Positions 1 to 64,000 of a DNA stretch of 64,000 nt are shown in pieces. Source of the DNA: a virus. The translations under genes were made by a program, and so were the position numbers. Location: IMG/VR virus record IMGVR_UViG_3300035198_000053, positions 1-64,000 of that record; one strand, 5' to 3'. Numbering within the stretch: position 1 is the stretch's first letter; each line of letters starts with the position of its first letter. The notes below the pieces were generated by a model that saw only the letters and a list, made by a program, of their open reading frames with translations, made no database searches and was not told where the DNA came from.

Positions 1-63
1 CGCGCGGTAAATAAGGCGAAGACGCGGGAATTCATAAAGCGACAAGGGGAGCTCTTCTTATGA
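1..63 (+). CDS. C-terminal end of an upstream gene (partial)
   Basis: An open frame enters from the left edge and ends at TGA 61-63, giving a 20-residue tail that finishes in RQGELFL. The stop overlaps the ATG of the next gene (TTATGA), the tight coupling seen through most of this window, so I take it as the 3' end of a real gene in the same operon. The product cannot be identified from so short a piece. Confidence 0.5.
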   Translation, partial: RAVNKAKTREFIKRQGELFL

Positions 64-461
64 TCGAGTTCACGGTCCAGGGTGTTGCGGTTCCATATAT
101 CCGGATGACGCAGGGACAGGTGAAGTTGATGAGGATCCCTGAATATAAACTGAGCCCGGCGCGGCTTAAAGTAAGGCAAAGGTTGAAGAAATACTTCGAC
201 TGGAAAGAATGGGTCTACGCTAATTCTCTGGGAAAGAATTTCGATCGACGGCCGAAGCGGAAGATCTATGTTGACGTGTTCGTTTACTTTCAGAACAAGG
301 CACACGGCGATGTTGATAACGTACTGAAGGGAATCTATGATTCACTTTTTGAGAACGACAAGATGGTGGCTGGATCTATGGACTTCGACTATGATGCCAC
401 GAACCCGAGATGCGAGATACGAATACATTCGGGGCAAAAGGAGGACACATGCTCTGGCTGA
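60..461 (+). CDS. RusA-like Holliday junction resolvase
   Basis: A 133-residue protein with the acidic signature of RusA-type endonucleases. D84-x-D86-N87, K90 and D94 lie in one block, followed by N99-D100, matching the D-x-D-N-x-x-K-x-x-x-D spacing of the RusA active site. RusA proteins are small Mg2+-dependent dimers that resolve four-way junctions; in phages they act in recombination and remove branches before packaging. Length is normal for the family. It overlaps the upstream gene by ATGA and its 3' end overlaps the start region of the next gene. The fold assignment is good; the specific role in this phage is inferred. Confidence 0.85.
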   Translation: MIEFTVQGVAVPYIRMTQGQVKLMRIPEYKLSPARLKVRQRLKKYFDWKEWVYANSLGKNFDRRPKRKIYVDVFVYFQNKAHGDVDNVLKGIYDSLFENDKMVAGSMDFDYDATNPRCEIRIHSGQKEDTCSG

Positions 462-583
462 TTCTTAAATATTGGTTTCGTGAAGAAGAAATAAAGGCAA
501 TCTCTACGCATCGAGAAACTGATGTATTCAATCTGTCAACAGAATGTGAGAATTATATCGCAAACGGATTTATTGTTCATAAT
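449..583 (+). other. Putative Int-C fragment of a split intein
   Basis: Forty-five codons encode a fragment with the shape of DnaE-type Int-C pieces: a beta-strand run, then VFNLSTECENYIANG, then FIVHN with His44-Asn45 before Cys46 of the extein. His-Asn/Cys is the canonical C-terminal splice junction. It begins with its own ATG and ribosome site, which a cis-intein fragment would not need. No matching Int-N was found in this window, so trans-splicing is inferred. Confidence 0.7.
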
Positions 584-1177
584 TGCTACATGAAATCCAT
601 TCCGTTCCAGCCAAAAGAACCGACCTTTAGCGAGAAGGCCCTTTCCGACAACTTCGGCGCGGGGAAAAGGATATTCGTGGGTTCGTCCTTTGATATCTTT
701 TCCGAGAGCGTCCCCGAGGCCTGGATAGCCGAGACGATCAGGAAGTGCCGAAATAATCCCGAGAACTCATATCTTTTCCAGACCAAGAATCCGGGCAGGA
801 TGATCTATTTCGCGCTCGCGTTCCCGATCCAGGCGGAGGTTATGCTCGGGGTCACGCTCGAATCGAATAGAAATTATCCCGTCAGCGACGCGCCGAAGAT
901 ACAGGACAGAGTCACAGCGATGGAGGTTCTCCGGGAGGAATACGGTTTCCACGTCATGGTGAGCGTTGAGCCGGTGCTAGATTTCGACGTCAACGAGTTT
1001 GCGGACATGATCGGAGGAATACGTCCCGATTTTGTTTCCATCGGAGCGGACAGCAAGGGGCATGGGCTGATCGAGCCCCCGTGGGACAAGATCCGGGAGT
1101 TGATATCACTGCTGGAGATTTTTACCGAAGTAAAACAAAAGGACAATCTTTCACGATTGAAAAAGACGCAATGCTAA
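449..1177 (+). CDS. Gp37/Gp68-type (DUF5131) radical SAM protein, C-terminal part preceded by an intein C-half
   Basis: The start is ATG 449, with a strong AAGGAGG site 5 bases upstream. Residues 1-45 look like the C-terminal segment of an intein, ending FIVHN before C46. Residues 46-242 match the phage Gp37/Gp68 (DUF5131) family: CYM, then IFVGSSFDIFSE, LFQTKNPGRM, GVTLES, VSVEPVLDF and a C-terminal SIGADSKG. C46 would be the last cysteine of the family's Fe-S motif, so the N-terminal cysteines and the intein N-half must be encoded elsewhere, not in this window. The first 135 bases are clearly AT-richer than the rest. It may be one partner of a trans-splicing pair or a remnant; its own good ribosome site favours the former. 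Confidence 0.75.
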   Translation: MLWLILKYWFREEEIKAISTHRETDVFNLSTECENYIANGFIVHNCYMKSIPFQPKEPTFSEKALSDNFGAGKRIFVGSSFDIFSESVPEAWIAETIRKCRNNPENSYLFQTKNPGRMIYFALAFPIQAEVMLGVTLESNRNYPVSDAPKIQDRVTAMEVLREEYGFHVMVSVEPVLDFDVNEFADMIGGIRPDFVSIGADSKGHGLIEPPWDKIRELISLLEIFTEVKQKDNLSRLKKTQC

Positions 1178-1368
1178 ATCGACAACCAGACAGCGATGAT
1201 ATGGTAGAGTTCCCGTTCGACCGCATAGAGAGGGAGATGGATTTGGCTCTCCTTGTAGATTTCGGCGACAAGAAGATCTGGCTGCCAAAAAGCGAAGTGG
1301 ACTACCGGGCGTGGTCTAAGATCATCGGCGTGAAAGCATGGCTGGCGGAGAGGAAGGGGCTTGTTTAA
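1171..1368 (+). CDS. Small hypothetical protein, 65 aa
   Basis: The start is ATG 1171, overlapping the stop of the radical SAM gene (ATGCTAA); an ATG at 1201 is an alternative. The product is acidic then mixed-charge and may form a small alpha/beta domain (LALLVDFGDKKIWLPKSEV). That stretch resembles short phage proteins that accompany replication genes, but I do not recognise a family. The next gene starts a few codons beyond its end on a separate ribosome site. Confidence 0.5.
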   Translation: MLNRQPDSDDMVEFPFDRIEREMDLALLVDFGDKKIWLPKSEVDYRAWSKIIGVKAWLAERKGLV

Positions 1369-1405
1369 GAGGTCACACCTTAACCAGGAGGGGGGAGGAA
1401 GGGTC

Positions 1406-2272
1406 ATGAAAGCAAGAGGGAGATGGATGATGGTTTTTGTTTTGGTGTTTGGTCTTCTTGGAGTGAATGGGGCCTACGCGGAGGGGAAGGACTGCCCGGA
1501 AGATCCAGGGGGCAATGCAACGGCGATCGCCACCGGGATCGGTATCGGAGGGCAGGGCGGTCAAGGAGGACAAGGGGGTCAAGGAGGACAAGGGGGTCAG
1601 GGAGGAAAGGGGGGGGATGCGCTGGCCATTGGGGGCGGGGCAAAGGTAGATAACACGGCGAACCCGACCAATACTTTTAACCCGACGAATATAGTTACCC
1701 CACAGCAGTCCCAGGGCCAAGATCAGAAACAGGGGCAGACTCAGGGACAGATGCAAGGCCAAGGGCAAGATCAGGGACAGGACCAGTTTGGTTTCGTGTC
1801 TGTAGACATCGATAATCCAAGGCCGTACCTGAATCCTCCGGCCATCCCGGTGCCGGAACTGAACTTCATCCCCGGCGCGTTCAAGAAGATCACGGATTTC
1901 TTCCCCAACCTTGACTTCCCGGCGAAGTACAACGGGAAGGACAAGATCAACCGGAAGCGGATCGCCGTTTTCGACGGATTCAAGTTACTTTTCGTGGCGG
2001 CCAGGATACGCCTTGAGGAGGCCGTGACGAAGATCGTGGAAAAGGCCGAGGATCTGTGGTTTCACCACGGCTGGGATCCGATGAAGATGGTCTATGAGGT
2101 CGTGGTCAGGGACGAGACTCAGGCCTGGACCACAGGGGGGAGCATCACCGGGGCCGTGGCGGCGAACAACGGCGGGACCGGAACGTCCGGAGTTGGGGGG
2201 TTAGTACCATCGTTTGGCTCCGTTCTGACAAACCCCAGGATCACGATTTTCATCTACGAGCTTGCCAGGTAG
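1406..2272 (+). CDS. Exported Gly/Gln-rich protein
   Basis: ATG 1406 follows GGAGGGGGGAGGAAGGG, so I prefer it over upstream in-frame codons. Residues 1-26 form a clear Sec signal peptide (basic start, hydrophobic core, AYA cleavage region). Next come about seven GGQ triplets, a GGGAKVDN linker, and a Gln-rich stretch of Q-G-Q repeats. The C-terminal half (from about residue 125) is a non-repetitive domain with no motif I know. The protein should be exported and partly disordered. Secreted, low-complexity phage proteins may act at the envelope, but nothing here shows what it does. Confidence 0.65.
   Translation: MKARGRWMMVFVLVFGLLGVNGAYAEGKDCPEDPGGNATAIATGIGIGGQGGQGGQGGQGGQGGQGGKGGDALAIGGGAKVDNTANPTNTFNPTNIVTPQQSQGQDQKQGQTQGQMQGQGQDQGQDQFGFVSVDIDNPRPYLNPPAIPVPELNFIPGAFKKITDFFPNLDFPAKYNGKDKINRKRIAVFDGFKLLFVAARIRLEEAVTKIVEKAEDLWFHHGWDPMKMVYEVVVRDETQAWTTGGSITGAVAANNGGTGTSGVGGLVPSFGSVLTNPRITIFIYELAR
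1545..1611 (+). repeat. In-frame tandem GGQ-coding minisatellite
   Basis: An 18-base unit (GGAGGACAAGGGGGTCAA and close variants) repeats about 3.5 times, encoding consecutive Gly-Gly-Gln triplets. The nucleotide repeats are near identical, which favours recent slippage and possible length variation between relatives. Confidence 0.8.
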
Positions 2273-2370
2273 GGGAAAGGGTAGGGGGGATAGGTTTTCT
2301 CTCGTCCTGAGCGATCCTGGCTATTGTGGGGCGTATAAACGGAAGCAGCGGCGATTAAAATCCAGAAAAA

Positions 2371-2421
2371 GGCGGGGCGACGAGGGCAAAACGGGGGAAA
2401 CGCCCGGGGGTCTACCCCGCC
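2371..2421 (+). promoter_or_regulatory. Structured GC-rich leader upstream of the coiled-coil gene
   Basis: GGCGGGG (2371-2377) pairs with CCCCGCC (2415-2421) and encloses a second stem, GGGC (2384-2387) with GCCC (2402-2405). The outer stem ends just before the ribosome site GGAAAGGGGAG of the gene at 2437, so folding could tune access to it. There is no U-tract, so it is not a simple terminator. The intergenic gap of about 160 bases is unusually long for this region. Confidence 0.4.
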
Positions 2422-2436
2422 GGAAAGGGGAGATAA

Positions 2437-2760
2437 ATGAAGAAGCGGGTATTTTTGTCTATAGTTTTGATTATTTGGGGAACGATTGGGCTGTTTGTCT
2501 TGATTCATTTAGCCGTGGCCGGGGAAAGGGAGGATCTTCAGCAGGCTTTTCAGCAGCGGCAGACGGCGCTCGGGCAGGCCAATACGCAGATCCAGGCGCA
2601 GCAGGCCGTCATAGACGCCGGAGTCAGGCAGATCACGGACGCGCAGAACCGGAAGGACCAGGCGGCAGGGCAGTTAAATCAATTGCAGATGGAGATGGGC
2701 GCGATACAAAGGCGGCTAATGGAACTTGAAAGGCCCCCGGTGGAACAGCCGGGCAAGTAA
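2437..2760 (+). CDS. Membrane-anchored coiled-coil protein
   Basis: A 107-residue protein with an N-terminal hydrophobic segment (about residues 5-28, signal anchor or signal peptide) followed by a heptad-like helix rich in Gln, Ala and Leu to about residue 98, and a Pro-rich tail. ATG 2437 has the ribosome site AAAGGGGAG. The architecture resembles inner-membrane spanins and other small envelope coiled coils, but it lies far from the lysis genes at 61-63 kb, so I do not call it a spanin. Confidence 0.6.
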   Translation: MKKRVFLSIVLIIWGTIGLFVLIHLAVAGEREDLQQAFQQRQTALGQANTQIQAQQAVIDAGVRQITDAQNRKDQAAGQLNQLQMEMGAIQRRLMELERPPVEQPGK

Positions 2761-2819
2761 GCGAGGGAAGCGTCGGCGAGATCCAAGAACTTCTTGCTGA
2801 ATACGGAGCCTGCACCGTT

Positions 2820-3104
2820 GTGATCGAATACGAGAACAACGACATCAAGGCAGTGAGCTTCAAATACGAGACAGATGGGGAGAAGGTTCCCTACCGCCTT
2901 CCGTGCGAATGGCGGGCTATCAGCGAGATACTTTCGGGCCGGCACAAAAGGCGCTCGTACAAGAAGGATCTGGACGCGGAGGCAAAGAAGATAGCGTGGA
3001 GACAGGCAAGGCGTTGGGTCGAATCACAGCTCGCTTACCTTGAGACGAAGCAGGTCAAATTTGAGCAAGCCTTTTTGGCCTATCGACTTATCTCTCCCAC
3101 CTAA
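2820..3104 (+). CDS. Hypothetical protein, N-terminus uncertain
   Basis: The first usable start in frame is GTG 2820, giving 94 residues, but the frame is open back to 2730 and the upstream codons look coding (SVGEIQELLAEYGACTVV runs smoothly into the downstream IEYEN). No ATG, GTG or TTG occurs in that extension, so the true start may be a rare codon, a frameshift from the gene ending at 2760, or the result of a sequence error. The body is a small alpha/beta region followed by a basic helix (RHKRRSYKK) and a long amphipathic helix. The family is not recognised. Confidence 0.45.
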   Translation: MIEYENNDIKAVSFKYETDGEKVPYRLPCEWRAISEILSGRHKRRSYKKDLDAEAKKIAWRQARRWVESQLAYLETKQVKFEQAFLAYRLISPT

Positions 3105-3128
3105 ACGATTTATGAAAGGCTAGAGGCG

Positions 3129-3215
3129 ATGAAATTTAAACTGATTCCTTTCAAGAAGGCGAAGGAAGACGTTGCGCAACACGAGAAAGACAATGCAATC
3201 GATATAGTGGGCTAA
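3129..3215 (+). CDS. Possible 28-aa basic peptide
   Basis: A short frame from ATG 3129 gives a lysine-rich peptide (MKFKLIPFKKAKEDVAQHEK at its N-terminus) and ends at TAA 3215, directly before the next gene. The ribosome site is weak (AGAGGCG). It may be a tiny gene filling the gap before the terminase genes; chance cannot be excluded. Confidence 0.3.
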   Translation: MKFKLIPFKKAKEDVAQHEKDNAIDIVG

Positions 3216-3216
3216 G

Positions 3217-3951
3217 GTGGGATTAGTTGTTGCGGGTGCCATGCGCGATTCCGCAACAGAAAGACAACTGACCGTGGGCAAGATGAAAGTCGATTACGAA
3301 CAGGCACTTAGGCTTTTCAATGAGGACCACCTATCCCCGGCGGAGATAGCGCGTCAATTCGGGGTCCACCGGAGCACGATCACGCGGGTTCTCCGGCAGC
3401 TTCAGGGGAAAATCCCGGAGGGGATGCCTAGCGTGGTGGCTGCCCACAAGGTGGCGCGATACGCGGACTACCAGTTCGGTTTCGTGGAGCAGCAGAACAA
3501 GGACGTGAAAATCCTGAACAACCTTCTGGACCGGATCATACGGTACATCAACGGGGACAAGACCGCGTTCACCCCGATGCAGAAGAAGGTGGAGTCGAGG
3601 TCGGCGGAGGGGGGGCAGGAAGAGAAAGCGAAGAAGGGTAAAGAGGGCGCCTCGAAAAAGACGAAGGTAGAGCAGAAGATCGAGACGTTCGACTTCTCCA
3701 TAGACCCCCGCCTTCTCATGGTTCAGGTGATCCGAGAGGTCAGGGAGCATATGAAGCTTCAGCTTGACGCCCTCAACATGCTGGCCAACGCGCAGAACGT
3801 CCTTGCCTTTCAGCGCCACGTCCTGGACGTGATAGGGGAGATCGAGCCGGGGGCCCGGGAGAAGATCGTCAACCGGCTCAGGTCGGAGCACGCCATAAGG
3901 GCGTCGTTGATAATCAGCAAACCGGAGCAAAAAGACGGACTGCAGAATTGA
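3217..3951 (+). CDS. Putative terminase small subunit (HTH protein)
   Basis: Residues 37-60 form a helix-turn-helix of the resolvase/Hin type (SPAEIARQFGVHRSTITRV). A long helical middle follows, with a Lys/Glu-rich disordered stretch around residues 130-155, then a C-terminal helical region. A DNA-binding protein of this build one gene upstream of TerL is the expected place and shape for the subunit that recognises the packaging start site. GTG 3217 is used here; ATG 3241 and ATG 3283 are alternatives and none has a convincing ribosome site. The role is inferred mainly from position. Confidence 0.65.
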   Translation: MGLVVAGAMRDSATERQLTVGKMKVDYEQALRLFNEDHLSPAEIARQFGVHRSTITRVLRQLQGKIPEGMPSVVAAHKVARYADYQFGFVEQQNKDVKILNNLLDRIIRYINGDKTAFTPMQKKVESRSAEGGQEEKAKKGKEGASKKTKVEQKIETFDFSIDPRLLMVQVIREVREHMKLQLDALNMLANAQNVLAFQRHVLDVIGEIEPGAREKIVNRLRSEHAIRASLIISKPEQKDGLQN

Positions 3952-3970
3952 GGGATGTAAGGGGAGTTTG

Positions 3971-4405
3971 GTGTGGGTACCGAGGAAGGACCACTTTCCG
4001 GGACATATGAGATGCCTGATCTGCGGGACACCGCATACAATAAAAGGCCGCCTTTGGGCGAGGAAGGGGTCTTCAACTCACGGCGTGGAGATGTATCCGA
4101 GAGGGGATGCGATGGAAAATCCAGAAAGTCCGGGGGAAATTCTGTCTGAGAAGAAGCTCTGCAAGATCTGCGGCAAGGAGAGAACGCGCGGACACCATCA
4201 CGGAAAGGCGAAGACAAGTACGCTTCCGGCGATCGCCGCACAAACGGACGCAGAGGAGACAAGCCCCTCCGAAAGGCTGATCTCCGTCCTGGACAAACGT
4301 GTTCTTGAATTGCGGAACCTGTATCTGGCCATCAAGGTTCTGAACGAGAACGGGGCCGGGATAGAGTTGCCGGACCACCTGAAAAGCTTAACTTTGGGGA
4401 TGTAG
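3971..4405 (+). CDS. Small protein with two cysteine/histidine metal-binding knuckles
   Basis: GTG 3971 is preceded by AAGGGGAG; TTG 3968 is in frame but too close to that site. The first knuckle is CLICGTPHT with a later His; the second is CKICGKERTRGHHHGK. Both look like zinc-binding elements. The rest is a linker and a C-terminal helix. It lies between the small and large terminase subunits and stops 1 base before TerL. Zinc-binding proteins at packaging loci are common in phages, but I recognise no family. Confidence 0.6.
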   Translation: MWVPRKDHFPGHMRCLICGTPHTIKGRLWARKGSSTHGVEMYPRGDAMENPESPGEILSEKKLCKICGKERTRGHHHGKAKTSTLPAIAAQTDAEETSPSERLISVLDKRVLELRNLYLAIKVLNENGAGIELPDHLKSLTLGM

Positions 4406-4406
4406 A

Positions 4407-5723
4407 ATGCCGGACAATTTCACGCCAGACCAGCTTTACGAGGGGCTTCTTTCCTCCATCGAGGACACGTACCGGATAACAAAGGACCCGATGGATATAG
4501 AGATCAAATTGAAAGAGGCTTTTCCTAAGCAAAGGTCTGCGATCGATGATCCGGCAAAGAGGAAAATTTTCAAGGTGGGCCGGCGCGGTGGTAAAACAGT
4601 TGGAGTGTCGATATTGGCGATCGAGGGATTGAAGAAGAAAAGAAGAGTCCTTTACGGCGCGCCCACTTCGGAGCAGCTCGACCAATTCTGGGCCGAGATC
4701 ACACAAGCTCTTGCCGAACCGATAGCCGACGGAAGGCTTTACAAGAACGAGACCCGGCACCTGATCGAGATGCGGGGGACACCGTACAGAATCAGGGCTA
4801 AAACGTGTTGGAATTCTGACATGCTCAGGGGAGATTGGGGTGATCTTTTGATCCTGGACGAATGGCAGCTCATGAGCGAGGACACGTGGGACCGCGTGGG
4901 TGCGCCGATGCTGATAGACAACAATGGCGATGCCGTCTTTCTCTACACGCCACCATCGCTCCATTCGAGATCGCTTTCCAAAGCAAAGGACCCGATGCAC
5001 GCGAGCAGGATGTTCAAAAAGGCGAAAGAGGATAAGACCGGATTGTGGGCGGCCTTTGAATGGACATCGCACGAGAACCCGCACTTAAGCGAGGAAGGAC
5101 TGAATAACGTCACCAAAGACATGAGCAGTCTCGCCTATCGCATGGAGATCCTAGTCCAAGAAGAGACGGAGGCTCCCGGAGCGCTCTGGAAGCGAAAGGA
5201 CATTGATGATCACAGAGTGAACGAGGTCCCGCAACTGACACGGATTGTGGTCGGAGTTGACCCGTCCGCATCCAGCACCGGCAACGAGGCCGGGATAATC
5301 ACGGCGGGGAAGAACGGGCAGGATGCTTACGTTCTGTCGGACAACTCCTTGCAGGGAAGCCCACTGACATGGGCGACGGCAGCGGTTAAGGCTTACGATG
5401 ATTTCAAGGCAGATTGCATAGTCGCCGAAGCGAATCAGGGCGGAGAGATGGTGGCGACTACTATCCATCAAATACGCAAGAATGTGAAGGTGAAGCTCGT
5501 CCATGCATCCAGGGGGAAGCAGACCAGGGCGGAACCCGTGTCCGCACAGGGAGAGAAGGGCCGGGTCCACCACGTTGGCACTTTCAATCAATTGGAAGAT
5601 GAGCTTTGTTTGTGGGTGCCGGGCGATGATTCCCCGAATAGGCTCGACGCCTACGTGTGGGCACTGACTGAACTCATGCTCGGAGGCGTCCCCGGCTTTA
5701 TCTTCATCGGGGGAAGGGGTTAA
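4407..5723 (+). CDS. terL: Terminase large subunit
   Basis: The packaging motor, an ATPase that pumps DNA into the prohead plus a nuclease that cuts the concatemer. Visible motifs: Walker A GRRGGKT (58-64), Walker B LLILDEW (147-153, catalytic E152), the coupling region FLYTPPS (178-184), and an RNase H-like nuclease with D285 (VGVDPSAS), E341 (EANQGG) and D414 (NRLDAYVWA). The length of 438 is normal for compact TerLs. The neighbours (HTH protein upstream, portal later) agree, but about 15 kb of cargo separates it from the portal, which is unusual. The assignment is secure. Confidence 0.95.
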   Translation: MPDNFTPDQLYEGLLSSIEDTYRITKDPMDIEIKLKEAFPKQRSAIDDPAKRKIFKVGRRGGKTVGVSILAIEGLKKKRRVLYGAPTSEQLDQFWAEITQALAEPIADGRLYKNETRHLIEMRGTPYRIRAKTCWNSDMLRGDWGDLLILDEWQLMSEDTWDRVGAPMLIDNNGDAVFLYTPPSLHSRSLSKAKDPMHASRMFKKAKEDKTGLWAAFEWTSHENPHLSEEGLNNVTKDMSSLAYRMEILVQEETEAPGALWKRKDIDDHRVNEVPQLTRIVVGVDPSASSTGNEAGIITAGKNGQDAYVLSDNSLQGSPLTWATAAVKAYDDFKADCIVAEANQGGEMVATTIHQIRKNVKVKLVHASRGKQTRAEPVSAQGEKGRVHHVGTFNQLEDELCLWVPGDDSPNRLDAYVWALTELMLGGVPGFIFIGGRG

Positions 5724-5774
5724 ATTCTGAGATCCGATCCGGACTTCGACACACGATACGAGGCCGTTTGCAGA

Positions 5775-6101
5775 GTGATGTCAGTCTACTTTGGGGACCC
5801 CAATTTCGTTCCCAAAAGGGATGACGTAGACCCGTTGAGGGAACAGGTGAAGGAGGACAGAAAGGTCAAGATGTTCTCTATCGAGTCGGCGGCGGAATGG
5901 CGGGTGAAGGTCCGCAACTCGTGGCGACGCATGGACGAACTCTATGATTGGGAGAAGATCTGGTTCAGGCGCTACCTGACGAACCGGGAGTACTTCGGGT
6001 TCTGGAAGTTCTATTTCGACGGGGTTTGGATACCGGAGGTGCAGGACGCGGTGAGAAAGATACATAGGAACATGGAGAAAAGCTATGTGTTTTTTGGCTG
6101 A
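5775..6101 (+). CDS. Hypothetical protein after terL
   Basis: A 108-residue protein rich in Trp, Arg and Tyr, probably helical, ending VRKIHRNMEKSYVFFG. GTG 5775 or ATG 5778 are the first standard starts, but the frame is open from just after the terL stop (5724) and the intervening codons look coding (SDPDFDTRYEAVCRV). An AAGGGG site at 5714-5719 would fit initiation at ATT 5724 or CTG 5727. The N-terminus is therefore uncertain. I do not recognise a family; Trp-rich small proteins near terminases sometimes act in head assembly, but that is a guess. Confidence 0.55.
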   Translation: MMSVYFGDPNFVPKRDDVDPLREQVKEDRKVKMFSIESAAEWRVKVRNSWRRMDELYDWEKIWFRRYLTNREYFGFWKFYFDGVWIPEVQDAVRKIHRNMEKSYVFFG

Positions 6102-6115
6102 GAAAGTGTGTAGCA

Positions 6116-7141
6116 ATGAATCGTAATAGACTTATTTTGATTGCTGCATGGCTTCTCCTGTTCGGGACCGTCCTGGTCTACTACCCCTCCCGCGCCGAGG
6201 ACTATGACATCTTCTATCATCTGAGATTCGGAGAGTATTTCGTGACCCACCACACCTTTCAGCTCGACCACTCCATCTTTTCCTGGACGCCCGCAGACTC
6301 GAGCTGGCGCTACGGGATCTGGCTCGGAAGCACAGCCCTTTATCTCGCATACAGGGCGTTCGGCCCGGCGGGTTTCTTCATAATCCAGTGGGGGATATTC
6401 CTGGCGATAGTCCTGCTCTACCTGCGGTTTGTGAGGAAGATCGGGGGAAGGGTCGGGCCGATCCACGTCTTTTCCCTCTTGCTTGCCTTCGTCGCGCTGA
6501 ATCTGACGGCAATATACATCAAGCCGGAGTTGTTCAGCACGCTGTTCTTTGCGGTATCGGCCTTCATCTACATCGCGGGGAAGACGGGACAGAAGAGACT
6601 TCTGTGGCTGCATCCTCCGCTCTTCCTTCTCTGGGTTAATACGCATGGGGGCTATCTGGCGGGACTAACCTTTTTGGGGATCGCGCTTGCCGGTGAGGTG
6701 TTGAACGGGATGTACTTCCAGGATAGGCGAATGGTAGTGCCGCTGGCGACGGTGTTTGTGCTGTCCTGCATTGCGGTGATGTTCAACCCCTACGGTCCGG
6801 CCTACCACGTGGGCATAATCAACACCTTCATCGGGGACGAGACTTACATGAGCTACGCCCGGCGGGTCTACGCATGGGTTGATATGTGGAGATACCTATT
6901 CCCGAAGGACGAGTTCGCCTTTAGGTTCGTGGACACGGCGTGGTGCCTGGTGATCATGATCGGGTCGTTCTCCACATTGGTCGCTTATCGGTTCGTGAAG
7001 ACGAAACGGGCAGACGTCGCCCTGATCCTCGTCAACGCGGCCTTCTTCTGGGAGGGGATGAGCGCGGCGCGGGTGACGATCTTCCTGCCGCTGATCTGGC
7101 TGTTCTCGATGGTGTATCTTGCGCATGAGGAAAAATCATGA
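6116..7141 (+). CDS. Polytopic membrane protein, N-terminal part of a GT-C-like glycosyltransferase
   Basis: 341 residues with about eight to ten hydrophobic segments. The first (about 5-22) is followed by an external loop with E28-D29-Y30-D31 and HLRFGEYF, which fits the acidic first-loop motif of GT-C enzymes that use lipid-linked sugars. PYGPAYH and a WEGMSAARVTIFLPLIWLF helix end the protein. The usual C-terminal soluble domain is missing but occurs at 8402-9112, after an inserted methyltransferase gene. The stop (7139-7141) overlaps the methyltransferase ATG. The two halves may assemble into one enzyme. The activity is inferred from topology. Confidence 0.65.
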   Translation: MNRNRLILIAAWLLLFGTVLVYYPSRAEDYDIFYHLRFGEYFVTHHTFQLDHSIFSWTPADSSWRYGIWLGSTALYLAYRAFGPAGFFIIQWGIFLAIVLLYLRFVRKIGGRVGPIHVFSLLLAFVALNLTAIYIKPELFSTLFFAVSAFIYIAGKTGQKRLLWLHPPLFLLWVNTHGGYLAGLTFLGIALAGEVLNGMYFQDRRMVVPLATVFVLSCIAVMFNPYGPAYHVGIINTFIGDETYMSYARRVYAWVDMWRYLFPKDEFAFRFVDTAWCLVIMIGSFSTLVAYRFVKTKRADVALILVNAAFFWEGMSAARVTIFLPLIWLFSMVYLAHEEKS

Positions 7142-8421
7142 CGTGGAGAATGTTGGATCTTTTTTCAGGCATCGGAGGTTTCAGCCTTGCCGCTCAATGG
7201 TGTTGGGGAGACGACCTTGAGATTCAGGCATTCGTGGAGATTGACAAGTTTTGTCAGAAGGTTCTCAAGAAGCATTGGCCGGAGGTTCCGATAATTGAAG
7301 ACATCACAAAGGTTGAGTGGGTTGTTGCCGACACCGCAGAGTATGGATGCACTGGACATCCCGAACGGAAATCAGGAGGAGAGGAAAAAGAAGGGTGGAT
7401 GTGCGAATCTGGGACAGAAAATCAGCGGATTGCTTCCAACTCCTCACGGATTCAGCCCAGATGGGAAGAGCAACGGACCCACGGGGAACGAATTAGGGTT
7501 TGCCTTAAATCACCGATCAACCTCCTCACCGGCGGATTCCCCTGCCAACCTTTTTCCTGCGCTGGGAAAAGAGCAGGAACAGAAGATGACCGCTTTCTCT
7601 GGCCAGAGATGCTTAGAGCGATTCAGGCAATTAAACCACGGTGGGTCTTGGCAGAGAATGTTTCTGGACTGCTTAGTCAACAAGACGGATTGGTATTCGA
7701 GAGAGTGTGTACTGACCTGGAAGCTGAAGAGTACGAGGTTCAGCCGGTTGTTATTCCAGCTTGCGGTGTCGGGGCGCCGCACAGAAGCGACAGGGTTTGG
7801 ATTGTTGCCCATAGCCTCAGGCAATCAATTCGAGGAAGATCCAATAACTTGGAACGAGAGAAACGACAAGATAAAAATAGATCCCCATTATCACGGAAGT
7901 TCGGGGAAACCGTTAGCGGTGAAGATCGCCATGCTTCACACGCCATCTGGACGGGAACCAGGGATATCTGTAGAGAGGTTTCAGGCGAGGGAAGGCGAAC
8001 CGGCCAAGATAGGCGAGAGGGCATACGACAGGGAAACAGGCAGGCTTGCTCAAGTGGGATTGCATTAACAGATTGCGATGCTTCCGACACCCAGGGCGAA
8101 CAAGCATTCCCCTCGGAGCCCGGAGGACTTCACCCCGAATCTTGCGGCAAGGATAGAGATGTTGCCGACACCGACCGGAAGGGATCACAAGTCGGAGAAA
8201 TGCTCAGAGGAAACCTGGGAGAGGAACGCCAGACCCCTTTCGGAAACTCTTGGCAAGAACACTGGTATGAAGTTGCAACCCGCCTTTGTCGAGTGGATGA
8301 TGGGGTTCCCCGAAGGGTGGACAGGCTTAAATCACTCGGAAACGCCATAGTGCCACAAGTGGCATTTCAGATCATGAAGGCGATAAAGGAAGTGGAAAAT
8401 AATGAGAACTCAAAAGATTAA
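7138..8421 (+). CDS. DNA cytosine-5 methyltransferase
   Basis: Transfers methyl from SAM to C5 of cytosine in a specific site; in phages it protects against restriction. Motif I LDLFSGIGGFS is at residues 6-16, motif IV GGFPCQPFS has catalytic C136, motif VI is ENV (173-175), motif VIII is DRVWIVA, and the C-terminal motifs IX-X are VDRLKSLGNAIVPQVA. Two stretches are longer than a minimal enzyme: about 61-125 and a low-complexity target region rich in Arg, Gly, Asp and Thr (ALTDCDASDTQGE, VADTDRKG). These coincide with a second, overlapping coding frame. It is inserted between two halves of a GT-C-like gene with overlaps at both ends. Confidence 0.9.
   Translation: MTWRMLDLFSGIGGFSLAAQWCWGDDLEIQAFVEIDKFCQKVLKKHWPEVPIIEDITKVEWVVADTAEYGCTGHPERKSGGEEKEGWMCESGTENQRIASNSSRIQPRWEEQRTHGERIRVCLKSPINLLTGGFPCQPFSCAGKRAGTEDDRFLWPEMLRAIQAIKPRWVLAENVSGLLSQQDGLVFERVCTDLEAEEYEVQPVVIPACGVGAPHRSDRVWIVAHSLRQSIRGRSNNLEREKRQDKNRSPLSRKFGETVSGEDRHASHAIWTGTRDICREVSGEGRRTGQDRREGIRQGNRQACSSGIALTDCDASDTQGEQAFPSEPGGLHPESCGKDRDVADTDRKGSQVGEMLRGNLGEERQTPFGNSWQEHWYEVATRLCRVDDGVPRRVDRLKSLGNAIVPQVAFQIMKAIKEVENNENSKD
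7295..8068 (+). CDS. Overlapping-frame LPTP-motif protein, first part
   Basis: Within the methyltransferase gene, in the next frame, 257 codons from TTG 7295 stay open and encode a protein with repeated LPTP blocks (SGLLPTPQ, SGLLPTPH) followed by a conserved-looking domain (WYSRECVLTWKLKSTRFSRL then FQLAVSGRRTEATGFGLLP). I recall similar sequences annotated beside phage cytosine methyltransferases, which makes dual coding more likely than chance. There is no clear ribosome site. The frame ends at TAA 8068 and resumes ten bases later as the next feature, so the product is either two pieces or a broken gene. Function unknown. Confidence 0.5.
   Translation: MKTSQRLSGLLPTPQSMDALDIPNGNQEERKKKGGCANLGQKISGLLPTPHGFSPDGKSNGPTGNELGFALNHRSTSSPADSPANLFPALGKEQEQKMTAFSGQRCLERFRQLNHGGSWQRMFLDCLVNKTDWYSRECVLTWKLKSTRFSRLLFQLAVSGRRTEATGFGLLPIASGNQFEEDPITWNERNDKIKIDPHYHGSSGKPLAVKIAMLHTPSGREPGISVERFQAREGEPAKIGERAYDRETGRLAQVGLH
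8078..8350 (+). CDS. Overlapping-frame LPTP-motif protein, second part
   Basis: This continues the same overlapping frame: ATG 8078 opens MLPTPRANKH, then MLPTPTGRDH, and ends with FVEWMMGFPEGWTGL, which I recognise as the usual C-terminal signature of LPTP-rich phage proteins. The same bases encode motifs IX-X of the methyltransferase. Two family-like ends in two frames of one stretch is the strongest sign that both are real. It may be part of one protein with 7295-8068, separated by a TAA. Confidence 0.5.
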   Translation: MLPTPRANKHSPRSPEDFTPNLAARIEMLPTPTGRDHKSEKCSEETWERNARPLSETLGKNTGMKLQPAFVEWMMGFPEGWTGLNHSETP

Positions 8422-9112
8422 AGACAAATACATTCTGATCGCCATGGCCCTGATCTTCGTCTTCATCGGCCGAATGACCCTGCTCAACCTTGAGGACCGC
8501 TCCTGGTTCGGGAAGAACCTGATCGAATACGCACCGGTGAAGGAGGTCGAGTTCGTGAAGAAGTACAGACTGCCCGGCCCCATCCTCAACGACTACCTGA
8601 TCGGGGGCTACCTGATCTGGGCACTCTACCCAGACTACAAGGTCTTTATCGACCCGCGCTACGGTCCCTACTGGAAGGAGACGGGACCGGATTATTTCGA
8701 GTTCATGGCGCACCTGAACCCGGAGACATTGAGGAAATTCAACCAGAAGTACCCATTTAGGACGATCATTTTGAGCATGAGGGAGATCACGCTTATAAAC
8801 TTCCTAATCGGTCAGCCGGAGTGGAGGCTGATCTATTTCGACAAGGCGGCGGTCGTGATAGTACACTCCTCCGTCATCCCGACGCTGAGCCGGGAGGCGC
8901 TCTCGACGGACATGAGCCCGCAGAAGTTCGGGGACGTGGTCAACCCCATCGTCCTTGAGAACCTCTTCAACTTCTATCTCATGATCGGGCCGCAGTACGC
9001 CAGGGTGATAGCGGACATCTTCACGCGGAATGTGACCGTGTTCAATCAGACCAAGGGCGTGAAGTTGGCGGAGATGCGGAACAGGATAGCGCAGCGAGAA
9101 GGACAGAAATGA
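8402..9112 (+). CDS. C-terminal part of the split GT-C-like membrane protein
   Basis: 236 residues. One membrane helix (about 10-28, YILIAMALIFVFIGRMTLLN) leads into an external domain with LNDYLIGGYLIWALYPDYKV and FIDPRYGPY, which I recognise as the C-terminal periplasmic domain of large GT-C-like proteins. In full-length relatives this follows directly on a helix like the one ending the 6116-7141 product. It starts inside the methyltransferase 3' end (20-base overlap), so all three genes are probably co-translated. It is not a complete enzyme alone. Confidence 0.65.
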   Translation: MRTQKIKDKYILIAMALIFVFIGRMTLLNLEDRSWFGKNLIEYAPVKEVEFVKKYRLPGPILNDYLIGGYLIWALYPDYKVFIDPRYGPYWKETGPDYFEFMAHLNPETLRKFNQKYPFRTIILSMREITLINFLIGQPEWRLIYFDKAAVVIVHSSVIPTLSREALSTDMSPQKFGDVVNPIVLENLFNFYLMIGPQYARVIADIFTRNVTVFNQTKGVKLAEMRNRIAQREGQK

Positions 9113-9531
9113 GAGCTTCAGATAATTTGTGGCTTGTTGGGAATAGAGGAAGTTTTATAGTTCACGTTCCTGAATGTGAATTTGCAGATAAAATCCATCC
9201 AGATAATTTTGAGGAATTTGAGTCTTTAGAAAATGCATTTTCATACGGTTATAGAGAATGTATTTACTGCATGGGGGGCGGTAGAGAAAAGGAGATTCAA
9301 TGGATATTGAAAAAGCAATTATCTGATTCACTTAAATCTTCACAAAATGATGCTGGATGCTGTATTTGCGGCTATAAGAAAGCAGTTCAAAAAGCCCATC
9401 TGCATCCAAGAAGTAAAGGAGGCATAGCAATAATTCCTCTTTGTCCTAATTGTCATTGGAATTATGAGCATAATTTACTTTCAAATAAACAAAAAACGAG
9501 GCTTATAGATTATTTGAGGGGGCAGAAATGA
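9109..9531 (+). CDS. HNH endonuclease
   Basis: A 140-residue protein with two metal sites. The N-terminal part has an Ada-like pattern (VPECEFADKIHPDNFEEF, then GYRECIYC). The C-terminal part is an HNH nuclease: CCICG, KAHLHPRSKGG and LCPNCHWNYEHN. It is strikingly AT-rich beside its GC-rich neighbours and overlaps both by ATGA, the pattern expected for a free-standing homing endonuclease dropped between two genes. A role in packaging is unlikely because it lies inside the sugar island. Confidence 0.8.
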   Translation: MRASDNLWLVGNRGSFIVHVPECEFADKIHPDNFEEFESLENAFSYGYRECIYCMGGGREKEIQWILKKQLSDSLKSSQNDAGCCICGYKKAVQKAHLHPRSKGGIAIIPLCPNCHWNYEHNLLSNKQKTRLIDYLRGQK

Positions 9532-10667
9532 GGGTCGAATTCTTCCGACACAGCATCGACGAAGAAGACATCGCAAGGCTGGCCGAGACGGCAAGGTCCG
9601 TCTTCCTGACCACGGGGCCGCAGGTCGAAAAGTTCGAGAATGCATTGGGAGAGTATCTCGGCGGTCATGCCGTAGCGGTGACGAGTTGCACGGCGGCTAT
9701 GCACCTCTGTCTCCTGGCATGGGAGATAGGCCCGGACTGCGAGGTCATCACTACACCCCTGAGCTTCTGCGCCACGGCCAACGTCACCCTGCACACCTGG
9801 GCGACTCCCGTGTTTGTGGACGTGGAAGAGGAGACCGGGAATATCGACGCCGATCTGATAGAGGGGAAGATCACGGGCAGGACCAGGGCGATCATGCCCG
9901 TGCACCTTTACGGGCAGATGTGCGACATGCGGAGGATAAGACAGATAGCCAAAAAACACAAATTGATAATCATCGAGGATGCGGCCCACTGTGTCGAGGG
10001 CGTGCGGGAAGGGATACTTCCGGGGCAATTCGGGAATGCAGCCTGCTTCAGCTTTTACGCGACCAAGAATATCACTTCGGGCGAGGGCGGGGCGATAGTC
10101 ACAGACAATCGGATGAAAGCAGATCTGTTAAAGCAACTCCGGCTCCACGGAATAGACGAATCGGCGGCGGATCGCTACACGGGGGAATACAGACATTACG
10201 ACATGGGTATGCTCGGCTGGAAGTATAACATGGACGATCTTCAGGCCTCGCTGCTTATCGGCCAGTTGGAAAGAATAGACGAACTATGGAATAGAAGGGA
10301 GATTATTTGTCGGGATTATGAAATGGCGTTCGCTAAAGTAGAGGGGATAAGACTCATCAAGCCAACGCACGATATTTATCCGTCTAATCGTCACGCTCGG
10401 CACCTGTTCACCATTCAGGTGGCGCCGGAGCACAGGGACGCGATTCTCCATGAACTGCAAAAGAAGGATATCGGCGTGGCGGTGCACTTCAGGCCGATTC
10501 ATCTCATGTCCTACTATCGGGAGCGGTTCGGGTATAAGGAAGGAGACTTTCCCGTGGCGGAGCGGATCGGGGCAAGCACGATCTCCCTACCCCTTTATCC
10601 CAGACTGACGGATGAGGAAGTGGAGTACGTGATCAAGGCGGTGAAGGAGGTCCTAGCCTCGGCATGA
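9528..10667 (+). CDS. DegT/DnrJ/EryC1 family sugar aminotransferase
   Basis: A PLP-dependent aminotransferase that adds an amino group to a nucleotide-linked keto sugar. Full length (379 aa). The PLP lysine is K180 in FSFYATKNITSGEGG, with the preceding PLP-contacting D151 in IIEDAAH. It also shows TSCTAAMHL (52-60), TTPLSFCATANV and the C-terminal GVAVHFRPIHLMSYYRERFG. Relatives act at C4 of UDP-linked 4-keto-6-deoxy sugars (PseC, LegC, ArnB types). The dehydratase at 15593-16642 could supply its substrate. The enzyme class is secure; the exact sugar is not. Confidence 0.9.
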   Translation: MRVEFFRHSIDEEDIARLAETARSVFLTTGPQVEKFENALGEYLGGHAVAVTSCTAAMHLCLLAWEIGPDCEVITTPLSFCATANVTLHTWATPVFVDVEEETGNIDADLIEGKITGRTRAIMPVHLYGQMCDMRRIRQIAKKHKLIIIEDAAHCVEGVREGILPGQFGNAACFSFYATKNITSGEGGAIVTDNRMKADLLKQLRLHGIDESAADRYTGEYRHYDMGMLGWKYNMDDLQASLLIGQLERIDELWNRREIICRDYEMAFAKVEGIRLIKPTHDIYPSNRHARHLFTIQVAPEHRDAILHELQKKDIGVAVHFRPIHLMSYYRERFGYKEGDFPVAERIGASTISLPLYPRLTDEEVEYVIKAVKEVLASA

Positions 10668-10752
10668 AAAAATGGTATGTCATAGAGGGATAATTTTGGT
10701 AGTCACTTGGTTTTTTCTGTTGGGTTGCATTCTGAAATCGTGCGGAGCGTGA
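10664..10752 (+). pseudogene. Small membrane peptide, apparently frameshifted
   Basis: ATG 10664 overlaps the stop of the aminotransferase and encodes MKKWYVIEG before TAA 10691. The -1 frame then continues as IILVVTWFFLLGCILKSCGA to TGA 10752. Joined, they give a neat 29-residue single-helix membrane peptide, similar in build to the one at 11651. Either one base is lost in the sequence, the gene is decayed, or translation starts at a rare codon. Confidence 0.3.
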
Positions 10753-10755
10753 TGA

Positions 10756-11649
10756 ATGAATAGACTTGAGGATGCGGGTTATTTCCCCAAAGTGATTCTC
10801 ATCGACACCTGTTCCTTCTGCGATCTCCGTTGCTCAATGTGCGCCCACAAGGACATGAAGCGGAAGAAGGGCGTCATGACCTGGAGGCTCTTCACCAAGA
10901 TCATAAATGAGATAGCGGAGAGAGACAGGAACGCGCGCGTGTGGCTGGTCTTCTTCGGAGAGGCGCTTATTTTAAAGAACAGCAGGCCGTCGATATTTGA
11001 CATGATCGCGTACTCCAAAAAGAAGGGGTTGACAGATGTCGTGCTAAATACGAACGGAAAGCTGCTCGATATAGATGCCGCAGATAAGCTGATCGAATCC
11101 GGCCTGGATGCGATCTATGTGGGGATAGATGCTTTTACCCCCGAGACGTATGACAGGCTGAGGATTGGCGGGGATTATTGGAGCGTTGTTCGAAACGTGG
11201 AATCGTTCATGGCGTACAAAGAGGGATTGGAGATCAGGCACCCGAAAATATTCGTTCAGTTTGTGGAAATGGAAGAGAACTTTGAAGAGCGGGATCAGTT
11301 TGTCCGCTATTGGACGCACAGGGGCGCGGAGGTGAAGATCCGCCCCAAGGTGAGCTGGGCCGGGGCTGTGGACGCTCCTAACCTGACGGCGGGGAACATG
11401 GAGCGGCATCCCTGCTATTGGGCTATGCAGACGATGTCGATCACGAACGAGGGGAAGGTGGTCACGTGCGCCGTGGACGTAGAGGCCAAGTTCGTGGCCG
11501 GGGACGTGAACAATAATTCCCTGTCCGAGATCTGGAACGGGACGCTGAAGGATCTGAGGGCGATGCACCTGGCGGGAGATTATTCCTGGCTGCCCCATCA
11601 TTGTTTCTCGTGCCGGGACTGGCAGGCGGCGAGGGCGGAGTTCTATTGA
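10756..11649 (+). CDS. Radical SAM protein with SPASM-like C-terminus
   Basis: A 297-residue radical SAM enzyme. The 4Fe-4S motif CxxxCxxC is C22-DLR-C26-SM-C29. The barrel follows, with FFGEAL (normally GGEPL), VLNTNGKLLD and YVGIDAFTPETYDRLR. The C-terminus has MSITNEGKVVTCAVD, GDVNNNSLSEIWNG and a closing C-F-S-C pair, as in SPASM proteins that bind auxiliary Fe-S clusters. Relatives of this build occur in O-antigen and sugar-modification loci. The reaction here is unknown. ATG 10756 is chosen because ATG 10752 runs into a stop after three codons. Confidence 0.85.
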   Translation: MNRLEDAGYFPKVILIDTCSFCDLRCSMCAHKDMKRKKGVMTWRLFTKIINEIAERDRNARVWLVFFGEALILKNSRPSIFDMIAYSKKKGLTDVVLNTNGKLLDIDAADKLIESGLDAIYVGIDAFTPETYDRLRIGGDYWSVVRNVESFMAYKEGLEIRHPKIFVQFVEMEENFEERDQFVRYWTHRGAEVKIRPKVSWAGAVDAPNLTAGNMERHPCYWAMQTMSITNEGKVVTCAVDVEAKFVAGDVNNNSLSEIWNGTLKDLRAMHLAGDYSWLPHHCFSCRDWQAARAEFY

Positions 11650-11650
11650 G

Positions 11651-11734
11651 ATGAAAAACAGAATCTTCATGCTTGTCGTCTGGGTAGTGTTCGCAATCGG
11701 ATTGTTGAAATTCCTGTGGATGTGCGGAAAGTGA
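11651..11734 (+). CDS. Tiny single-helix membrane protein, 27 aa
   Basis: ATG 11651 follows immediately on the radical SAM stop and encodes a basic start, a hydrophobic helix (MLVVWVVFAIGLLKFLW) and MCGK at the end, stopping 7 bases before asnB. The composition and tight packing suggest a real small gene. Function unknown; it might be a membrane tether for glycan enzymes. Confidence 0.45.
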   Translation: MKNRIFMLVVWVVFAIGLLKFLWMCGK

Positions 11735-11741
11735 GGAGAAT

Positions 11742-13499
11742 ATGTGTGGGATTTGTGGCTTCTCTGGATCTGCGGACCTATCGACTTTGAGGAGAATGAC
11801 AGATGTCATCGCCCACCGGGGGCCTGATGATGAGGGTTTCTATTGCGACGGAGAAATGAATCTAGCCATGAAGCGGTTGGCTATCGTGGACTTGAAGGCG
11901 CGGCAGCCGGTCCACAATGAGAACGAGACGATCTGGGTCGTCTTCAACGGCGAGATTTACAACCATGCGGAGTTGAGGGACAGGCTTGAGAAACTGGGGC
12001 ACCGGTTCTACACCGACCACTCGGATACGGAGGTCATCGTCCATATTTACGAAGAAGACATATCCTTTCCCATGAATGGTATGTTCACTTTCGCTCTTTG
12101 GAATAAGGAAAAAGAAAGGCTTCTGCTCGTTCGGGACCGCTTTGGAGTGAAACCTCTTTTCTATGCTCTGGTCGATGGACAAATAGTTTTCGCTTCTGAG
12201 ATAAAAGCGATTCTTGCCTATCCCAAATATCAGAAGCGGATGAACTATGAGGCGGTCTATCATTACTTCACTTTCAAGAACATTTCCTCTCCTATGACTG
12301 CCTTCGAGGGAATATACGCAGTAAGGCCGGGAGGGGCAGTTGTTTTCGAGAATGGAAAGATAGAGAAAATGACGTGGTATAAACTGAATTTTGCCGAAGA
12401 CAATTGCATCACGGAAAAAGAGGCGGCGGCCCAAATCATTTATCTGCTTGAGGAGGCCGTTAAATCCCGCATGCAGATGGATGTTCCTTTCGGAGCCTAT
12501 TTGAGCGGAGGAGTCGATTCGAGCGCCGTCGTGGCTCTCATGAGCCGTCATTCGACGAAGCCAATCAGGACCTTCTGCCTGGGCTATGAGGATGAGCTGA
12601 AGAACAAGGAGGCGGACATCTACCACGCTCGGAGGGTCGCCAAAGTCTTCGGGACCGACCATCACGAGTACATCATGTCGGCGAAGGAACTAATTGAGGA
12701 CATCGACAATGTGGTTCGCTCTTTCGACCAGCCGTTCTCCGGGACTATCTCAACTTATTTCCTAACGAAGTTGATTTCGAAGCACGTCAAGGTAGCGCTC
12801 TCCGGGGACGGGGCGGACGAGCTGTTCGGGAGCTACCTATCGCACAGACTCGCTCAGGAAATGCATGATCGCGGCCAAAATGAATCAGCATGGAGGTATG
12901 ACCTAACGGTTTTCAAGGGCAGTGAGAAACAAGATTTGTTGAGCGAAGAGTTTGTAGAGAATCGAAGGCAAGAGCGGAACACGCAGACTTCCTTCACCCT
13001 ATTGGAAAATTGCTTTTCGAGTCTTTCGGGACAAGACCCTCTTAACCGCATTTTAGAAATGGAGTGGAACACCCAGCTCCCCGACCAGGTGCTCGCGTTT
13101 GTGGACTTCCTTTCGATGACGCACTCAGTCGAGATCCGATCCCCGTTCCTTGACTATCGGCTCGTGGAGTTCGTGGCCTCGCTTCCGGGGTTGATGAAGA
13201 TCAAGAACGGAAGGACCAAGCACATCCTGAAGGAGGCGGTCAAGGGTCTGCTCCCGGAGGGGATCGTGGACAGGCTGAAGGAGGGGTTCGTCCTGCCCAT
13301 CTATGATTGGCTGCAAAATCAACTTGAGGGCTACGTGGCAGATAGTCTCGCAGGATGGAGATTGAAGAAGCACGGATTGTTTAACGTGGACATCGTAAAG
13401 GAAATTTTGAATCGGTATTACAGCGGCGATAGGCAGTTGGCCGCGAAGATCTGGAACCTCGTGATGTTCCAGAAGTGGTGGGAGGTGTATTTTGGATAG
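11742..13499 (+). CDS. asnB: Asparagine synthase (glutamine-hydrolysing) family protein
   Basis: 585 residues with the two domains of AsnB. The N-terminal class II glutaminase starts at Cys2 (MCGICGFSG) with AHRGPDD (24-30), VFNGEIYN and RDRFGVKP. The C-terminal synthetase has the ATP PP-loop SGGVDSS (255-261) and ALSGDGADELFGSY. It releases ammonia from glutamine and passes it to an ATP-activated carboxylate. In sugar loci such proteins often amidate an uronic acid or other sugar carboxylate rather than aspartate, which I think more likely here. A GGAG site precedes ATG 11742. Confidence 0.9.
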   Translation: MCGICGFSGSADLSTLRRMTDVIAHRGPDDEGFYCDGEMNLAMKRLAIVDLKARQPVHNENETIWVVFNGEIYNHAELRDRLEKLGHRFYTDHSDTEVIVHIYEEDISFPMNGMFTFALWNKEKERLLLVRDRFGVKPLFYALVDGQIVFASEIKAILAYPKYQKRMNYEAVYHYFTFKNISSPMTAFEGIYAVRPGGAVVFENGKIEKMTWYKLNFAEDNCITEKEAAAQIIYLLEEAVKSRMQMDVPFGAYLSGGVDSSAVVALMSRHSTKPIRTFCLGYEDELKNKEADIYHARRVAKVFGTDHHEYIMSAKELIEDIDNVVRSFDQPFSGTISTYFLTKLISKHVKVALSGDGADELFGSYLSHRLAQEMHDRGQNESAWRYDLTVFKGSEKQDLLSEEFVENRRQERNTQTSFTLLENCFSSLSGQDPLNRILEMEWNTQLPDQVLAFVDFLSMTHSVEIRSPFLDYRLVEFVASLPGLMKIKNGRTKHILKEAVKGLLPEGIVDRLKEGFVLPIYDWLQNQLEGYVADSLAGWRLKKHGLFNVDIVKEILNRYYSGDRQLAAKIWNLVMFQKWWEVYFG

Positions 13500-13644
13500 G
13501 GAAAGAGTAATTGACCTGCGGTGGGAGCCGGAATTTGTTTATCAATACGTGGCGTTGCGAAATGAATATATTCATTCTCAAAGACTTTTTGAAAGGAACG
13601 AATTTGAAAAATACAGCATCAGATACTTCAAAAGGATCGGTTGA
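13492..13644 (+). CDS. Small hypothetical protein, 50 aa
   Basis: TTG 13492 overlaps the asnB stop and has GGGAGG 8-9 bases upstream. The 50 codons encode a charged, aromatic-rich protein (DLRWEPEFVYQYVALRNEY, ending YFKRIG). It overlaps the start region of the next gene in another frame. The ribosome site and coupled start support it; no family is recognised. Confidence 0.4.
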   Translation: MDRERVIDLRWEPEFVYQYVALRNEYIHSQRLFERNEFEKYSIRYFKRIG

Positions 13645-14584
13645 GCACAAGCAGAAAGAGTACGGCATCCGCCCCGAGGCGAAAGACTTCCCCATGATGT
13701 GCGTTCTATCCATGACCTACGTTTGCAACGCGCAATGTCCGAACTGCCCCTATACGAATTCGGAGATCCGGGAGGGCTTCAAGGACCAGCCCATGATGAG
13801 CGAGGGAACGTTCAAGATCATCGCCGACCAGTGCGGGGAGCACGGGGCCTGGATTCGGATCTCCGGGGGCGGGGAGCCGATGCTCCATCCCAAGGCCGTG
13901 GAGCTGATCGAGTACGCGAAGTTCAGGGGCGCGAAGGTGGGACTCATCACGAACGGGTCAAAATTCAATGCCGTCAATGCGCTGAGGCTGCTTAACGCGC
14001 AGACCGATATGATCGAATTCAGCGTGGACGCGGCGGACAGCGAGACATACGCGAAGGTCAGGAATGGACTCGACTGGAAACTCCTCCTGTCCAATGCGAT
14101 GCAGATGGTGAGCCTCAGGAATAGCCTTCATAGCTCGACTCGAATCATCGCCAGCGGGGTGAATCAGGTCGGGGTGGATATTAAAGCCGTCGGCAAATTC
14201 TGGCGCCACATCGTAGACGAGTTCCAAGAGAGGAAGTTTTTGACCTGGGGGATCAATGATGAATCGAAGTCGGCGGACCCCACGCCATACCTTCCTCCGG
14301 AGGAGCGTATTCCCTGTCCCTTCATCTTTGAGCGGCTGAACATCGACACGCGGGGCCGGGTCATGGTGTGCGGATTCGACATCGCGGGGAAGACGGACCT
14401 GGGGAACATCCACAAGAAGTCGATAGCAGACATCTGGCTCGGAAAGTCGTTTCAGTTCTACCGGGAGAGGCACTTAGCGGGGCGCGGGCATGAAATTCCC
14501 TTGTGCGGAAGCTGCCCCGATTGGCAGTATCGATCGTGGCAGCACAATTACTGGAAGCTGGTGAAAAATGCCAGAAAAGAATGA
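13604..14584 (+). CDS. Radical SAM/SPASM protein
   Basis: TTG 13604 has AAGGA at a good distance; ATG 13562 in the same frame lacks one. The protein (326 aa) has the 4Fe-4S motif in VCNAQCPNCPY, RISGGGEPMLHP for SAM binding, LITNGSKFN and IEFSVDAADSETYAKVRNG. Its C-terminal cluster region includes CPFIFERLNI, VMVCGFD, GNIHKKSIADIWLG and CGSCPDW. It is the second such enzyme in the island, so two different radical steps on the glycan, or peptide maturation, are possible. The reaction is unknown. Confidence 0.85.
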   Translation: MKNTASDTSKGSVEHKQKEYGIRPEAKDFPMMCVLSMTYVCNAQCPNCPYTNSEIREGFKDQPMMSEGTFKIIADQCGEHGAWIRISGGGEPMLHPKAVELIEYAKFRGAKVGLITNGSKFNAVNALRLLNAQTDMIEFSVDAADSETYAKVRNGLDWKLLLSNAMQMVSLRNSLHSSTRIIASGVNQVGVDIKAVGKFWRHIVDEFQERKFLTWGINDESKSADPTPYLPPEERIPCPFIFERLNIDTRGRVMVCGFDIAGKTDLGNIHKKSIADIWLGKSFQFYRERHLAGRGHEIPLCGSCPDWQYRSWQHNYWKLVKNARKE

Positions 14585-14771
14585 AACTCCCATTATTTAC
14601 GACAAGATCTGGTATTGGAAAAAGAGATTTCCTGGCCGCAAGGGGCAGTCTTGCCGGATAGTTTCAAGAAGCAAGGTTAGCGTTTTAGTTGAGTTTGAAG
14701 ATGGGTTTAGAGCGGTAACAAGTTGGTATGGAGTAAGAAAAAATAAGGGGGTGGTGGACCATGCTGGGTAA
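14568..14771 (+). CDS. Small hypothetical protein, 67 aa
   Basis: ATG 14568 overlaps the radical SAM 3' end. The protein is basic and aromatic-rich (IWYWKKRFPGRKGQ) with a short beta-rich middle (CRIVSRSKVSVLVEFEDGF) that looks like a small SH3-like barrel. It is AT-richer than its neighbours. Similar small basic barrels are common phage accessory proteins. No family is assigned. Confidence 0.5.
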   Translation: MPEKNETPIIYDKIWYWKKRFPGRKGQSCRIVSRSKVSVLVEFEDGFRAVTSWYGVRKNKGVVDHAG

Positions 14772-14817
14772 GAGAACTATTGCAATTTTGCAACCAGGTT
14801 ATCTTCCCTGGCTGTGA
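14761..14817 (+). other. N-terminal fragment of WbqC, out of frame with the body
   Basis: ATG 14761 (upstream GGGGGTGG) encodes MLGKRTIAILQPGYLPWL and stops at TGA 14815-14817. This is the standard beginning of WbqC proteins. The rest of the protein continues in the -1 frame from 14814, so gene and start are separated by a GTGA overlap. Confidence 0.65.
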
Positions 14818-15473
14818 CGCTCGGGTTTTTTGAGCAGATGTGGCGCAGCGATGTCTTCGTTCTCCTCGACGACGTGCAGTACGACAAGGAGGGTTGGCGC
14901 AACCGGAACAGGATCAAGACGGCGAAGGGGCCGCAATGGCTAACGGTGCCGGTGCTGACGAAGGGCAGGGAGGGGCAGAAGATCTACGAGGTCGAGATCA
15001 ACAACGGGGTAGATTGGAGGAAAAAGCATCTGGAGGCGATAAGACAGAACTATTCTAAAGCCCCATTTTTTAAAAAGTACATCTCTCTGTTTGAGCAAGC
15101 TTATGCTCTCAAATGGGAAAGCCTGAACGATCTGAACCGATGGTTTATATCTTCTTTGGCTTCGCTCCTGGGGATCTGGAAGGTAGAAAGCATCGGATCT
15201 TTGACCCTTGGAATAAAGGGTGACAGGATCGAGAGGCTTATTAATTTGTGCCATTATTTCACCGCAGACGTTTTCTATGAGGGCGCAGCCGGAATAAACT
15301 ACATTAACGAAAAAGTTTTCTCCGAGCGCGGCATCAAGGTCGAGTTCCAGGACTACCAGCACCCGGTATATCCGCAACTGTACGGAGAATTCGTTTCTCA
15401 TCTATCCGTGATCGATCTACTTTTCAATTGCGGGCCGGAGAGCCTGAAGATATTGACGGGAGGGCAAAAGTGA
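14814..15473 (+). CDS. WbqC-like family protein (frameshifted N-terminus)
   Basis: The body of a WbqC protein: GFFEQMWRSDVFVLLDDVQY, then KEGWRNRNRIKTAKG, LGIKG and a C-terminal YQHPVYPQLYG. WbqC proteins occur in O-antigen loci and are linked to acylation or amino-acid decoration of amino sugars, though the chemistry is not settled. The first 18 residues lie in another frame (14761-14817). A -1 shift at CTG-TGA would restore one protein with a three-residue insertion. Translational coupling, a sequence error or a genuine mutation are all possible. Confidence 0.8.
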   Translation: MTLGFFEQMWRSDVFVLLDDVQYDKEGWRNRNRIKTAKGPQWLTVPVLTKGREGQKIYEVEINNGVDWRKKHLEAIRQNYSKAPFFKKYISLFEQAYALKWESLNDLNRWFISSLASLLGIWKVESIGSLTLGIKGDRIERLINLCHYFTADVFYEGAAGINYINEKVFSERGIKVEFQDYQHPVYPQLYGEFVSHLSVIDLLFNCGPESLKILTGGQK

Positions 15474-15592
15474 AATTAAGGAATGATTATGGGAATTTTG
15501 TAAGAGTTCATCAACCATGGTCATTAGATAATTTCGACGATATTGTAGCCCTAAATGTTATTACCAAAAGAGAGTATTTAAAGGGGGACCCG

Positions 15593-16642
15593 ATGCCTAA
15601 GAAAAGCATTTTAATTACCGGCGGATGTGGCTTTGTGGGGAGCAATTTCGTTCGTTACCTCTACCAGAAATATCCTGACTACAAGATCATCATCCTCGAT
15701 GCCCTGACCTACGCGGGGGCGATCGAGAATCTGCCCGTCGATCTCAATCGGGTGGATCAGTGCAAACGCGAAGACCGGATCTGCTTCTGGTACGGGAACG
15801 TGCGGAACGCCGAGCTTGTGGACACGCTTGTCTCGCAGGCGGACATTGTCGTGCACCTTGCGGCAGAAACTCATATAACCCGCTCCATCTATGACAACCT
15901 GATCTTCTTCGAGACCGACGTTCTGGGGACGCAGATCGTGGCCAATGCGGTTCTGAAGCACCGGGAAACGGTGGAGCAGTTCATTCACATTTCGACCTCG
16001 GAAGTCTACGGCACCGCGCTTGAAAAGCGGATGGACGAGAAACACCCCCTCATGCCGATGAGCCCCTATGCGGCCGCCAAGTGCGGGGCGGATAGGCTGG
16101 TCTATTCATACTGGACAACCTACGAGCTGCCGATCACAATCATTCGGCCATTCAATATGTACGGTCCCAGCCAGCATCTTGAGAAAGCAATCCCCCGATT
16201 CATCACGAGTTGCATTCTCGGGGAGCCGCTGAGGATCCACGGCCGCGGAAGTGCGTCAAGAGACTACGTTCATGTGCATGACACCTGCGCGGCTATAGAT
16301 ATTGTGATGCACGCGGACAGGGAGGCGGTTGCGGGAGAGGTCTTCAACGTGGCCTTCGGTTTGGACCGGTCCATCCTTTCGATCGCGCAGGACGTCATCA
16401 GACTCATGGGTTCGGATTCTGCGATAACGTTCGTGGGTGATAGGCCCGGGCAGGTGTTCCGCCACACCGGGGACCGCAAGAAGATATGGGAAGTTCTGGG
16501 TTGGTGTCCGATGATAGACTGGGAGGATGGCCTCAGGGAGACGATCCTTTGGTATCGGGAGAACCGGAAATGGTGGGAGAAGCAGCTATGGAGCAGGGCA
16601 ATACCGATCATCACGAAGACGGGGGAAAGGGAGCTGCACTGA
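15593..16642 (+). CDS. NAD-dependent sugar-nucleotide dehydratase/epimerase (LegB/RmlB-like SDR)
   Basis: Extended short-chain dehydrogenase. The Rossmann motif GGCGFVGS is at residues 10-17, HLAAETHI is at 88-95, the catalytic STSEVYG is at 134-140, and Y159-x-x-x-K163 follows. The S-E pair replaces the D-E of classical dTDP-glucose 4,6-dehydratases; STSEVYG is typical of LegB-type UDP-GlcNAc 4,6-dehydratases. RPFNMYGPSQ and SRDYVHVHD are also family hallmarks. Its 4-keto product would suit the aminotransferase at 9528. ATG 15593 has AAAGGGGGA; an in-frame GTG 15470, overlapping the WbqC stop, would add 41 AT-rich codons whose status is unclear. Confidence 0.85.
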   Translation: MPKKSILITGGCGFVGSNFVRYLYQKYPDYKIIILDALTYAGAIENLPVDLNRVDQCKREDRICFWYGNVRNAELVDTLVSQADIVVHLAAETHITRSIYDNLIFFETDVLGTQIVANAVLKHRETVEQFIHISTSEVYGTALEKRMDEKHPLMPMSPYAAAKCGADRLVYSYWTTYELPITIIRPFNMYGPSQHLEKAIPRFITSCILGEPLRIHGRGSASRDYVHVHDTCAAIDIVMHADREAVAGEVFNVAFGLDRSILSIAQDVIRLMGSDSAITFVGDRPGQVFRHTGDRKKIWEVLGWCPMIDWEDGLRETILWYRENRKWWEKQLWSRAIPIITKTGERELH

Positions 16643-17388
16643 AAAAGTTTGACCGCAGCGTCTCCCTGCTCTGCTGGGCATACAACGAGCAGGATTCGAT
16701 TATGGAGTTTTTGGCCAGGGCCTCAAGGCTGTTGGACGAGTCGGTGAGGGATTACGAGATCATCCTGATCGACGACGGGAGTTGTGACAAGACGGCGCGG
16801 TATGCCTATTATTTTAACCGAGATCATCCGCACTCGAGGCTGAAATATTTCCGCAACGGGCGCAATCTGAACGTGGGTTTGTCCTGCCGAAAGGCGATCC
16901 AGAAGGCCTCGAAGGAGTTCCTGTTCTGGCAGACGGTCGACTGGGCGTATGACATCTCTAACCTCCGGGAGTACCTTGAGCTTTTGAAGACTTACGACAT
17001 CGTCCAGGGGATGAGGCCAGGCGGGTTCCACGTGGCACATATCCTGAAGCGCTCTGATTCTATTGGAAAAGCCGTAATCTCCCTCGTGAATTACTGGCTC
17101 ATCCGCTTGTTTTACCGGGTGTCCCTCCACGACTTCCAGAACGTGACCTTCTACCCGACGAAGTGGGCTCAGTCGATCGACTATGAGGCGACCACGTCCT
17201 TCGTCAATCCGGAGGGGCTGATAAAGTCCCACTGGGCCGGGAAGACGATCAAGGAGGTGCCGATAGGGTTCATGCCGAGGAGGCGGGGGAAGGCAAAGGG
17301 GACGAGACTGGGATTTGTGGTGAGGTCCATGAGGGAAGTGTTCAAGTTCTGGGTGAAGTGGGTCGTCTTGAAGAGGAGGAAGCGATGA
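16588..17388 (+). CDS. Family 2 glycosyltransferase
   Basis: A 266-residue GT-A enzyme resembling dolichol-phosphate-mannose synthase-like GT2 proteins. It shows CWAYNEQDSI near the start, LIDDGSCDKT (nucleotide binding), RNGRNLNVGLSCRKAI, and TVDWAYDI in the position of the DxD metal site, where one Asp appears to be replaced. The C-terminus is basic (RRRGKAKG, KRRKR), as if it touches the membrane. No obvious membrane helix is present. It probably loads a sugar onto a lipid carrier for the GT-C-like proteins nearby. ATG 16588 (upstream GGGAGAAG) overlaps the dehydratase. Confidence 0.8.
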   Translation: MEQGNTDHHEDGGKGAALKKFDRSVSLLCWAYNEQDSIMEFLARASRLLDESVRDYEIILIDDGSCDKTARYAYYFNRDHPHSRLKYFRNGRNLNVGLSCRKAIQKASKEFLFWQTVDWAYDISNLREYLELLKTYDIVQGMRPGGFHVAHILKRSDSIGKAVISLVNYWLIRLFYRVSLHDFQNVTFYPTKWAQSIDYEATTSFVNPEGLIKSHWAGKTIKEVPIGFMPRRRGKAKGTRLGFVVRSMREVFKFWVKWVVLKRRKR

Positions 17389-17600
17389 AGGTAGTAGATT
17401 TTTGGGAAGTGAGGGAATTCTGGGGCAGCGAGTACAAACTCTCCGACGGGAACAGGCTGTTTCTGAAGGTGATACTCACCAAGGTGGTCGACACCGGAAA
17501 CAAGAAGCCCACAGGGGAGTCGCTTTACAACGTGGAGTTTCAGGTCGTGGTAAGGGTGGAGGAGCCGGAATCGGTGACAAAGAATGCCGGGCACGCCTGA
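17385..17600 (+). CDS. Small hypothetical protein, 71 aa
   Basis: ATG 17385 overlaps the GT2 stop. The product appears to be a beta-rich small domain (YKLSDGNRLFLKVILTKVV, then YNVEFQVVVRVEEPE). No family is recognised. Both ends overlap neighbours, so it is probably co-translated with the glycosyltransferase and the small membrane protein. Confidence 0.5.
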   Translation: MKVVDFWEVREFWGSEYKLSDGNRLFLKVILTKVVDTGNKKPTGESLYNVEFQVVVRVEEPESVTKNAGHA

Positions 17601-17782
17601 TGCGATTCGACAGGATCGAGCGGATGATTCTGGGCTGGACCGAGAACCCGAAACTCTGGCAGAAGGGGGTTATGATGCTGATCATGTTCGTGGGCTTCGT
17701 GATCCAGCCGATCTTCTTCCCGTTCATCCCGTTCCCGCATGCTTCGTTGATGGCGGCGTGGCAAAGCTTATGGAATAAGTAG
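17600..17782 (+). CDS. Small membrane protein, 60 aa
   Basis: The ATG overlaps the previous stop (TGATG). The protein has a charged amphipathic start (MRFDRIERMILGW) and one long hydrophobic segment (about residues 24-47, GVMMLIMFVGFVIQPIFF then PFIPF). It lies between the GT2 and the large membrane protein at 17796, which suggests an accessory subunit. Function unknown. Confidence 0.55.
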   Translation: MRFDRIERMILGWTENPKLWQKGVMMLIMFVGFVIQPIFFPFIPFPHASLMAAWQSLWNK

Positions 17783-17795
17783 AGATGGTGAAAAT

Positions 17796-19421
17796 ATGAC
17801 CTATCTTGAAGCCGAGGCCCCCTTTCGATTCATTCTCGGGGCGATCTTCATTTTCCTTCTCCCAGGTCTGATCTGGAATCAGGTGTTCAGAATCAGGGCG
17901 AACCATATTTTGGAGACGATCGCGCTGTCTCTGGCGACCAGCCTAGCGGTTGAAATCTCGCTGATCCCGATTCCTTTCCTCTTCCATGAGGGCGTTTGGC
18001 TGTGGCTGGCCCTGATTTCGGCTTTCTGCATCGCTGGACTCGCGCTCCTGACCCTTAAAAGGCAAAGGCTGGCTCTTCCCTCATGGGATCTCAACTCGAT
18101 TCTATTTCTTATCGTCCTGGCCGGCCTCTCCCTCTTGACCTACCGCTGGGGGGAGAGCATCGAAAGCATAGACGGCGAGAAGATCCTGCACATGACCTAC
18201 ATCCGGTACTACTTCTCGATGCCGATGGAGCTGTCTAGGCTTGCGGTGATCCCCGGGCAGCCCCCGGCTAATCTAATCCACCTATGGGAGTTCCTGATCG
18301 CGGGGTGGGCCACGGTCTGCAGAGTGGATCCTCTATTCCTATTCAGCCGTTGCCGGTTTGTGGTCCCTTTCCTGGGGCTCTCTTCCATGTTTTTCATGGT
18401 GAAGATGATCTTCAAAGACAGGGAGAGATCGGAGGTGGTATTCTGGTCGATCCTGGCGATGTGCCTGGGCTGGTTCGTGCTCCTACCCCCCTCGAACCTG
18501 GGCTGGATAACGCAGAACGACCCGCTGAGAGGCATCTTCTCCTTCATGGGCACGACCCACCATTCGGATTCTGGAATGGAGATCCTGATCTCTCTCGACG
18601 TAGGGTTGGTCCTGCTCTGCCTGAGGGAGCCGAGATGGAGGCACCTGGCCATTCTGGCCGGCACCCTCGTGGCAACCTTCATGTGGCACGCGAGGGAGTT
18701 CTTCCAGGTCGGGATATACTTGGGTGTCTTCTGCCTGGCACTTTTGTTGCATAAATCCGGAAAGATGCGCAACGGGCTAGTTATGGTCGCGTGCATCTTC
18801 TGTCTTGTCTCGGCGTTCTTTTACATTGCCTCTCCGGTGCGCAACCATTCGGATGAAATGGGGTTTAAGGTCGCGGCCTTAGCCTACGCGGTGCGGGGAA
18901 TGTTCGATGTTCAGGAGCCGTTCCATTTCGCGAACGACGTAAGGCTGACCTACGGACTGAGCCGGGAGGAGACGGTGCCCTATGAGCAGCTTGTCCAGAC
19001 CCGCCGTAACTCCTGGAACTTCTACCCCTGGCTTATCCTTTCCGTCCTGCTCGTCCCGGTCCTGTCGATCTTCGGGGACAGGGAGGACCGTATGCTCTGC
19101 ACCTTCTACGTTCTGCTCTGGTTCATGTCCCTGATGTGGTTCTTCGGGCAGATGATGATGATCGTCCTAACGTACAGTGAGATCCTGTTCACCGCGCCGA
19201 GGATGCTCTATCTGTTCTCCTATGTGATCATCGGGTCGGGGATCTGGTGCATGGCGAAGATGAAATACGGCCCCCTGCTCGTCATCGGGGCAGGTCTGAT
19301 GTTCGGGGGGTGGTGGGCGCTCGGGGTGCCGGGGGCAAGGCAGTTCTCGCTGATAGCGCCGATATTGATGGCGGTGCCGTTTGCAAGGAGGATCAGATGG
19401 AAGATTATTGGGAACAACTAA
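17796..19421 (+). CDS. Large polytopic membrane protein, GT-C-like
   Basis: 541 residues with 12 or more hydrophobic helices. The N-terminal four-helix part (FILGAIFIFLLPGLIWNQVF) resembles DUF1616-like membrane domains. A large external loop follows with ESIESIDGEKILHMTYIRYY, then THHSDSGMEI and further helices. The topology and neighbours fit a lipid-sugar-dependent glycosyltransferase or flippase-associated protein, but it has no diagnostic motif. The small gene at 19595 probably supplies its external domain, mirroring the 6116/8402 pair. Confidence 0.6.
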   Translation: MTYLEAEAPFRFILGAIFIFLLPGLIWNQVFRIRANHILETIALSLATSLAVEISLIPIPFLFHEGVWLWLALISAFCIAGLALLTLKRQRLALPSWDLNSILFLIVLAGLSLLTYRWGESIESIDGEKILHMTYIRYYFSMPMELSRLAVIPGQPPANLIHLWEFLIAGWATVCRVDPLFLFSRCRFVVPFLGLSSMFFMVKMIFKDRERSEVVFWSILAMCLGWFVLLPPSNLGWITQNDPLRGIFSFMGTTHHSDSGMEILISLDVGLVLLCLREPRWRHLAILAGTLVATFMWHAREFFQVGIYLGVFCLALLLHKSGKMRNGLVMVACIFCLVSAFFYIASPVRNHSDEMGFKVAALAYAVRGMFDVQEPFHFANDVRLTYGLSREETVPYEQLVQTRRNSWNFYPWLILSVLLVPVLSIFGDREDRMLCTFYVLLWFMSLMWFFGQMMMIVLTYSEILFTAPRMLYLFSYVIIGSGIWCMAKMKYGPLLVIGAGLMFGGWWALGVPGARQFSLIAPILMAVPFARRIRWKIIGNN

Positions 19422-19585
19422 TAACGGTCTGTGACAAATGTCTTACAGCTTCCTGTTGGCAAGGGCTTTTTATGTGCCGAGAATCTGAAAATGCAGGGAC
19501 TATACAAAAGACAAGACTGGACTTAAAAGCACTTCATCGAGAGCATCGGTCGTACTGGAAGACAGATAGTCAATTACAAAAGTGA
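19397..19585 (+). CDS. Small cysteine-rich protein, 62 aa
   Basis: ATG 19397 has a strong AAGGAGG and overlaps the end of the membrane protein gene. The N-terminal half carries C-D-K-C, C-W and M-C-R (CDKCLTASCWQGLFMCRE), probably a zinc site; the C-terminal half is a basic helix. It is AT-rich. No family is recognised. Confidence 0.55.
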   Translation: MEDYWEQLITVCDKCLTASCWQGLFMCRESENAGTIQKTRLDLKALHREHRSYWKTDSQLQK

Positions 19586-19594
19586 AAGGTATTT

Positions 19595-19996
19595 ATGAAA
19601 TCTCTTAAGCTCGCAATCTTGGTCCTTATCTTCTTCCTCCCCTCCATCGGCAAAGAATACCTCTCCATGGCCAAGCGGATGCTGACATCCCGCCCCCCCG
19701 TGGAGTGGGTGAAGAGGAGCCCGTTCGGGATCTCGGAGAAGTCGCTCAGGTTCTTCATGGCGTTGCCTCTTGGGCAGAAGATCTTGGTCGACCCGTTCGG
19801 AAAAGACTGCGTCTCAGTCTACGCGCCGCAGTACATGGCCGTCATCCCTGAGATCATGGGGGGAACGCTGGTCGAAATGATGCCGAGATACAGGGAGTTC
19901 AGGCAGGGGAGGCCGTGGGTGAACGAGGTGGCAGATTATGTTTTCCTTCATAACAAGGAGAAGGGGGAAGTGATTATTAAGAGGGAAACTAAATGA
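19595..19996 (+). CDS. Exported or membrane-anchored protein, likely partner of the 17796 membrane protein
   Basis: 133 residues: one N-terminal hydrophobic segment (about 5-19) then a soluble domain with LGQKILVDPFGKDCVSVYAP and DYVFLHNKEKGEV. The pattern resembles the C-terminal external domain of GT-C-like proteins, as at 8402. ATG 19595 has AAAGG. Together with the membrane gene upstream it may form a two-piece enzyme. The assignment rests on context. Confidence 0.5.
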   Translation: MKSLKLAILVLIFFLPSIGKEYLSMAKRMLTSRPPVEWVKRSPFGISEKSLRFFMALPLGQKILVDPFGKDCVSVYAPQYMAVIPEIMGGTLVEMMPRYREFRQGRPWVNEVADYVFLHNKEKGEVIIKRETK

Positions 19997-20160
19997 TACC
20001 ATGTTTCCGGTGTAAAGAGGACAAGGGATTTCTGATCATGGGATTCTGCAAGGATTGCAGGCCGGATCTTCATCAAGAATTTGAATGGTGGATGTCTTTT
20101 ATGGAGAAGAAAGAGAACGAATTCGAAAGTCAGACCGGTAAGAAGTCCTTGCGAGCATGA
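19993..20160 (+). CDS. Small zinc-ribbon protein, possibly truncated by an in-frame TGA
   Basis: ATG 19993 overlaps the previous stop. The protein begins MIPCFRCKEDKG and has a second pair, CKDC, giving one zinc site, then a helix. It ends at TGA 20160. The same frame continues after the stop for 40 coding-like codons (YEFEQWLEDNLTDHETKRLI onward) to TGA 20283, with no start codon early in that part. It may be a 96-residue gene broken by a nonsense codon. Confidence 0.45.
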   Translation: MIPCFRCKEDKGFLIMGFCKDCRPDLHQEFEWWMSFMEKKENEFESQTGKKSLRA

Positions 20161-20279
20161 TATGAATTCGAGCAGTGGCTTGAAGATAACCTTACGGATC
20201 ATGAGACTAAAAGATTGATTCTTTATGGTTATAAAAGTCAACTCGGTCGTACTCTCCTGCATTTCCCGAAAGAAAAAGC

Positions 20280-20308
20280 TTGACAAACGGTTTTGACTAT
20301 GCTAATAA
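20280..20308 (+). promoter_or_regulatory. Sigma-70-type promoter
   Basis: TTGACA (20280-20285) is a perfect -35 box. A 17-base spacer leads to TAATAA (20303-20308), a good -10 box. Transcription should start near 20315. It is the best promoter I can see in the window, and it points into a gene-free region of about 490 bases that ends in terminators. Confidence 0.75.
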
Positions 20309-20314
20309 ACTTTC

Positions 20315-20668
20315 TAACCGCGCTTTGCGCAATTACTGTTCACTAAACTTTAGGCCCGCGCGATAGAGCTACAAAGAAACAGGTCCCATAAGATCGGAGA
20401 GAAAGACCATGAAATAGGTTCTTTTGAGATCTTAGCCTGGAAACGCGTGAATGGCCCCGGAGATGGGCGACAGGGAAAGTGGGATAGCAAGACTAAGCTG
20501 ATGTCTCCGGGTTGATTCTGATTTTTTCCAGCCAAAGAGGCATTGAACGGAAAAAATGTCGAAGGGAGGCCTGAGACGCTAACCCTGGCCTCCGCAGCAA
20601 ACGATAAGGGGGCGAGAAGCCCATGAGATAGGCCCGGTTGGGGAAACTTGATCGGGCCTTTTTATTTT
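20315..20668 (+). ncRNA. Candidate structured non-coding RNA, about 350 nt
   Basis: It lies between a near-consensus promoter and an intrinsic terminator and has no plausible reading frame. Paired segments are visible: GCGC-ttt-GCGC near 20322; AAGATC (about 20389-20394) with GATCTT (about 20427-20432); CCCGGAGA (20456-20463) with TCTCCGGG (20504-20511); GGAGGCC (20565-20571) with GGCCTCC (20587-20593); GGGC-gagaa-GCCC near 20611-20622; and the terminator stem. Single-stranded joints are purine-rich, as in large structured RNAs. It is not a tRNA, tmRNA, SRP or RNase P RNA by any signature I know. It could belong to a large phage RNA class (ROOL or GOLLD type), which needs a covariance search. 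Confidence 0.6.
20631..20668 (+). terminator. Intrinsic terminator of the ncRNA
   Basis: GGCCCG (20631-20636) pairs with CGGGCC (20653-20658) around a 16-base loop containing GGGGAAAC, followed by TTTTTATTTT (20659-20668). Confidence 0.85.
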
Positions 20669-20674
20669 GGGGAG

Positions 20675-20755
20675 CCAGCCTGCCCGCAACTGAAGTGGCT
20701 GGGGCAATACCTGACGGGCCGGGATTTAGAGCGGCGGCGGTTGCCCTCCGGCCCG
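20675..20755 (+). ncRNA. Candidate pseudoknotted RNA leader
   Basis: A hairpin CCAGCC (20675-20680) / GGCTGG (20697-20702) is followed by two crossing helices: GGGCAA (20702-20707) with TTGCCC (20741-20746), and CGGGCCGG (20715-20722) with CCGGCCCG (20748-20755). The order A-B-A'-B' defines an H-type pseudoknot. It lies between two terminators and just before the SEC-C gene. It might be a riboswitch-like or antitermination element; no known class is recognised. Confidence 0.45.
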
Positions 20756-20763
20756 TAAATTAA

Positions 20764-20787
20764 GCCTCCCAAATCGGGGGGCTTTTT
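20764..20787 (+). terminator. Intrinsic terminator or attenuator before the SEC-C gene
   Basis: GCCTCCC (20764-20770) pairs with GGGGGGC (20776-20782) around a 5-base loop, followed by TTTTT. The next gene starts 17 bases later, so this can act as an attenuator for the portal operon. Confidence 0.8.
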
Positions 20788-20803
20788 GTTTTCGGAGGGG
20801 GGA

Positions 20804-21079
20804 ATGGACACAAGGACGGGCGAGATTCATACGGTGTCCCAACTGAAGGAAATCTTCAAGGGCAATACGATGACGGTCGAGGATCTTTTCGCACGGAGAT
20901 TTGATTCCCTCAAGGGGGACGCGAGATTCTACCGTCCCATGGAAGCAGCGCCTACCGAAAAACAGATGTCCCGCAGGCCTCCCAAGGTTGGCAGAAATGA
21001 GCCGTGCCCATGCGGGAGAAAAGACGAAAATGGGAAGCCGATTAAATTCAAGAAATGCTGCCTCAATTCTATAAAATAG
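20804..21079 (+). CDS. SEC-C motif protein, 91 aa
   Basis: ATG 20804 follows GGAGGGGGG. The C-terminus has the SEC-C zinc-binding motif: VGRNEPCPCGRKDENGKPI then KFKKCC, as at the end of SecA. Such small proteins are frequent in phage head operons and often precede the portal, with unknown function. The N-terminal part is helical (TVSQLKEIFKGNTMTVEDLF). Motif certain, role unknown. Confidence 0.75.
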   Translation: MDTRTGEIHTVSQLKEIFKGNTMTVEDLFARRFDSLKGDARFYRPMEAAPTEKQMSRRPPKVGRNEPCPCGRKDENGKPIKFKKCCLNSIK

Positions 21080-21080
21080 G

Positions 21081-21275
21081 ATGAGACCGATGCTAAAAAA
21101 AGGTGAGTCGCTTCTGATCGAGCAGGTATCGAACGGGTTCATAGTGAATCCTCAGACGATAACAGGCCTCACGAAAATCGAGGAGGACGTACACGTCTTC
21201 CCGGACATACAGGGCCTGAGTGATTTCCTGGCAAAGCATTTTGAGCGAGATGCGAAATTGAGGATGGTGAAATGA
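21081..21275 (+). CDS. Small hypothetical protein, 64 aa
   Basis: ATG 21081 (or ATG 21090) begins 1 base after the SEC-C stop. The protein alternates beta and alpha (SLLIEQVSNGFIVNPQTI, HVFPDIQGLSDFLAKHFE), a shape common among small phage proteins between the SEC-C protein and portal. It overlaps the portal gene ATG. Family not recognised. Confidence 0.55.
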   Translation: MRPMLKKGESLLIEQVSNGFIVNPQTITGLTKIEEDVHVFPDIQGLSDFLAKHFERDAKLRMVK

Positions 21276-24200
21276 ACCTGGCCTCTGGCACTCTTGACCG
21301 TCTGAGGAATCCACCCGCGATATCAGGCAAGGCCCAGACGGCCAGACCGAATGTGACCGTATCCGGCCCTCTTATCTCCTCTTATTACACCGCACACCAG
21401 GCGATAACTCCGCAGTGGCCATACTATGCCCTGGTGAATGCCTACAAAAGCTGGTGTTATACCTGTATTGACAAGGTCAGTAAGGCCGTAGCCATGGTCC
21501 CGAAAAAGCTCTACATTTACCGCCGCGCCGGGAAGAAGATGGTAGACCTGACCTGGCTTTCCTCGTATAAATTCAAAGCTGCGGGCAAGCCCCGGAGCCC
21601 CGCCGAGAAGAAATACTTCCTCAAGGAAATGAACCTCGAAAGAGTGGAGGTGACTGAACATCCCTTCCTGGAGTTGATGAAGCGGCCCAACGCCATGATG
21701 ACCCAGTTCTCCATCTGGTATGAGACCATGGTCAGGCTTGAGCTCGGGGGGCTCTGTGGGTGGCTGAAACTTAGGGACAAACTCGGCGTGACAAGGCAGT
21801 TGTGGCCATTGCCGCTGACCCAATTCGCGCTTCTCAAGCCGAAGGTTTCCCCTACCATGGAACTGCAGTACTGGGACTATCAGGATGGTAACATCAAGCA
21901 AAGGTTCGATCCGAAAGACATTTGCCTCTTTAAATACCCGCATCCGGCTTCCCCGTTTGAGGGAATGAGTCCCCTTATGGCGCAGACCTACCCGTACGAT
22001 ATAGACCTCTTCCTTTCCCAGCAGCAGCGGGCACTGTTCAAGAACGGCGCCTTCCCCGGCATCATACTCAACACGGATCAGGTGTGGGGTCCGGAGCAGG
22101 TGAACGAGTTCAAGGAGCAGTTCTCGGAGCAATATGAGGGGGTAAACCGGGCGGGCGGAGTTCTTGTCGGACACTCCGGTCTAAAGTTCGAGGGCATGGC
22201 CGGGACGACCGCCAGGGACGCCATGATCGATCGGGTGGCAAAGTTTGCCCGGGAAAAGCTGATTACCGCCTTCGACCTCAGCGAATCCAAAATCGGGTTG
22301 CAGGAGAACCAGAACCGCGCTTGCTATTCTGCTGACACTGAAACGTTGACTGAAAATGGATGGAAACTTTATAGCGAAATTGGGCCGGATGAAAAGATAG
22401 CCACATTTAATCCTGAGAATAATTATCTCGAATATCACAAACCAATTTCGAAGCATGTTTATCCTTATGCGGGTAAAATGATTCATTTTAAGACCAGGAC
22501 ATGTGACAGTCTCGTTACGCCCGATCACGACATCTGGGCAAGAACGTTAATGCATACGGGAGGATTCAGGAAAATTCACGCTTCCAAACTAGCGGAACGT
22601 AATGCAAAAATGAAATTTCAGGCATGTGTTAACTACGGAGGAAGAGAGCGAGCCAAGGCTATAATACCAAATGATATAGAGATTAAAATGGATACTTGGC
22701 TTGAATTCATGGGCTATTATTTGAGTGAAGGTGGACTTTCGCATTCGACAAAACCTTATCTCCTGACTCTTTCACAAAAAGATCAGATTAAAGCTGAGAA
22801 AATCGAGGCATGTCTAAAGGCACTTCCTTTTCACTGGAAACGTTATCCTATTCAAAAAGACGGCATGACACGCTGGAATGTTTATGGCAAGTCCCTATGC
22901 CAATACCTTATGGATAACGTTGGGGGATATTGTTTTGATAAAAGGATTCCTCGTGAACTCATGAACTTATCTCAGCGGCAATTGCGTATATTATTTGATG
23001 CCTTAATGTTGGGCGATGGATCATGGGATATGCGCAAGAACCGCAATTCTGGCAGCTATTATACTACATCAAAGAAGCTCGCTAATGATGTGCAAGAGTT
23101 ATCATTCAAACTTGGATATTGTGTTGGTCTAATAATAAGTAGGGATAATCGCCCGAATCGTCGAAAAGTCTATCGTTTGGTAATAAGCAATCGCAAAGAA
23201 CATACTCTTACGCCAAAGAGGCTTACCCGTACACCTTCCAGCATATATGAAATTGACTATGAAGGTCCAGTTTATTGTTTCAATGTGCCACATCATCTAT
23301 TTATTACGCGTCGTAATGGGAAGATTGGTATTCATGGGAATACGGCGGAGGTCATGGACGTGACCTTCGTCCGGGAGTGCATCCAGCCCAAGACGATGCT
23401 GATCGAGGAGGTCCTGGAGACCTTCTTCCTCACCGACTACGACGAGGGGCTGAGCCTCGACATGGAGTTGCCCGACTTCGACGACCGCGAGTTCAGGATG
23501 AAGGAGCGGGACTCGAATCTCCGCAATTTCTACTCCTCAATCAATCAGGAACGCGCGAAAGACGGGGAAGAGCCAGTCGAGTGGGGGGAGAAGCCCTGGA
23601 TCCCCTTCAGCGTGATGCAGATGGGGGAGAAACCCGAACCCGCGCTCCCAGCTCCGGAGGCCACGGGGAAATCTATTGAGAGTAAACGCTTAACCCGCGA
23701 CTTCTGGACCGAGAGGAAGAAGGACCTTTACTGGAAGATGTTCATGCGCACGCTCGACTCCTACCAGGGCATGATTGAGCGCCCGATGAAGCACTACTTC
23801 AAGGCCCTGAGGACGGAGGTCATAAACCGCCTTCACAGAAACGCCAACAAAGTGTACGGCCAGTTCAGCGGATGGTCCCGGGCGAAGGTGGAGAAGGCGC
23901 TGAAAGAGAGCAAGGCGATTCGAGACATAAACATCACCAGAGGCGTAGAGGAGAAGAAGCTTGAATCTCTCATCACGCCGGTGGTGAAATCGATTATCGC
24001 CGATGTGGGCAGGCGCAGGATAAAGGACCTCCTGGAGTCGTACAAGCTTGCGGCTACGTTCGACGAGAGCGCGGAGAGGATCACCAAGTGGCTTGGCAAT
24101 AGAATGCGGATGTTTTCCAAGGCTGTGGCCGGGACTACCTTTGACGAGATAGAAAAAATACTCAAAGAAGGATTTGCTAACGAAGATCCGGTGACCACAA

Positions 24201-24544
24201 TAGCCAGCACTATTTCGGATAAATTCGAGAGTTGGGACAAATACCGGGCGCCCTTGCTTGCACGTACAGAAACTTGTGCGTCTTTTTCGTTTGCAGATCT
24301 GGAATCCGTGAAGCAATCGGGGCTAGAAGATACACTTTTAAAGGCCTGGCTCAGTGCAAGGGACGATCATTGCAGGCCGACGCATCAGGCCGCGGATTTA
24401 AAATACAATGCCAACCCCATCGGTATTGACGAAGATTTCGAGGTCGGTGCCGATCATATGCTTTGCCCTGGAAACGGTGAGCTTGCAGAGGAAAATGTGC
24501 AGTGCCGTTGTACACAGATCTTTGTAGAAAAAGAGGGAGAGTAA
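21272..24544 (+). CDS. Portal protein fused to a MuF-like domain, interrupted by an intein
   Basis: A 1,090-codon gene with three parts. Residues 1-350 and about 691-800 form an HK97-type portal, the dodecameric ring through which DNA passes (SPFEGMSPLMAQ, QQQRALFKNGAFPGII, QENQNRA joined to TAEVMD). Residues 351-690 are a complete intein. The C-terminal part (about 800-1090) is long and helical and ends in a Mu gpF-like head-morphogenesis domain: LLARTETCASFSF, KAWLSARDDHCRPTH, PIGIDEDF, then LCPGN and VQCRC. After splicing the mature protein should be about 750 residues. Portal-MuF fusion ensures the minor head protein is present in the vertex. The adjacent capsid genes lie 10 kb downstream because of inserted exported-protein genes. 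Confidence 0.9.
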   Translation: MNLASGTLDRLRNPPAISGKAQTARPNVTVSGPLISSYYTAHQAITPQWPYYALVNAYKSWCYTCIDKVSKAVAMVPKKLYIYRRAGKKMVDLTWLSSYKFKAAGKPRSPAEKKYFLKEMNLERVEVTEHPFLELMKRPNAMMTQFSIWYETMVRLELGGLCGWLKLRDKLGVTRQLWPLPLTQFALLKPKVSPTMELQYWDYQDGNIKQRFDPKDICLFKYPHPASPFEGMSPLMAQTYPYDIDLFLSQQQRALFKNGAFPGIILNTDQVWGPEQVNEFKEQFSEQYEGVNRAGGVLVGHSGLKFEGMAGTTARDAMIDRVAKFAREKLITAFDLSESKIGLQENQNRACYSADTETLTENGWKLYSEIGPDEKIATFNPENNYLEYHKPISKHVYPYAGKMIHFKTRTCDSLVTPDHDIWARTLMHTGGFRKIHASKLAERNAKMKFQACVNYGGRERAKAIIPNDIEIKMDTWLEFMGYYLSEGGLSHSTKPYLLTLSQKDQIKAEKIEACLKALPFHWKRYPIQKDGMTRWNVYGKSLCQYLMDNVGGYCFDKRIPRELMNLSQRQLRILFDALMLGDGSWDMRKNRNSGSYYTTSKKLANDVQELSFKLGYCVGLIISRDNRPNRRKVYRLVISNRKEHTLTPKRLTRTPSSIYEIDYEGPVYCFNVPHHLFITRRNGKIGIHGNTAEVMDVTFVRECIQPKTMLIEEVLETFFLTDYDEGLSLDMELPDFDDREFRMKERDSNLRNFYSSINQERAKDGEEPVEWGEKPWIPFSVMQMGEKPEPALPAPEATGKSIESKRLTRDFWTERKKDLYWKMFMRTLDSYQGMIERPMKHYFKALRTEVINRLHRNANKVYGQFSGWSRAKVEKALKESKAIRDINITRGVEEKKLESLITPVVKSIIADVGRRRIKDLLESYKLAATFDESAERITKWLGNRMRMFSKAVAGTTFDEIEKILKEGFANEDPVTTIASTISDKFESWDKYRAPLLARTETCASFSFADLESVKQSGLEDTLLKAWLSARDDHCRPTHQAADLKYNANPIGIDEDFEVGADHMLCPGNGELAEENVQCRCTQIFVEKEGE
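22322..23341 (+). mobile_element. Intein with LAGLIDADG homing endonuclease in the portal gene
   Basis: 340 residues. Block A starts at C1 (CYSADTETLTENGWK). Block B is TPDHDIWAR with H69. Endonuclease block C is LEFMGYYLSEGG (127-138) and block E is LRILFDALMLGDGS (221-234). Block F starts near EGPVYCFNVPHH, and block G ends GKIGIHGN. The +1 extein residue is Thr. The penultimate residue is Gly instead of the usual His, a tolerated variant in some inteins. The segment is clearly AT-richer than the flanking portal sequence, in keeping with recent transfer. Confidence 0.93.
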
Positions 24545-24573
24545 ACTAAAAATCTAAAATCTATTTTTCTATT

Positions 24574-24613
24574 CCCCGAACCGCGGCGTTCCTAAAAGAG
24601 ACCGGGGTTTTTT
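24574..24613 (+). terminator. Intrinsic terminator between portal and fibre-like gene
   Basis: CCCCG (24574-24578) pairs with CGGGG (24603-24607) around a 24-base loop, followed by TTTTTT. The stem is short but the U-tract is clear, and the next gene begins 17 bases later after GGAGGAAAG. Confidence 0.65.
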
Positions 24614-24630
24614 GTTGGAGGAAAGAGCAG

Positions 24631-27600
24631 ATGAAAGCCATCAGACTCCTGATCGTCCTTTTTTTCACCCTAGTAGTTGCCTCGACCGGGCTAGCGGAGA
24701 TGACCGACTACGGGACCGTGGATAGGAACGTCATCTACGCCCACAACAATCCCGTGCCGGTCGGCAGGATAGAGGGTACCAGAATCATGCTGGCCTCGAT
24801 CTCAGAATTCGGGTGGGCCGACTACGACGTGAAGCGCGGCGTCACAAGGATCATGACCGCAACGGCAGGGGAAGTCGGATATATGATATACGACACGCCC
24901 ACGGGCAGGACGAAGATATTCATCGACTCAGCGCTGATCGGAGGCGGGGCGACTCCGGCGGGTAGCGCGAACGACATCCAGTACAACCTGAATGGCACAG
25001 CCTTGGGTGCCTACAACAAGGTAGACACGTTAGGCAACCCGGGATCTACCAATAGCATCCCGAGCGAGTATGCGGTCAGGTCCGCGATAAGCGCGTCCGG
25101 GGGCGGGACCATAGGCGGGACGAGCGGAAGCACGGACAGGGCGATCATAATCGCCAACGGGGTTGGCGGGGCGACGATCCAGTCCTCTCTCGCGCAGATA
25201 ACGAGCGGCGGAGCCATCAATGCGGTCGGGGTCGTCTCTTCGGCGAGCGTCAATGCGCCGTCGTCCAGCATCGGGGCGGGCAACTACACATCTATTTCTG
25301 CGGTCAACGTTATTGTTTCCGGAGCCGTCAATGCGGCCACGGCCAGCATAGGGACGATCAACGCCACGACATACGCGGGGGTGAACGCGACCACCCTCCT
25401 CGGCAAGACCTGGGTGTCCCCGGGAGTGATTGGGCAGACGACCCCTGCGGCGGGGAACTTCACCAACCTCGGGGCGGGCGCGTTAAATGCGACCTCCATA
25501 GTCTCGGGCTCAATGAACTCATCCACGGCGGGGATCGGGGCCGGAAATTTCACGTCCATAATATCCGGCTCCATGAATAGCTCCACGGCGGGGATAGGCT
25601 CAGGTAACTTCACGTCTGTACTCGCCGGGACCGTGAACTCGACCAATGCGAACATAGGGGCTGGGAATTTCACCTCCGGGAACTTCGGCTCGACCTCAAT
25701 AGGGTCCGGGAATTTCTCGACCATACAGTCGGGGCCGGTCGGGGGGATCTCCACCCTCATATTGCTAGGCTCTCTGAACAGCGTCAACATAACCGCGTCT
25801 GGAGCGGTGAACGGAGCCACATCAAATATCGGGGCGGGCAACTACACGACGGTCACGGTATCCGGCTCCGGCAACTTCGGCAATGTCACATCCGGGGCTA
25901 TTAACTCCACCTCGGCCATTAATGCAACGCACCTATATTCGTCGGGAGCGTCGAACCTCTCTGGACTCCTGACAGTGGCGGGCATAAACTCTACGGCTGC
26001 GGTGAATGCCCCTAGCTTAACCTCCTCAGGTGCGGTAAACGGGGCCACGCTCTATTCTGCTGGCTCCGTCAACGGGGGCGCGGCCAATTTCCAGAGCGTG
26101 AATGCTAGTAGCTCCGGAAACTTCCTGAATGTCACGGCGGGGACTATAAACTCGACCGCGAACGTGAACGCGGTGAATCTCCTGGCCTACTCCGGCGCGG
26201 TCAACTCTTCCACGGCTAACATCGGGAGCGGGAATTTCACCTTCATAAACACGGCGGGGATGAACTCGACCGGCGCGATAAACGGTACGAACCTATTTAC
26301 CTCTGGCGCGGTCAATGCGGTCAGTTCAAATATCGGGGCGGGTAATTTCCAGACAGTGACCTCAACAGGCGCTGCTAACTTCGGGAGTGTGACGGCGGGG
26401 AGCATCAATTCTACGGGCACTCTGAATGCGGCCAACCTCTACTCCTCGGGTGCGGTCAACACGGCGACCTCGAACATAGGCGTTGGCAACTTCACGTCCG
26501 TCAAGTCGGGCGCGATCAATGGCACGGACGTCACGGCCTCGGGAGCCCTCAACGGGGCCACCGCGAACATAGGCGCCCTCAATGTTAGCTCGATCTCCTC
26601 CAACAGCGGGTTGAACGGCCTGCTCATGATGAACAACTCCGCTGGCGGAGTCAACGGTTTGCAGTGTGCGAACGGTAAGATCCCGAAGGTGACAAACGGC
26701 GTCTGGATCTGCAGCGACGACTCCACGGGCGGCACGCCAACCTTTGATGCCATAGCGAACGGGGTTAACATAAGCGCCGCGATGACGGTCAGCTCCGGGG
26801 CGAACCTCGGCTATGGCGGGACCGGTACCATAAACGCGACGCATCTTCTCGGGAGCACCTGGGCCTCTCCGGGACCAATAGGAACAACTACTGAGGGTGT
26901 GGGGAACTTCACGAACCTGGGAGCCGGGGCGATCAACGCGAGCAGCGGCAACTTCGGCGCGGCCAACGCGCAGACCCTCGGTAGCGCCTCCGCCAACATC
27001 ACAGGCCTGCTTTCGGTGGGAGCGATCAACTCAAGTGCGGCTATAAACGGGACCAACATCTACAGCAGCGGAGCAGTCAATGCGGTAACGTCTAATATAG
27101 GAACCGGCAATTACAGCATCCTGAGTGCGGGGAACATGGTTATCTCCGGCAGCGCCAATATGGGGGCAGCTCAATTCGGGACTGGTAATTTTATTTCGAT
27201 TTCTGGTGTAAATGCCACGATCACTGGCGCAGTAAATTTGGCGCGCGGCAACTACGGGGCGGGGAACTTCCAGACCGTCACCTCGGTTGGATCTGGCAAT
27301 TTCTCGAACATCACTTCTGGGGCGATCAATTCAACCTCGGCGATCAACGGCGCAAGCCTGACAGCGACAGGTGCGATCAACGGCGCGACTTTGTACTCGG
27401 CGGGATCGGTGAATGGAGGCGCTGCCAATTTCCAGACGGTGACCTCGTCCGGCGCTGCTAACTTCGCCAATGTGAGTTCGGGCGCGATCAATTCCACTTC
27501 CGCGATAAACGGCGTGAACCTCTACTCCTCGGGTGCGGCCAATATAGGGGGCTTATTGACGGTTGCGGGAGTGAATTCCACCGCTGCAATAAATACCAGC

Positions 27601-30600
27601 ACGCTGACGACCTCTGGGGCGGCCAACATCGCGGGGCTTCTCACGGCTGCGGGGCTCAACTCGACCGCTGCCATCAATACCAACGTCCTTATTACATCTG
27701 GCGCGGCCAATGTCGGAGGCCTCCTGACGGCGGCTGGCCTGAACTCTACGGGAGCCGTGAACGCCACGAATATTTTTGGCTCCGGCTCGGCGAACATCTC
27801 CGGCACCGCCACCGTCGGGGCTCTGAACGCCCTTGGCGCAATCAATGGCACGAATCTCTACGCCTACTCCGGGGCGATGAACTCATCCACATCGAACGTG
27901 GGTTCACAGAATGCCACAAATATCTCCGCGACGAATATCACGGTAACGGGGACGTTCAACTCCACTGGCTCGATGAACGTTCTCAGAGTCGTCGTCCAGG
28001 GGTCGGCGAATGTCGGTAATATCACTTCCGGGGCGATCAATTCGACATCTGCAGTCAATGCCGTCAACCTTCTCTCCTCCGGTGCCTCGAACATTGGCGG
28101 TCTTCTGTCGGTGGCGGGCGTGAACTCCACCGCAGCGGTAAACGCGACTACCCTCACGGCCTCGGCAGGGATCAATTCCGGAGCAGCGATCAACGGAGTA
28201 AGTCTTATCTCTTCCGGAGCCGCCAATGTAGGGGGGCTTCTGACTTCCGCAGGACTTAACTCTACCGGGGCTATAAACGCTCCCTACGTCGCGGCGGCAA
28301 ACTACAATCTCGGCTCCGGCAACGTGACCACGGACGGGGGCGGGAATGTCACCATCGCAAAACTGATAAACATAGGCGGTTCCAACGTCTATATGGACGC
28401 CTCCGGGAACCTGAAGGTCGCGAAGGAGATCGGGGCCGTCAACTTCAAGCTCAGCGGCAGCGCGAACATGGCTCACCTCAATGCATCCGGTAATATCACA
28501 TCAGCCCTTGTGAATATCGGGGCGGGTAATTTGATTATGGAGCCTGGGGGCAACGTCACGATCCTGCACCTCGTGGGCGCGGGAAATATCGGCGGCACTG
28601 TCGGCACGCTTGATAGGGCCATACCCGTGGCCAATGGGACGGGTGGATACACACTGCAGGGATCGGCGGCAAGGGTTGAAAGCGATGGTGGGGTCAACAT
28701 TCCTTCTGCAGCTTGCTACAAAATAAACGGAGACGACATCATCTGCGCCGGGTCTGACGGGTCGTATTACGTCAGCATCAAAAATAACACAACGTATACG
28801 GGCAGCGCCGGGAACTACAGATACCTTTTCGTGGGTGGCGTGCCGACGGTAGACTCCGACGGGACCGTGAACCCCATAGCGACGTTCAATGGGGCGGGGA
28901 ACTTTTCCAGCATCGCCGTGGGCGCTGGCAACATCTCGATGGATAGCGGAGGCAACCTCACAGTTAAGAGATTTTCCTCCCTGGGTGCGACGAGTCCGGG
29001 GGCCGCAAACCTGACCACAATCAATGTCGGGGCCAACAACATCCAGATGCTTGCGGCTGGTAATGTACTCATACCCAATCTCGACGGGGCAGTCAATGCC
29101 TCGAAGCTCCTCGGCTATACCTGGACCTCTCCGACCACGATCGGGGCCACTTCTCCTGCGGCGGCTAACTTCACGGCTATGGCAGTGGGCGCGGGTAACA
29201 TTTATATGCTGGCTGCGGGGAATACGTTTATCCCGCATCTCGACGGAGCGGTAAACGCCACGACTCTTATCGGGGCCACGTGGGCCGCCCCCCCGGCCAT
29301 CGGAAGCGCGACGGCTGCGGCGGCGAATTTTACAAACCTCGGGGCAGGGGCGGTAAATGCCAGCACGGCTGCGATTGCGGCTGGCAACTATGGGGCGCTC
29401 AATGCCACGACGATCACGTCCGGGACCGGGAACTTCTCCACGATAGCGGGGTCCACGAACATCGTCGTCACGGGTGCAATAAACGGGGCGACAATAATCG
29501 CCTCGGGCTCGATCAACTCCGGGGCCGCTGTGAATGCGGTAAACATCTTCACGTCCGGGGCTGCGAACCTGGGAGGCCTACTCACGGTGGCAGGGATCAA
29601 CTCGACCGCTGCCATCAATGCGCCCAATCTCCTGACAGCCGGGGCGGTGAACGCAGGGAGTACGGTCACGGCGGGGGGGTTCAACACGACCGGCTCGGTC
29701 AACGCGGCTAGCCTTGTCTCTTCAGGGGCCGTGAACGGTGCCACGATCCACTCCTCCGGTTCCATCAACGGCGGGGCTGCCAACTTCCAGACGATCAACG
29801 TCTCCGGCTCAATTAATGCCACGACGCTGACAGCATCCGGCGGGATCAACTCGTCTGCATCCATAAATGGAGTGAATCTGATCGCTTCGGGATCGGCCAA
29901 CATCACGGGGACGGGGACATTCGGAGGTGTCAACAGCGGGGGAACGATCAATGCGGCCCAGTTCATCTCCTCCGGCGGGTTCAACGGGGCCACAGCAGGA
30001 ATAGGGATAGGTAACTTTACCTCGATCGCCACGGCGAATATCACCTCTCCGATCATGAACTTCGGGGCCTCAAATGTGAAATTTACCGATGCAGGCGGGA
30101 ATCTGACCATAGCTAAGCTAGTGGACATCGGCGGGTCGAACATAAAGATGGAGAGCGGGGGCAACACGATATTCTCGAAGAGCATCTATGCGGGCGGCAA
30201 CGCGACTATAGCTGGATCAATGAATTCCGCCTCAGTGAGTACGGGGGCAATCAATGCTTCTGGGGCGGTGAATACTCTCAACCTGAGCACGGGGGCTATA
30301 AACGGGACATCCGCTCTTATAACGGGGGCGGTGAACTCGGGCTCGGTAAGCACCGGGACTGTAAACGCGACGAACGTCATCTCCACGGGGGCCGTCAACG
30401 GAGCCACCGCCAGCCTGGGCGCGATGAACGCCTCCTCCCTCACCGTCTATGGAACGATCGGCGGCAGACTTCCGATCCTGACGAGCAAAGGCGGAGCAAA
30501 TGACTTGACAGCCATACAGGTGAGCGGGTCATGGATGTACTTCACTGGGGCGGGAGTGGCGAACCTCCCGACCGCCAATGTTACCGGATACGCGATCTGC

Positions 30601-30798
30601 TTCGAGGCCCTAACGGGGGCCACGTCGTGGATTGATCCCTATGGCGCGGAGAAAATATCTCTTTCGGGGACGACCCTTGCCGCCGGAAACGCGATCCAGA
30701 ACACTTCCGCGACAAGCGGGGATTTCATCTGTCTTATCTCCTCCGACGGGGCCGGAAACTGGAGAAGTGGCGGCAAAAGTGGGACCTGGGCGCAGTGA
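24631..30798 (+). CDS. Giant secreted repeat protein, fibre-like
   Basis: 2,055 residues. Residues 1-22 form a Sec signal peptide (MKAIRLLIVLFFTLVVASTG). A short unique domain follows to about 110. Residues about 150-1930 are made of imperfect repeats such as SGAVNGAT, GAINSTSAINGTNLYSSG and IGAGNFTS, rich in Gly, Ala, Ser, Asn and Thr, which should form a long beta-helix or beta-solenoid. Four spaced copies of a module with TW-x-SP-x-x-IG-x-TTPAA-x-NFT-x-L punctuate it, a motif seen in phage fibres. The last 120 residues form a distinct cap ending SGGKSGTWAQ. A signal peptide is odd for a virion fibre; it may be a host-exported surface protein or one anchored during infection. Confidence 0.7.
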   Translation: MKAIRLLIVLFFTLVVASTGLAEMTDYGTVDRNVIYAHNNPVPVGRIEGTRIMLASISEFGWADYDVKRGVTRIMTATAGEVGYMIYDTPTGRTKIFIDSALIGGGATPAGSANDIQYNLNGTALGAYNKVDTLGNPGSTNSIPSEYAVRSAISASGGGTIGGTSGSTDRAIIIANGVGGATIQSSLAQITSGGAINAVGVVSSASVNAPSSSIGAGNYTSISAVNVIVSGAVNAATASIGTINATTYAGVNATTLLGKTWVSPGVIGQTTPAAGNFTNLGAGALNATSIVSGSMNSSTAGIGAGNFTSIISGSMNSSTAGIGSGNFTSVLAGTVNSTNANIGAGNFTSGNFGSTSIGSGNFSTIQSGPVGGISTLILLGSLNSVNITASGAVNGATSNIGAGNYTTVTVSGSGNFGNVTSGAINSTSAINATHLYSSGASNLSGLLTVAGINSTAAVNAPSLTSSGAVNGATLYSAGSVNGGAANFQSVNASSSGNFLNVTAGTINSTANVNAVNLLAYSGAVNSSTANIGSGNFTFINTAGMNSTGAINGTNLFTSGAVNAVSSNIGAGNFQTVTSTGAANFGSVTAGSINSTGTLNAANLYSSGAVNTATSNIGVGNFTSVKSGAINGTDVTASGALNGATANIGALNVSSISSNSGLNGLLMMNNSAGGVNGLQCANGKIPKVTNGVWICSDDSTGGTPTFDAIANGVNISAAMTVSSGANLGYGGTGTINATHLLGSTWASPGPIGTTTEGVGNFTNLGAGAINASSGNFGAANAQTLGSASANITGLLSVGAINSSAAINGTNIYSSGAVNAVTSNIGTGNYSILSAGNMVISGSANMGAAQFGTGNFISISGVNATITGAVNLARGNYGAGNFQTVTSVGSGNFSNITSGAINSTSAINGASLTATGAINGATLYSAGSVNGGAANFQTVTSSGAANFANVSSGAINSTSAINGVNLYSSGAANIGGLLTVAGVNSTAAINTSTLTTSGAANIAGLLTAAGLNSTAAINTNVLITSGAANVGGLLTAAGLNSTGAVNATNIFGSGSANISGTATVGALNALGAINGTNLYAYSGAMNSSTSNVGSQNATNISATNITVTGTFNSTGSMNVLRVVVQGSANVGNITSGAINSTSAVNAVNLLSSGASNIGGLLSVAGVNSTAAVNATTLTASAGINSGAAINGVSLISSGAANVGGLLTSAGLNSTGAINAPYVAAANYNLGSGNVTTDGGGNVTIAKLINIGGSNVYMDASGNLKVAKEIGAVNFKLSGSANMAHLNASGNITSALVNIGAGNLIMEPGGNVTILHLVGAGNIGGTVGTLDRAIPVANGTGGYTLQGSAARVESDGGVNIPSAACYKINGDDIICAGSDGSYYVSIKNNTTYTGSAGNYRYLFVGGVPTVDSDGTVNPIATFNGAGNFSSIAVGAGNISMDSGGNLTVKRFSSLGATSPGAANLTTINVGANNIQMLAAGNVLIPNLDGAVNASKLLGYTWTSPTTIGATSPAAANFTAMAVGAGNIYMLAAGNTFIPHLDGAVNATTLIGATWAAPPAIGSATAAAANFTNLGAGAVNASTAAIAAGNYGALNATTITSGTGNFSTIAGSTNIVVTGAINGATIIASGSINSGAAVNAVNIFTSGAANLGGLLTVAGINSTAAINAPNLLTAGAVNAGSTVTAGGFNTTGSVNAASLVSSGAVNGATIHSSGSINGGAANFQTINVSGSINATTLTASGGINSSASINGVNLIASGSANITGTGTFGGVNSGGTINAAQFISSGGFNGATAGIGIGNFTSIATANITSPIMNFGASNVKFTDAGGNLTIAKLVDIGGSNIKMESGGNTIFSKSIYAGGNATIAGSMNSASVSTGAINASGAVNTLNLSTGAINGTSALITGAVNSGSVSTGTVNATNVISTGAVNGATASLGAMNASSLTVYGTIGGRLPILTSKGGANDLTAIQVSGSWMYFTGAGVANLPTANVTGYAICFEALTGATSWIDPYGAEKISLSGTTLAAGNAIQNTSATSGDFICLISSDGAGNWRSGGKSGTWAQ
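25150..30450 (+). repeat. Long array of degenerate coding repeats
   Basis: Short coding units (about 24-60 bases, for example GGGGCGATCAATTC and variants) repeat across more than 5 kb in frame with the fibre-like gene. Copies are diverged rather than identical, so the array is old or under selection for sequence variation. Long open frames appear on the opposite strand only because of the repeated codons. Confidence 0.8.
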
Positions 30799-30844
30799 AA
30801 CAACTGACATCTTTAGAGTTGGAATAAAGGGAGGGCGTTGCCGC

Positions 30845-31078
30845 ATGAAAAGATTCCTGATATTCGCATGGGTAACCCCGGTCATCATCGCCTGTGGCAT
30901 TCTAGGGCTCGGCATATTCGAGGCGGGGGCCGCGAACCTCCCGTGGAAGGTGGTGGCGGGAGGAGGTACTTGTGCTGGTATATGGTACTACCGGGACAGC
31001 CACGGCCTGCAAGTTAGCAGTCTACCAATATACCGGCTCAGCGGGGTACACTCAAAGGACGCGAGAATAAGCTATTGA
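30845..31078 (+). CDS. Small exported protein, possibly frameshifted
   Basis: ATG 30845 gives an N-terminal hydrophobic segment (FLIFAWVTPVIIACGILGLG), then AANLPWKVVAGGG. Downstream of the Gly run the +1 frame looks more like protein (VYGTTGTATACKLAVYQYTG) than the annotated frame (RDSHGLQVSSLPIYRLSG), so a base may be missing near 30960. It sits between secreted proteins. Function unknown. Confidence 0.4.
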   Translation: MKRFLIFAWVTPVIIACGILGLGIFEAGAANLPWKVVAGGGTCAGIWYYRDSHGLQVSSLPIYRLSGVHSKDARISY

Positions 31079-31098
31079 CAAATGAAAGGAGAACCGGA

Positions 31099-31449
31099 AT
31101 GAAAAAACTACTCGGGATCATCTTTATTCTGTCGTTACTATTCGTCGGACAGGTGTATGCCGCAAGTCTTCAGTGGACAGCATCCACAGGGGCGGCAGGG
31201 TATCAGGTCAGCTACAAGACCCTTGCGGCCACCACCTACACGGTTGTAGACGTAGGCAATGTGGTTCAATGGACAATCCCGACTACTCTGGTAAAGGGGA
31301 CCCGGTACGAGTTCTTTGTGAATGTCTACGCGGGAACGCCAAAGTCTTACTCTGGAGACTCGGATCATATTCGGTGGACGATGCCTAGAGATCCAGTGAT
31401 CATCGAATTACCGGAAGGCCCGAACACCATCATTCTAAACATTCCGTGA
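31099..31449 (+). CDS. Secreted fibronectin type III-like protein, 116 aa
   Basis: ATG 31099 follows AAAGGAG. A signal peptide (1-23, ending VYA) precedes one beta-sandwich domain: LQWTASTGAAGYQVSY, YTVVDVGNVVQWTIP, then RYEFFVNVYAG. Trp in the first strand and Tyr in the YQVSY strand are Fn3-like. It is probably an adhesive or spacer domain at the cell surface. Single-domain Fn3 secreted proteins are unusual in phage operons. Confidence 0.65.
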   Translation: MKKLLGIIFILSLLFVGQVYAASLQWTASTGAAGYQVSYKTLAATTYTVVDVGNVVQWTIPTTLVKGTRYEFFVNVYAGTPKSYSGDSDHIRWTMPRDPVIIELPEGPNTIILNIP

Positions 31450-31457
31450 GGTGAGAC

Positions 31458-32186
31458 ATGAAACTGAAATCTCTGTTCCTTATATTCTTAATGGTCGGTT
31501 TGTGCCAGTTAAGTCTGGGTGCCGTCATTGAAGTCCCTGAGTCCATAGGGGCCGGTATCATGATGATAGGAGGGGGGGCTCCGGCGGCAGCGGGTCAGAC
31601 CTTTATGATCTCCGAAGATTTAGAGGGAGCAAGCACCTGTTACACGGGCGATGTTACGTTTATAAATTGTAATTTACCAGCAGCTAAATGGACCACATCG
31701 GGGAGCCCACTTTTTAAGCACAATGGAGGTGGATTGCTAGAAGGAAGTTATTCCTTAGATTGCACTGATGGGAGTGTAACAGGTTCAATAAGTCCAGCGC
31801 AGAGTAATTTCTTTTGGTTCTTTGAGTTTATGGGTACTCCCAATGATCAAGATATTTTCCAGATCAAGGATGCATCTGATAGTTTTGTTTTCACTTTGTC
31901 AGAATTATATGCAGGCACTTTCGGAGTTTGGGATGCCGTAGCCGGTAGCCATAGTACTGGATTCACCTGTGCTTCCAGTACTAAATACTATATTTGGGGA
32001 GAGTATAAAAACGGGGCCAGTGGATACATAAAGATCTATGTTAGTATCACCACCACTAAACCAGCAGCATATACACTGGCTACAACGAATGCCAACACCG
32101 CAGCGAAAATGATTCTGCTCGGTGGTTTCTTTGACCGTATCAGGGTTTCTACAACTGACATTACAGGTTATCCGACTTACCCATGA
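31458..32186 (+). CDS. Secreted beta-rich protein, 242 aa
   Basis: A signal peptide (1-21) is followed by a Gly/Ala linker and a beta-rich domain with two cysteines in STCYTGDVTFINCN and then NFFWFFEFMGTPNDQDIF. The pattern (alternating short strands, aromatic core) suggests a concanavalin-like (LamG) carbohydrate-binding fold, but no signature motif is seen. It is AT-richer than the fibre-like gene and probably co-transcribed with its neighbours. Confidence 0.6.
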   Translation: MKLKSLFLIFLMVGLCQLSLGAVIEVPESIGAGIMMIGGGAPAAAGQTFMISEDLEGASTCYTGDVTFINCNLPAAKWTTSGSPLFKHNGGGLLEGSYSLDCTDGSVTGSISPAQSNFFWFFEFMGTPNDQDIFQIKDASDSFVFTLSELYAGTFGVWDAVAGSHSTGFTCASSTKYYIWGEYKNGASGYIKIYVSITTTKPAAYTLATTNANTAAKMILLGGFFDRIRVSTTDITGYPTYP

Positions 32187-32192
32187 GGTAAT

Positions 32193-34700
32193 ATGAGAAA
32201 GACACTTCTTTTCCTTCTTGCAATCATTTTCATTCCTCAAACGGTCCTTGCTACCTCCTGGTATCTCGACAATGCCGCTACTGGTTCAAACAATGGGACT
32301 TCATGGACCAATGCGTGGCATCACCCTGAACATATTGTTTGGGGAAGTTCCGGGGTTAAAGCAGGAGACACCTTGTTCATTTCAGGTGGAACAACTTCAA
32401 AGACCTACATTGTCGATAGAGATCAATGGTTAAGTGTAGATGCAGGGGGAACCAGTGATGCAAACCGGATAATCATTAGAATTGGTCAAGATTCAGGCCA
32501 CAACGGTACTGCCATCATTGAGATGGGGGGAAATCGCGTTCTAAATGGGGCAGGAGGATACAATCAAGCAATTCGACTCAACGGACACAACTGGATAACT
32601 ATCGACGGTGAGTACGGTGGAGCAAGACACATTACCATTCAGAACGTAAAACTTATCGGGCCCTACGATAGTAGCTACGGGAATATTGCCATCCATTCAG
32701 CAGGAGGCGTCGGTATCACTATAAAAGGAGTGACGATTTCCACATCCGACACAGGGATATATTACACCAGTAACAGTGATCCAGGCTCACCATATTTTGC
32801 GCTCGAAGTGAACAATTGCTCCATTACTGACATTAGATCACAAACGGCCATCTATTGCGTTGCAGCAGGTATTGCCCCCAGATACGATGTTGTCAGTATC
32901 CACAATTCTACAATCAGTGTCAACCATACAACGGGAGCCGATTGGGATGGACCTGACGGTATTCAAGTCGGTCACGGATTAACATTCTATAACAATACGA
33001 TTTATGCGGTATCTGATACTGATAATAGCAAAACCTACGGATGGAACGGCATATCGGGGTGCCTCATAGCCGATTGTCCCCCAGGTTCTGGCAATTGGTG
33101 GCAACATCAAGACCTAATTCAGTATGGCGGTAGAAATATTAAGGTTTACAATAATTACATGGCCGATGGAGCTAATTCGGCTATGTCTGTTGATAGGTAC
33201 GAACAGTACGATGATGGTTTTCTGCGTATTTACAATAATGTTATCCAATACAGTTATCAGCGTGGGACTCAGCCTTTACAGATTGGTTTTAACAGTGGTA
33301 ATCCAACTCTGATTACAGATGTATTGATTGTCAATAATACGTTTGCTGATTGTTCAGGGTATATCGTTGGACAAGGAGTGGATTGTGCAACTGGGGTAAC
33401 ATTAAACGCTTATAGATTTCAGAATAACATCATGGTGAATGCAACGGCAGAAAACGTTGGGTGTTGGGCAGCGGGATGCGTTACAACGGGTGTAATAACT
33501 GGATACAACGTAACGTTTCCTGGATCGTGGGGAACAAATGAGGTAGCCGTAGGAGGAGAGAGCTGTTGGTATCAACCTGCAACAATCTCTCACAGTTTGC
33601 CCGCATTCTCTCCGACTGCTTACACTGGACCATATTCGCTAACGAATACTGGATTTAGGCTCTCTGCAAGCGATACGGTAGCCAGGGGAACGGGAGTAAA
33701 TCTAACTTCTCTATGCACGAGCCTGAGCGAACCCGCCCTATGTATGGACAAGGATGGTGTTGCCCGTCCCGCGTCAGGGGCCTGGGACATCGGGGCGTAT
33801 CAGTATGGGGCAGGCGAACCAGACACAGACCCTCCTGTGATGTCGAATCCTCTTCCCTCTGGACAGCAAACTTGTTCAACAGGATGTTTAGAAACTCCGT
33901 TCATAGATCACTCAACCGGAATCAATGACTGGCGGAACATGGGTGATACAGATGCAAGACGATATCTTGGGTTTGCTTACACTCCAACAAATGATCTTTC
34001 TATCTGTAAAGTGACGTGGCAACCTAGACTTTTGGGTGGCAGTCTTGACGGAAAAACATTCTACACTGAGATATGGGACGGGTCCGGAGGGACCACGTTG
34101 CCTGCGAATCCGATAACGAATGGAAGCGCAACCGTCTCTTGTACTGGTAGTTCGTGTGCATGGGGAACTGGGACTGCTGTTGATTTTACATGGACCTCAA
34201 ACTACCCCCAGATTTCATCAGGAACCCAGTATTATTTCACAATGAGTCCTCACGGGACTGATGCGAGCAATTATAGCGGATTAAATACAAACACCAATGC
34301 CACAGGCTATACATTCATTCGGTGGACAAGCACAAAAACCGTAGACACAACTGATTCAAACGAGATCGAGTACGTTAAGGTGTATAATTATCAGGCCAGC
34401 AATGCCATACCGATTACCCTGGAACTGACTACGGATGAGGCGGCCACTTGTAAGTATTCCACCTCCGATGTTTCTTATGATTCAATGGCGTATACCTATT
34501 CGTCTACGGGCGGCACAACCCACACGCAAGCCTTAACGGGGTCTTGCGGAAGTTCTTACGTTTATTATAGTCGGTGTATGGATGGGTCAAACAACAAAGA
34601 TACCAGTTCGGCCACAACTTCATTCTCAATCGCAGGGGGAACAACCCCCATTACGCCTGTAAGCGGAGTGCATATAAAGGGCGGGGGAGTAAACTATTAG
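32193..34700 (+). CDS. Secreted right-handed beta-helix protein
   Basis: 835 residues. Signal peptide 1-21 (LLFLLAIIFIPQTVLAT). Then SWYLDNAATGSNNGTSWTNA and AGDTLFISGG, the classic beginning of pectate-lyase-like beta-helices, followed by coils such as WITIDGEYGG, GITIKGVTISTSDTG and VVSIHNSTISVNHTTG to about residue 480. The C-terminal third looks like beta-sandwich domains, ending GVHIKGGGVNY. Secreted beta-helix proteins commonly bind or cut polysaccharide. No catalytic residues are assigned. It is AT-rich compared with the virion genes, so probably recently acquired. Confidence 0.7.
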   Translation: MRKTLLFLLAIIFIPQTVLATSWYLDNAATGSNNGTSWTNAWHHPEHIVWGSSGVKAGDTLFISGGTTSKTYIVDRDQWLSVDAGGTSDANRIIIRIGQDSGHNGTAIIEMGGNRVLNGAGGYNQAIRLNGHNWITIDGEYGGARHITIQNVKLIGPYDSSYGNIAIHSAGGVGITIKGVTISTSDTGIYYTSNSDPGSPYFALEVNNCSITDIRSQTAIYCVAAGIAPRYDVVSIHNSTISVNHTTGADWDGPDGIQVGHGLTFYNNTIYAVSDTDNSKTYGWNGISGCLIADCPPGSGNWWQHQDLIQYGGRNIKVYNNYMADGANSAMSVDRYEQYDDGFLRIYNNVIQYSYQRGTQPLQIGFNSGNPTLITDVLIVNNTFADCSGYIVGQGVDCATGVTLNAYRFQNNIMVNATAENVGCWAAGCVTTGVITGYNVTFPGSWGTNEVAVGGESCWYQPATISHSLPAFSPTAYTGPYSLTNTGFRLSASDTVARGTGVNLTSLCTSLSEPALCMDKDGVARPASGAWDIGAYQYGAGEPDTDPPVMSNPLPSGQQTCSTGCLETPFIDHSTGINDWRNMGDTDARRYLGFAYTPTNDLSICKVTWQPRLLGGSLDGKTFYTEIWDGSGGTTLPANPITNGSATVSCTGSSCAWGTGTAVDFTWTSNYPQISSGTQYYFTMSPHGTDASNYSGLNTNTNATGYTFIRWTSTKTVDTTDSNEIEYVKVYNYQASNAIPITLELTTDEAATCKYSTSDVSYDSMAYTYSSTGGTTHTQALTGSCGSSYVYYSRCMDGSNNKDTSSATTSFSIAGGTTPITPVSGVHIKGGGVNY

Positions 34701-34737
34701 CCTTACAAATATACAACCCAAACCAGGGGGAAACGAA

Positions 34738-34794
34738 ATGAAAATCGAACGCAAGGTTTTCGCGGCAGAGGTAAAGGAGTTCGACGAGGGATGA
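34738..34794 (+). pseudogene. Stub of the original prohead protease N-terminus
   Basis: ATG 34738 with AGGGGGAAA encodes MKIERKVFAAEVKEFDEG and stops at TGA 34794, overlapping the ATG of the HNH gene. It aligns well with residues 3-18 of the downstream protease (IEHKIYQSEIKESDPT). It is best explained as the cut remnant of the resident protease gene left after insertion of the endonuclease. Confidence 0.75.
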
Positions 34795-35840
34795 TTAGAC
34801 ACTGTCTAAATTGCGGTAAGGAGATGTCTGTTTTCAAGTCCCAGGTTTTGAATGGTTCCGGGAAATACTGTTGCTTTGAATGCTACCGACCGCACATGAA
34901 TAACGGCGAACGCATGAGGGGTAAACATTTCTCCGAGGAAGCAAAGAAGAATATGAGCGCGGTCAGGCTTGCAAGAAGAGATTGGCCTACCGAACATAGG
35001 TTTGTAGATGGGGTTGAGCATAAGTTCTGCAAATATTGCGAAGAGTGGGTGCCGATAACAGGGTTTTTCAAAAGCTCAATAGTCTATGATGGCCTTGACA
35101 ACAGATGCAAAAAGTGCTTTTCGAATCAACAAAAAGAAAGGGAGAAAATTGATAAGGAAAAGTACCTGAGGATGAGAAGGGAATGCACAAAGAAATGGAA
35201 AGCGAAAAATCCAGAAATGCCAAAGTTGTGGCGAGCCAAAAATCATGAAAAGGTAAGGTCTTATTGCAAGAGGTGGGCCGAGAATCATCCCGAAGAGAAC
35301 AGGAAAAGATATCATGATTATTATGAGAGAAATATAGATCAAATGAGGGCGAAGGCTAAGGAATACAATCAATCCGAGCGCGGAAGAGAAAGAAAGCTCA
35401 GGTGGATCGAAAACAACCGCGAGAAATATTTGGCCCAGGTAAAGAGATACAATGAAAAAAGGGCATCGGACCCGAAATACAGACTTTCTCATTCAATAAG
35501 TTCGGGAATCAACGCCGCATTGCAGGGACGCAAAAAAGGTATCCATTGGGAAACTCTTGTTGGATATACCTTGTCGGATTTGGCGGGTCATCTTGAACGG
35601 CAATTCAAAAAAGGAATGTGTTGGAGTAATTATGGCAAATGGCATCTGGATCATCGCGTTCCGGTAGCGGTTTTTAATTTTGAAAAACCCGAGGATATAG
35701 ATTTTGAGCGTTGTTGGGCATTGAGCAATCTTCAGCCTTTGTGGAGCGAGGAAAACATAAAAAAACAAGCAAAACTTTCAAAGCCATTCCAGCCGGCATT
35801 AAGAATCGCCGCAAAAGGAGAATGCCATGAACCCTATTGA
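34791..35840 (+). CDS. HNH homing endonuclease
   Basis: 349 residues. The N-terminus has a zinc knuckle (HCLNCGKEMS, later YCCFECYRP) and a second one (KFCKYCEEW, RCKKC). A long basic helical linker with repeated N-H/N-R elements (KAKNPEM, AKNHEKVR, ENHPEENRKRYHDYY) then leads to the nuclease: HLDHRVPVAVFNFEKPEDID, then LSNLQPLWSEEN. The tandem NH-rich linker is DNA-binding in many such enzymes. It is strongly AT-rich, overlaps the protease stub by ATGA and the current protease start by 14 bases, and so sits exactly at the interrupted gene. Confidence 0.85.
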   Translation: MIRHCLNCGKEMSVFKSQVLNGSGKYCCFECYRPHMNNGERMRGKHFSEEAKKNMSAVRLARRDWPTEHRFVDGVEHKFCKYCEEWVPITGFFKSSIVYDGLDNRCKKCFSNQQKEREKIDKEKYLRMRRECTKKWKAKNPEMPKLWRAKNHEKVRSYCKRWAENHPEENRKRYHDYYERNIDQMRAKAKEYNQSERGRERKLRWIENNREKYLAQVKRYNEKRASDPKYRLSHSISSGINAALQGRKKGIHWETLVGYTLSDLAGHLERQFKKGMCWSNYGKWHLDHRVPVAVFNFEKPEDIDFERCWALSNLQPLWSEENIKKQAKLSKPFQPALRIAAKGECHEPY

Positions 35841-38214
35841 GCACAAAATATACCAGAGTGAAATTAAGGAATCGGACCCAACGGAATTAAGCATCACACA
35901 CTTCATAAGCACTGAAAAACGTGATAGAGGTAATGACATCTTGATGGCGACAAAAAACGAGAAGGGGCGGGGAATGGTGCTTGAGGGTCGAGTTGTGGTC
36001 CTGTTTAATCATGGCTGGTCTAACATTGGGATGGAGGCTATCGCCAAACCAGCATGGATAAAACCGGGAGAATTCAAAGGAAACAAAGGGATAATGGCGA
36101 AAACTGTTTTCTACGACGACAAGGCCGGACGAGGCCGAGAGCTATGGGATAAAGCGAGCAAAGGCTTCCTTGTTAATTGGTCCGTTGGTTGGAGGCCATT
36201 AATTTGGGATATTAGGAAGGAAACTGATGGCAGTGAGACAAGAGTGGTTTATGAATGGGATTGCGTGGAATATAGTTTATTGGGCGGGGTGCCTATGAAC
36301 CCCGATGCACAAAATATTAATGCCATGACAGACGGCCTCAGCTTCAAATTCCTCCCCTGCATCTGCGGCACTCCCTGCAAGGAGGGCGAGGCCTGCCAGT
36401 ATGAGAAGTACGGCGACATCATAGCCTGGAAGAATCAGGATGGTGCATGGGAAGAGAAACCGTATCCATCTGAACATAGTTGCCGGTTGGAATCTCCTGA
36501 AAAATTTATCCGCATCCGCCGCCAGAACGACAAGTTCGGCAAGGGCATCCACGCGATTTGGGGCGTCCAGGGAGGTGGAAAGCCGGTCGAACTGCAGGCG
36601 ATCCGATTCAGCAAGGACAAGTTCACCACTAAGGAGGCCCGCGCCTGGCTGAAGAATCACGATTACAAGTGCATGATGTTCGAGCCCGCCTCCGAGAAGT
36701 GCGAGAAGTGCGGGAAACTGATGCTAATCAAATGGGATCAGGACGTCAGCGGGGAGAAGTGCGGCCTCACCTGCGAGGCCGAGTTCTCCTATGTTCACGA
36801 TGGAGAGTGCAAGGACGGGGATGGCGTGGAGAAGAAGGGGGCCATCCCCTACAAGAAGACCCCGCTTGCCCCGGAGGGGGAAAAGTGGAATGCGGGTGCG
36901 GAGGTTAGGAAAGCCGACACGGCCGCCCTCAAGATAATGTGCGCGTGGTACGATTCCGACAATCCGGATGTCAAGGGGTCATACAAACTTCCTCACCACA
37001 AGGGGGACGGGGAACACGCCTGCGTATGGAACGGGGTCCGAGGAGCCGCGGCGGTCATAATGGGGGCAAGGGGCGGGGCTGATATCCCGGCGGGGGATCT
37101 CGGCAGGGTCCGCGCCCATATCGCGGGGCACTACAAGGATTTCGACAAAGGTGATCCGCCGTGGAAGGGCAAGGACGGAGAGGCATTCCTTGAGGCAACG
37201 GAGATCTTGTTCAGAGGCGGGAAGGAAAAGATGGACGATCCGAAGGTCAGGGAGGCATTCGGGAAATCGATCCACGGATTGAGTCTTCATTTCCTCCCGG
37301 ACCTGGCAGAGTTCTTCGCTCCAGAGATGAAGCAGACGGAGGATGAATGGGCCCCCGACCCCTGCTCCGACGAGGACGTGTCTTTCATGATGGTTGATGC
37401 CGACAAGGTCCGCGAGGAGAACGGGACCGAGGATTTCGCCCACGGAGGCCACCACTACACCTTCGACTTCATCCCGGAACCAGAGATCTGGGTAGACCAG
37501 CGGATGACCGATGAGGACATCATGCAGGCCAAGACATCCCTTTTCTCCGAGCGCCAGTGCATGAAATACTGCGGAACGGACTGCCAGGTGGGAGGGGAGA
37601 CGGGATCAATAGGCGGGAAGGTCATGCGCCACATGATGGACCCAAATGCAGACAATGGGGGGAACCACGACGAGCAGGACCATCACTGGTACGAGCACGG
37701 CGGAAACCACTTTCATGCGAGGGGAATGACGTATCGGTACAATCCGGGAAGCGGGCTATACGAGACACATGCCATGCCCAACGGGGAAACCATTCCAAAA
37801 GATAAGGCGGAATTCTTCGCCAAGGATGTAGACGAGGCCGTAAAATCCGTCATCGCCAAGTACGCGCCCGGGAAACCGGGACCGGACGCCGAAGGGAAGG
37901 ACGGGAAATTGTGCGGAGACCCCCCGGAGCACTTCGTCCTGAAGTGCAAGGTTTGCGGGAAGGTCATGGACTCTTGCAGGTGCGATGCCGAAGACAAGAC
38001 GGTTAAGTTTGACGTCTGCGAGGACTGCAAGAGAAAGGAGTCTGAACCCACACAGATAGCCGTCATCAACAGTGTCGAGGATGAGAAAAAGGCCCTCGCC
38101 GAGATGTCGAGACAGCTATCTAAGCAGTTGACCGATTTCGGCAAGGGATTTACAGACGACATGCGTGCGCTGGTGAGGGCAGAGATCAGAAAGGTCACCG
38201 GCAAGGTGGATTGA
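35827..38214 (+). CDS. Prohead protease with long zinc-rich C-terminal extension
   Basis: The first 165 residues fit HK97 gp4-type serine proteases that mature the prohead: STEKRDRGNDIL, catalytic H62 in LFNHGWSN, S119 in FLVNWSVGW, and CVEYSLLGG as the third site. A long tail follows: CICGTPCKEGEACQ, KCEKCGKLM, then a domain I recognise from phage head proteins (CAWYDSDNPDVKGSYKLPHH, GARGGADIP, HIAGHYKDFDKG). Next are CKVCGKVMDSCRCD and CEDCKRK, and a final coiled coil (about 760-795) typical of scaffold regions. It is probably a protease-scaffold fusion. Bases up to about 36310 are AT-rich and the rest GC-rich, a sharp break. Confidence 0.75.
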   Translation: MNPIEHKIYQSEIKESDPTELSITHFISTEKRDRGNDILMATKNEKGRGMVLEGRVVVLFNHGWSNIGMEAIAKPAWIKPGEFKGNKGIMAKTVFYDDKAGRGRELWDKASKGFLVNWSVGWRPLIWDIRKETDGSETRVVYEWDCVEYSLLGGVPMNPDAQNINAMTDGLSFKFLPCICGTPCKEGEACQYEKYGDIIAWKNQDGAWEEKPYPSEHSCRLESPEKFIRIRRQNDKFGKGIHAIWGVQGGGKPVELQAIRFSKDKFTTKEARAWLKNHDYKCMMFEPASEKCEKCGKLMLIKWDQDVSGEKCGLTCEAEFSYVHDGECKDGDGVEKKGAIPYKKTPLAPEGEKWNAGAEVRKADTAALKIMCAWYDSDNPDVKGSYKLPHHKGDGEHACVWNGVRGAAAVIMGARGGADIPAGDLGRVRAHIAGHYKDFDKGDPPWKGKDGEAFLEATEILFRGGKEKMDDPKVREAFGKSIHGLSLHFLPDLAEFFAPEMKQTEDEWAPDPCSDEDVSFMMVDADKVREENGTEDFAHGGHHYTFDFIPEPEIWVDQRMTDEDIMQAKTSLFSERQCMKYCGTDCQVGGETGSIGGKVMRHMMDPNADNGGNHDEQDHHWYEHGGNHFHARGMTYRYNPGSGLYETHAMPNGETIPKDKAEFFAKDVDEAVKSVIAKYAPGKPGPDAEGKDGKLCGDPPEHFVLKCKVCGKVMDSCRCDAEDKTVKFDVCEDCKRKESEPTQIAVINSVEDEKKALAEMSRQLSKQLTDFGKGFTDDMRALVRAEIRKVTGKVD

Positions 38215-38258
38215 CATTAATCCCCGGTCCTGACGGGGGGATTTTCGAGCCTTAAAAG

Positions 38259-38294
38259 AACCGCAGTTCCGATCCTCGAATATGCGGTTTTTTT
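38259..38294 (+). terminator. Intrinsic terminator upstream of the capsid gene
   Basis: AACCGCA (38259-38265) pairs with TGCGGTT (38283-38289) around a 17-base loop, followed by TTTTT (38290-38294). The capsid start codon is 47 bases downstream, so capsid expression requires readthrough or a nearby promoter that I did not find. Confidence 0.75.
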
Positions 38295-38340
38295 GTGCCC
38301 GGAAAACGAGGACAAACCAAAAAAACAAGGAGGAGATCTT

Positions 38341-39687
38341 ATGGATCCCATGAACGTTGATGTCAAGAAGAAAGAAGACGGCACCTTTTATTTCGACATG
38401 GCTGCCGTTGCGGAACACTTGAAGAACGGCACGCTCGGCGCTATCAGGGCCGAGATGAAAGACGCCCTCGAGGCGGAGAAGCGGAAGATATTCCCCACAA
38501 GCGCAGACGGGAAGGTCCTGGAGACCGCAACCGGATCGATCATCGACACATCTTTCTTCAACCGCAAGACCTATGGGGAGCGGAAGGCGGAGTCGCTCGA
38601 CGGATTCGAGCTCGGCCAGAGGATGAGGGCCTCGGGAGGCCCCTTCATCAAGTTGTCCCCCGCGATGGAGAAGTTCGCGGAAATGGTTAGGATCGGATTC
38701 GATGGCGGCAGGATGAACGCCAAAGGCGTCAATCTCAACGACTACAACAAGGAAATGATGGAGTGGAACCAGAAGACGGCGGCCTATAGCCTCACCACGA
38801 CCGATGTGGGAGCCCTCGTTCCCATTGAGTTTTTGGCCACGGTCATCGAGTTCGCCATCCAGGCGTCGCAGATCCTGCCCAAACTGTGGAGGATTCCGAT
38901 GGGCTCCATGACGACCAGGATCCCCGTCCTCTCTCAGAGCGCTGGGTCATATTTCGGCGGTATCATCCTCTACCATCCGGACGAGGCAGAGCTGAAAGTC
39001 GCCACGAAGCCTGCGTTCAGCTACAAGACCTTTACCGCGCACAAAACCATCGGTTTGTGCCCGCTGACCGACGAGCTCGTGATGGACAGCGCGATCAACA
39101 TCATCAATTACATCACGGGACTCTTCACCCGCGCCATCCAGTACTACACGGAGCGCGAGGTGATCAACGGCGAGGGGACCGGCGGACAGATGCTCGGCAT
39201 CGTCAATGACCCCGGCGTCAACTTCGTGGACCGCACGACAGGGTCCAACGCCGACTACTCCAAGAACGACGTCAAGGCGGACGACGTGATCAACCTGGAA
39301 TCCGCGATCGACGAGAATATCCAAGACCTCACCTACATCCTGAGAAGGCTCACCCTCAACAAACTCCGGCTGCAGAAGACCACGGGCGGCGCTCCGGTTT
39401 ACTACGACACCACGGTCCAGGGGTTGACGGTCCCCATCGGTCCGATGTTGAATGGGTATCCGGCGATCAGGACGCGCAACGCACCCGCCCTCGGGCACCA
39501 GGGCGACATCATCTGCGGGGATCTGGGGTTCTACATCTGGGCCCTGCGGCAGGACATTACCATCGAGATGTCCAAAGAGAGGTATTTCGAGTACGACATG
39601 ACGGCGCTGAGGTTCGTCATGAGGCAGGACGGGAAGCCGGGCGTTCCGGAAGCTTTCTCCATCCTGCAGGGACCTCCGCAGTCATAA
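38341..39687 (+). CDS. Major capsid protein (HK97 fold)
   Basis: 448 residues from ATG 38341 (upstream AAGGAGGAG). It is the shell protein of the head. It shows an N-terminal helical region of about 100 residues that the protease upstream may remove, then TTTDVGALVPIEFLATVIEF, VLSQSAGSYFGG, CPLTDELVMDSAINI, and NGEGTGGQMLGIVNDPG (the E-loop/P-domain hallmark of HK97-fold capsids). The C-terminus has GDLGFYIWALRQD and RYFEYDMTALRFVMRQDG. The position after protease plus scaffold agrees. Confidence 0.9.
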   Translation: MDPMNVDVKKKEDGTFYFDMAAVAEHLKNGTLGAIRAEMKDALEAEKRKIFPTSADGKVLETATGSIIDTSFFNRKTYGERKAESLDGFELGQRMRASGGPFIKLSPAMEKFAEMVRIGFDGGRMNAKGVNLNDYNKEMMEWNQKTAAYSLTTTDVGALVPIEFLATVIEFAIQASQILPKLWRIPMGSMTTRIPVLSQSAGSYFGGIILYHPDEAELKVATKPAFSYKTFTAHKTIGLCPLTDELVMDSAINIINYITGLFTRAIQYYTEREVINGEGTGGQMLGIVNDPGVNFVDRTTGSNADYSKNDVKADDVINLESAIDENIQDLTYILRRLTLNKLRLQKTTGGAPVYYDTTVQGLTVPIGPMLNGYPAIRTRNAPALGHQGDIICGDLGFYIWALRQDITIEMSKERYFEYDMTALRFVMRQDGKPGVPEAFSILQGPPQS

Positions 39688-39724
39688 GGGTTTTCTTCCA
39701 CCCCACTCCTTTTTCCATAGCACC

Positions 39725-40894
39725 TTGGCCGTAGATAAGGTTAAACGGCCAAATATTCACGAATGGGATGCAATGGACATTAACGATTTCGTCCTCACCG
39801 ACGACAAAGCCATGGTCCTGGTCGAGTACCTTTTGCCCGGGTATAACAACCAGAAGTCCTATGTTGGAGTGGACCGCGCGCTCAAAGGGCAGGCGATCGG
39901 GAAATGGAAACTCGTTCCAAGGCCGGACAAAAGGGACAAATACGAGACGCGCATGATGACCGCCAGCGGGGTGCCAGACGCGCTGACCCGCGACGACATG
40001 CTAGGGAAGCAGACCTACGAGACGAAGAGCCTAAAAAAAAAGCGGATAGCATGGGTGGAGGACTCATGGGTTATCGGAGGGGCGGAGATCTCGGGCCAAA
40101 CCATGACTAGAATCGGTGAGGAGTGCGGCTTCGAGATAGAGCGCGTCACCGGCAAGACCGATACTATGTTAATAGGGGAGATACTATCGGGGAGCGACCT
40201 GATAGTGCTCAACAACGTATGGGGTTTCTCGCAGGAGCAGATGGCGAAGATATTGACCGCCATCGAAAGGGTGCCCTATGTCAAGTACGAGCACGACCAC
40301 AGGGAGATCGAGCACAGGCGGGACATTTCGGAAAAGCTATTCAGGGGGTCGGTCCTCAACTTTTTTTTATCTCCCATTCACATGTCGAATCACATGGAGA
40401 CGTTTCAAATCCAGGGTATTTGTCTTCCTCTTGCGATCGACGTTGAGATTTTTCGTCCGGTGGCAGGTGTTGAAAGAAAGATGGGCACAGCTCTAGTCTG
40501 CAATGTAAGAGGATGGAAGACCTGGAAAACGCTAAAGGAGTTCATCGACAGCCATCCGGAGATTCATTTTGATATCCTCTCCAAGGGAGAACTCATCACC
40601 GGACCGAATGTAACCAGCATTCCGATGGTCCCATATGAGGAGATGCCGAAGCTCTATTCCGCGCACGAATGGCTTGTCCACATGCTCGACGGATGGGGTG
40701 CGGGGGAGCGCGTGGTGTTCGAGGCGGCCCTCTGCGGCTGCCGCGTGATAGCCAACGAACGCGTTGGTCATATGTCCTGGGGCAAAGATTTGACCGACGT
40801 TAAAGGATTGCGGGAATGGCTGAGGGCTGCCCCTTATCTTTTCTGGCGCGAGGTCGACCGGCTGACAAAGCAGACAGAGGCGAAGGCGGCATGA
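39725..40894 (+). CDS. GT-B (family 4-like) glycosyltransferase with an N-terminal extra domain
   Basis: TTG 39725 gives 389 residues; there is no clear ribosome site, and a downstream ATG near 39773 is an alternative. Residues 1-105 are a separate domain with no recognised family (DFVLTDDKAMVLVEYLL, PDKRDKYETRMM). Residues 106-385 are a GT-B enzyme: AWVEDSWVIGGAEISGQTM (acceptor domain start), VCNVRGWKTWKTLKEFI, SIPMVPYEEMPKLYS, and GWGAGERVVFEAALCGCRVI with the donor-binding E-x7-E region. It sits immediately after the capsid gene, so it could decorate the virion or the host surface. Confidence 0.7.
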   Translation: MAVDKVKRPNIHEWDAMDINDFVLTDDKAMVLVEYLLPGYNNQKSYVGVDRALKGQAIGKWKLVPRPDKRDKYETRMMTASGVPDALTRDDMLGKQTYETKSLKKKRIAWVEDSWVIGGAEISGQTMTRIGEECGFEIERVTGKTDTMLIGEILSGSDLIVLNNVWGFSQEQMAKILTAIERVPYVKYEHDHREIEHRRDISEKLFRGSVLNFFLSPIHMSNHMETFQIQGICLPLAIDVEIFRPVAGVERKMGTALVCNVRGWKTWKTLKEFIDSHPEIHFDILSKGELITGPNVTSIPMVPYEEMPKLYSAHEWLVHMLDGWGAGERVVFEAALCGCRVIANERVGHMSWGKDLTDVKGLREWLRAAPYLFWREVDRLTKQTEAKAA

Positions 40895-41514
40895 TGGAAT
40901 CCAGGCTCGACTACTGGGAGAACCGATACAGGAAGCAGGGATTAAAGACTGTGGGGTGTTGCTCCTTTTCTGAATCCCAGTTTCAAGCTAAGACGGGTGC
41001 CGTCATGGATATGATCCGCCCCACGCTTGAGCCGATATTCCGGGGGAAGACAGTTTTGGATTTCGGGTGCGGATGGGGCAGACTAAGCAAGATGCTTTTT
41101 GCCTTCTGCCACTCCGTCTACGGGATAGATATCTCCCCGTGGGCTATCAGGCAGGCCAAAAACCACTCACCCGGCTGTGACTTCCGGGACTATGACGGGG
41201 AACATATACCCTTTGGAGACGGTTGCTTTGAGGGTTGCCTATCATGGACGGTTTTGCAGCACGTCCCCCCGGAACAGATCGGGAAGACATGCGGGGAGAT
41301 TTCGCGCGTCCTCGGCAAAGACGCCCATCTTGTTATTTATGAGAATGTATCGACTTGGTGCGAGGATATGACACATGTCTGGTTCAGAAGGCCGAAGGAC
41401 TACATGATGCTGTTCGAACAATTCCGGGTTGAACGGGAAACCATTGTCAAGGACTTCGACGGAACCGGGGAAAACCATGTTTTGATGGTCCTCAGAAGGG
41501 GGGATGGGAAATGA
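40891..41514 (+). CDS. Class I SAM-dependent methyltransferase
   Basis: A 207-residue Rossmann methyltransferase: motif I VLDFGCGWGRLS (55-66), YGIDISPWAIRQA, DYDGEHIPFGDGCFEGCLSW and a C-terminal LVIYENVS. Methyltransf_11-type enzymes of this size often methylate sugars or lipid-linked intermediates. ATG 40891 overlaps the glycosyltransferase stop (ATGA), so the two are translated together. The substrate is unknown. Confidence 0.8.
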   Translation: MMESRLDYWENRYRKQGLKTVGCCSFSESQFQAKTGAVMDMIRPTLEPIFRGKTVLDFGCGWGRLSKMLFAFCHSVYGIDISPWAIRQAKNHSPGCDFRDYDGEHIPFGDGCFEGCLSWTVLQHVPPEQIGKTCGEISRVLGKDAHLVIYENVSTWCEDMTHVWFRRPKDYMMLFEQFRVERETIVKDFDGTGENHVLMVLRRGDGK

Positions 41515-42263
41515 AAAGGTGGATTGCGGTAGTTTTAATGATTCTGGTTTGGACTTCATTTTCTTACGCGGTATCCCAAGACGGTTTCGTGCTCAACATA
41601 GTTCATGATGCCCAATTCTCGAAGGAGATCTCCGGACAGGTATTCTTACCCTTCCAGACCGAGTACAAGATAAGGCTCAAGAACGCGCACAATTTGAGAG
41701 CCGTTGCCTCGGTCACCGTGGACGGCAGGCCGGTAAGCAACCTCGGAGATATCGTGATCCCCGCCAATGGAGAGTTAAGCATTGAACGATTCCTTAACGA
41801 GTCCTTGTCGGAAGGCAGGCGATTTAAGTTCGTACCATTGAGTGATCCACAGGTAGATGATCCCTATAGTAATGATAACGGCATCATCAAAGTGAAGTTC
41901 AGACTTGAGAAGAAGATTCCACCTCCTATCTATTGGATTGTGCCAGATAATCCAAAATTTAAAATTAATGAGAATTTCCCCTCTACATTGCCTCTGGCAT
42001 CTTTAACTACCGGCACCCCTAACTCTTCTTTGACTACCGGGACCGTTGATTCTTTTGCAACCGGAGAATTCAATAGCGGAATTACAAATACGAACTGCTC
42101 TGCATGCGGAGCCACTATCGGCGGGAGTATTTCAAATCAAGCGTTCCATGAAGTGAGTCTCGACATTGACGACCAGATTACGATTTTGGAGCTGAGGATA
42201 TTGGGGATAAGCCATACCAGTTTTATAAGGCGGTTTGATGGTACGGGAATAATGCAATGGTAA
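41511..42263 (+). CDS. Exported protein, 250 aa
   Basis: A signal peptide (1-20, ending SYA) is followed by a beta-sandwich-like part (VFLPFQTEYKIRLKNAHNL, ASVTVDGRPVSNLGDIVIP) that resembles domains of surface polysaccharide-binding proteins. A Ser/Thr/Gly stretch follows (SLTTGTPNSSLTTGTV), then a cysteine pair (NCSACGAT) and a last domain rich in Ile (ITILELRILGIS). ATG 41511 overlaps the methyltransferase. Function unknown. Confidence 0.55.
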   Translation: MKRWIAVVLMILVWTSFSYAVSQDGFVLNIVHDAQFSKEISGQVFLPFQTEYKIRLKNAHNLRAVASVTVDGRPVSNLGDIVIPANGELSIERFLNESLSEGRRFKFVPLSDPQVDDPYSNDNGIIKVKFRLEKKIPPPIYWIVPDNPKFKINENFPSTLPLASLTTGTPNSSLTTGTVDSFATGEFNSGITNTNCSACGATIGGSISNQAFHEVSLDIDDQITILELRILGISHTSFIRRFDGTGIMQW

Positions 42264-42934
42264 AGAATATCGTTGCCATTGGCGGGGCCGTGATTAAAAC
42301 GGCCTGGAATGAAATCAGAAATCTCGCCAGTAATGGTGCTTTTGACGTGCTGATCCACAACGGGGCCTCCCTGTTCCATGACTTCCAAAGGGCCACGGAG
42401 GAGTTGCCGGGCCACTCATATTCGCTGGCCGACCTTTTGGAGGATTATCGAAAGGACGAAGCAGCCAGCCTGTTGGTGTGGGAGTTTCTAAGGGAGAACG
42501 CAAGAGCTCCAAAGGACAGTCTAACCCGGATCTGCGAAGACCAGGGGATAAACGTTCTCTTGGCGGTCGCACTTGGGACGGACTTCTGGCATCTGTTCGA
42601 CCAGGATTGGGGGCTGATAGCCCGGCGATGTCGAAACGATTTTCTAGGCCTGATCGAACATATGGGGACCCCATTCAAGTTTTTTTGCCTGGGCTCAGCG
42701 GTGATCCATCCGGAGCTGTTCGCCAAGGCGCTTGCGGTCGCAAAATCGGAACAGTTCACGACCGTGGTGGTGGATTTCAGGGAGATGTACCGCCCGAGAT
42801 CGCGGGTTGCAGTCTATGGGCAGTACCTTCTCATGGAACACAAGGAATTCCTCAACTCCTGGATCGAATCGCGCAAGAGGGAAAGGAATGAAGCGGACAA
42901 AGCAGAGACGCAAGCCCATAGACCGACGCTTTGA
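42257..42934 (+). CDS. Deoxyhypusine-synthase-like Rossmann protein of unknown function
   Basis: A 225-residue alpha/beta protein. Recognisable elements are DVLIHNGASLFHDFQRATEE, LAVALGTDFWHL and CLGSAVIHPELFAKALAVA, all in the order I recall from a bacterial family with deoxyhypusine-synthase-like fold and no known reaction. The C-terminus is basic. It overlaps its neighbours at both ends. Members are often near sugar-nucleotide genes. Confidence 0.5.
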   Translation: MVKNIVAIGGAVIKTAWNEIRNLASNGAFDVLIHNGASLFHDFQRATEELPGHSYSLADLLEDYRKDEAASLLVWEFLRENARAPKDSLTRICEDQGINVLLAVALGTDFWHLFDQDWGLIARRCRNDFLGLIEHMGTPFKFFCLGSAVIHPELFAKALAVAKSEQFTTVVVDFREMYRPRSRVAVYGQYLLMEHKEFLNSWIESRKRERNEADKAETQAHRPTL

Positions 42935-43037
42935 CAAGCGCGCCATGGAGCAGGCGTGGCTGAAATCCTTCGAGCAGAACTACAAGAAGAAAGAGCCGTT
43001 CGTGCCGAGATTCCAGGAGGGGACGGGGGATGGATGA
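42888..43037 (+). CDS. Small basic protein, 49 aa
   Basis: ATG 42888 follows GAGGGAAAGG. It encodes a highly basic start (MKRTKQRRKPIDRRFDKR) and a helical remainder, overlapping the genes on both sides in other frames. The ribosome site is good and the frame is closed neatly at the next ATG. It may be a nucleic-acid or membrane-contacting peptide; function unknown. Confidence 0.4.
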   Translation: MKRTKQRRKPIDRRFDKRAMEQAWLKSFEQNYKKKEPFVPRFQEGTGDG

Positions 43038-43711
43038 ACTACCACATCGTCAAGCTGTATTTTAAGCGCGAGTCGGGCGTGACCGACGAGTGGATAGCAA
43101 AACGCATAGACTTCTTTACGCGATACACCTTGAGGAGTCTGCAAAGGCAGACCTTCACCGACTTCTCGCTGTGGATATGGTGCCAACCCGGGATGGAGCA
43201 GGCCATGAAACCGCTAGTCCGCTTTTTGCCGAAAGATGGGGTGATGACGTTCGGGCAGCATTTCACGGAAAAGGCGCCGATGCCGGTCTTCCACAGGCTC
43301 AATGAATCCGATCATGTCTATGTCACGCGCATAGACTCTGACGATCTTTACAGGGCCGATGCCATGCAGATCATCTCCGACCAGCAGCCCATTGACCGTT
43401 CAAGGATAGAGTGCGCGATGTTCAGGTGGGGGTATTTGTACGAGCTAAAGACGGAGCGCGTCGGAACGTATTTCAAACACAGCACGCCCTTTCACTGCGT
43501 CATGTGGCCGGCAGACATCTTCTGCAATAGGGAAAAGCACGACGAGGCGTTCTGCGGGGACCACGCGAGGGTGAAGGACGCCTACCCGACGAGGTTCCTG
43601 CCAGATTGGAAATTCTGCGTCCTCGTGCACGGGGATAACTTCAGCTCGACGTTCGATTCTCTGGTACAGAAGCGGTACAGGGACGACTTCGACCTGATGG
43701 AGTTTATGTGA
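43034..43711 (+). CDS. Putative rhamnosyltransferase-like glycosyltransferase
   Basis: A 225-residue GT-A protein with IVKLYFKRESGV, TLRSLQRQTFTDFSLWIW and VTRIDSDDLYRADAM, matching the putative rhamnosyltransferase family (DUF3118-like) in which RxDSDD is the metal-binding motif. No membrane helix. ATG 43034 overlaps the small basic gene. It likely transfers a deoxyhexose in the same glycan; donor and acceptor unknown. Confidence 0.75.
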   Translation: MNYHIVKLYFKRESGVTDEWIAKRIDFFTRYTLRSLQRQTFTDFSLWIWCQPGMEQAMKPLVRFLPKDGVMTFGQHFTEKAPMPVFHRLNESDHVYVTRIDSDDLYRADAMQIISDQQPIDRSRIECAMFRWGYLYELKTERVGTYFKHSTPFHCVMWPADIFCNREKHDEAFCGDHARVKDAYPTRFLPDWKFCVLVHGDNFSSTFDSLVQKRYRDDFDLMEFM

Positions 43712-44268
43712 TGGACAAGCCGGTGATATTCGATGTGGATGACTTTTGCGACATGTGGGAATGTCTGACGGACATTGAGATATTGAAGCACACATATCCC
43801 AACTTCAAAGCAACATTGTTCACGATCCCATTCAGGACGAGCCCGGCGATGCTGCTCAGGGTCAAGAAGCTGGGATACGTCGAACTTGCCGTCCACGGAT
43901 TTCTGCACAGTCCGAACCTCATGGAGATGCTCGGTCTGGAGAAGTGGCAGATCGTCGAACTCTTCAAGAAGGTGGACTTCAGGTTCTACTGCCATGGATT
44001 CCGACCTCCGGGCTGGCACATGAACCAAACCGTTGTAGATGCCTGCAATGAGGCCGGTCTGTGGGTGGCCATGCATAGGAACGATAGGAAACTCGCCGCG
44101 AAGTGCATCCACGGGTACTATATCGCGGAGGACAAGTACCCATGCTGGCACGGGCATACGCACAATGTCTGCAACAACTGGATACGGAAGGCCATCCCCG
44201 ATCTCGTCAAGAGGTGGCCGCAGGACCAGGAGTTCATGTTCGTAAGCGAGGCGGTGCAGAAGACATGA
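43711..44268 (+). CDS. Polysaccharide deacetylase-like (NodB/DUF2334-like) protein
   Basis: A 185-residue protein with the catalytic pattern of NodB-type deacetylases: VIFDVDDF (metal Asp), ELAVHGFLHS (metal His pair), FRPPGWHMNQTVVDA (Arg-Pro-Pro) and CWHGHTHN near the C-terminus. It would remove acetyl groups from N-acetyl sugars. No signal peptide, so it acts in the cytoplasm on precursors. ATG 43711 (or GTG 43708) overlaps the previous gene. Confidence 0.75.
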   Translation: MDKPVIFDVDDFCDMWECLTDIEILKHTYPNFKATLFTIPFRTSPAMLLRVKKLGYVELAVHGFLHSPNLMEMLGLEKWQIVELFKKVDFRFYCHGFRPPGWHMNQTVVDACNEAGLWVAMHRNDRKLAAKCIHGYYIAEDKYPCWHGHTHNVCNNWIRKAIPDLVKRWPQDQEFMFVSEAVQKT

Positions 44269-44323
44269 CGGGAGAACTCGACAAAATGATCTTTCACACT
44301 GCTATTATACGCCGCTGAAAGGC

Positions 44324-44479
44324 ATGATAAGATTTTTCGTGAACAAAGAAGATCTTTGGAAAGAGGCAACTCTCAAACTTGCAGTCCTTAATAAGCTGAT
44401 TGAAGTGAAATGCGAGAAGTGCGGCGGAAAGATGTATAAGGTTGCGATACACCGCTGCTTTTCATGCGAGGCCAAATGA
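44324..44479 (+). CDS. Small zinc-ribbon protein, 51 aa
   Basis: ATG 44324, preceded by GAAAGG, encodes a helix and then a four-cysteine zinc ribbon (VKCEKCGGKMYKV, HRCFSCEAK). The stop overlaps the next ATG. It is too short for an enzyme; similar ribbons are common small phage proteins. Confidence 0.5.
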   Translation: MIRFFVNKEDLWKEATLKLAVLNKLIEVKCEKCGGKMYKVAIHRCFSCEAK

Positions 44480-44676
44480 GCAAGGTCTATATGGGTGAAC
44501 ACAGTTACGGGAAGATCAAGATCCTGACTCACAACGGTGGCCGCAATGTGTATGTGGGGGAATATACGTCCATAGGTGATGGCGTTGTCGTGGCGGCAGG
44601 CGCGATCCTCACAAAGAATCCCGAACCATATGAGATATGGGGCGGCAATCCGGCCATACGTATAGGCGTAAGATGA
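44476..44676 (+). CDS. Remnant of a left-handed beta-helix acyltransferase
   Basis: 66 residues resembling a CatB/hexapeptide acetyltransferase: the N-terminal GEHSYGKIKI, then VYVGEYTSIGDGVVVAAGAI and the usual end NPEPYEIWGGNPAIRIG. The central coils that hold the catalytic His are missing, joining the first and last coils directly. This looks like an internal deletion; the product is unlikely to be catalytic. ATG 44476 overlaps the zinc-ribbon stop. Confidence 0.6.
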   Translation: MSKVYMGEHSYGKIKILTHNGGRNVYVGEYTSIGDGVVVAAGAILTKNPEPYEIWGGNPAIRIGVR

Positions 44677-45404
44677 TAGATGTGATCCTGACCACCTATA
44701 ACCGGCTTCCCTTGCTGAAGCGGACTGTGGACTCCCTTGTCAAGAATACCACGGATTTCCGCCTGTTCATCAACGACGATTGCTCCGAGGATGACACAAG
44801 GGATTATCTGTTGAAATTGGAGGCGAGAGAAATCGCCAAAATAATCTTGAACGGGCAGAGGAAGGGCGTCGTCCCGGGCTTCAATGCGCTGTGGGAAATG
44901 GTAGAGCATAGCGACAGCGAGTATGTCTGCTATCTCCAGGACGACATGCTAGTCAACTCCTACGGATGGTTGGACGTGCTGACGGGGATCCACAAGGAGA
45001 TATCCGGGACGCTGTCGGTGGGATTTGCGTCCGGGTACGACGCGAGAGAGCATCCGGAAATCACGAGGATACAGTGGGCAGGGAGGGAGGTCCTGTTCAA
45101 AAACAGCACGTCTGCCACAAATCTGATCGCGACGAAACATTTTTGGAGGTCTCTCGGGCTTCCGATCCCCCTTCTGAATCCCAATGGGAGACTGAGAGGG
45201 TTCCCGAACGACGGCCACGGGTCGAACATAGACGTTTACCTGACCGGGTGCATCAGCATGTCGAGGGTCAGCCGGAGGGATTCCTCCCCCACGTCCTCCT
45301 ACAAGCAGGGGAAGGTTGTCATGGTGATACCGGGGCTTTTGGAGCATCTCGGGGCGGCAAGGCAGTTCTCCTCGTGGAGGCAGAACAGGGCGAGCGGGTT
45401 CTGA
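44673..45404 (+). CDS. Family 2 glycosyltransferase
   Basis: A 243-residue GT-A enzyme: MIDVILTTYNRLPLLKRTV, LFINDDCSEDDTRDYL, a QDDM metal site (VCYLQDDMLV) and a variable C-terminus. It is a plain soluble GT2 of the chain-extending type, without membrane helices. ATG 44673 overlaps the acyltransferase remnant. It likely adds one residue in the second glycan island. Confidence 0.8.
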   Translation: MIDVILTTYNRLPLLKRTVDSLVKNTTDFRLFINDDCSEDDTRDYLLKLEAREIAKIILNGQRKGVVPGFNALWEMVEHSDSEYVCYLQDDMLVNSYGWLDVLTGIHKEISGTLSVGFASGYDAREHPEITRIQWAGREVLFKNSTSATNLIATKHFWRSLGLPIPLLNPNGRLRGFPNDGHGSNIDVYLTGCISMSRVSRRDSSPTSSYKQGKVVMVIPGLLEHLGAARQFSSWRQNRASGF

Positions 45405-45405
45405 C

Positions 45406-46338
45406 ATGGCTAAAGGAAAAGCGATTTCTTTCTTCGGGAACGGCCTCGGAAACATGGTGATGCTCATGCCAGCGCTGGCAGCCATGAGCACTCTCACCGA
45501 AACCGGGAAAATCGACATCGTTCTCGATGATCGATGGCGGGATATGCGCAGACCCGCCGTAGAGGAGATACTTTTCAACTGGAAGGTGATCGACAGAGTG
45601 ATAAGCTGGCCCAGGGAGACCTTCGACCCTCGGGAATATGACCTCTGGTACTACAGCGGCCATGGGAACGGAAGCTGCCAGATAGTGGACCTGTTCATCC
45701 AGAAGCTCAGGTACGTCGTGGCGAAGCCGAGCTGGCGAGGATCTAAGATGCACGAGAGCAACCACTACATGGAGGTTGCCTACGCCCAGGGGTACGAAGG
45801 ACCGGTCCCAGAGGTCAATTTCCCCCTAGCGGATGGTCCTATCCTCGACCTACCTCATCCCATTATCGGGCTTTGCAACGGCTGGTTCCGGGGGACTAAA
45901 TATTGGGAGAAAAAGGGGTGGCCGCATTTCGAGCGTCTTAGCAGCGTCCTGAAGATGTATTTCCCCGGGGGGGCCTTGGTAGGAGTAGGACTAGAGGGCG
46001 AACTGCCCACGGGCACGCGCCTGGACGCAGACTATGGGGGTAAATTGACGATATTGCAGACGGCGAAGGTTATTTCACAGATTGACCTGCTCATAACGAC
46101 GGACACCGGCAACATGCACATAGCCGACACGCTGGACGTGCCTCTGATCGCGTTGTTCGGGCCGACGCTGACGACCAAGAACAGGCCAATAGGAAAGAGA
46201 TCCCACGTTCTGACGGCGAGCATGGAGTGCGTGCCCTGCCAGGACACGCGGGCGTTTTCTTCGTGCGAGAAGGCCATCTGCATGGAGGAGATCAAGTCGG
46301 GGGACGTGATGGCCGTCGCCAGGGAGATGCTGAGATGA
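45406..46338 (+). CDS. Family 9 (heptosyltransferase-like) glycosyltransferase
   Basis: 310 residues of the GT9/heptosyltransferase type: GNGLGNMVMLMPALAAM near the start, IDLLITTDTGNMHIADTL (the classic D-x-x-x-T-D-T-G-x-x-H donor-binding motif) and ALFGPT. Heptosyltransferases build the LPS core in Gram-negative bacteria, supporting such a host. A CVPCQDTRAFSSC stretch near the C-terminus is an unusual cysteine cluster. Confidence 0.8.
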   Translation: MAKGKAISFFGNGLGNMVMLMPALAAMSTLTETGKIDIVLDDRWRDMRRPAVEEILFNWKVIDRVISWPRETFDPREYDLWYYSGHGNGSCQIVDLFIQKLRYVVAKPSWRGSKMHESNHYMEVAYAQGYEGPVPEVNFPLADGPILDLPHPIIGLCNGWFRGTKYWEKKGWPHFERLSSVLKMYFPGGALVGVGLEGELPTGTRLDADYGGKLTILQTAKVISQIDLLITTDTGNMHIADTLDVPLIALFGPTLTTKNRPIGKRSHVLTASMECVPCQDTRAFSSCEKAICMEEIKSGDVMAVAREMLR

Positions 46339-47141
46339 AACTTATCAGCTTTTACGAGATCCAGCAGTGGCTCGACCCGACCGTGAGGGATACAGATGTG
46401 GCCAAGATGACCATCGTCGAGGCCGGGGTAGTCGCCGATTTTGAGAAGGAAATAGGGGCCAAACTGGTGGGCGTCTCCGCCGAGATTGTCTATCTCGACG
46501 GTGGGAGAAATTACCTGTATCTTCCCCACTTCAACGTGTCAAATGTGAGTGTCTACGAGGATACGGATAGGGCCTTCGGGAGCGACACGCTGCTTGACTC
46601 CGAAGACTACCAGGTCTATGCCGAGAGAGGGGTGCTCAGGATAGGAAACCTAAAAAAGAGCGACGGGGATGGGATCTCGCAGCTGGAGCGATATCCTGCG
46701 GAATGGCTCTTCGATGATTTCTTCGGGGGTCGGCAGCAGTTTTTGTCCGGCCGCCAAGTGATCAAGGTACAGTATGATGGCGGATACTCACCGGCGAGCG
46801 TGGTCGTGGGTACGGATTCGAAGTTCTACACGTGCTTCATCTCTCATACCGCGGCCAGTGCGAACAAACCCATAACCGGGGCCAACTACTCCGCCTACTG
46901 GGTGCAAGGGGGAGCAGATGGCGCGACATGGACCTCCGGGGCCGCATATTCCACGGGGGGTCTCCCGGAAGACCTCAAGTTGGCACTCCTTGAACAGATC
47001 AGCTACGTGTGGAGGCGCAGAAACGATCCCGGCCTGTCCTCTGTCACATACCCGGACGGGTCGGTGAACAAATTCCAACTGAAAAAATTCCTCTCCCAGG
47101 TGCAGGTTACCCTGGACGCCTACAGGCGGACGGCGATATGA
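46335..47141 (+). CDS. Head-tail connector (HK97 gp6-like) with an inserted sugar-binding-like module
   Basis: 268 residues. The first 150 and last 45 residues fit phage gp6-like connector proteins, which form the ring under the portal: ELVDFE-type helix (TIVEAGVVADFEKEIGAK), hairpin strands, then LPEDLKLALLEQISYVWRRR. Between them (about 160-215) is an extra module with SKFYTCFISHTAASANKP and YWVQGGADGATWTSG. That is the pattern of ChtBD/CBM5-12-type carbohydrate-binding modules. ATG 46335 overlaps the GT9 stop. Confidence 0.7.
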   Translation: MKLISFYEIQQWLDPTVRDTDVAKMTIVEAGVVADFEKEIGAKLVGVSAEIVYLDGGRNYLYLPHFNVSNVSVYEDTDRAFGSDTLLDSEDYQVYAERGVLRIGNLKKSDGDGISQLERYPAEWLFDDFFGGRQQFLSGRQVIKVQYDGGYSPASVVVGTDSKFYTCFISHTAASANKPITGANYSAYWVQGGADGATWTSGAAYSTGGLPEDLKLALLEQISYVWRRRNDPGLSSVTYPDGSVNKFQLKKFLSQVQVTLDAYRRTAI

Positions 47142-47773
47142 GCGAGGTGATCCTTGAGAGCAAGCTCGACCAGGTTCAGCCGAACCTCGCGAGGAAGGTG
47201 ATTAAGCAACTCGATATCGAATCGCGCTGGCTACAGAGATATATCCGCGAGCAGCACATGACGGGGCCGACCTCGGAAAGTGCGGTGAGCGCGAGAAGCG
47301 GCACACTCAGAGCGTCTGTGATGGCGCTAAAGGCGGAGATTCAGGGGGAATCTATACGCGCTGGTGTCTCAATGGGCGGGCCGACCCCTTCCGGCGCGTA
47401 CGTCCGGGTCCATGTGGGGCCGAGGGGACAGATGACGAGTATAGTCCCCCGCTATTCCAACTGGCTGACCATTCCTCTCGCTGCTGCGAAGACGGCGGCG
47501 GGTGTGGCCAAATCCGCCTATGCGCTCAAGGGGCCGTGGGGCGATACTTTCGTAAGGAGATCGAAAGCAGGGAATCTGATCGTTTTCGGCAAATTGGCTT
47601 ACACGAAGGGTGCGAGGGCCGGGCAGACGCACGGGGAGATAGTACCGCTTTTCGTCCTCAAAAAGATGGTCCGCATCCCGGCGAGGATACATCCGGAGGA
47701 GATAATCGACGCCTTCTCACTTAAGGTTCAAGGGGACCTGCAGGCGATAGGGATAAACATGACGGGAGCATGA
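47138..47773 (+). CDS. Head-tail joining/tail completion protein (HK97 gp10-like)
   Basis: A 211-residue protein of the HK97-gp10-like type: an early helical region (LESKLDQVQPNLARKVIKQL), SGTLRASVMALKAEI, then beta strands with AYVRVHVGPRGQ and a C-terminal IPARIHPEEIIDAFSLKVQG. Such proteins join the tail to the connector. ATG 47138 overlaps the connector gene. Assigned from position and general pattern. Confidence 0.65.
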   Translation: MSEVILESKLDQVQPNLARKVIKQLDIESRWLQRYIREQHMTGPTSESAVSARSGTLRASVMALKAEIQGESIRAGVSMGGPTPSGAYVRVHVGPRGQMTSIVPRYSNWLTIPLAAAKTAAGVAKSAYALKGPWGDTFVRRSKAGNLIVFGKLAYTKGARAGQTHGEIVPLFVLKKMVRIPARIHPEEIIDAFSLKVQGDLQAIGINMTGA

Positions 47774-47774
47774 G

Positions 47775-48212
47775 ATGACGACACCCGCGAAGACAGCGTT
47801 CATGACCCTAGTGACAAATGCGCTGGCGGCGATAACATCCATAAAAGATACCCATCCGCGCCCCGCAATGCCCACGGATTGGGACAGCGCGAAGCTGCCC
47901 ATGACGTGCTACAGCTACACGGTTTCAAGGAAGACGAGAAAAAACCGGATTCAGCAATGCGAATTCAACCTGCAATTTGAAACGCTCATCATGAGGCAGT
48001 CCGACACGCTGGACGCGGAGACGGTCGCGGAGTCCATACTCGCGGAGATAGACACGAAGATTGTTGCCATTGAGGGTCACAAACCCTGCATCAAGATCAA
48101 TCCGTTGCAGGACGACATCCTCTATTTTGACGACAAGCTGGACAAGGTCATGGCGATATCGGTCTATGAGGTGACAGTTGCCCATGAATATGGGGATCAG
48201 ACTGCATATTAG
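47775..48212 (+). CDS. Tail completion/terminator protein
   Basis: A 145-residue protein that fits the small tail terminator family in size and place (between gp10-like and tail tube): ALAAITSIKDTHPRP, then CEFNLQFETLI and VYEVTVAHEYGD. These cap the tail and set its end. ATG 47775 is 1 base after the preceding stop. The fold is not certain. Confidence 0.6.
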   Translation: MTTPAKTAFMTLVTNALAAITSIKDTHPRPAMPTDWDSAKLPMTCYSYTVSRKTRKNRIQQCEFNLQFETLIMRQSDTLDAETVAESILAEIDTKIVAIEGHKPCIKINPLQDDILYFDDKLDKVMAISVYEVTVAHEYGDQTAY

Positions 48213-48246
48213 CTGATCCGAACTGAAGGGAACCCCTAACAAAGAG

Positions 48247-48280
48247 GCCCGGTTTCACGGTTTGTGAGTCGGGCTTTTTT
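48247..48280 (+). terminator. Intrinsic terminator before the tail tube gene
   Basis: GCCCG (48247-48251) pairs with CGGGC (48270-48274) with an inner TCAC/GTGA stem, followed by TTTTTT. The tail tube gene starts 31 bases later with its own strong ribosome site. Confidence 0.8.
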
Positions 48281-48311
48281 ATTGGCCAAAACCAAAAGGA
48301 GGAGGAATAAG

Positions 48312-48848
48312 ATGGAAAAGAAATCGCATGATTTGGGTCTGTTTAGACTCGGTAAGGGCATCGTCAAGTTCGACCGGTTCGACGAGAACGGCCTACCGAC
48401 GGGGCTGCGGGACCTGGGGAACGTCCCCAGCTTGACCATAACCCCCACGGAAGAGGTGATCGAGCACTACACTTCAAGGGAAGGCACCAAAGTCCTGGAT
48501 ACGATAATCCCTGTCAGTATCAAAGCCACGTTCAAGTTCACGCTGGAGGAATTCGACAGGGAGAACCTCCGCATGGCCCTCTTTGGATCTACGGGTTCAT
48601 GGGCGATCCACGGGTTGACCTCGTTTATCGTTGAGGGGCTTCTTGACTTCTGGCCGACGAACGAGCAGGGGCCGAAGTACCACCTTCAGGTCTGGAAGGC
48701 GCGGCTGCGGCCCACTGGCGATATCGGGCTGATCGACGACACGGCGCTCGGCAAGTTGGATTTCGAGTTCGTGGCGCAGAATGACGCCGCAAACCATCCA
48801 CCCCCCGCCAGCCCGTACTTCGACTACACGCTGATTGGTGAGTCATAA
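48312..48848 (+). CDS. Major tail tube protein
   Basis: 178 residues from ATG 48312 (upstream AGGAGGAA). The sequence fits tail tube proteins, which stack in rings to form the tail: LGKGIVKFDRFDENGLPTGL, DLGNVPSLTITPTEE, HYTSREGTKVLD, then a beta-rich C-terminus. It follows the completion proteins and precedes the chaperone genes. Its own terminator and strong ribosome site fit a highly expressed structural gene. Confidence 0.85.
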   Translation: MEKKSHDLGLFRLGKGIVKFDRFDENGLPTGLRDLGNVPSLTITPTEEVIEHYTSREGTKVLDTIIPVSIKATFKFTLEEFDRENLRMALFGSTGSWAIHGLTSFIVEGLLDFWPTNEQGPKYHLQVWKARLRPTGDIGLIDDTALGKLDFEFVAQNDAANHPPPASPYFDYTLIGES

Positions 48849-48861
48849 GAGGGGAGGGACC

Positions 48862-49287
48862 ATGACCGAAGGGCAAGAGAAAAAGAGCGAGGAGGAGGTC
48901 CTGTTCCCCGGCATCGAGATATATGGCCACACTGTGATGCCGTGGACGTGGGACCAATTCGGTCTAGTTGCTGTTGACCTATTGAGGATGAAGAACATCC
49001 TTAAGGGTGGCGGAGATCTTCAGGCCGAGGTATTCAAAATCGGGGCTGACACTGACCCCGATGCAATTTTCCAGACCCTCGCCGCATTGATCCCCCTTAT
49101 CCCGGCGAAGGAAATCATATCAAAAACCCTTGATATTGACGCCGGGGAAGTTGCCAAGTGGCCGTTCGACAAGACATCCGGGATTCTGGTTGTTGTCGTC
49201 CTTCAGAATATCAGGCAAATAAAAAACTTGTTTGGCCTCGCCCCGCTCGTGATGAAACTGTGGGAAAGGTTTCTGACAACCCCCTGA
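48862..49287 (+). CDS. Tail assembly chaperone (gpG-like)
   Basis: 141 residues from ATG 48862 (upstream GAGGGGAGGG). It is an acidic helical protein with LVAVDLLRMKNILK and VLQNIRQIKNLFGL. It lies exactly where lambda gpG sits, between the tail tube and the tape measure. A -1 slip at 49221-49227 lets some ribosomes continue into the T frame. These chaperones hold the tape measure during tail assembly and are not in the virion. Confidence 0.8.
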   Translation: MTEGQEKKSEEEVLFPGIEIYGHTVMPWTWDQFGLVAVDLLRMKNILKGGGDLQAEVFKIGADTDPDAIFQTLAALIPLIPAKEIISKTLDIDAGEVAKWPFDKTSGILVVVVLQNIRQIKNLFGLAPLVMKLWERFLTTP

Positions 49288-49586
49288 GCGAGGCCTTCCA
49301 CGTTTTGATATCTGAGGGATACGGGACACTGCGGGACCTGTGCTCCAAATACACTATGGAACAGGTCGAGCACTTCGCACGCATCGCGCTGAGGAACAAG
49401 CAATACAAGTTGATTGATCTCGCCCTCGCCACCAACACGGCGATGTGGGGAGATGAACGGTCCTGGAAAAGATTCATGGACAGAATGCTCCCCAAAAAAG
49501 AGGAATACGCAAAGGAACCAAAAGTGGCGAGCAAGCAGGATATGGAATCTCTGAAGAATTGGAGCAAGGGCAGATATGGCAAATGA
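48862..49586 (+). CDS. Tail assembly chaperone gpGT fusion, made by -1 frameshift
   Basis: After slipping at AAAAAAC the ribosome reads the -1 frame, LVWPRPARDETVGKVSDNP, to stop 49586, making about 241 residues. The T part alone has no obvious start. It contains EGYGTLRDLCSKYTMEQVEH and a basic C-terminus. The product matches the G/GT scheme of siphophages, where the fused form recruits the tail tube protein. Confidence 0.8.
49221..49227 (+). promoter_or_regulatory. Programmed -1 ribosomal frameshift site
   Basis: The heptamer A-AAA-AAC is in the gpG frame exactly as X-XXY-YYZ requires (codons AAA-AAC). The -1 frame is open upstream and downstream. It lies 58 bases before the gpG stop. No stable downstream stem was found by eye, though the following GC-rich bases may fold. 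Confidence 0.85.
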
Positions 49587-52212
49587 GCAGGAAATCGCCA
49601 AACTCATCATCCGCATAACGGCAGAGACGGCGCAGATGAAGGCGCAGTTGGCGGATATTCAGTCCCAGCTCAAGCAGAACGTTATCGGCACGCAGAGCAT
49701 GCTGTCCGATCTCAAGAGTGCTTGGGTGAAAACGAGCGCCGAGATTATGGCGGCGTACCTTATGGTGAGAAAGGCGATCGACTGGACTGAGATCGGCGCG
49801 AAGGCGATGGAGGCCGAGGAGACCTACGGGAGCGTGACGCGGAGCATGGCCGTGGATGGGGAAAAACTGATCGACCGGCTCAAGCAGGTCGGATACGTCT
49901 TCGTTGACACGACGGAACTCATGTCGAAGTCATCTCGCCTCCTGATGGAGGGCATCAAGCCGGACCAGATCGTAATGATGATGCAAGCGGCGGTCGTCGC
50001 GGCCAAGAAGATGCAGATCGACGTCTCGGATGCCTTTGATCAGATAACCGAGGCTGTCGTGCGGTTCAACATCCGTGGGGGACTGAAATCCATCTTTCCG
50101 ATGGACGTAAATCAGGTGTTCGATGATTTTGCCGCTAGGTCGGGCCGAATGGGCAAGGATCTGAACGACATGGGCAAGCGCCAGGCCATGCTTGAGGAGC
50201 TGAGCAAGAGGCTTACCGATCAGACGCAAAAGATGGGGAACGCCTTCGACCCTGACGCCAGCATGAAAATCCAGAAGTTTAAGAGCGCCCTGAGCGGGCT
50301 TGTCGAGATGATGGGGACGGCCCTCGCCAACGTCTTCAGCATGGTCTACGACCAGTTCGACGAGTCCATGAAGACGCTCGAATACCTGTGGGGGAAGATA
50401 CCGGAGCGCTTCAAGGCGACAGTCGTGGACGCCCTCCGGAAGCTTTGGACCGAGATATACGGCGCGGAGACGGCCAACAAGGCGATCGACCAACTGACGA
50501 AATTCATAAGCATGATGACGGAGAAGGGGGTACCTAAAACCGCCGCTCCGGGTGTGCCTCCTCCGCCCAAGCCTGAAGACGTGACGGGTCTTTTCAGGGA
50601 GAAGACGGTCGAAGAGAAGGCGCGGGAAAGGCTCGACACCCTCAAGTCGATGATGGAGCAGGGGATCGACATCCGCAAAGCCGCGCTTGAGAAGGGGAAG
50701 GCGATAACCGAGGAACTTCTTGCAGTCGAGGAGAAGGCATGGCAGGAGGGCGTGACCTCCGAGAAGGAATACAACCGGAACCGAGCCGAGCTGGAGCAGG
50801 CCTCGATCAAAGATCAGATGTCGGCAGTGAGCGACGAAATCAACATCACGAAGATAGGCTACCGCGAAATGCTGGAGGTCGTTGGCCTAACGGACGACGA
50901 GAGGATAAAGCTGCGCGCGGAGAGGGACAAGCAGTTCCTGGCCCTAGAAACGCAGTATTTCGTCCTTGAGCAGCAAATGCAGAAGTCCTCGATCGACGCG
51001 TCGATAAAGGCTACGGATCTTGAATACAGGATGCGTCTCCAAAATGGCGAGAACCTTCTGAAGCTCATGCAGGAGCAGGCAGACCGCGAGAAGGAGATAA
51101 ATGCAGAGAAGATCTCCATGGGCATCATAAGGCCCGGCTACGCGGCGATCCAGGAGATGGACAATCAGATCAAGATCAACAACGCAACCGTATTGAACCT
51201 GCAGCTTCAGCGCGACCTGGCTAAGAACGACGCGGAGAAACTTGCGAAGGAGGGCGAGATCAGCCGCCTCCAGGAACAGCAGAACACCCTTGCCGAGAAA
51301 AGGGAACTGATGGTCAGACAGGAGGCGAAGGATCTGAACGACCTCTATCTCAACACGAAGAAGAGCGTCGAGGAGCTTCGGGGCGGATACGTAGCGATGA
51401 AAGACGCGGACCTTCAACTTCTTGATATCGAGCGGAAGCGGATCCTTGTGCTTGAGGGGATCGACGAGAAAACCCGGAACATCCTCTTGCAGGAGAATCA
51501 GCTCAAAGAACAGAGCATCAAGGCCGAAAGAGATATGGATGCTGCGGCCCTCATCGGCATTGGAACTAAACAGGCGGCGATAGACGCGAATACGGTCCTT
51601 GCTAACCAGTATAAGAACCTGTTGCCTGCCGCGATCGATGTCGCACTCAATACGGAAAGCAGTCTCTTCGATAGCGCCATCAGGGGAACATTCGACTGGA
51701 GAACTGCGCTGAGAGGCGTGATAGCGGACTTCTCCAATCTGGTAAAACAGATCGGTCTCGCCATCGCGAAGCAAGAAATTCTCAACGCCTTGAGCAAGGG
51801 TGGAGGAGGAGGCGCGGGGGCAGGCGGGATCGCGGGGTTCCTCGGCAGCATATTGGAAGGGATTTTCGGGGGCGGTGCTGCGGCTGAATTACCCTCTGCC
51901 GGTGAGGCTGGCGCGACCTCCGCGCTAATCGCTCTTCCAGCCCAGCACGGACTCTCGGGCTGGACACGGGGAATTACGCCGTTCCTGGCGGGCGAAGGCG
52001 GGGAGTCGGAGTTCGTCTCAATCACGCCCAAATCGGCATTCTCCGCTCAGGCTGCGGCAAGAGGGAAGGGCGTAAACGGGGAGATCCGCGTAACCCTCGA
52101 CCCTGGACTTGTGGCACAGTGGAAGCCGGGGCCAGATGAAATGGATCAGACCATCGCCGTAAAGGTAAGGCAGAAGGGCGCGACCTACCGGGCGCTGAAG
52201 GAGACGAGATGA
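49576..52212 (+). CDS. Tail tape measure protein
   Basis: 878 residues, the longest of the early tail genes, located right after G/GT. It begins with a coiled coil (AKLIIRITAETAQMKAQLAD), continues with helical regions (YGSVTRSMAVDGEKLIDRL, long Lys/Glu-rich helices around 350-700), and ends with Gly/Ala stretches (GGGGAGAGGIAGFLG) and LAGEGGESEFVSI. Tape measures set tail length at about 0.15 nm per residue, suggesting a tail near 130 nm. No lysozyme or peptidase motif was seen. Confidence 0.85.
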   Translation: MANEQEIAKLIIRITAETAQMKAQLADIQSQLKQNVIGTQSMLSDLKSAWVKTSAEIMAAYLMVRKAIDWTEIGAKAMEAEETYGSVTRSMAVDGEKLIDRLKQVGYVFVDTTELMSKSSRLLMEGIKPDQIVMMMQAAVVAAKKMQIDVSDAFDQITEAVVRFNIRGGLKSIFPMDVNQVFDDFAARSGRMGKDLNDMGKRQAMLEELSKRLTDQTQKMGNAFDPDASMKIQKFKSALSGLVEMMGTALANVFSMVYDQFDESMKTLEYLWGKIPERFKATVVDALRKLWTEIYGAETANKAIDQLTKFISMMTEKGVPKTAAPGVPPPPKPEDVTGLFREKTVEEKARERLDTLKSMMEQGIDIRKAALEKGKAITEELLAVEEKAWQEGVTSEKEYNRNRAELEQASIKDQMSAVSDEINITKIGYREMLEVVGLTDDERIKLRAERDKQFLALETQYFVLEQQMQKSSIDASIKATDLEYRMRLQNGENLLKLMQEQADREKEINAEKISMGIIRPGYAAIQEMDNQIKINNATVLNLQLQRDLAKNDAEKLAKEGEISRLQEQQNTLAEKRELMVRQEAKDLNDLYLNTKKSVEELRGGYVAMKDADLQLLDIERKRILVLEGIDEKTRNILLQENQLKEQSIKAERDMDAAALIGIGTKQAAIDANTVLANQYKNLLPAAIDVALNTESSLFDSAIRGTFDWRTALRGVIADFSNLVKQIGLAIAKQEILNALSKGGGGGAGAGGIAGFLGSILEGIFGGGAAAELPSAGEAGATSALIALPAQHGLSGWTRGITPFLAGEGGESEFVSITPKSAFSAQAAARGKGVNGEIRVTLDPGLVAQWKPGPDEMDQTIAVKVRQKGATYRALKETR

Positions 52213-52213
52213 C

Positions 52214-53890
52214 ATGATAAGCTATTCACAAATCCAGTTGAGGAGGGGCTCGGCGGCGGAGTGGACGGAGGCGAATCCGACGCTCCTGTCCGGTGAGCCC
52301 GGGTATGAGACGGACACAAGGTTTCTGAAGATCGGGGACGGCTCCACCCCGTGGGTCACCCTGCCCTATTATCAGCAGGGGAGCGGGATTTTCGATGTCC
52401 GCAACTACTCATCCATCAATGCCGCCATTGCCGCCATCGGGTCCACGCAGGGAACCATTCTGGTCTCAACAGCGCAGACACTCACGGACGATCTCATTGT
52501 CCCGTCAACGCTCTCTCTTGTCATCCCCAAAGGGGGATCAATCGCCAAGGCGTCAAACCACACTTTGACAATCAACGGGCCGCTTGAAGCTGGGGATTAT
52601 CCGGTTTTTAGTGGTTTTAATAATGGAGATGTTACTTTTGGACCGGGGGCAGTCAAAGAAGTCCCTATTATGTGGTTTCTTCCCGCCGATTATGTCGCTG
52701 ATGGATCTATAGATTATTCGACTCAGATCCAGACGGCGGCTACAGCAGCGGCTACGGCAGGTAAACCCTTATTAATTCCTGCCGGTAAATGGCAGATCGC
52801 AGGACAGGTAGTAATGCCAGTGGGACTTAAAATATATGGATATTCCAAACATGGAACAATCATCCCTGGGACGGGATTGGCAACTCTGACCAATGGTTCT
52901 GTCATCTATTGTACCGGAACGACATTGGCCCCATTTTTATACACTTCTGGAAATCACTTTGAGGGGTTGACTTTCTATTATCCAAATCAACTTCGGACGG
53001 CAGAAACTCCAACAGTGTACCCGGCGACATTTCTTCACGCCACAGTTGGAAGTGAAGATCCTCCAATGGTTAACGTCTCCTGGAGGGATTGCCAGTTTGT
53101 TAATTCATATAAGTGGATTGACGCCTTAGTCGGGCATCTGGACTTTGAGTTCACAAACCTGGTCGGTTGCCCAATATCCATAGGAATAGAAATTGATGGT
53201 TCCGGGGGGACAGATCGCCTTAGTAATATTCACCAGTCCTGGTATTATTGGTGCCAGGCGGGAGATGCGGCGGCGACATGGATACAGGCGCATTCCTTAG
53301 GTATTCGAGTGGGAAGGGCGGATGCAATAGAGATGGATCGAATCTTTACTGCCAATCTCAATTATGGGATGCAGTTCTTTTACGGATCGGTCAATACCGC
53401 TTCCGGACCCTACGGGTATCTAAGTAGCTATTCCTCTGATGGCTGTAATGTCGGAATATTCGTTGAGGCTACACACCCAATTGGGATGGCGTTATCAAAT
53501 CCCATGATTAATGCAAAAATAGCTGGGATATGGGCGTATAGCGCAAGTTCCTATCCTGTTAATTTATCCATAACGGGGGGGAAATTCTGGGGGGCAGTCG
53601 AACGTCAGATCAGAATGGCCTCGGATGGGATCTTAAGGGTAAGTAACGTGGAGTTTTGGGATTCCACCGTTTTTCACACAACTGTTGATGTGGCTGCGTG
53701 CGATATAAGTCTGGCTAACTGCAAGTTTGAGGCGGGTGTGGCCCCTCTATACAGTGATGGGGTAATATGTAATACATTAATGCTTTCTAATAACGAATTT
53801 GGCCAAGCCCCGGTCTTAAACGCCACTCCGGCTACAATCTATAGGTACAGGGGAAACACTTATCTGGCAGACGCAGCGGGTGGCGGATGA
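52214..53890 (+). CDS. Beta-helix tail spike with a tropism-type N-terminal domain
   Basis: 558 residues. The N-terminus is IQLRRGSAAEWTEANPTLL followed by SGEPGYETDTRFLKIGDG, the repeat-like domain I recognise from major-tropism-determinant N-termini that dock receptor-binding proteins. Then FDVRNYSSINAAIAAI opens a pectate-lyase-type beta-helix (FEGLTFYYPNQ, CDISLANCKFEAG). Such spikes bind or cut host polysaccharide. No catalytic residues are assigned. ATG 52214 lies just after the tape measure stop. Confidence 0.75.
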   Translation: MISYSQIQLRRGSAAEWTEANPTLLSGEPGYETDTRFLKIGDGSTPWVTLPYYQQGSGIFDVRNYSSINAAIAAIGSTQGTILVSTAQTLTDDLIVPSTLSLVIPKGGSIAKASNHTLTINGPLEAGDYPVFSGFNNGDVTFGPGAVKEVPIMWFLPADYVADGSIDYSTQIQTAATAAATAGKPLLIPAGKWQIAGQVVMPVGLKIYGYSKHGTIIPGTGLATLTNGSVIYCTGTTLAPFLYTSGNHFEGLTFYYPNQLRTAETPTVYPATFLHATVGSEDPPMVNVSWRDCQFVNSYKWIDALVGHLDFEFTNLVGCPISIGIEIDGSGGTDRLSNIHQSWYYWCQAGDAAATWIQAHSLGIRVGRADAIEMDRIFTANLNYGMQFFYGSVNTASGPYGYLSSYSSDGCNVGIFVEATHPIGMALSNPMINAKIAGIWAYSASSYPVNLSITGGKFWGAVERQIRMASDGILRVSNVEFWDSTVFHTTVDVAACDISLANCKFEAGVAPLYSDGVICNTLMLSNNEFGQAPVLNATPATIYRYRGNTYLADAAGGG

Positions 53891-53995
53891 TAGAGGAGAC
53901 GGATTGATTTTTGATACACCATTTTTTCAATACTACATTCGCTTAATTCTATTCTGGGGACTTGATCAATCGCCAATTAAGCTGGGGGTACAAGA

Positions 53996-54580
53996 TTGAC
54001 AGACATCCTTGACGGGGGGGCGCCGTCTGGCTTTCCCGCCTACACGGGTATCCCGTATTTCCCGATATTCGATCCGCAGGATCCGGACCCGTATACCGTA
54101 GACTGGCCCCTCAAGGAAAATCAGTTTCTGGGTCCCGAATCTGAGCGGTGCTCGAAGGAGTACAAGGTCCGAACCTGGAAAACCCGGTTCATCGCCCAGG
54201 ACAAATGGCGGAACGCGGGGACATGGCAGGCGAGCCATGCCTATTCGGTCGGTGACTGCGTCAAGGATGGGAGCTACGTCTACATGGCGGTCGAGGACGG
54301 CGTGAGTGGAGGATCGACACCATCATGGCCCACCACGGAGGAGGACACCGTCGATGACGGGAGTGTCACCTGGATCTGTTACAACAGCAGCCAGATTACA
54401 TGTCTACTCAATTTCATAGACAACCGGCAGGGGGGGGCGCAGTCGTTCTACGTCTGGATGCCTCTCATGCAGGAATGGGTACTCGCCGTGTTACCGAAGG
54501 ACCCCTTTGAGATAACGCCCGTCGGCGGAGGGATGATAAATGCGGTGTATGTCGAGATAAAATTCGAGGAGATCCAATAG
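53996..54580 (+). CDS. Minor tail protein with a carbohydrate-binding-like insert
   Basis: TTG 53996 follows GGGGG. It is 194 residues. The framing parts (VDWPLKENQFLGPESERC, then FYVWMPLMQEWVL, VYVEIKFEEIQ) look like tail-tip proteins that lie between the tape measure and gpL. The middle (about 75-135) is an insert with WQASHAYSVGDCVKDGSYVY and PSWPTTEEDTV, like a chitin/CBM5-type module. About 100 AT-rich bases upstream hold nothing I can identify. Confidence 0.6.
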   Translation: MTDILDGGAPSGFPAYTGIPYFPIFDPQDPDPYTVDWPLKENQFLGPESERCSKEYKVRTWKTRFIAQDKWRNAGTWQASHAYSVGDCVKDGSYVYMAVEDGVSGGSTPSWPTTEEDTVDDGSVTWICYNSSQITCLLNFIDNRQGGAQSFYVWMPLMQEWVLAVLPKDPFEITPVGGGMINAVYVEIKFEEIQ

Positions 54581-55594
54581 ATGCCACTGACGGCCTCGGA
54601 CGACCTCAAAACCGAAAAGAATAAGACAGAGCAGATTTCAGCATGGCTCAAGCTGTTCAAGGTCGAGGGGCCGTCAAGGACGAACCTGATTCCGTCTTCT
54701 GAGGACTTTACGGGGTGGACAACCTCCAACGCCTCCGTGACGGCAGACCAGGCCGAGGCCCCCGACAGCAACATTACCGGAGACAAGGTCACGATATCCT
54801 CCGCAAATGGATACATCGAATACACCTACACTGAAGCGGACCCGAGGGGTAAAAGTTATACGTTCTCCGTCTTCGCCAAGAAGGGAACGATCAATCCGAA
54901 TTTCAACTCCTTCAGACTGCGCATTTGCCGAGGCTCCGATCTTGAGCCTGTTCTGGCCTACGGAAACCGGATACCGTGGATCCCCTGCTATAACGGATGG
55001 TTGAGGGGTAAGGTGTCGGTCGCGTTCTCCGACCCGACGGCGGGCACCAACGTGAAAGTGTCGGTCCGCGCCTCGAAGACCGGGGATTTTTACCTTTGGG
55101 GAGCGATGCTCGAGGCACTTTCAACCCTGAGCTTCTACCTTCCCACAACCGGCACCGGACGGACCTCCACATACCTGCACTTGGTCGACTTCAACCGCTA
55201 CATCTCCTTCGGCGGCGAGTGCTATTCTCCCTTTCCGATCAAGCTCGACAAGCTGACAGCAGCCACTCAGGGCGCGAGTCCGTCCGTAAGTGTCATGGTA
55301 TCCAACGCCGGGCGGTACTTGACGAGCTATCTTCGGGACAACCAGGGCATGGTAGACAAGACCGTGGAAATAACGTGGGTGAACCGGGCCTTCCTGTCGG
55401 ACCCGGCACTGACTGCGATTACAGAGTCTTTCGAGATCCAGGGGCAGGCGGAAGACTCGGCCACGGAGATGGCCTCTTTCAGCCTGGGAATCGGCAAGGG
55501 CCAAAACATCGAGGGGCCGGTGGGAGATTTCAACCGCTCCTTCGCGCCGTCCATTCCGATCGTGAGCCCGCGCGTGAGCATCGGAATCATCTAA
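54581..55594 (+). CDS. Minor tail protein (lambda gpL-like) with an inserted sugar-binding-like domain
   Basis: 337 residues. The first 30 and about 195-337 fit the tail-tip protein expected before the NlpC peptidase (KLFKVEG, then LVDFNRYISFGGECYSPFPI, KTVEITWVNRAFLSDPALTA and SFEIQGQAEDSA). In between lies a beta-sandwich domain (TNLIPSSEDFTGWTTSNASV, KSYTFSVFAKKG, DFYLWGAMLEALSTLSFY) of a CBM-like type. The same type of module occurs in the tail tip protein at 55951. Position gives good support. Confidence 0.65.
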   Translation: MPLTASDDLKTEKNKTEQISAWLKLFKVEGPSRTNLIPSSEDFTGWTTSNASVTADQAEAPDSNITGDKVTISSANGYIEYTYTEADPRGKSYTFSVFAKKGTINPNFNSFRLRICRGSDLEPVLAYGNRIPWIPCYNGWLRGKVSVAFSDPTAGTNVKVSVRASKTGDFYLWGAMLEALSTLSFYLPTTGTGRTSTYLHLVDFNRYISFGGECYSPFPIKLDKLTAATQGASPSVSVMVSNAGRYLTSYLRDNQGMVDKTVEITWVNRAFLSDPALTAITESFEIQGQAEDSATEMASFSLGIGKGQNIEGPVGDFNRSFAPSIPIVSPRVSIGII

Positions 55595-55606
55595 CCGAGG
55601 CACAAT

Positions 55607-55954
55607 ATGATCACGGCGGACGAGATAATAGACAAATACCTCGGAAAAAGAATAGGAGTGGGGCCCTCGGTCTGCTTCAGATTCGTGAAGGAAGTTCTCC
55701 GGCAGGAGTTCGGCTTTGTCCTCCAAGATGACTATCTGGAGATGCTGGGGAGATTCAAACAGATCCATAGCCCTAAATTGGGGGACATCGTATTAATGAG
55801 AACGCATCCGGTCGTCCCGAACCATGTCGGGATCTACTTGCGCGACGGCAAGTTCATCCATTGCGGGCTAAGGCAATCCGGCGAGGTCGTACTCTCCGAT
55901 GTCAAGGACGTTTTCTATGGCATGAGGATCGTGGCGTTTCTGAGGTACAGATGA
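55607..55954 (+). CDS. NlpC/P60-like cell-wall peptidase (lambda gpK-like)
   Basis: A 115-residue C40 peptidase: C23 in GPSVCFRFVKEVL, H73 in PNHVGIYLRDG and H85 in KFIHCG form the catalytic set. Tail-tip NlpC/P60 proteins cut peptidoglycan cross-links during infection. It lies between gpL-like and gpJ-like genes exactly as in lambda. The next gene starts 3 bases before its end. Confidence 0.85.
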   Translation: MITADEIIDKYLGKRIGVGPSVCFRFVKEVLRQEFGFVLQDDYLEMLGRFKQIHSPKLGDIVLMRTHPVVPNHVGIYLRDGKFIHCGLRQSGEVVLSDVKDVFYGMRIVAFLRYR

Positions 55955-58900
55955 TCACAATCCGCTTTCCGCAGGGCATCAAAAAAGAGGGTCGCGTTGA
56001 CTGGGGAGTGGAGAGAAAACCATTCCGTCTGGGCGTTCCCCTCTCCGCATACATCCCTGAAAACCTGAAGTCCCTGCCCGTAAACAGAATTATCTGCTCC
56101 GGCCGCATGATCCCCGAAAAGCCCCCACATGATTTCGTGCCCACCGACCCTAAAGTCTTTGATGCACTCTTTCCCCGCGACGAAGACGAGATAACGATCA
56201 TCCCGGCGATACAGGAACCCGCTTCAGGCTCGATATTACTCAGCATAGCCATCGACCTGGCGATCGCCGCCGCGATGACAGGGCTATCCATCCTCGTCAA
56301 CAAACTGCTTGCTCCCCACCCGCAGAAGACGTCCCTTCCCAACAGTCCCCCCACAACGCAGGGGTGGAATGGCCTTCAAAATACCTACGGGCCGGGCAAC
56401 CCCATACCCGTCATTTTCGGAGAGACCAGATGCCCTGTGGAGGTGCTCTATTGGATCGTCCGGCAGGAATACGTCAAGAAAAACGGCAAGAAAATCGATC
56501 TCTCAAAGACAAAATCATGGGCAATGTTCGGCGGGAGTTTCGGGAGGAAAGTCCACGCGATCTCCAATGTGATGATCAACGGCAACCCGTACACGAACTA
56601 TGGGGACGACGTCGAGGTCTTCACCAGGCTGGGGGCGATAGGACAGTCCGCCGTCCCGGGATTCAACGAGCAGGGCGTCACCTACGAAGTAGACACTGAG
56701 ATCACGGATGGTGGCCCATTTACTTACACAACCACGGGGACGAACCTCACGGCCCTTGAACTGCTCTTCAGCGCCCCTCAGGGCATAGCCCAGATAGACG
56801 GGAACGGGAACATCCGCGCCTACAAGGTCAAGTACACGGTGCGGTATAAGAAACACTCCCTATCCGTGCCTCCAGGCTCATGGACCGACCTCGGGGAGCA
56901 CGAGGCCTCCGCGAACACGACGAATATCTGCCGCTGGAACAAAAGGATCGACGAGCTCGACGAGGATCGATACGATGTCGAGTTGCAGCGGACCTCGGCG
57001 ATCGGGACATCCAAGTTCGGGCAGCTTTTCCTGCACAGTGTAACCGAGTTCACCGAAACAGAGGCCCTGGCCTATGAGGGGCTCTCGACGGTCTGGATCA
57101 AGGCACTTGCGGCCGAGGGGCTGTCGGACCAGCCCTTCACGGTGACGGCGGACATCCAGGGGATAGAGTGTCCGATCTGGGATCGCGACACCGGTTTGTG
57201 GACAACAAACGTCTATTACACCGACAACCCCGCCGCGCATTGCCGGGAGATCATGGCCAACGACGAGGTGATCAAATGCAACGGAGTGGACCTTCCTCCG
57301 TGGGGGTTTGGCCCGTGGTGCGGCGCGGGAAAGATAGACGATGACTCATGGGGTGCGTTCTACGAATACTGCGCGGAGGCAAACCTTCTGACTTGGTCTG
57401 AGAAGTTCGATGACGACGACTGGGTCAAGACCGACATGACTGTCACGCCGGATGCGGGCACGGCCCCGAATGACCCCGACGACCTGACCTTCTGCCAGAC
57501 TCTGACGGCTACCGGGGCAAACGCGACGATCCTCCAGGCATATTCAGGGGCAAGCGCCGAAAGAACTTTTTCGGTCTATCTCAAAAGAAAGACGGGGACC
57601 GGAAATATCCAAATCACCCAGGACGGGGGGTCGAGCTGGGAGACGGTGACGATCACGAACACGGATTTTACCCGCGTGGACATGACCGATGCGGTCTCGA
57701 ATCCCTCCGTGGGAATCAGGATTGTCGCAAGCGGAGATGAGATCTACGCCTTCGGGGCGATGCTCAATATTGGGGACGCGCCGTTCTCCTACCTCGCCTC
57801 CGATGCCGTGGGCGGGATCCCAAGGCACAGCAACAATCTAGTTTGGAACTCCCGCAAAACCATGGACGGGATACTTGACGACATACTGTTCGCCTCCAGG
57901 GGGAAGAAATCCCGTTTCCGGGGAAAGTGGAGGGTTTCCCCGCGCAGACTTAGCGACCCGTCGCAGAAGTTCAACAGCGGGAATCTTATCGCGTGCCAGA
58001 TGGAGCGCGGGAAGGAGATCCGCGACTACAATGCTCTGCAGGTGACGTACATATCCAAGGACCAGAACTATACGCCCACGTCGTTTCAGGCCGACCTTGG
58101 GATCTCCCCGCTGAAAGTCAAGAATATATCGGTCTACGGCATCAACAATGCCAGGGAGGCGTATCGACTTGCCCGCTTCCTCTTGAATCTTGCCTACTAT
58201 ACCATCGAACGGCCCAAACTGAAGGCCTCCATCGACGCCATCCTCTGCATGCCGGGGGACACGATCCGGTTCAGTGATGCGGCTGCGGGGATCGGGATAT
58301 ACGACGGGCGTGTGAAGTACGACTCGACCGTCCTGGATACTGTTCGGGTTGAACAGCAGTTGACAGCGGAGGCTGGAAAGACCTACCAAGTGGTCATTCG
58401 GTACTCCGGCGGGGCAAACCCGGATCTGATTGAGACAAGGGACGTTGCTACCGTGTCGGGGGATATTGTGACTGTAGTTCCAAATTTCACGCAACTACCG
58501 AAACGGGGGGACCTGATCACGTTCGGGGAGACACACCTCGTTACCAAGACCTATTGGGTGGACGATTGGGCAAGCGCCGACGAGGAGGTCATCGACCTAG
58601 TGTGCTCGGAAGAGAACTCCCTGATTTATAACGACTGGGGGACGCCTCCGGTGGAGGAGGCTGCCTCATACCCATATGCAGACGTTCCTCCGAACCAGAT
58701 CCAGACCATGAACGTGACCGAGGAAACCTACATGAGTCAGGACGGGCAGTGGACGACGAATCTCAGACTCTTCTGGCAGATGCCGGCCGCGGACCCCGAC
58801 AAGGGGTTCTACCGCTCCGCAAATCTCTATTACTCTATCCCGGATTTGATCGAATACCTGGGGACCTTCGAGTCAGGCGAGACGTGGAGTGGGGGCGCGG

Positions 58901-60063
58901 CGGACACCACATGGCCCGAGTTCCGCGAGCGGGAGGGCACGAGGAGCAGGAAAATCGCACCCACCACCGACGGGAACTGGATCCAATCCGAAAGGACCGA
59001 CTGCTCTCCGTTCGACCTCTCCGGAAGCGCGGATTTCGTCTGCTCGGTCTGGTGTTACATTAACGAGATCCTGAAGGCGTATAATGGCAACTGCGTTGGA
59101 ATAGTCCTCAAAACCGATGAATCAAATTATTTCTTGAAGGAGTTCAACCGTAACAGCCTTGACTCGGGTTGGCAACTTCTGATAGCAACAAAGGCCGAGC
59201 TTGAGGCCGGACAGATAGGCTCCCCGGATTGGGCCTCGGTCATTCCGGTGGTGGAGTTCAGGCGCGGCAAATCGGGAGGATATGCCTGCTTCGACACCTT
59301 CCGCTGTGTGGGGTCTCCGAGCTGGATCTTCCTCGACAGCGCGCCCGGTACTGACTACTACTGGCCGAACGCTCAGCAGGGCACCTTCTTCCTCTTCAAA
59401 GCGGAGGCAGTCTCCGGCCTCGGCGCCGTGAATACGGTCAACCCGCCGTATGCGGGGATCCTCACCATGGGCAAGACGGACTACCCAACCGATGTTGTGT
59501 TTGATGATGTCAACAGCAACTTCGACGGGGAATACCCGGTAATAGAATGGTCGGAGATCACCGACGCGGACCTTCAGGGCGTTGAACTTAGGTATGGAGC
59601 CTCCTGGGCGGAGGGGACGAAAATAGACCTCTTTTCTAAAAAAACGACCAAATTCAAATGGATCAAGTACAAGGCGGAGTACGGATCCAGCGGGGGGAGA
59701 GTCGTCACGGTCTGGGGCAAGGCTCTGGACAACTATGGCAACTATTCCCTTGCGGAGGATTCGATTACTCTGATCAACCCAGCCGAAGACATGTCCGGCA
59801 TCACAATCACGGTGAAGTCGGTTAGGCACGGGACAAAGAAAAATTACACGATCGGATGGGCATCTTACAGCCTCCCGCCGGACCATGACCACTGCGATGT
59901 TTATGGATCCGCGGAGGCTACCTGCACTATCACGGACGCCAACAAGCTAATTCCCGGAGTAAAAGGAAAGTCTGCGTCCATAATTGGGCTTCCCGCTGGC
60001 ATTGTGTACGACTGGCGGGTTGTCGGGGCGGACGTGTTCGGGGACGGAACGCCAACCAATTAG
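55951..60063 (+). CDS. Tail tip/host specificity protein (gpJ-like)
   Basis: 1,370 residues from ATG 55951. The N-terminus has two regions typical of gpJ (a small domain with ITIRFPQGIKKEGR, then a hydrophobic helix region SILLSIAIDLAIAAAMTG), followed by YGPGNPIPVIFGETRCPVEV and WAMFGGSFGRKVHAISNV. The middle contains CREIMANDEVIKCNG and gpJ-like Fn3 repeats later (VIEWSEITDADLQGVELRYG, DYPTDV). An inserted sugar-binding-like module lies around 475-615 (NLLTWSEKFDDDDWVKTDMT, TFSVYLKRKTGTGNI, AFGAMLNIGDAPFSYL). It is the receptor-binding end of the tail. Confidence 0.85.
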   Translation: MITIRFPQGIKKEGRVDWGVERKPFRLGVPLSAYIPENLKSLPVNRIICSGRMIPEKPPHDFVPTDPKVFDALFPRDEDEITIIPAIQEPASGSILLSIAIDLAIAAAMTGLSILVNKLLAPHPQKTSLPNSPPTTQGWNGLQNTYGPGNPIPVIFGETRCPVEVLYWIVRQEYVKKNGKKIDLSKTKSWAMFGGSFGRKVHAISNVMINGNPYTNYGDDVEVFTRLGAIGQSAVPGFNEQGVTYEVDTEITDGGPFTYTTTGTNLTALELLFSAPQGIAQIDGNGNIRAYKVKYTVRYKKHSLSVPPGSWTDLGEHEASANTTNICRWNKRIDELDEDRYDVELQRTSAIGTSKFGQLFLHSVTEFTETEALAYEGLSTVWIKALAAEGLSDQPFTVTADIQGIECPIWDRDTGLWTTNVYYTDNPAAHCREIMANDEVIKCNGVDLPPWGFGPWCGAGKIDDDSWGAFYEYCAEANLLTWSEKFDDDDWVKTDMTVTPDAGTAPNDPDDLTFCQTLTATGANATILQAYSGASAERTFSVYLKRKTGTGNIQITQDGGSSWETVTITNTDFTRVDMTDAVSNPSVGIRIVASGDEIYAFGAMLNIGDAPFSYLASDAVGGIPRHSNNLVWNSRKTMDGILDDILFASRGKKSRFRGKWRVSPRRLSDPSQKFNSGNLIACQMERGKEIRDYNALQVTYISKDQNYTPTSFQADLGISPLKVKNISVYGINNAREAYRLARFLLNLAYYTIERPKLKASIDAILCMPGDTIRFSDAAAGIGIYDGRVKYDSTVLDTVRVEQQLTAEAGKTYQVVIRYSGGANPDLIETRDVATVSGDIVTVVPNFTQLPKRGDLITFGETHLVTKTYWVDDWASADEEVIDLVCSEENSLIYNDWGTPPVEEAASYPYADVPPNQIQTMNVTEETYMSQDGQWTTNLRLFWQMPAADPDKGFYRSANLYYSIPDLIEYLGTFESGETWSGGAADTTWPEFREREGTRSRKIAPTTDGNWIQSERTDCSPFDLSGSADFVCSVWCYINEILKAYNGNCVGIVLKTDESNYFLKEFNRNSLDSGWQLLIATKAELEAGQIGSPDWASVIPVVEFRRGKSGGYACFDTFRCVGSPSWIFLDSAPGTDYYWPNAQQGTFFLFKAEAVSGLGAVNTVNPPYAGILTMGKTDYPTDVVFDDVNSNFDGEYPVIEWSEITDADLQGVELRYGASWAEGTKIDLFSKKTTKFKWIKYKAEYGSSGGRVVTVWGKALDNYGNYSLAEDSITLINPAEDMSGITITVKSVRHGTKKNYTIGWASYSLPPDHDHCDVYGSAEATCTITDANKLIPGVKGKSASIIGLPAGIVYDWRVVGADVFGDGTPTN

Positions 60064-60078
60064 AACAGGAAAATATCA

Positions 60079-61338
60079 ATGACTAAAGAGTCAGAGGCCG
60101 AAATCGCGAGGCTGAGGGTGACGGCAGGCCCTCCGGATTCATCCGAGGCGGAGATCACGACCGAGATCATGCCTCAACTCATCAACTGCGATTCGCTGAC
60201 GGGCTGGTCCGTAGAATCCGGCGCGGGGGTCACGGTTGAGCTCGACACGTCCGAGAACGTCGAGGGGACAGGCTCGATCAAGATCACCGTGCCCGAGGCC
60301 ATTACGGGCGTTGTGAAGTATACAAAACCGACCGGAAGTTGGGACTTGTCAGGCCAAGGCATGCTAAAAATCTCTATCAGGGTGGACGGTCTGCATATTG
60401 AGGGGGCGACCACTGACGACGTGGCTCTCTGCTTTGGCGAGACTGCCTACAACGAACAGACCAAAGAGCTGCTCGATGTGCCCTACGCAGGATGGACGGA
60501 CTATTTCTGGAACATCAAACCCATCGCCGACGCATCGAAGAACGCGGTAACGATATTCGCAGTCAGAATCCAAAATACCGGGACGGGGGCAATGACCGTG
60601 AGGGTCGATGACGTCCGTCTGCTTTCTTCAACCCGCGTAGAGATCATGAGGCCGGAGGGATTGACGCGCCTTTTTCCAATCGAGTTATCAAGAGATCCCA
60701 CGGTCGCATTCGAGTTCCTGGAAGACTTCCTGGCGTTCTGGGACGACACCGGGAATGGCATTCTCCATGCAGACAAACTCTGGACCTATGTCGCACCTCC
60801 AATCGCTCTGGCAGCCGTGGGGGGGAAGATAGAACTAACCGGCACCAGCGGGGCAAGCAATGCAATGCATCCGCTAGGCCAGGACGCGCTCAAGCCTTTC
60901 CAGGTGCTAGGGCTGACAATACGGGTAATGGTGCGGCAGGCTCAGTATGGGAGCGGGGCTTCCACGCGCCGGATAGGATTGGCGGATGGAGATCTCGATG
61001 CGGACCCTGTGAACGGAATCTTCTTCCGGTATGACGACGGAGGGGATTATTACGGCGTCTGCAGGGCGGCGAGTGCCGAGTCATCCGTATCGACATCGGG
61101 GTACGCGGCGGCCAATGGGGTCCAGGACGACCTGATGATCGAGATCACGAAAGACGTTGTAACAGAGATCCCGTACTACGCAACGCCTCGAATCAACTTC
61201 TATGTAAATAGTTATTTGATCGGCTCGATTACGGACAACATCCCGAGCGTGGGCCTCTATTTTAGCCTGGGGACGAGCAATATACACGTGACCCGAGGGC
61301 TTGATCTTGATTATGTCCACATAGTCCAGGAGCGCTGA
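60079..61338 (+). CDS. Tail protein with jelly-roll-like sugar-binding domains
   Basis: 419 residues directly after gpJ. The first half resembles a CBM jelly-roll (LINCDSLTGWSVESGAG, then NTGTGAMTVRVDDVRLL). The second half is a LamG-like domain (EFLEDFLAFWDDTGNGIL, AVGGKIELTGTSGA). It probably sits at the tail tip or as a fibre base and contacts host glycans. No enzyme motif was found. Confidence 0.6.
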   Translation: MTKESEAEIARLRVTAGPPDSSEAEITTEIMPQLINCDSLTGWSVESGAGVTVELDTSENVEGTGSIKITVPEAITGVVKYTKPTGSWDLSGQGMLKISIRVDGLHIEGATTDDVALCFGETAYNEQTKELLDVPYAGWTDYFWNIKPIADASKNAVTIFAVRIQNTGTGAMTVRVDDVRLLSSTRVEIMRPEGLTRLFPIELSRDPTVAFEFLEDFLAFWDDTGNGILHADKLWTYVAPPIALAAVGGKIELTGTSGASNAMHPLGQDALKPFQVLGLTIRVMVRQAQYGSGASTRRIGLADGDLDADPVNGIFFRYDDGGDYYGVCRAASAESSVSTSGYAAANGVQDDLMIEITKDVVTEIPYYATPRINFYVNSYLIGSITDNIPSVGLYFSLGTSNIHVTRGLDLDYVHIVQER

Positions 61339-61366
61339 ACAACCACGAGTATTTGGGACGACTAAC

Positions 61367-61756
61367 ATGATCCTCAAGCATTTCCGGCGGCAGCAGACAA
61401 CTGAGAGCGTGATCGGCGAAATCTACATTGACTCCCCGAGAGAGTGCTTCACGCTTGAAGACGCGAAGACGCTCTATCCTGACGGAGAGTACTCAATCGC
61501 CCTTTACGCCTCTCCCAGAAACAAGAGGATGGTCGCCCTCTTACTCAACGTCCCTGGCCATACCTATATCGAGATCCACATCGGAAACTCCGCGAAGGAC
61601 GTGGAGGGGTGCGTCGCCGTCGGGACGTCGCGCTCCCCGAACTGGATCGGAAACTCGGAGCTGGCCTTCCTGCGGCTAATCAACAAAATACACATAGCCA
61701 TACAGGGAGGGGAGCAGGTCCTCATCCAGACGAAGACCGAATTGTTTCCAGATTAG
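61367..61756 (+). CDS. DUF5675-like protein
   Basis: A 129-residue protein matching the DUF5675 pattern: CFTLEDAKTLYPDGEYSIAL, LLLNVPGHTYIEIHIGNSAK then EGCVAVGT. The motif resembles the active site area of L,D-transpeptidase-like proteins (H...GCV). Members lie in phage lysis regions and may act on the cell wall, but no activity is proven. The neighbouring holin-like gene fits a lysis role. Confidence 0.7.
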   Translation: MILKHFRRQQTTESVIGEIYIDSPRECFTLEDAKTLYPDGEYSIALYASPRNKRMVALLLNVPGHTYIEIHIGNSAKDVEGCVAVGTSRSPNWIGNSELAFLRLINKIHIAIQGGEQVLIQTKTELFPD

Positions 61757-61774
61757 AAATGAAAGGAGAGATCT

Positions 61775-62488
61775 ATGAACAGCGAAATTGTAATAGGAGG
61801 GTTCACACTGGCGGCAGTTCTCACCGCGTTGCAGGGGGTCATCTATCAGGCATTTGCGATTCCCGATAAGCTGAAGCCCGCGATCTCCGGCATCCTGGGC
61901 GTCGCCATGGGGCTGGTGGCGATGTGGGGCACGCAGACATATCCCTATTCCCCAGCCGTGATTCTCGCCTTCACCGTTGGCGGATTCATGACGGCGGCGG
62001 CGTCTTCGGGGATCTACTCCTGGATAAAGCCCAGAAACGGGGACGTGAGAAAGATCGTGCCGATCGTGCTGCTTCTGATAATGTTTGGAACGATGTCTGG
62101 ATGCGCGACCCTCGGCAAGCTCGACGTGAAGGCCGACAAGGACTTTTATCAAGGCTTTAAGGCCGCCGCGATGCAGAAGGCTGCAAGCTGGCCTATAAAG
62201 GCTGGCTGTTTCGATGGGTGGGGGGGATTTAATCCCGCGCCTGCGCCGACAGCGCAAGACCCTATGATCCTGCGGTCCCTGGACGAGCTGAAGAAACTTT
62301 TGAGCACGCAGTCGGTATCCGTGGAGATGGCCGCGATCAAGGAGAAATTCGGAGACAAATGGAGCCTTGAGGATTACAACCTCGGCTATATCTACTGCGC
62401 CCAACTGAAGGTGGGAATGCAAACGGGGATATCCACAGCTCAGGATACCATCCCCATTATCATAAAGATCATCGGGATGTTTCAGTGA
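61775..62488 (+). CDS. Holin-like membrane domain fused to an outer-membrane lipoprotein-like domain
   Basis: ATG 61775 has AAAGGAGAG. Residues 1-85 form a holin-like unit of three hydrophobic segments (IVIGGFTLAAVLTALQGVIY, then ILGVAMGLVAMWG and VILAFTVGGFMTAA). Residues about 91-111 form a second export signal ending in a lipobox (LLLIMFGTMSGC) with Cys at 111. The rest is a soluble domain. In-frame GTG 62045 could start the lipoprotein alone. Holin-o-spanin adjacency is common; a single fused frame is not. Confidence 0.6.
   Translation: MNSEIVIGGFTLAAVLTALQGVIYQAFAIPDKLKPAISGILGVAMGLVAMWGTQTYPYSPAVILAFTVGGFMTAAASSGIYSWIKPRNGDVRKIVPIVLLLIMFGTMSGCATLGKLDVKADKDFYQGFKAAAMQKAASWPIKAGCFDGWGGFNPAPAPTAQDPMILRSLDELKKLLSTQSVSVEMAAIKEKFGDKWSLEDYNLGYIYCAQLKVGMQTGISTAQDTIPIIIKIIGMFQ
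62045..62488 (+). CDS. Possible internally started lipoprotein (o-spanin candidate)
   Basis: GTG 62045 would give MRKIVPIVLLLIMFGTMSGC, a textbook lipoprotein signal with lipobox, then a 127-residue soluble part. It could be an outer-membrane spanin to go with the membrane protein at 62515. The upstream GGGGA is a modest ribosome site. Internal initiation is inferred. Confidence 0.4.
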   Translation: MRKIVPIVLLLIMFGTMSGCATLGKLDVKADKDFYQGFKAAAMQKAASWPIKAGCFDGWGGFNPAPAPTAQDPMILRSLDELKKLLSTQSVSVEMAAIKEKFGDKWSLEDYNLGYIYCAQLKVGMQTGISTAQDTIPIIIKIIGMFQ

Positions 62489-62514
62489 ATATGCCGTAGA
62501 GGTTTAGAGCAAAA

Positions 62515-62946
62515 ATGGAAGACCTTAAAGAGCACATAGGGACCGTCCTTGCGATTAGCGCCGGCATGTGGGGGGTGATTGTCATCCTTGCCGGAGTGAT
62601 ATGGCGGCAACTCCGGGAGGAGTCCAGAAGGTTCCCCGAATGGCTCACCGAAGTAAACAAACAGGGGGGCATAGTAACCTCCAATAGACTGCACGACGAT
62701 CTGAAGGCCCACGATGAAGCCTACAACAAATTTGTGACACAAGTGACGGTTCAGATAGCCACGTCTGAACAGCATCAAAAGGACGTGTTGGACCGCACGG
62801 AAAGACACTTCAAGGATCTTATCGAAGGCCAGGGGAAACTCATATCCAGGCTTCAAGAGATACAGAATATGGTTATGGAAAATCAGAATCAGTTGCGGCA
62901 AGACATGCAAAACGTAGCATTGGCGATAAACAAGAAAAATAACTGA
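62515..62946 (+). CDS. Membrane-anchored coiled-coil protein (i-spanin candidate)
   Basis: 143 residues: one helix (about 8-28, GTVLAISAGMWGVIVILAGV) then a long coiled coil (AHDEAYNKFVTQVTVQIATS, HFKDLIEGQGKLISRLQEI) to the end. The topology (N-in, periplasmic coil) and the position after the lipoprotein-like gene suggest the inner-membrane spanin. The family is not certain. Confidence 0.55.
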   Translation: MEDLKEHIGTVLAISAGMWGVIVILAGVIWRQLREESRRFPEWLTEVNKQGGIVTSNRLHDDLKAHDEAYNKFVTQVTVQIATSEQHQKDVLDRTERHFKDLIEGQGKLISRLQEIQNMVMENQNQLRQDMQNVALAINKKNN

Positions 62947-62962
62947 CGGAGAATGCGGAGCT

Positions 62963-63619
62963 TTGAAATGTCTTGGTTCGAAGTGTACTGATATGCCTCA
63001 AAAGACAATCCCAATAACCTGCGAGGGCGCTGGCCTGATCGACTTCTCATCCCTTGAACCTTTCCAGGACAACCTCAAGGATCTTCACAAAACCGAGTTT
63101 GAAAAGCTAAGGCAGTCGATCATAAAATACGGCATTTCAGCGCCGTTCTTTGTTTGGGGCAACAAGTGCCTCGATGGGCATCAGAGAATTCGGGTCATCT
63201 CGGAAATGCTCAAAGAGGGCTACATCCTCAAAGACGGAAAAGTCCCGTTCGTGGAGATCGAGGCCAAGAACAAGAAGGAGGCCAAGGAAAAGATTCTACT
63301 ATTCGCGTCTGTGTACGGCAGAGTGACGCCCGAATCTCTTTATGAGTTCATGTCTCTCGAAAGTATTTCCATCGACGACATCAAAATTGATGTGGAACTC
63401 CCGGAGATCGACTTTGAGAAGTTTGAGACAGAGTTCTTTGATAGAGAAAATGTCAGAACAGAGGAAAGCGACTATTATACGTTGATGTTCAAATTTCAAA
63501 AAGACGATGCTGCTTACGTGCAAGAATTGCTTCATAGAAATCGAGAACAACATAACGAGCAGATAGATCAACAATGGAGGGAAAGATGTCTTTTGAGACT
63601 TTTAAAAAATATGGATTGA
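62963..63619 (+). CDS. ParB-like N-terminal domain protein
   Basis: TTG 62963 (upstream GGAG) gives 218 residues; ATG 62993 is an alternative. The ParB/Sulfiredoxin fold signature is clear: QSIIKYGISAPFFVWGNKCL then DGHQRIRVISEM. The rest is a helical C-terminus (YVQELLHRNREQHNEQIDQQ). ParB-like domains are CTPases or DNA-binding clamps, and in phages they often accompany DNA-modification genes. AT-rich, with the GNAT gene overlapping its end. Confidence 0.8.
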   Translation: MKCLGSKCTDMPQKTIPITCEGAGLIDFSSLEPFQDNLKDLHKTEFEKLRQSIIKYGISAPFFVWGNKCLDGHQRIRVISEMLKEGYILKDGKVPFVEIEAKNKKEAKEKILLFASVYGRVTPESLYEFMSLESISIDDIKIDVELPEIDFEKFETEFFDRENVRTEESDYYTLMFKFQKDDAAYVQELLHRNREQHNEQIDQQWRERCLLRLLKNMD

Positions 63620-64000
63620 TCTTCAGAGAGGCAGTCAAAGAAGATTTTCCGAAAATTCTTGCTTTCGTGGATATTTTTCTTAGGAGAGATTATTTTCTTC
63701 GGCGCTCAGAACTTTTTACAAAGATGGAAATGGCGACAATGATCATCGTATTTCATAATGATAAATTGGTAGCATTAGCGGTGATGGGGAAAAATAAAAC
63801 GTTGTGGCATTTGCTTGTTCATCCGAAATATAGAGGAAAACATATCGGAGAGACATTAGTACAAAAACTTCGCCCTGAAATTATACGCTCTAAATTAGAT
63901 CAAAGCACGGGAGATCCAACAGGATTTTACGAAAAAATTGGATATCGAATTGAAGCGAGCAAAAAGGGGAGAAAAAGAAACATCAACATTATGGAGAGAG
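63586..64000 (+). CDS. GNAT-family acetyltransferase-like protein (partial, 3' end beyond window)
   Basis: ATG 63586 follows GGAGGGAAAG and the frame runs off the right edge. The GNAT fold is visible: LVALAVMGKNKTLWHLLVHP, then YRGKHIGETLVQKL (acetyl-CoA motif A) and TGFYEKIGYRIEASKKG. It overlaps the ParB-like gene. ParB plus GNAT pairs in phages include Mom-like DNA-modifying enzymes, so that is a candidate role. The last part of the protein is not in the window. Confidence 0.75.
   Translation, partial: MSFETFKKYGLIFREAVKEDFPKILAFVDIFLRRDYFLRRSELFTKMEMATMIIVFHNDKLVALAVMGKNKTLWHLLVHPKYRGKHIGETLVQKLRPEIIRSKLDQSTGDPTGFYEKIGYRIEASKKGRKRNINIMER

Follow-up and report, generated by a model that had tools for sequence, protein, structure and literature searches.

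What does a long second reading frame inside a viral methyltransferase gene encode, if it encodes anything? The question is raised by a virus in the IMG/VR collection (record IMGVR_UViG_3300035198_000053), of which positions 1 to 64,000 were analysed and are referred to here as the window. An earlier note on this DNA recognised a cytosine methyltransferase in one frame (frame 0) and, overlapping it in the +1 frame, a protein rich in LPTP motifs, said to have no known function. Here, the frame-0 chain is called alpha and the product of the +1 frame beta. We consider it very probable that, in the gene family represented by this locus, the two subunits of a phage C5-cytosine methyltransferase of the M.EcoHK31I kind are encoded by the same piece of DNA. 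Judging from hundreds of relatives, the +1 frame most likely holds the target-recognition part of the enzyme.

Two reading frames in the window gene

Frame 0 encodes a cytosine methyltransferase, as the earlier note had it. The chain matches Pfam PF00145 at 5.7e-42 and PHROG 363 at 6e-74, scores above the cutoff for TIGR00675, and carries motifs I, IV (PCQ), VI (ENV), VIII, and X, as a PF00145 enzyme should. Four rows from annotated phage records were left out of the structure modelling. An AlphaFold model of alpha has pLDDT values above 90 across most of motifs I to VIII and X. The large domain of this model matches M.HhaI at 1.6e-13. The structures of M.HhaI are the best solved matches, and the enzyme of prophage CP-933R (3g7u) was a further hit. 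The alpha profile aligns with M.HhaI as far as motif VIII only. In the recognition region, residues 251–372 form a linker with pLDDT below 50 and are predicted to be disordered; values below 50 are also found for residues 72–78 and 81–106, which correspond to the LPTP modules that precede motif IV.

The +1 frame is open for 257 and then 90 codons on either side of a TAA, and ends FVEWMMGFPEGWT, its second part ending in FVEWMMGFPEGWTGLNHSETP (Table 1). LPTP-type motifs occur at 7325, 7430, 8078, and 8159, where the same bases read VADT, ASDT, or VADTD-type in frame 0, and a further motif, MLHTP, lies 3' of motif VIII.

Table 1. Positions of features of the methyltransferase gene in the window
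Feature	Position	Strand	Remarks
Alpha, C5-cytosine methyltransferase large-domain chain, motifs I-VIII and X	7138..8421	+	Frame 0, 427 aa
Shine-Dalgarno-like GGAGG	7281..7285	+	9 nt 5' of TTG 7295
Beta, first part, LPTP frame (+1)	7295..8068	+	257 codons, TTG to TAA; PHROG 1008 at 4.5e-12
LPTP modules inserted 5' of motif IV (LPTP at 7325 and 7430)	7310..7500	+	Kin to the post-VIII segment of locus L009
Alpha motif IV, GGFPCQ with catalytic Cys	7531..7548	+	Invariant in alignment A1
Candidate alternative beta start, ATG at alpha EDDR codons, AGGA ahead	7586..7588	+	ATG here in about 170 of 247 relatives
Alpha motif VIII, HRSDRVWIV	7780..7806	+	Alignment A1
Recognition region, LPTP modules coding in beta; alpha frame open	7811..8276	+	Family ratio: beta 0.26, alpha 1.38
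TAA in beta frame; CAA in the matching module of locus L217	8066..8068	+	Sequence comparison
Beta, second part (LPTP at 8078 and 8159)	8078..8350	+	ATG-led, 90 codons; PHROG 1008 at 5.7e-11
Motif IX in beta frame, FVEWMMGFPEGWT	8285..8323	+	Family beta ratio 0.17 over the IX region
Alpha motif X, GNAIVP	8338..8355	+	Alignment A1; G and N invariant

Taken by itself, the window gene provides mild evidence that the +1 frame is coding. A +1 run of at least 257 codons was obtained in 82 of 2000 synonymous-codon shuffles of the gene (p ~0.04), so the length of the run alone is mildly unusual. The number of stops is the stronger sign: one is observed between 7294 and 8349, where 4.8 are expected, and the minimum in 1000 shuffles was one. 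Consequently, the case must rest on relatives of the gene.

Searches with the beta profile returned no match to PDB entries up to E=10 and, in Pfam, stray matches only, with no convincing family. Modelled alone with AlphaFold, beta gave a mean pLDDT of 61, and this model was not used for fold comparison. Such a poor model might fit a chain that needs a partner, yet it counts as no evidence for one. The LPTP region is therefore tied to known recognition domains by its position and by motif IX, not by its fold. Motif IX itself was identified by its sequence pattern, its position, and its occurrence in the same chain as motif X in mycobacteriophages Firecracker and Phasih.

Beta may begin at one of several sites within alpha, as far as start codons and Shine-Dalgarno matches can indicate. 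In the window, a beta-frame TAA lies directly upstream of the GGAGG/TTG site. Among relatives, beta-frame start codons cluster near -42 and +54 nt from motif IV, with several loci (L023, L025, and L028 among them) reading GGAG, 7 nt, ATG. Where LPTP modules precede motif IV (L009, L010, L017), an ATG with a Shine-Dalgarno match at a spacing of 9 stands ahead of the modules. In total, 196 of 247 loci have a start codon with a Shine-Dalgarno match in the beta frame, a modest excess over the 139.6 expected.

Several genes downstream of the methyltransferase were also noted. A small open reading frame two genes 3' of it (9109–9531) has weak HNH matches below the Pfam cutoffs. By eye, the translation of 9528–10667 resembles a DegT/DnrJ-type aminotransferase and that of 10756–11649 a radical-SAM protein.

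The nested arrangement in a family of phage genes

Protein searches of phages and viral contigs, together with one scan of bacterial and archaeal genomes, yielded at least about 325 loci, which are best matches from pattern-based scans and not a random sample. They include phages of Paenibacillus, Lacticaseibacillus, Mycobacterium, Acinetobacter, Synechococcus, and Bacteroides, as well as loci from many bacterial phyla. In at least 259 of them, motif IX is read in the +1 frame, whereas motifs IV and X belong to frame 0, which contains no stop between these two. Only this main class of the tally was used, because some rows of the minor classes arose from a spurious motif IV match. Overprinting of this length had been called rare in the earlier note; in the phage methyltransferase family to which the window gene belongs, overlap is the rule. 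PHROG 1008 was matched by all 93 beta relatives scanned.

Openness of the +1 frame was assessed in genes chosen by alpha, which avoids choosing on the LPTP frame. Frame-0 alignment found 80 such loci, 76 of which have a complete frame-0 gene. The +1 frame is open from motif IV+45 in 75 of these 76, where synonymous shuffles predict 0.68. In the sole exception, L071, beta is followed by an HNH-like insertion. At this locus, alpha has an insert of ~100 codons between motifs IX and X (~2550–2900), which in the beta frame resembles an HNH endonuclease (CENCQNTERLQIHHKDENW...CPTCHMKLHW), and alpha is open throughout.

Alpha is likewise kept open across the recognition region. Under beta-synonymous shuffling of this region, alpha stays open in ~5% of cases (13.5/245). 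Since the 259 loci were classed as open, the fair comparison is 259 open loci against nine that seem to fail, and for five of these the motif IV anchor is spurious. A frame held open by selection, though with no selection on its residues, is what a read-through alpha linker to motif X would show.

Some members of the family already appear in public records. In Paenibacillus phage Lily, gp62 and gp63 were deposited as a methyltransferase and, in the +1 frame, a ‘g62 internal gene’, the same arrangement as in the window; gp63, however, is annotated as a hypothetical protein, and the record proposes no function for it. A search of E. coli genomes gave four matches, of which L327, from a pigeon strain, is nested likewise, and L328 has an internal stop. 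The former (positions 3398–4135, in a phage-like region of strain PT62) is annotated as a DNA cytosine methyltransferase, and its nested +1 frame ends LNPQWVEWFMGWPIGWTEL. A plasmid search gave five weak matches. The literature that was searched contained no paper directly on overlapping phage methyltransferases.

Selection switches between the frames

Substitutions were counted in 71 disjoint pairs of relatives with 75–97% identity, after removal of near-identical copies, and intervals were obtained by bootstrapping over pairs. Each substitution was classed as synonymous or not in each frame. Constraint on beta was expressed as dNN/dNS and constraint on alpha as dNN/dSN, with a value of 1 indicating none. 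From the start of the gene to 100 nt before motif IV, the beta ratio is 1.03 [0.86–1.25] and the alpha ratio 0.19 [0.16–0.21]. Around motif IV (IV-100 to IV+45), the values are 0.88 [0.74–1.05] and 0.24. Both frames are constrained over the same bases from IV+45 to motif VIII, where beta stands at 0.55 [0.50–0.61] and alpha at 0.28 [0.24–0.31]. This is dual coding as observed in relatives, the pairs that include the window being too few alone.

In the recognition region, between motifs VIII and IX, the pattern is reversed. Beta falls to 0.26 [0.22–0.31] and alpha rises to 1.38 [1.16–1.71]. Substitutions at alpha codon positions 1/2/3 number 822/310/230 and thus lie mostly at the third position of beta codons. 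An alpha ratio above 1 does not indicate positive selection here, because beta constrains the bases that are third positions of alpha. Over the motif IX region, beta is at 0.17 [0.13–0.22] and alpha at 0.69; in the 15-nt core bin of the motif, beta reaches 0.02 and substitutions at the three positions number 130/11/3. After motif IX (IX+35 to the end), beta returns to 0.77 [0.62–0.96] and alpha to 0.15. Everywhere outside the recognition region and motif IX, the alpha ratio lies between 0.15 and 0.28. Earlier counts, made by identity class and by position, agree with these results.

True dual coding is therefore confined to approximately IV+45 to VIII plus the edge of motif IX. In the recognition region it is the LPTP frame that is selected, while frame 0 is open, apparently without selection on its residues. 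The few pairs that include the window lean the same way, with substitutions at positions 1/2/3 of 24/10/13 and 14/2/5 for two segments of L009, 13/5/3 for L217, 9/0/2 for L010, 10/6/2 for L173, and 10/5/3 for L186. The segments that the earlier note described as methyltransferase insertions are better seen in reverse: they code in the LPTP frame, and frame 0 passes through them open, with no detectable selection on its amino acids.

Mobile modules and rearranged relatives

Comparison of the window with its relatives indicates that LPTP modules shift place within the gene. Positions 7823–7926, which follow motif VIII in the window, resemble positions 167–270 of L009, which precede motif IV (80% DNA identity). 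The reverse is seen for window positions ~7318–7433, before motif IV, which resemble ~559–666 of L009, after motif VIII (score 62 vs a shuffle maximum of 36). In addition, window positions 8081–8145 resemble a pre-IV segment of L010 (78%). Downstream of the hairpin region, most betas contain one to three LPTP-like motifs; upstream of it, one or two are present in 24 of 173. These observations can be accommodated by a broader model, which we put forward tentatively and hold to be rather less probable than its contrary. In this model, the recognition half would be a modular protein in its own right, with LPTP modules that trade places between pre-IV and post-VIII positions and so alter target specificity, and the catalytic chain would read each module as a stop-free but meaningless linker. 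The window might then represent a three-piece form, with beta split at a module junction.

LPTP homologues also occur without being overprinted on the methyltransferase frame, either as a separate gene or in frame with the methyltransferase motifs. In mycobacteriophage Firecracker, alpha (gp6) ends shortly past motif VIII, and gp5, which extends beyond the alpha stop, carries LPTP together with motifs IX and X. In Phasih, motifs I to VIII, the LPTP modules, motif IX, and motif X follow one another in one chain and one frame. The beta profile matches Firecracker gp5 at 5.5e-14 and Phasih at 1.4e-10. Together with the suppression of amino-acid change in the recognition region, this speaks to both points on which the earlier note had made its second frame depend, and neither refutes it; the second frame is a real, selected coding frame in the family.

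Other rearrangements were seen. At the Phasih locus (L007, 1245–2471), a beta-like N-terminal part persists in the +1 frame, and the single chain suggests a fusion by frameshift. In L245 and L246 (~2330–3000), the LPTP modules are read in +1, but motif IX now shares frame 0 with motif X; the +1 frame stops ahead of motif X, with an apparent change of frame between the recognition region and motif IX. A first tally had counted these two loci as single-frame, an assignment that was rejected because the LPTP modules are in +1 and motif IX alone is shifted.

Comparison with known methyltransferases

Single-chain enzymes such as M.HhaI and M.HaeIII share the large-domain fold and the motif set with the window gene. 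Their motifs, however, all lie in the same frame of a single chain that lacks LPTP modules, whereas motif IX of the window gene lies in the +1 frame and the similarity of its alpha profile to M.HhaI ends at motif VIII.

Two-chain C5 enzymes provide a closer parallel. The genes of M.AquI overlap only partly. Lee et al. are said to have reported in 1995 that the small gene of M.EcoHK31I is nested in the large gene in another frame, which would be the arrangement found here. The large subunit of M.EcoHK31I is described as carrying motifs I to VIII and X along with a predicted recognition domain, which leaves only motif IX for the small subunit; in M.AquI, motifs I to VIII are in the large chain, and the small chain has motif IX and a portion of the recognition region (PMC3404938). 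The window gene lacks the M.AquI (CYCGRG) form, in which motif X is in the small chain, since its GNAIVP is in frame 0. That form is instead resembled by gp6 and gp5 of Firecracker, where motif X is in the second chain.

At the level of sequence, the window family shares with M.EcoHK31I (alpha/beta, YGGCCR) a large chain with motifs I to VIII and X and a separate small chain with motif IX, a likeness drawn from the published description of that enzyme. The additional features are LPTP modules, which in part lie ahead of motif IV, and, in the window, a broken beta. A further difference is that the published recognition domain is in the large chain, whereas here only beta is constrained between motifs VIII and IX. 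Either the window family differs from M.EcoHK31I in this respect, or the published assignment of the recognition domain needs revision.

The window beta and alpha match PHROG 1008 and PHROG 363, respectively, both labelled ‘DNA methyltransferase’, but these labels are silent on the two families being two frames of one gene.

The interrupted beta of the window virus

In the window itself, the small-chain frame is not intact. Its TAA stands where L217, in a module 78% identical to that of the window, has CAA, and beta appears from this comparison to have been split or broken by a nonsense change. Reassignment of the codon, or its suppression by a tRNA, was considered and rejected: TAA is an ordinary terminator in this virus, ending 9 of 36 long genes, and a search of the window turned up no tRNA gene, so that there is no sign of a suppressor tRNA. 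The virus could produce two beta fragments, by re-initiation at ATG 8078, or an inactive beta; alternatively, the base could be a consensus error.

It is a serious possibility, if short of probable, that this particular virus is losing the enzyme, with the TAA killing beta and the gene decaying or awaiting replacement. Such a loss would be compatible with the proposed function of the family, and it agrees with the CAA of L217, with the ordinary use of TAA, with the lack of any sign of a suppressor tRNA, and with the finding that, in the 247 nested relatives analysed, no beta stop lies farther than ~60 nt past motif IV. Set against it are the ATG that comes 9 nt after the TAA, from which translation could re-initiate, and the chance that a single base of the consensus is wrong. 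Moreover, changes relative to relatives are mostly beta-silent on both flanks of the stop, and any loss must therefore be recent.

A proposed two-subunit enzyme and its alternatives

Under the two-subunit explanation, alpha would fold as the catalytic large domain, with motifs I to VIII and a C-terminal motif X. Beta would be translated from its own initiation site inside alpha and would supply the small domain, consisting of motif IX and of LPTP modules that make up all or part of the target-recognition domain. From motif VIII to motif X, alpha would serve as an open linker, whose residues show no detectable selection because the same DNA codes in beta. Alpha and beta would come together as a single methyltransferase, whose presumed role is to protect or mark phage DNA by methylation. 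The LPTP product would thus have a likely function. The statement that it has none known is also weakened by its motif IX, its recognition-domain position, its match to PHROG 1008, and the existence of known two-chain enzymes like M.EcoHK31I. That the LPTP protein might be unrelated to methylation was rejected on the presence of motif IX and the PHROG 1008 match.

Both frames could also be used by programmed ribosomal frameshifting, in which one chain would pass from frame 0 to +1 after motif VIII and back again before motif X. The product would have the canonical motif order, and Phasih does have LPTP, IX, and X in one frame of a single chain. However, two shifts would be needed, and keeping alpha open across the recognition region would be needless. 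Beta is, moreover, constrained already upstream of motif VIII, and its start sites, with LPTP modules at some loci, lie 5' of motif IV, which makes frameshifting very unlikely. We give still less credence to the idea that alpha alone is the enzyme, with the LPTP frame a by-product of alpha codons or a fossil of an older frame. The window gene would allow this, given the modest shuffling result for its 257-codon run and its interrupted beta, but the idea is already contradicted at the family level, where amino-acid selection in the recognition region acts on beta and not on alpha, motif IX is in beta, and beta is open in all but one of the 76 genes. Chance openness of the LPTP frame was rejected for the family on the shuffles, the same 75 open genes, and the substitution counts; the window alone would have been insufficient for this.

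Implications

The two-subunit explanation has consequences for how phage methyltransferases are read. Two proteins are probably encoded by many of the phage and prophage genes that carry the annotation ‘DNA methyltransferase’, and the protein that determines the target mostly has no annotation. In that case, predictions of specificity and cloning based on the large frame rely on residues that are not under selection, and a large chain tested alone would give false negatives. The family also offers a clean natural case in which a domain boundary coincides with a switch of the selected reading frame, and it may lead to the recognition domain being reassigned in enzymes of the M.EcoHK31I type.
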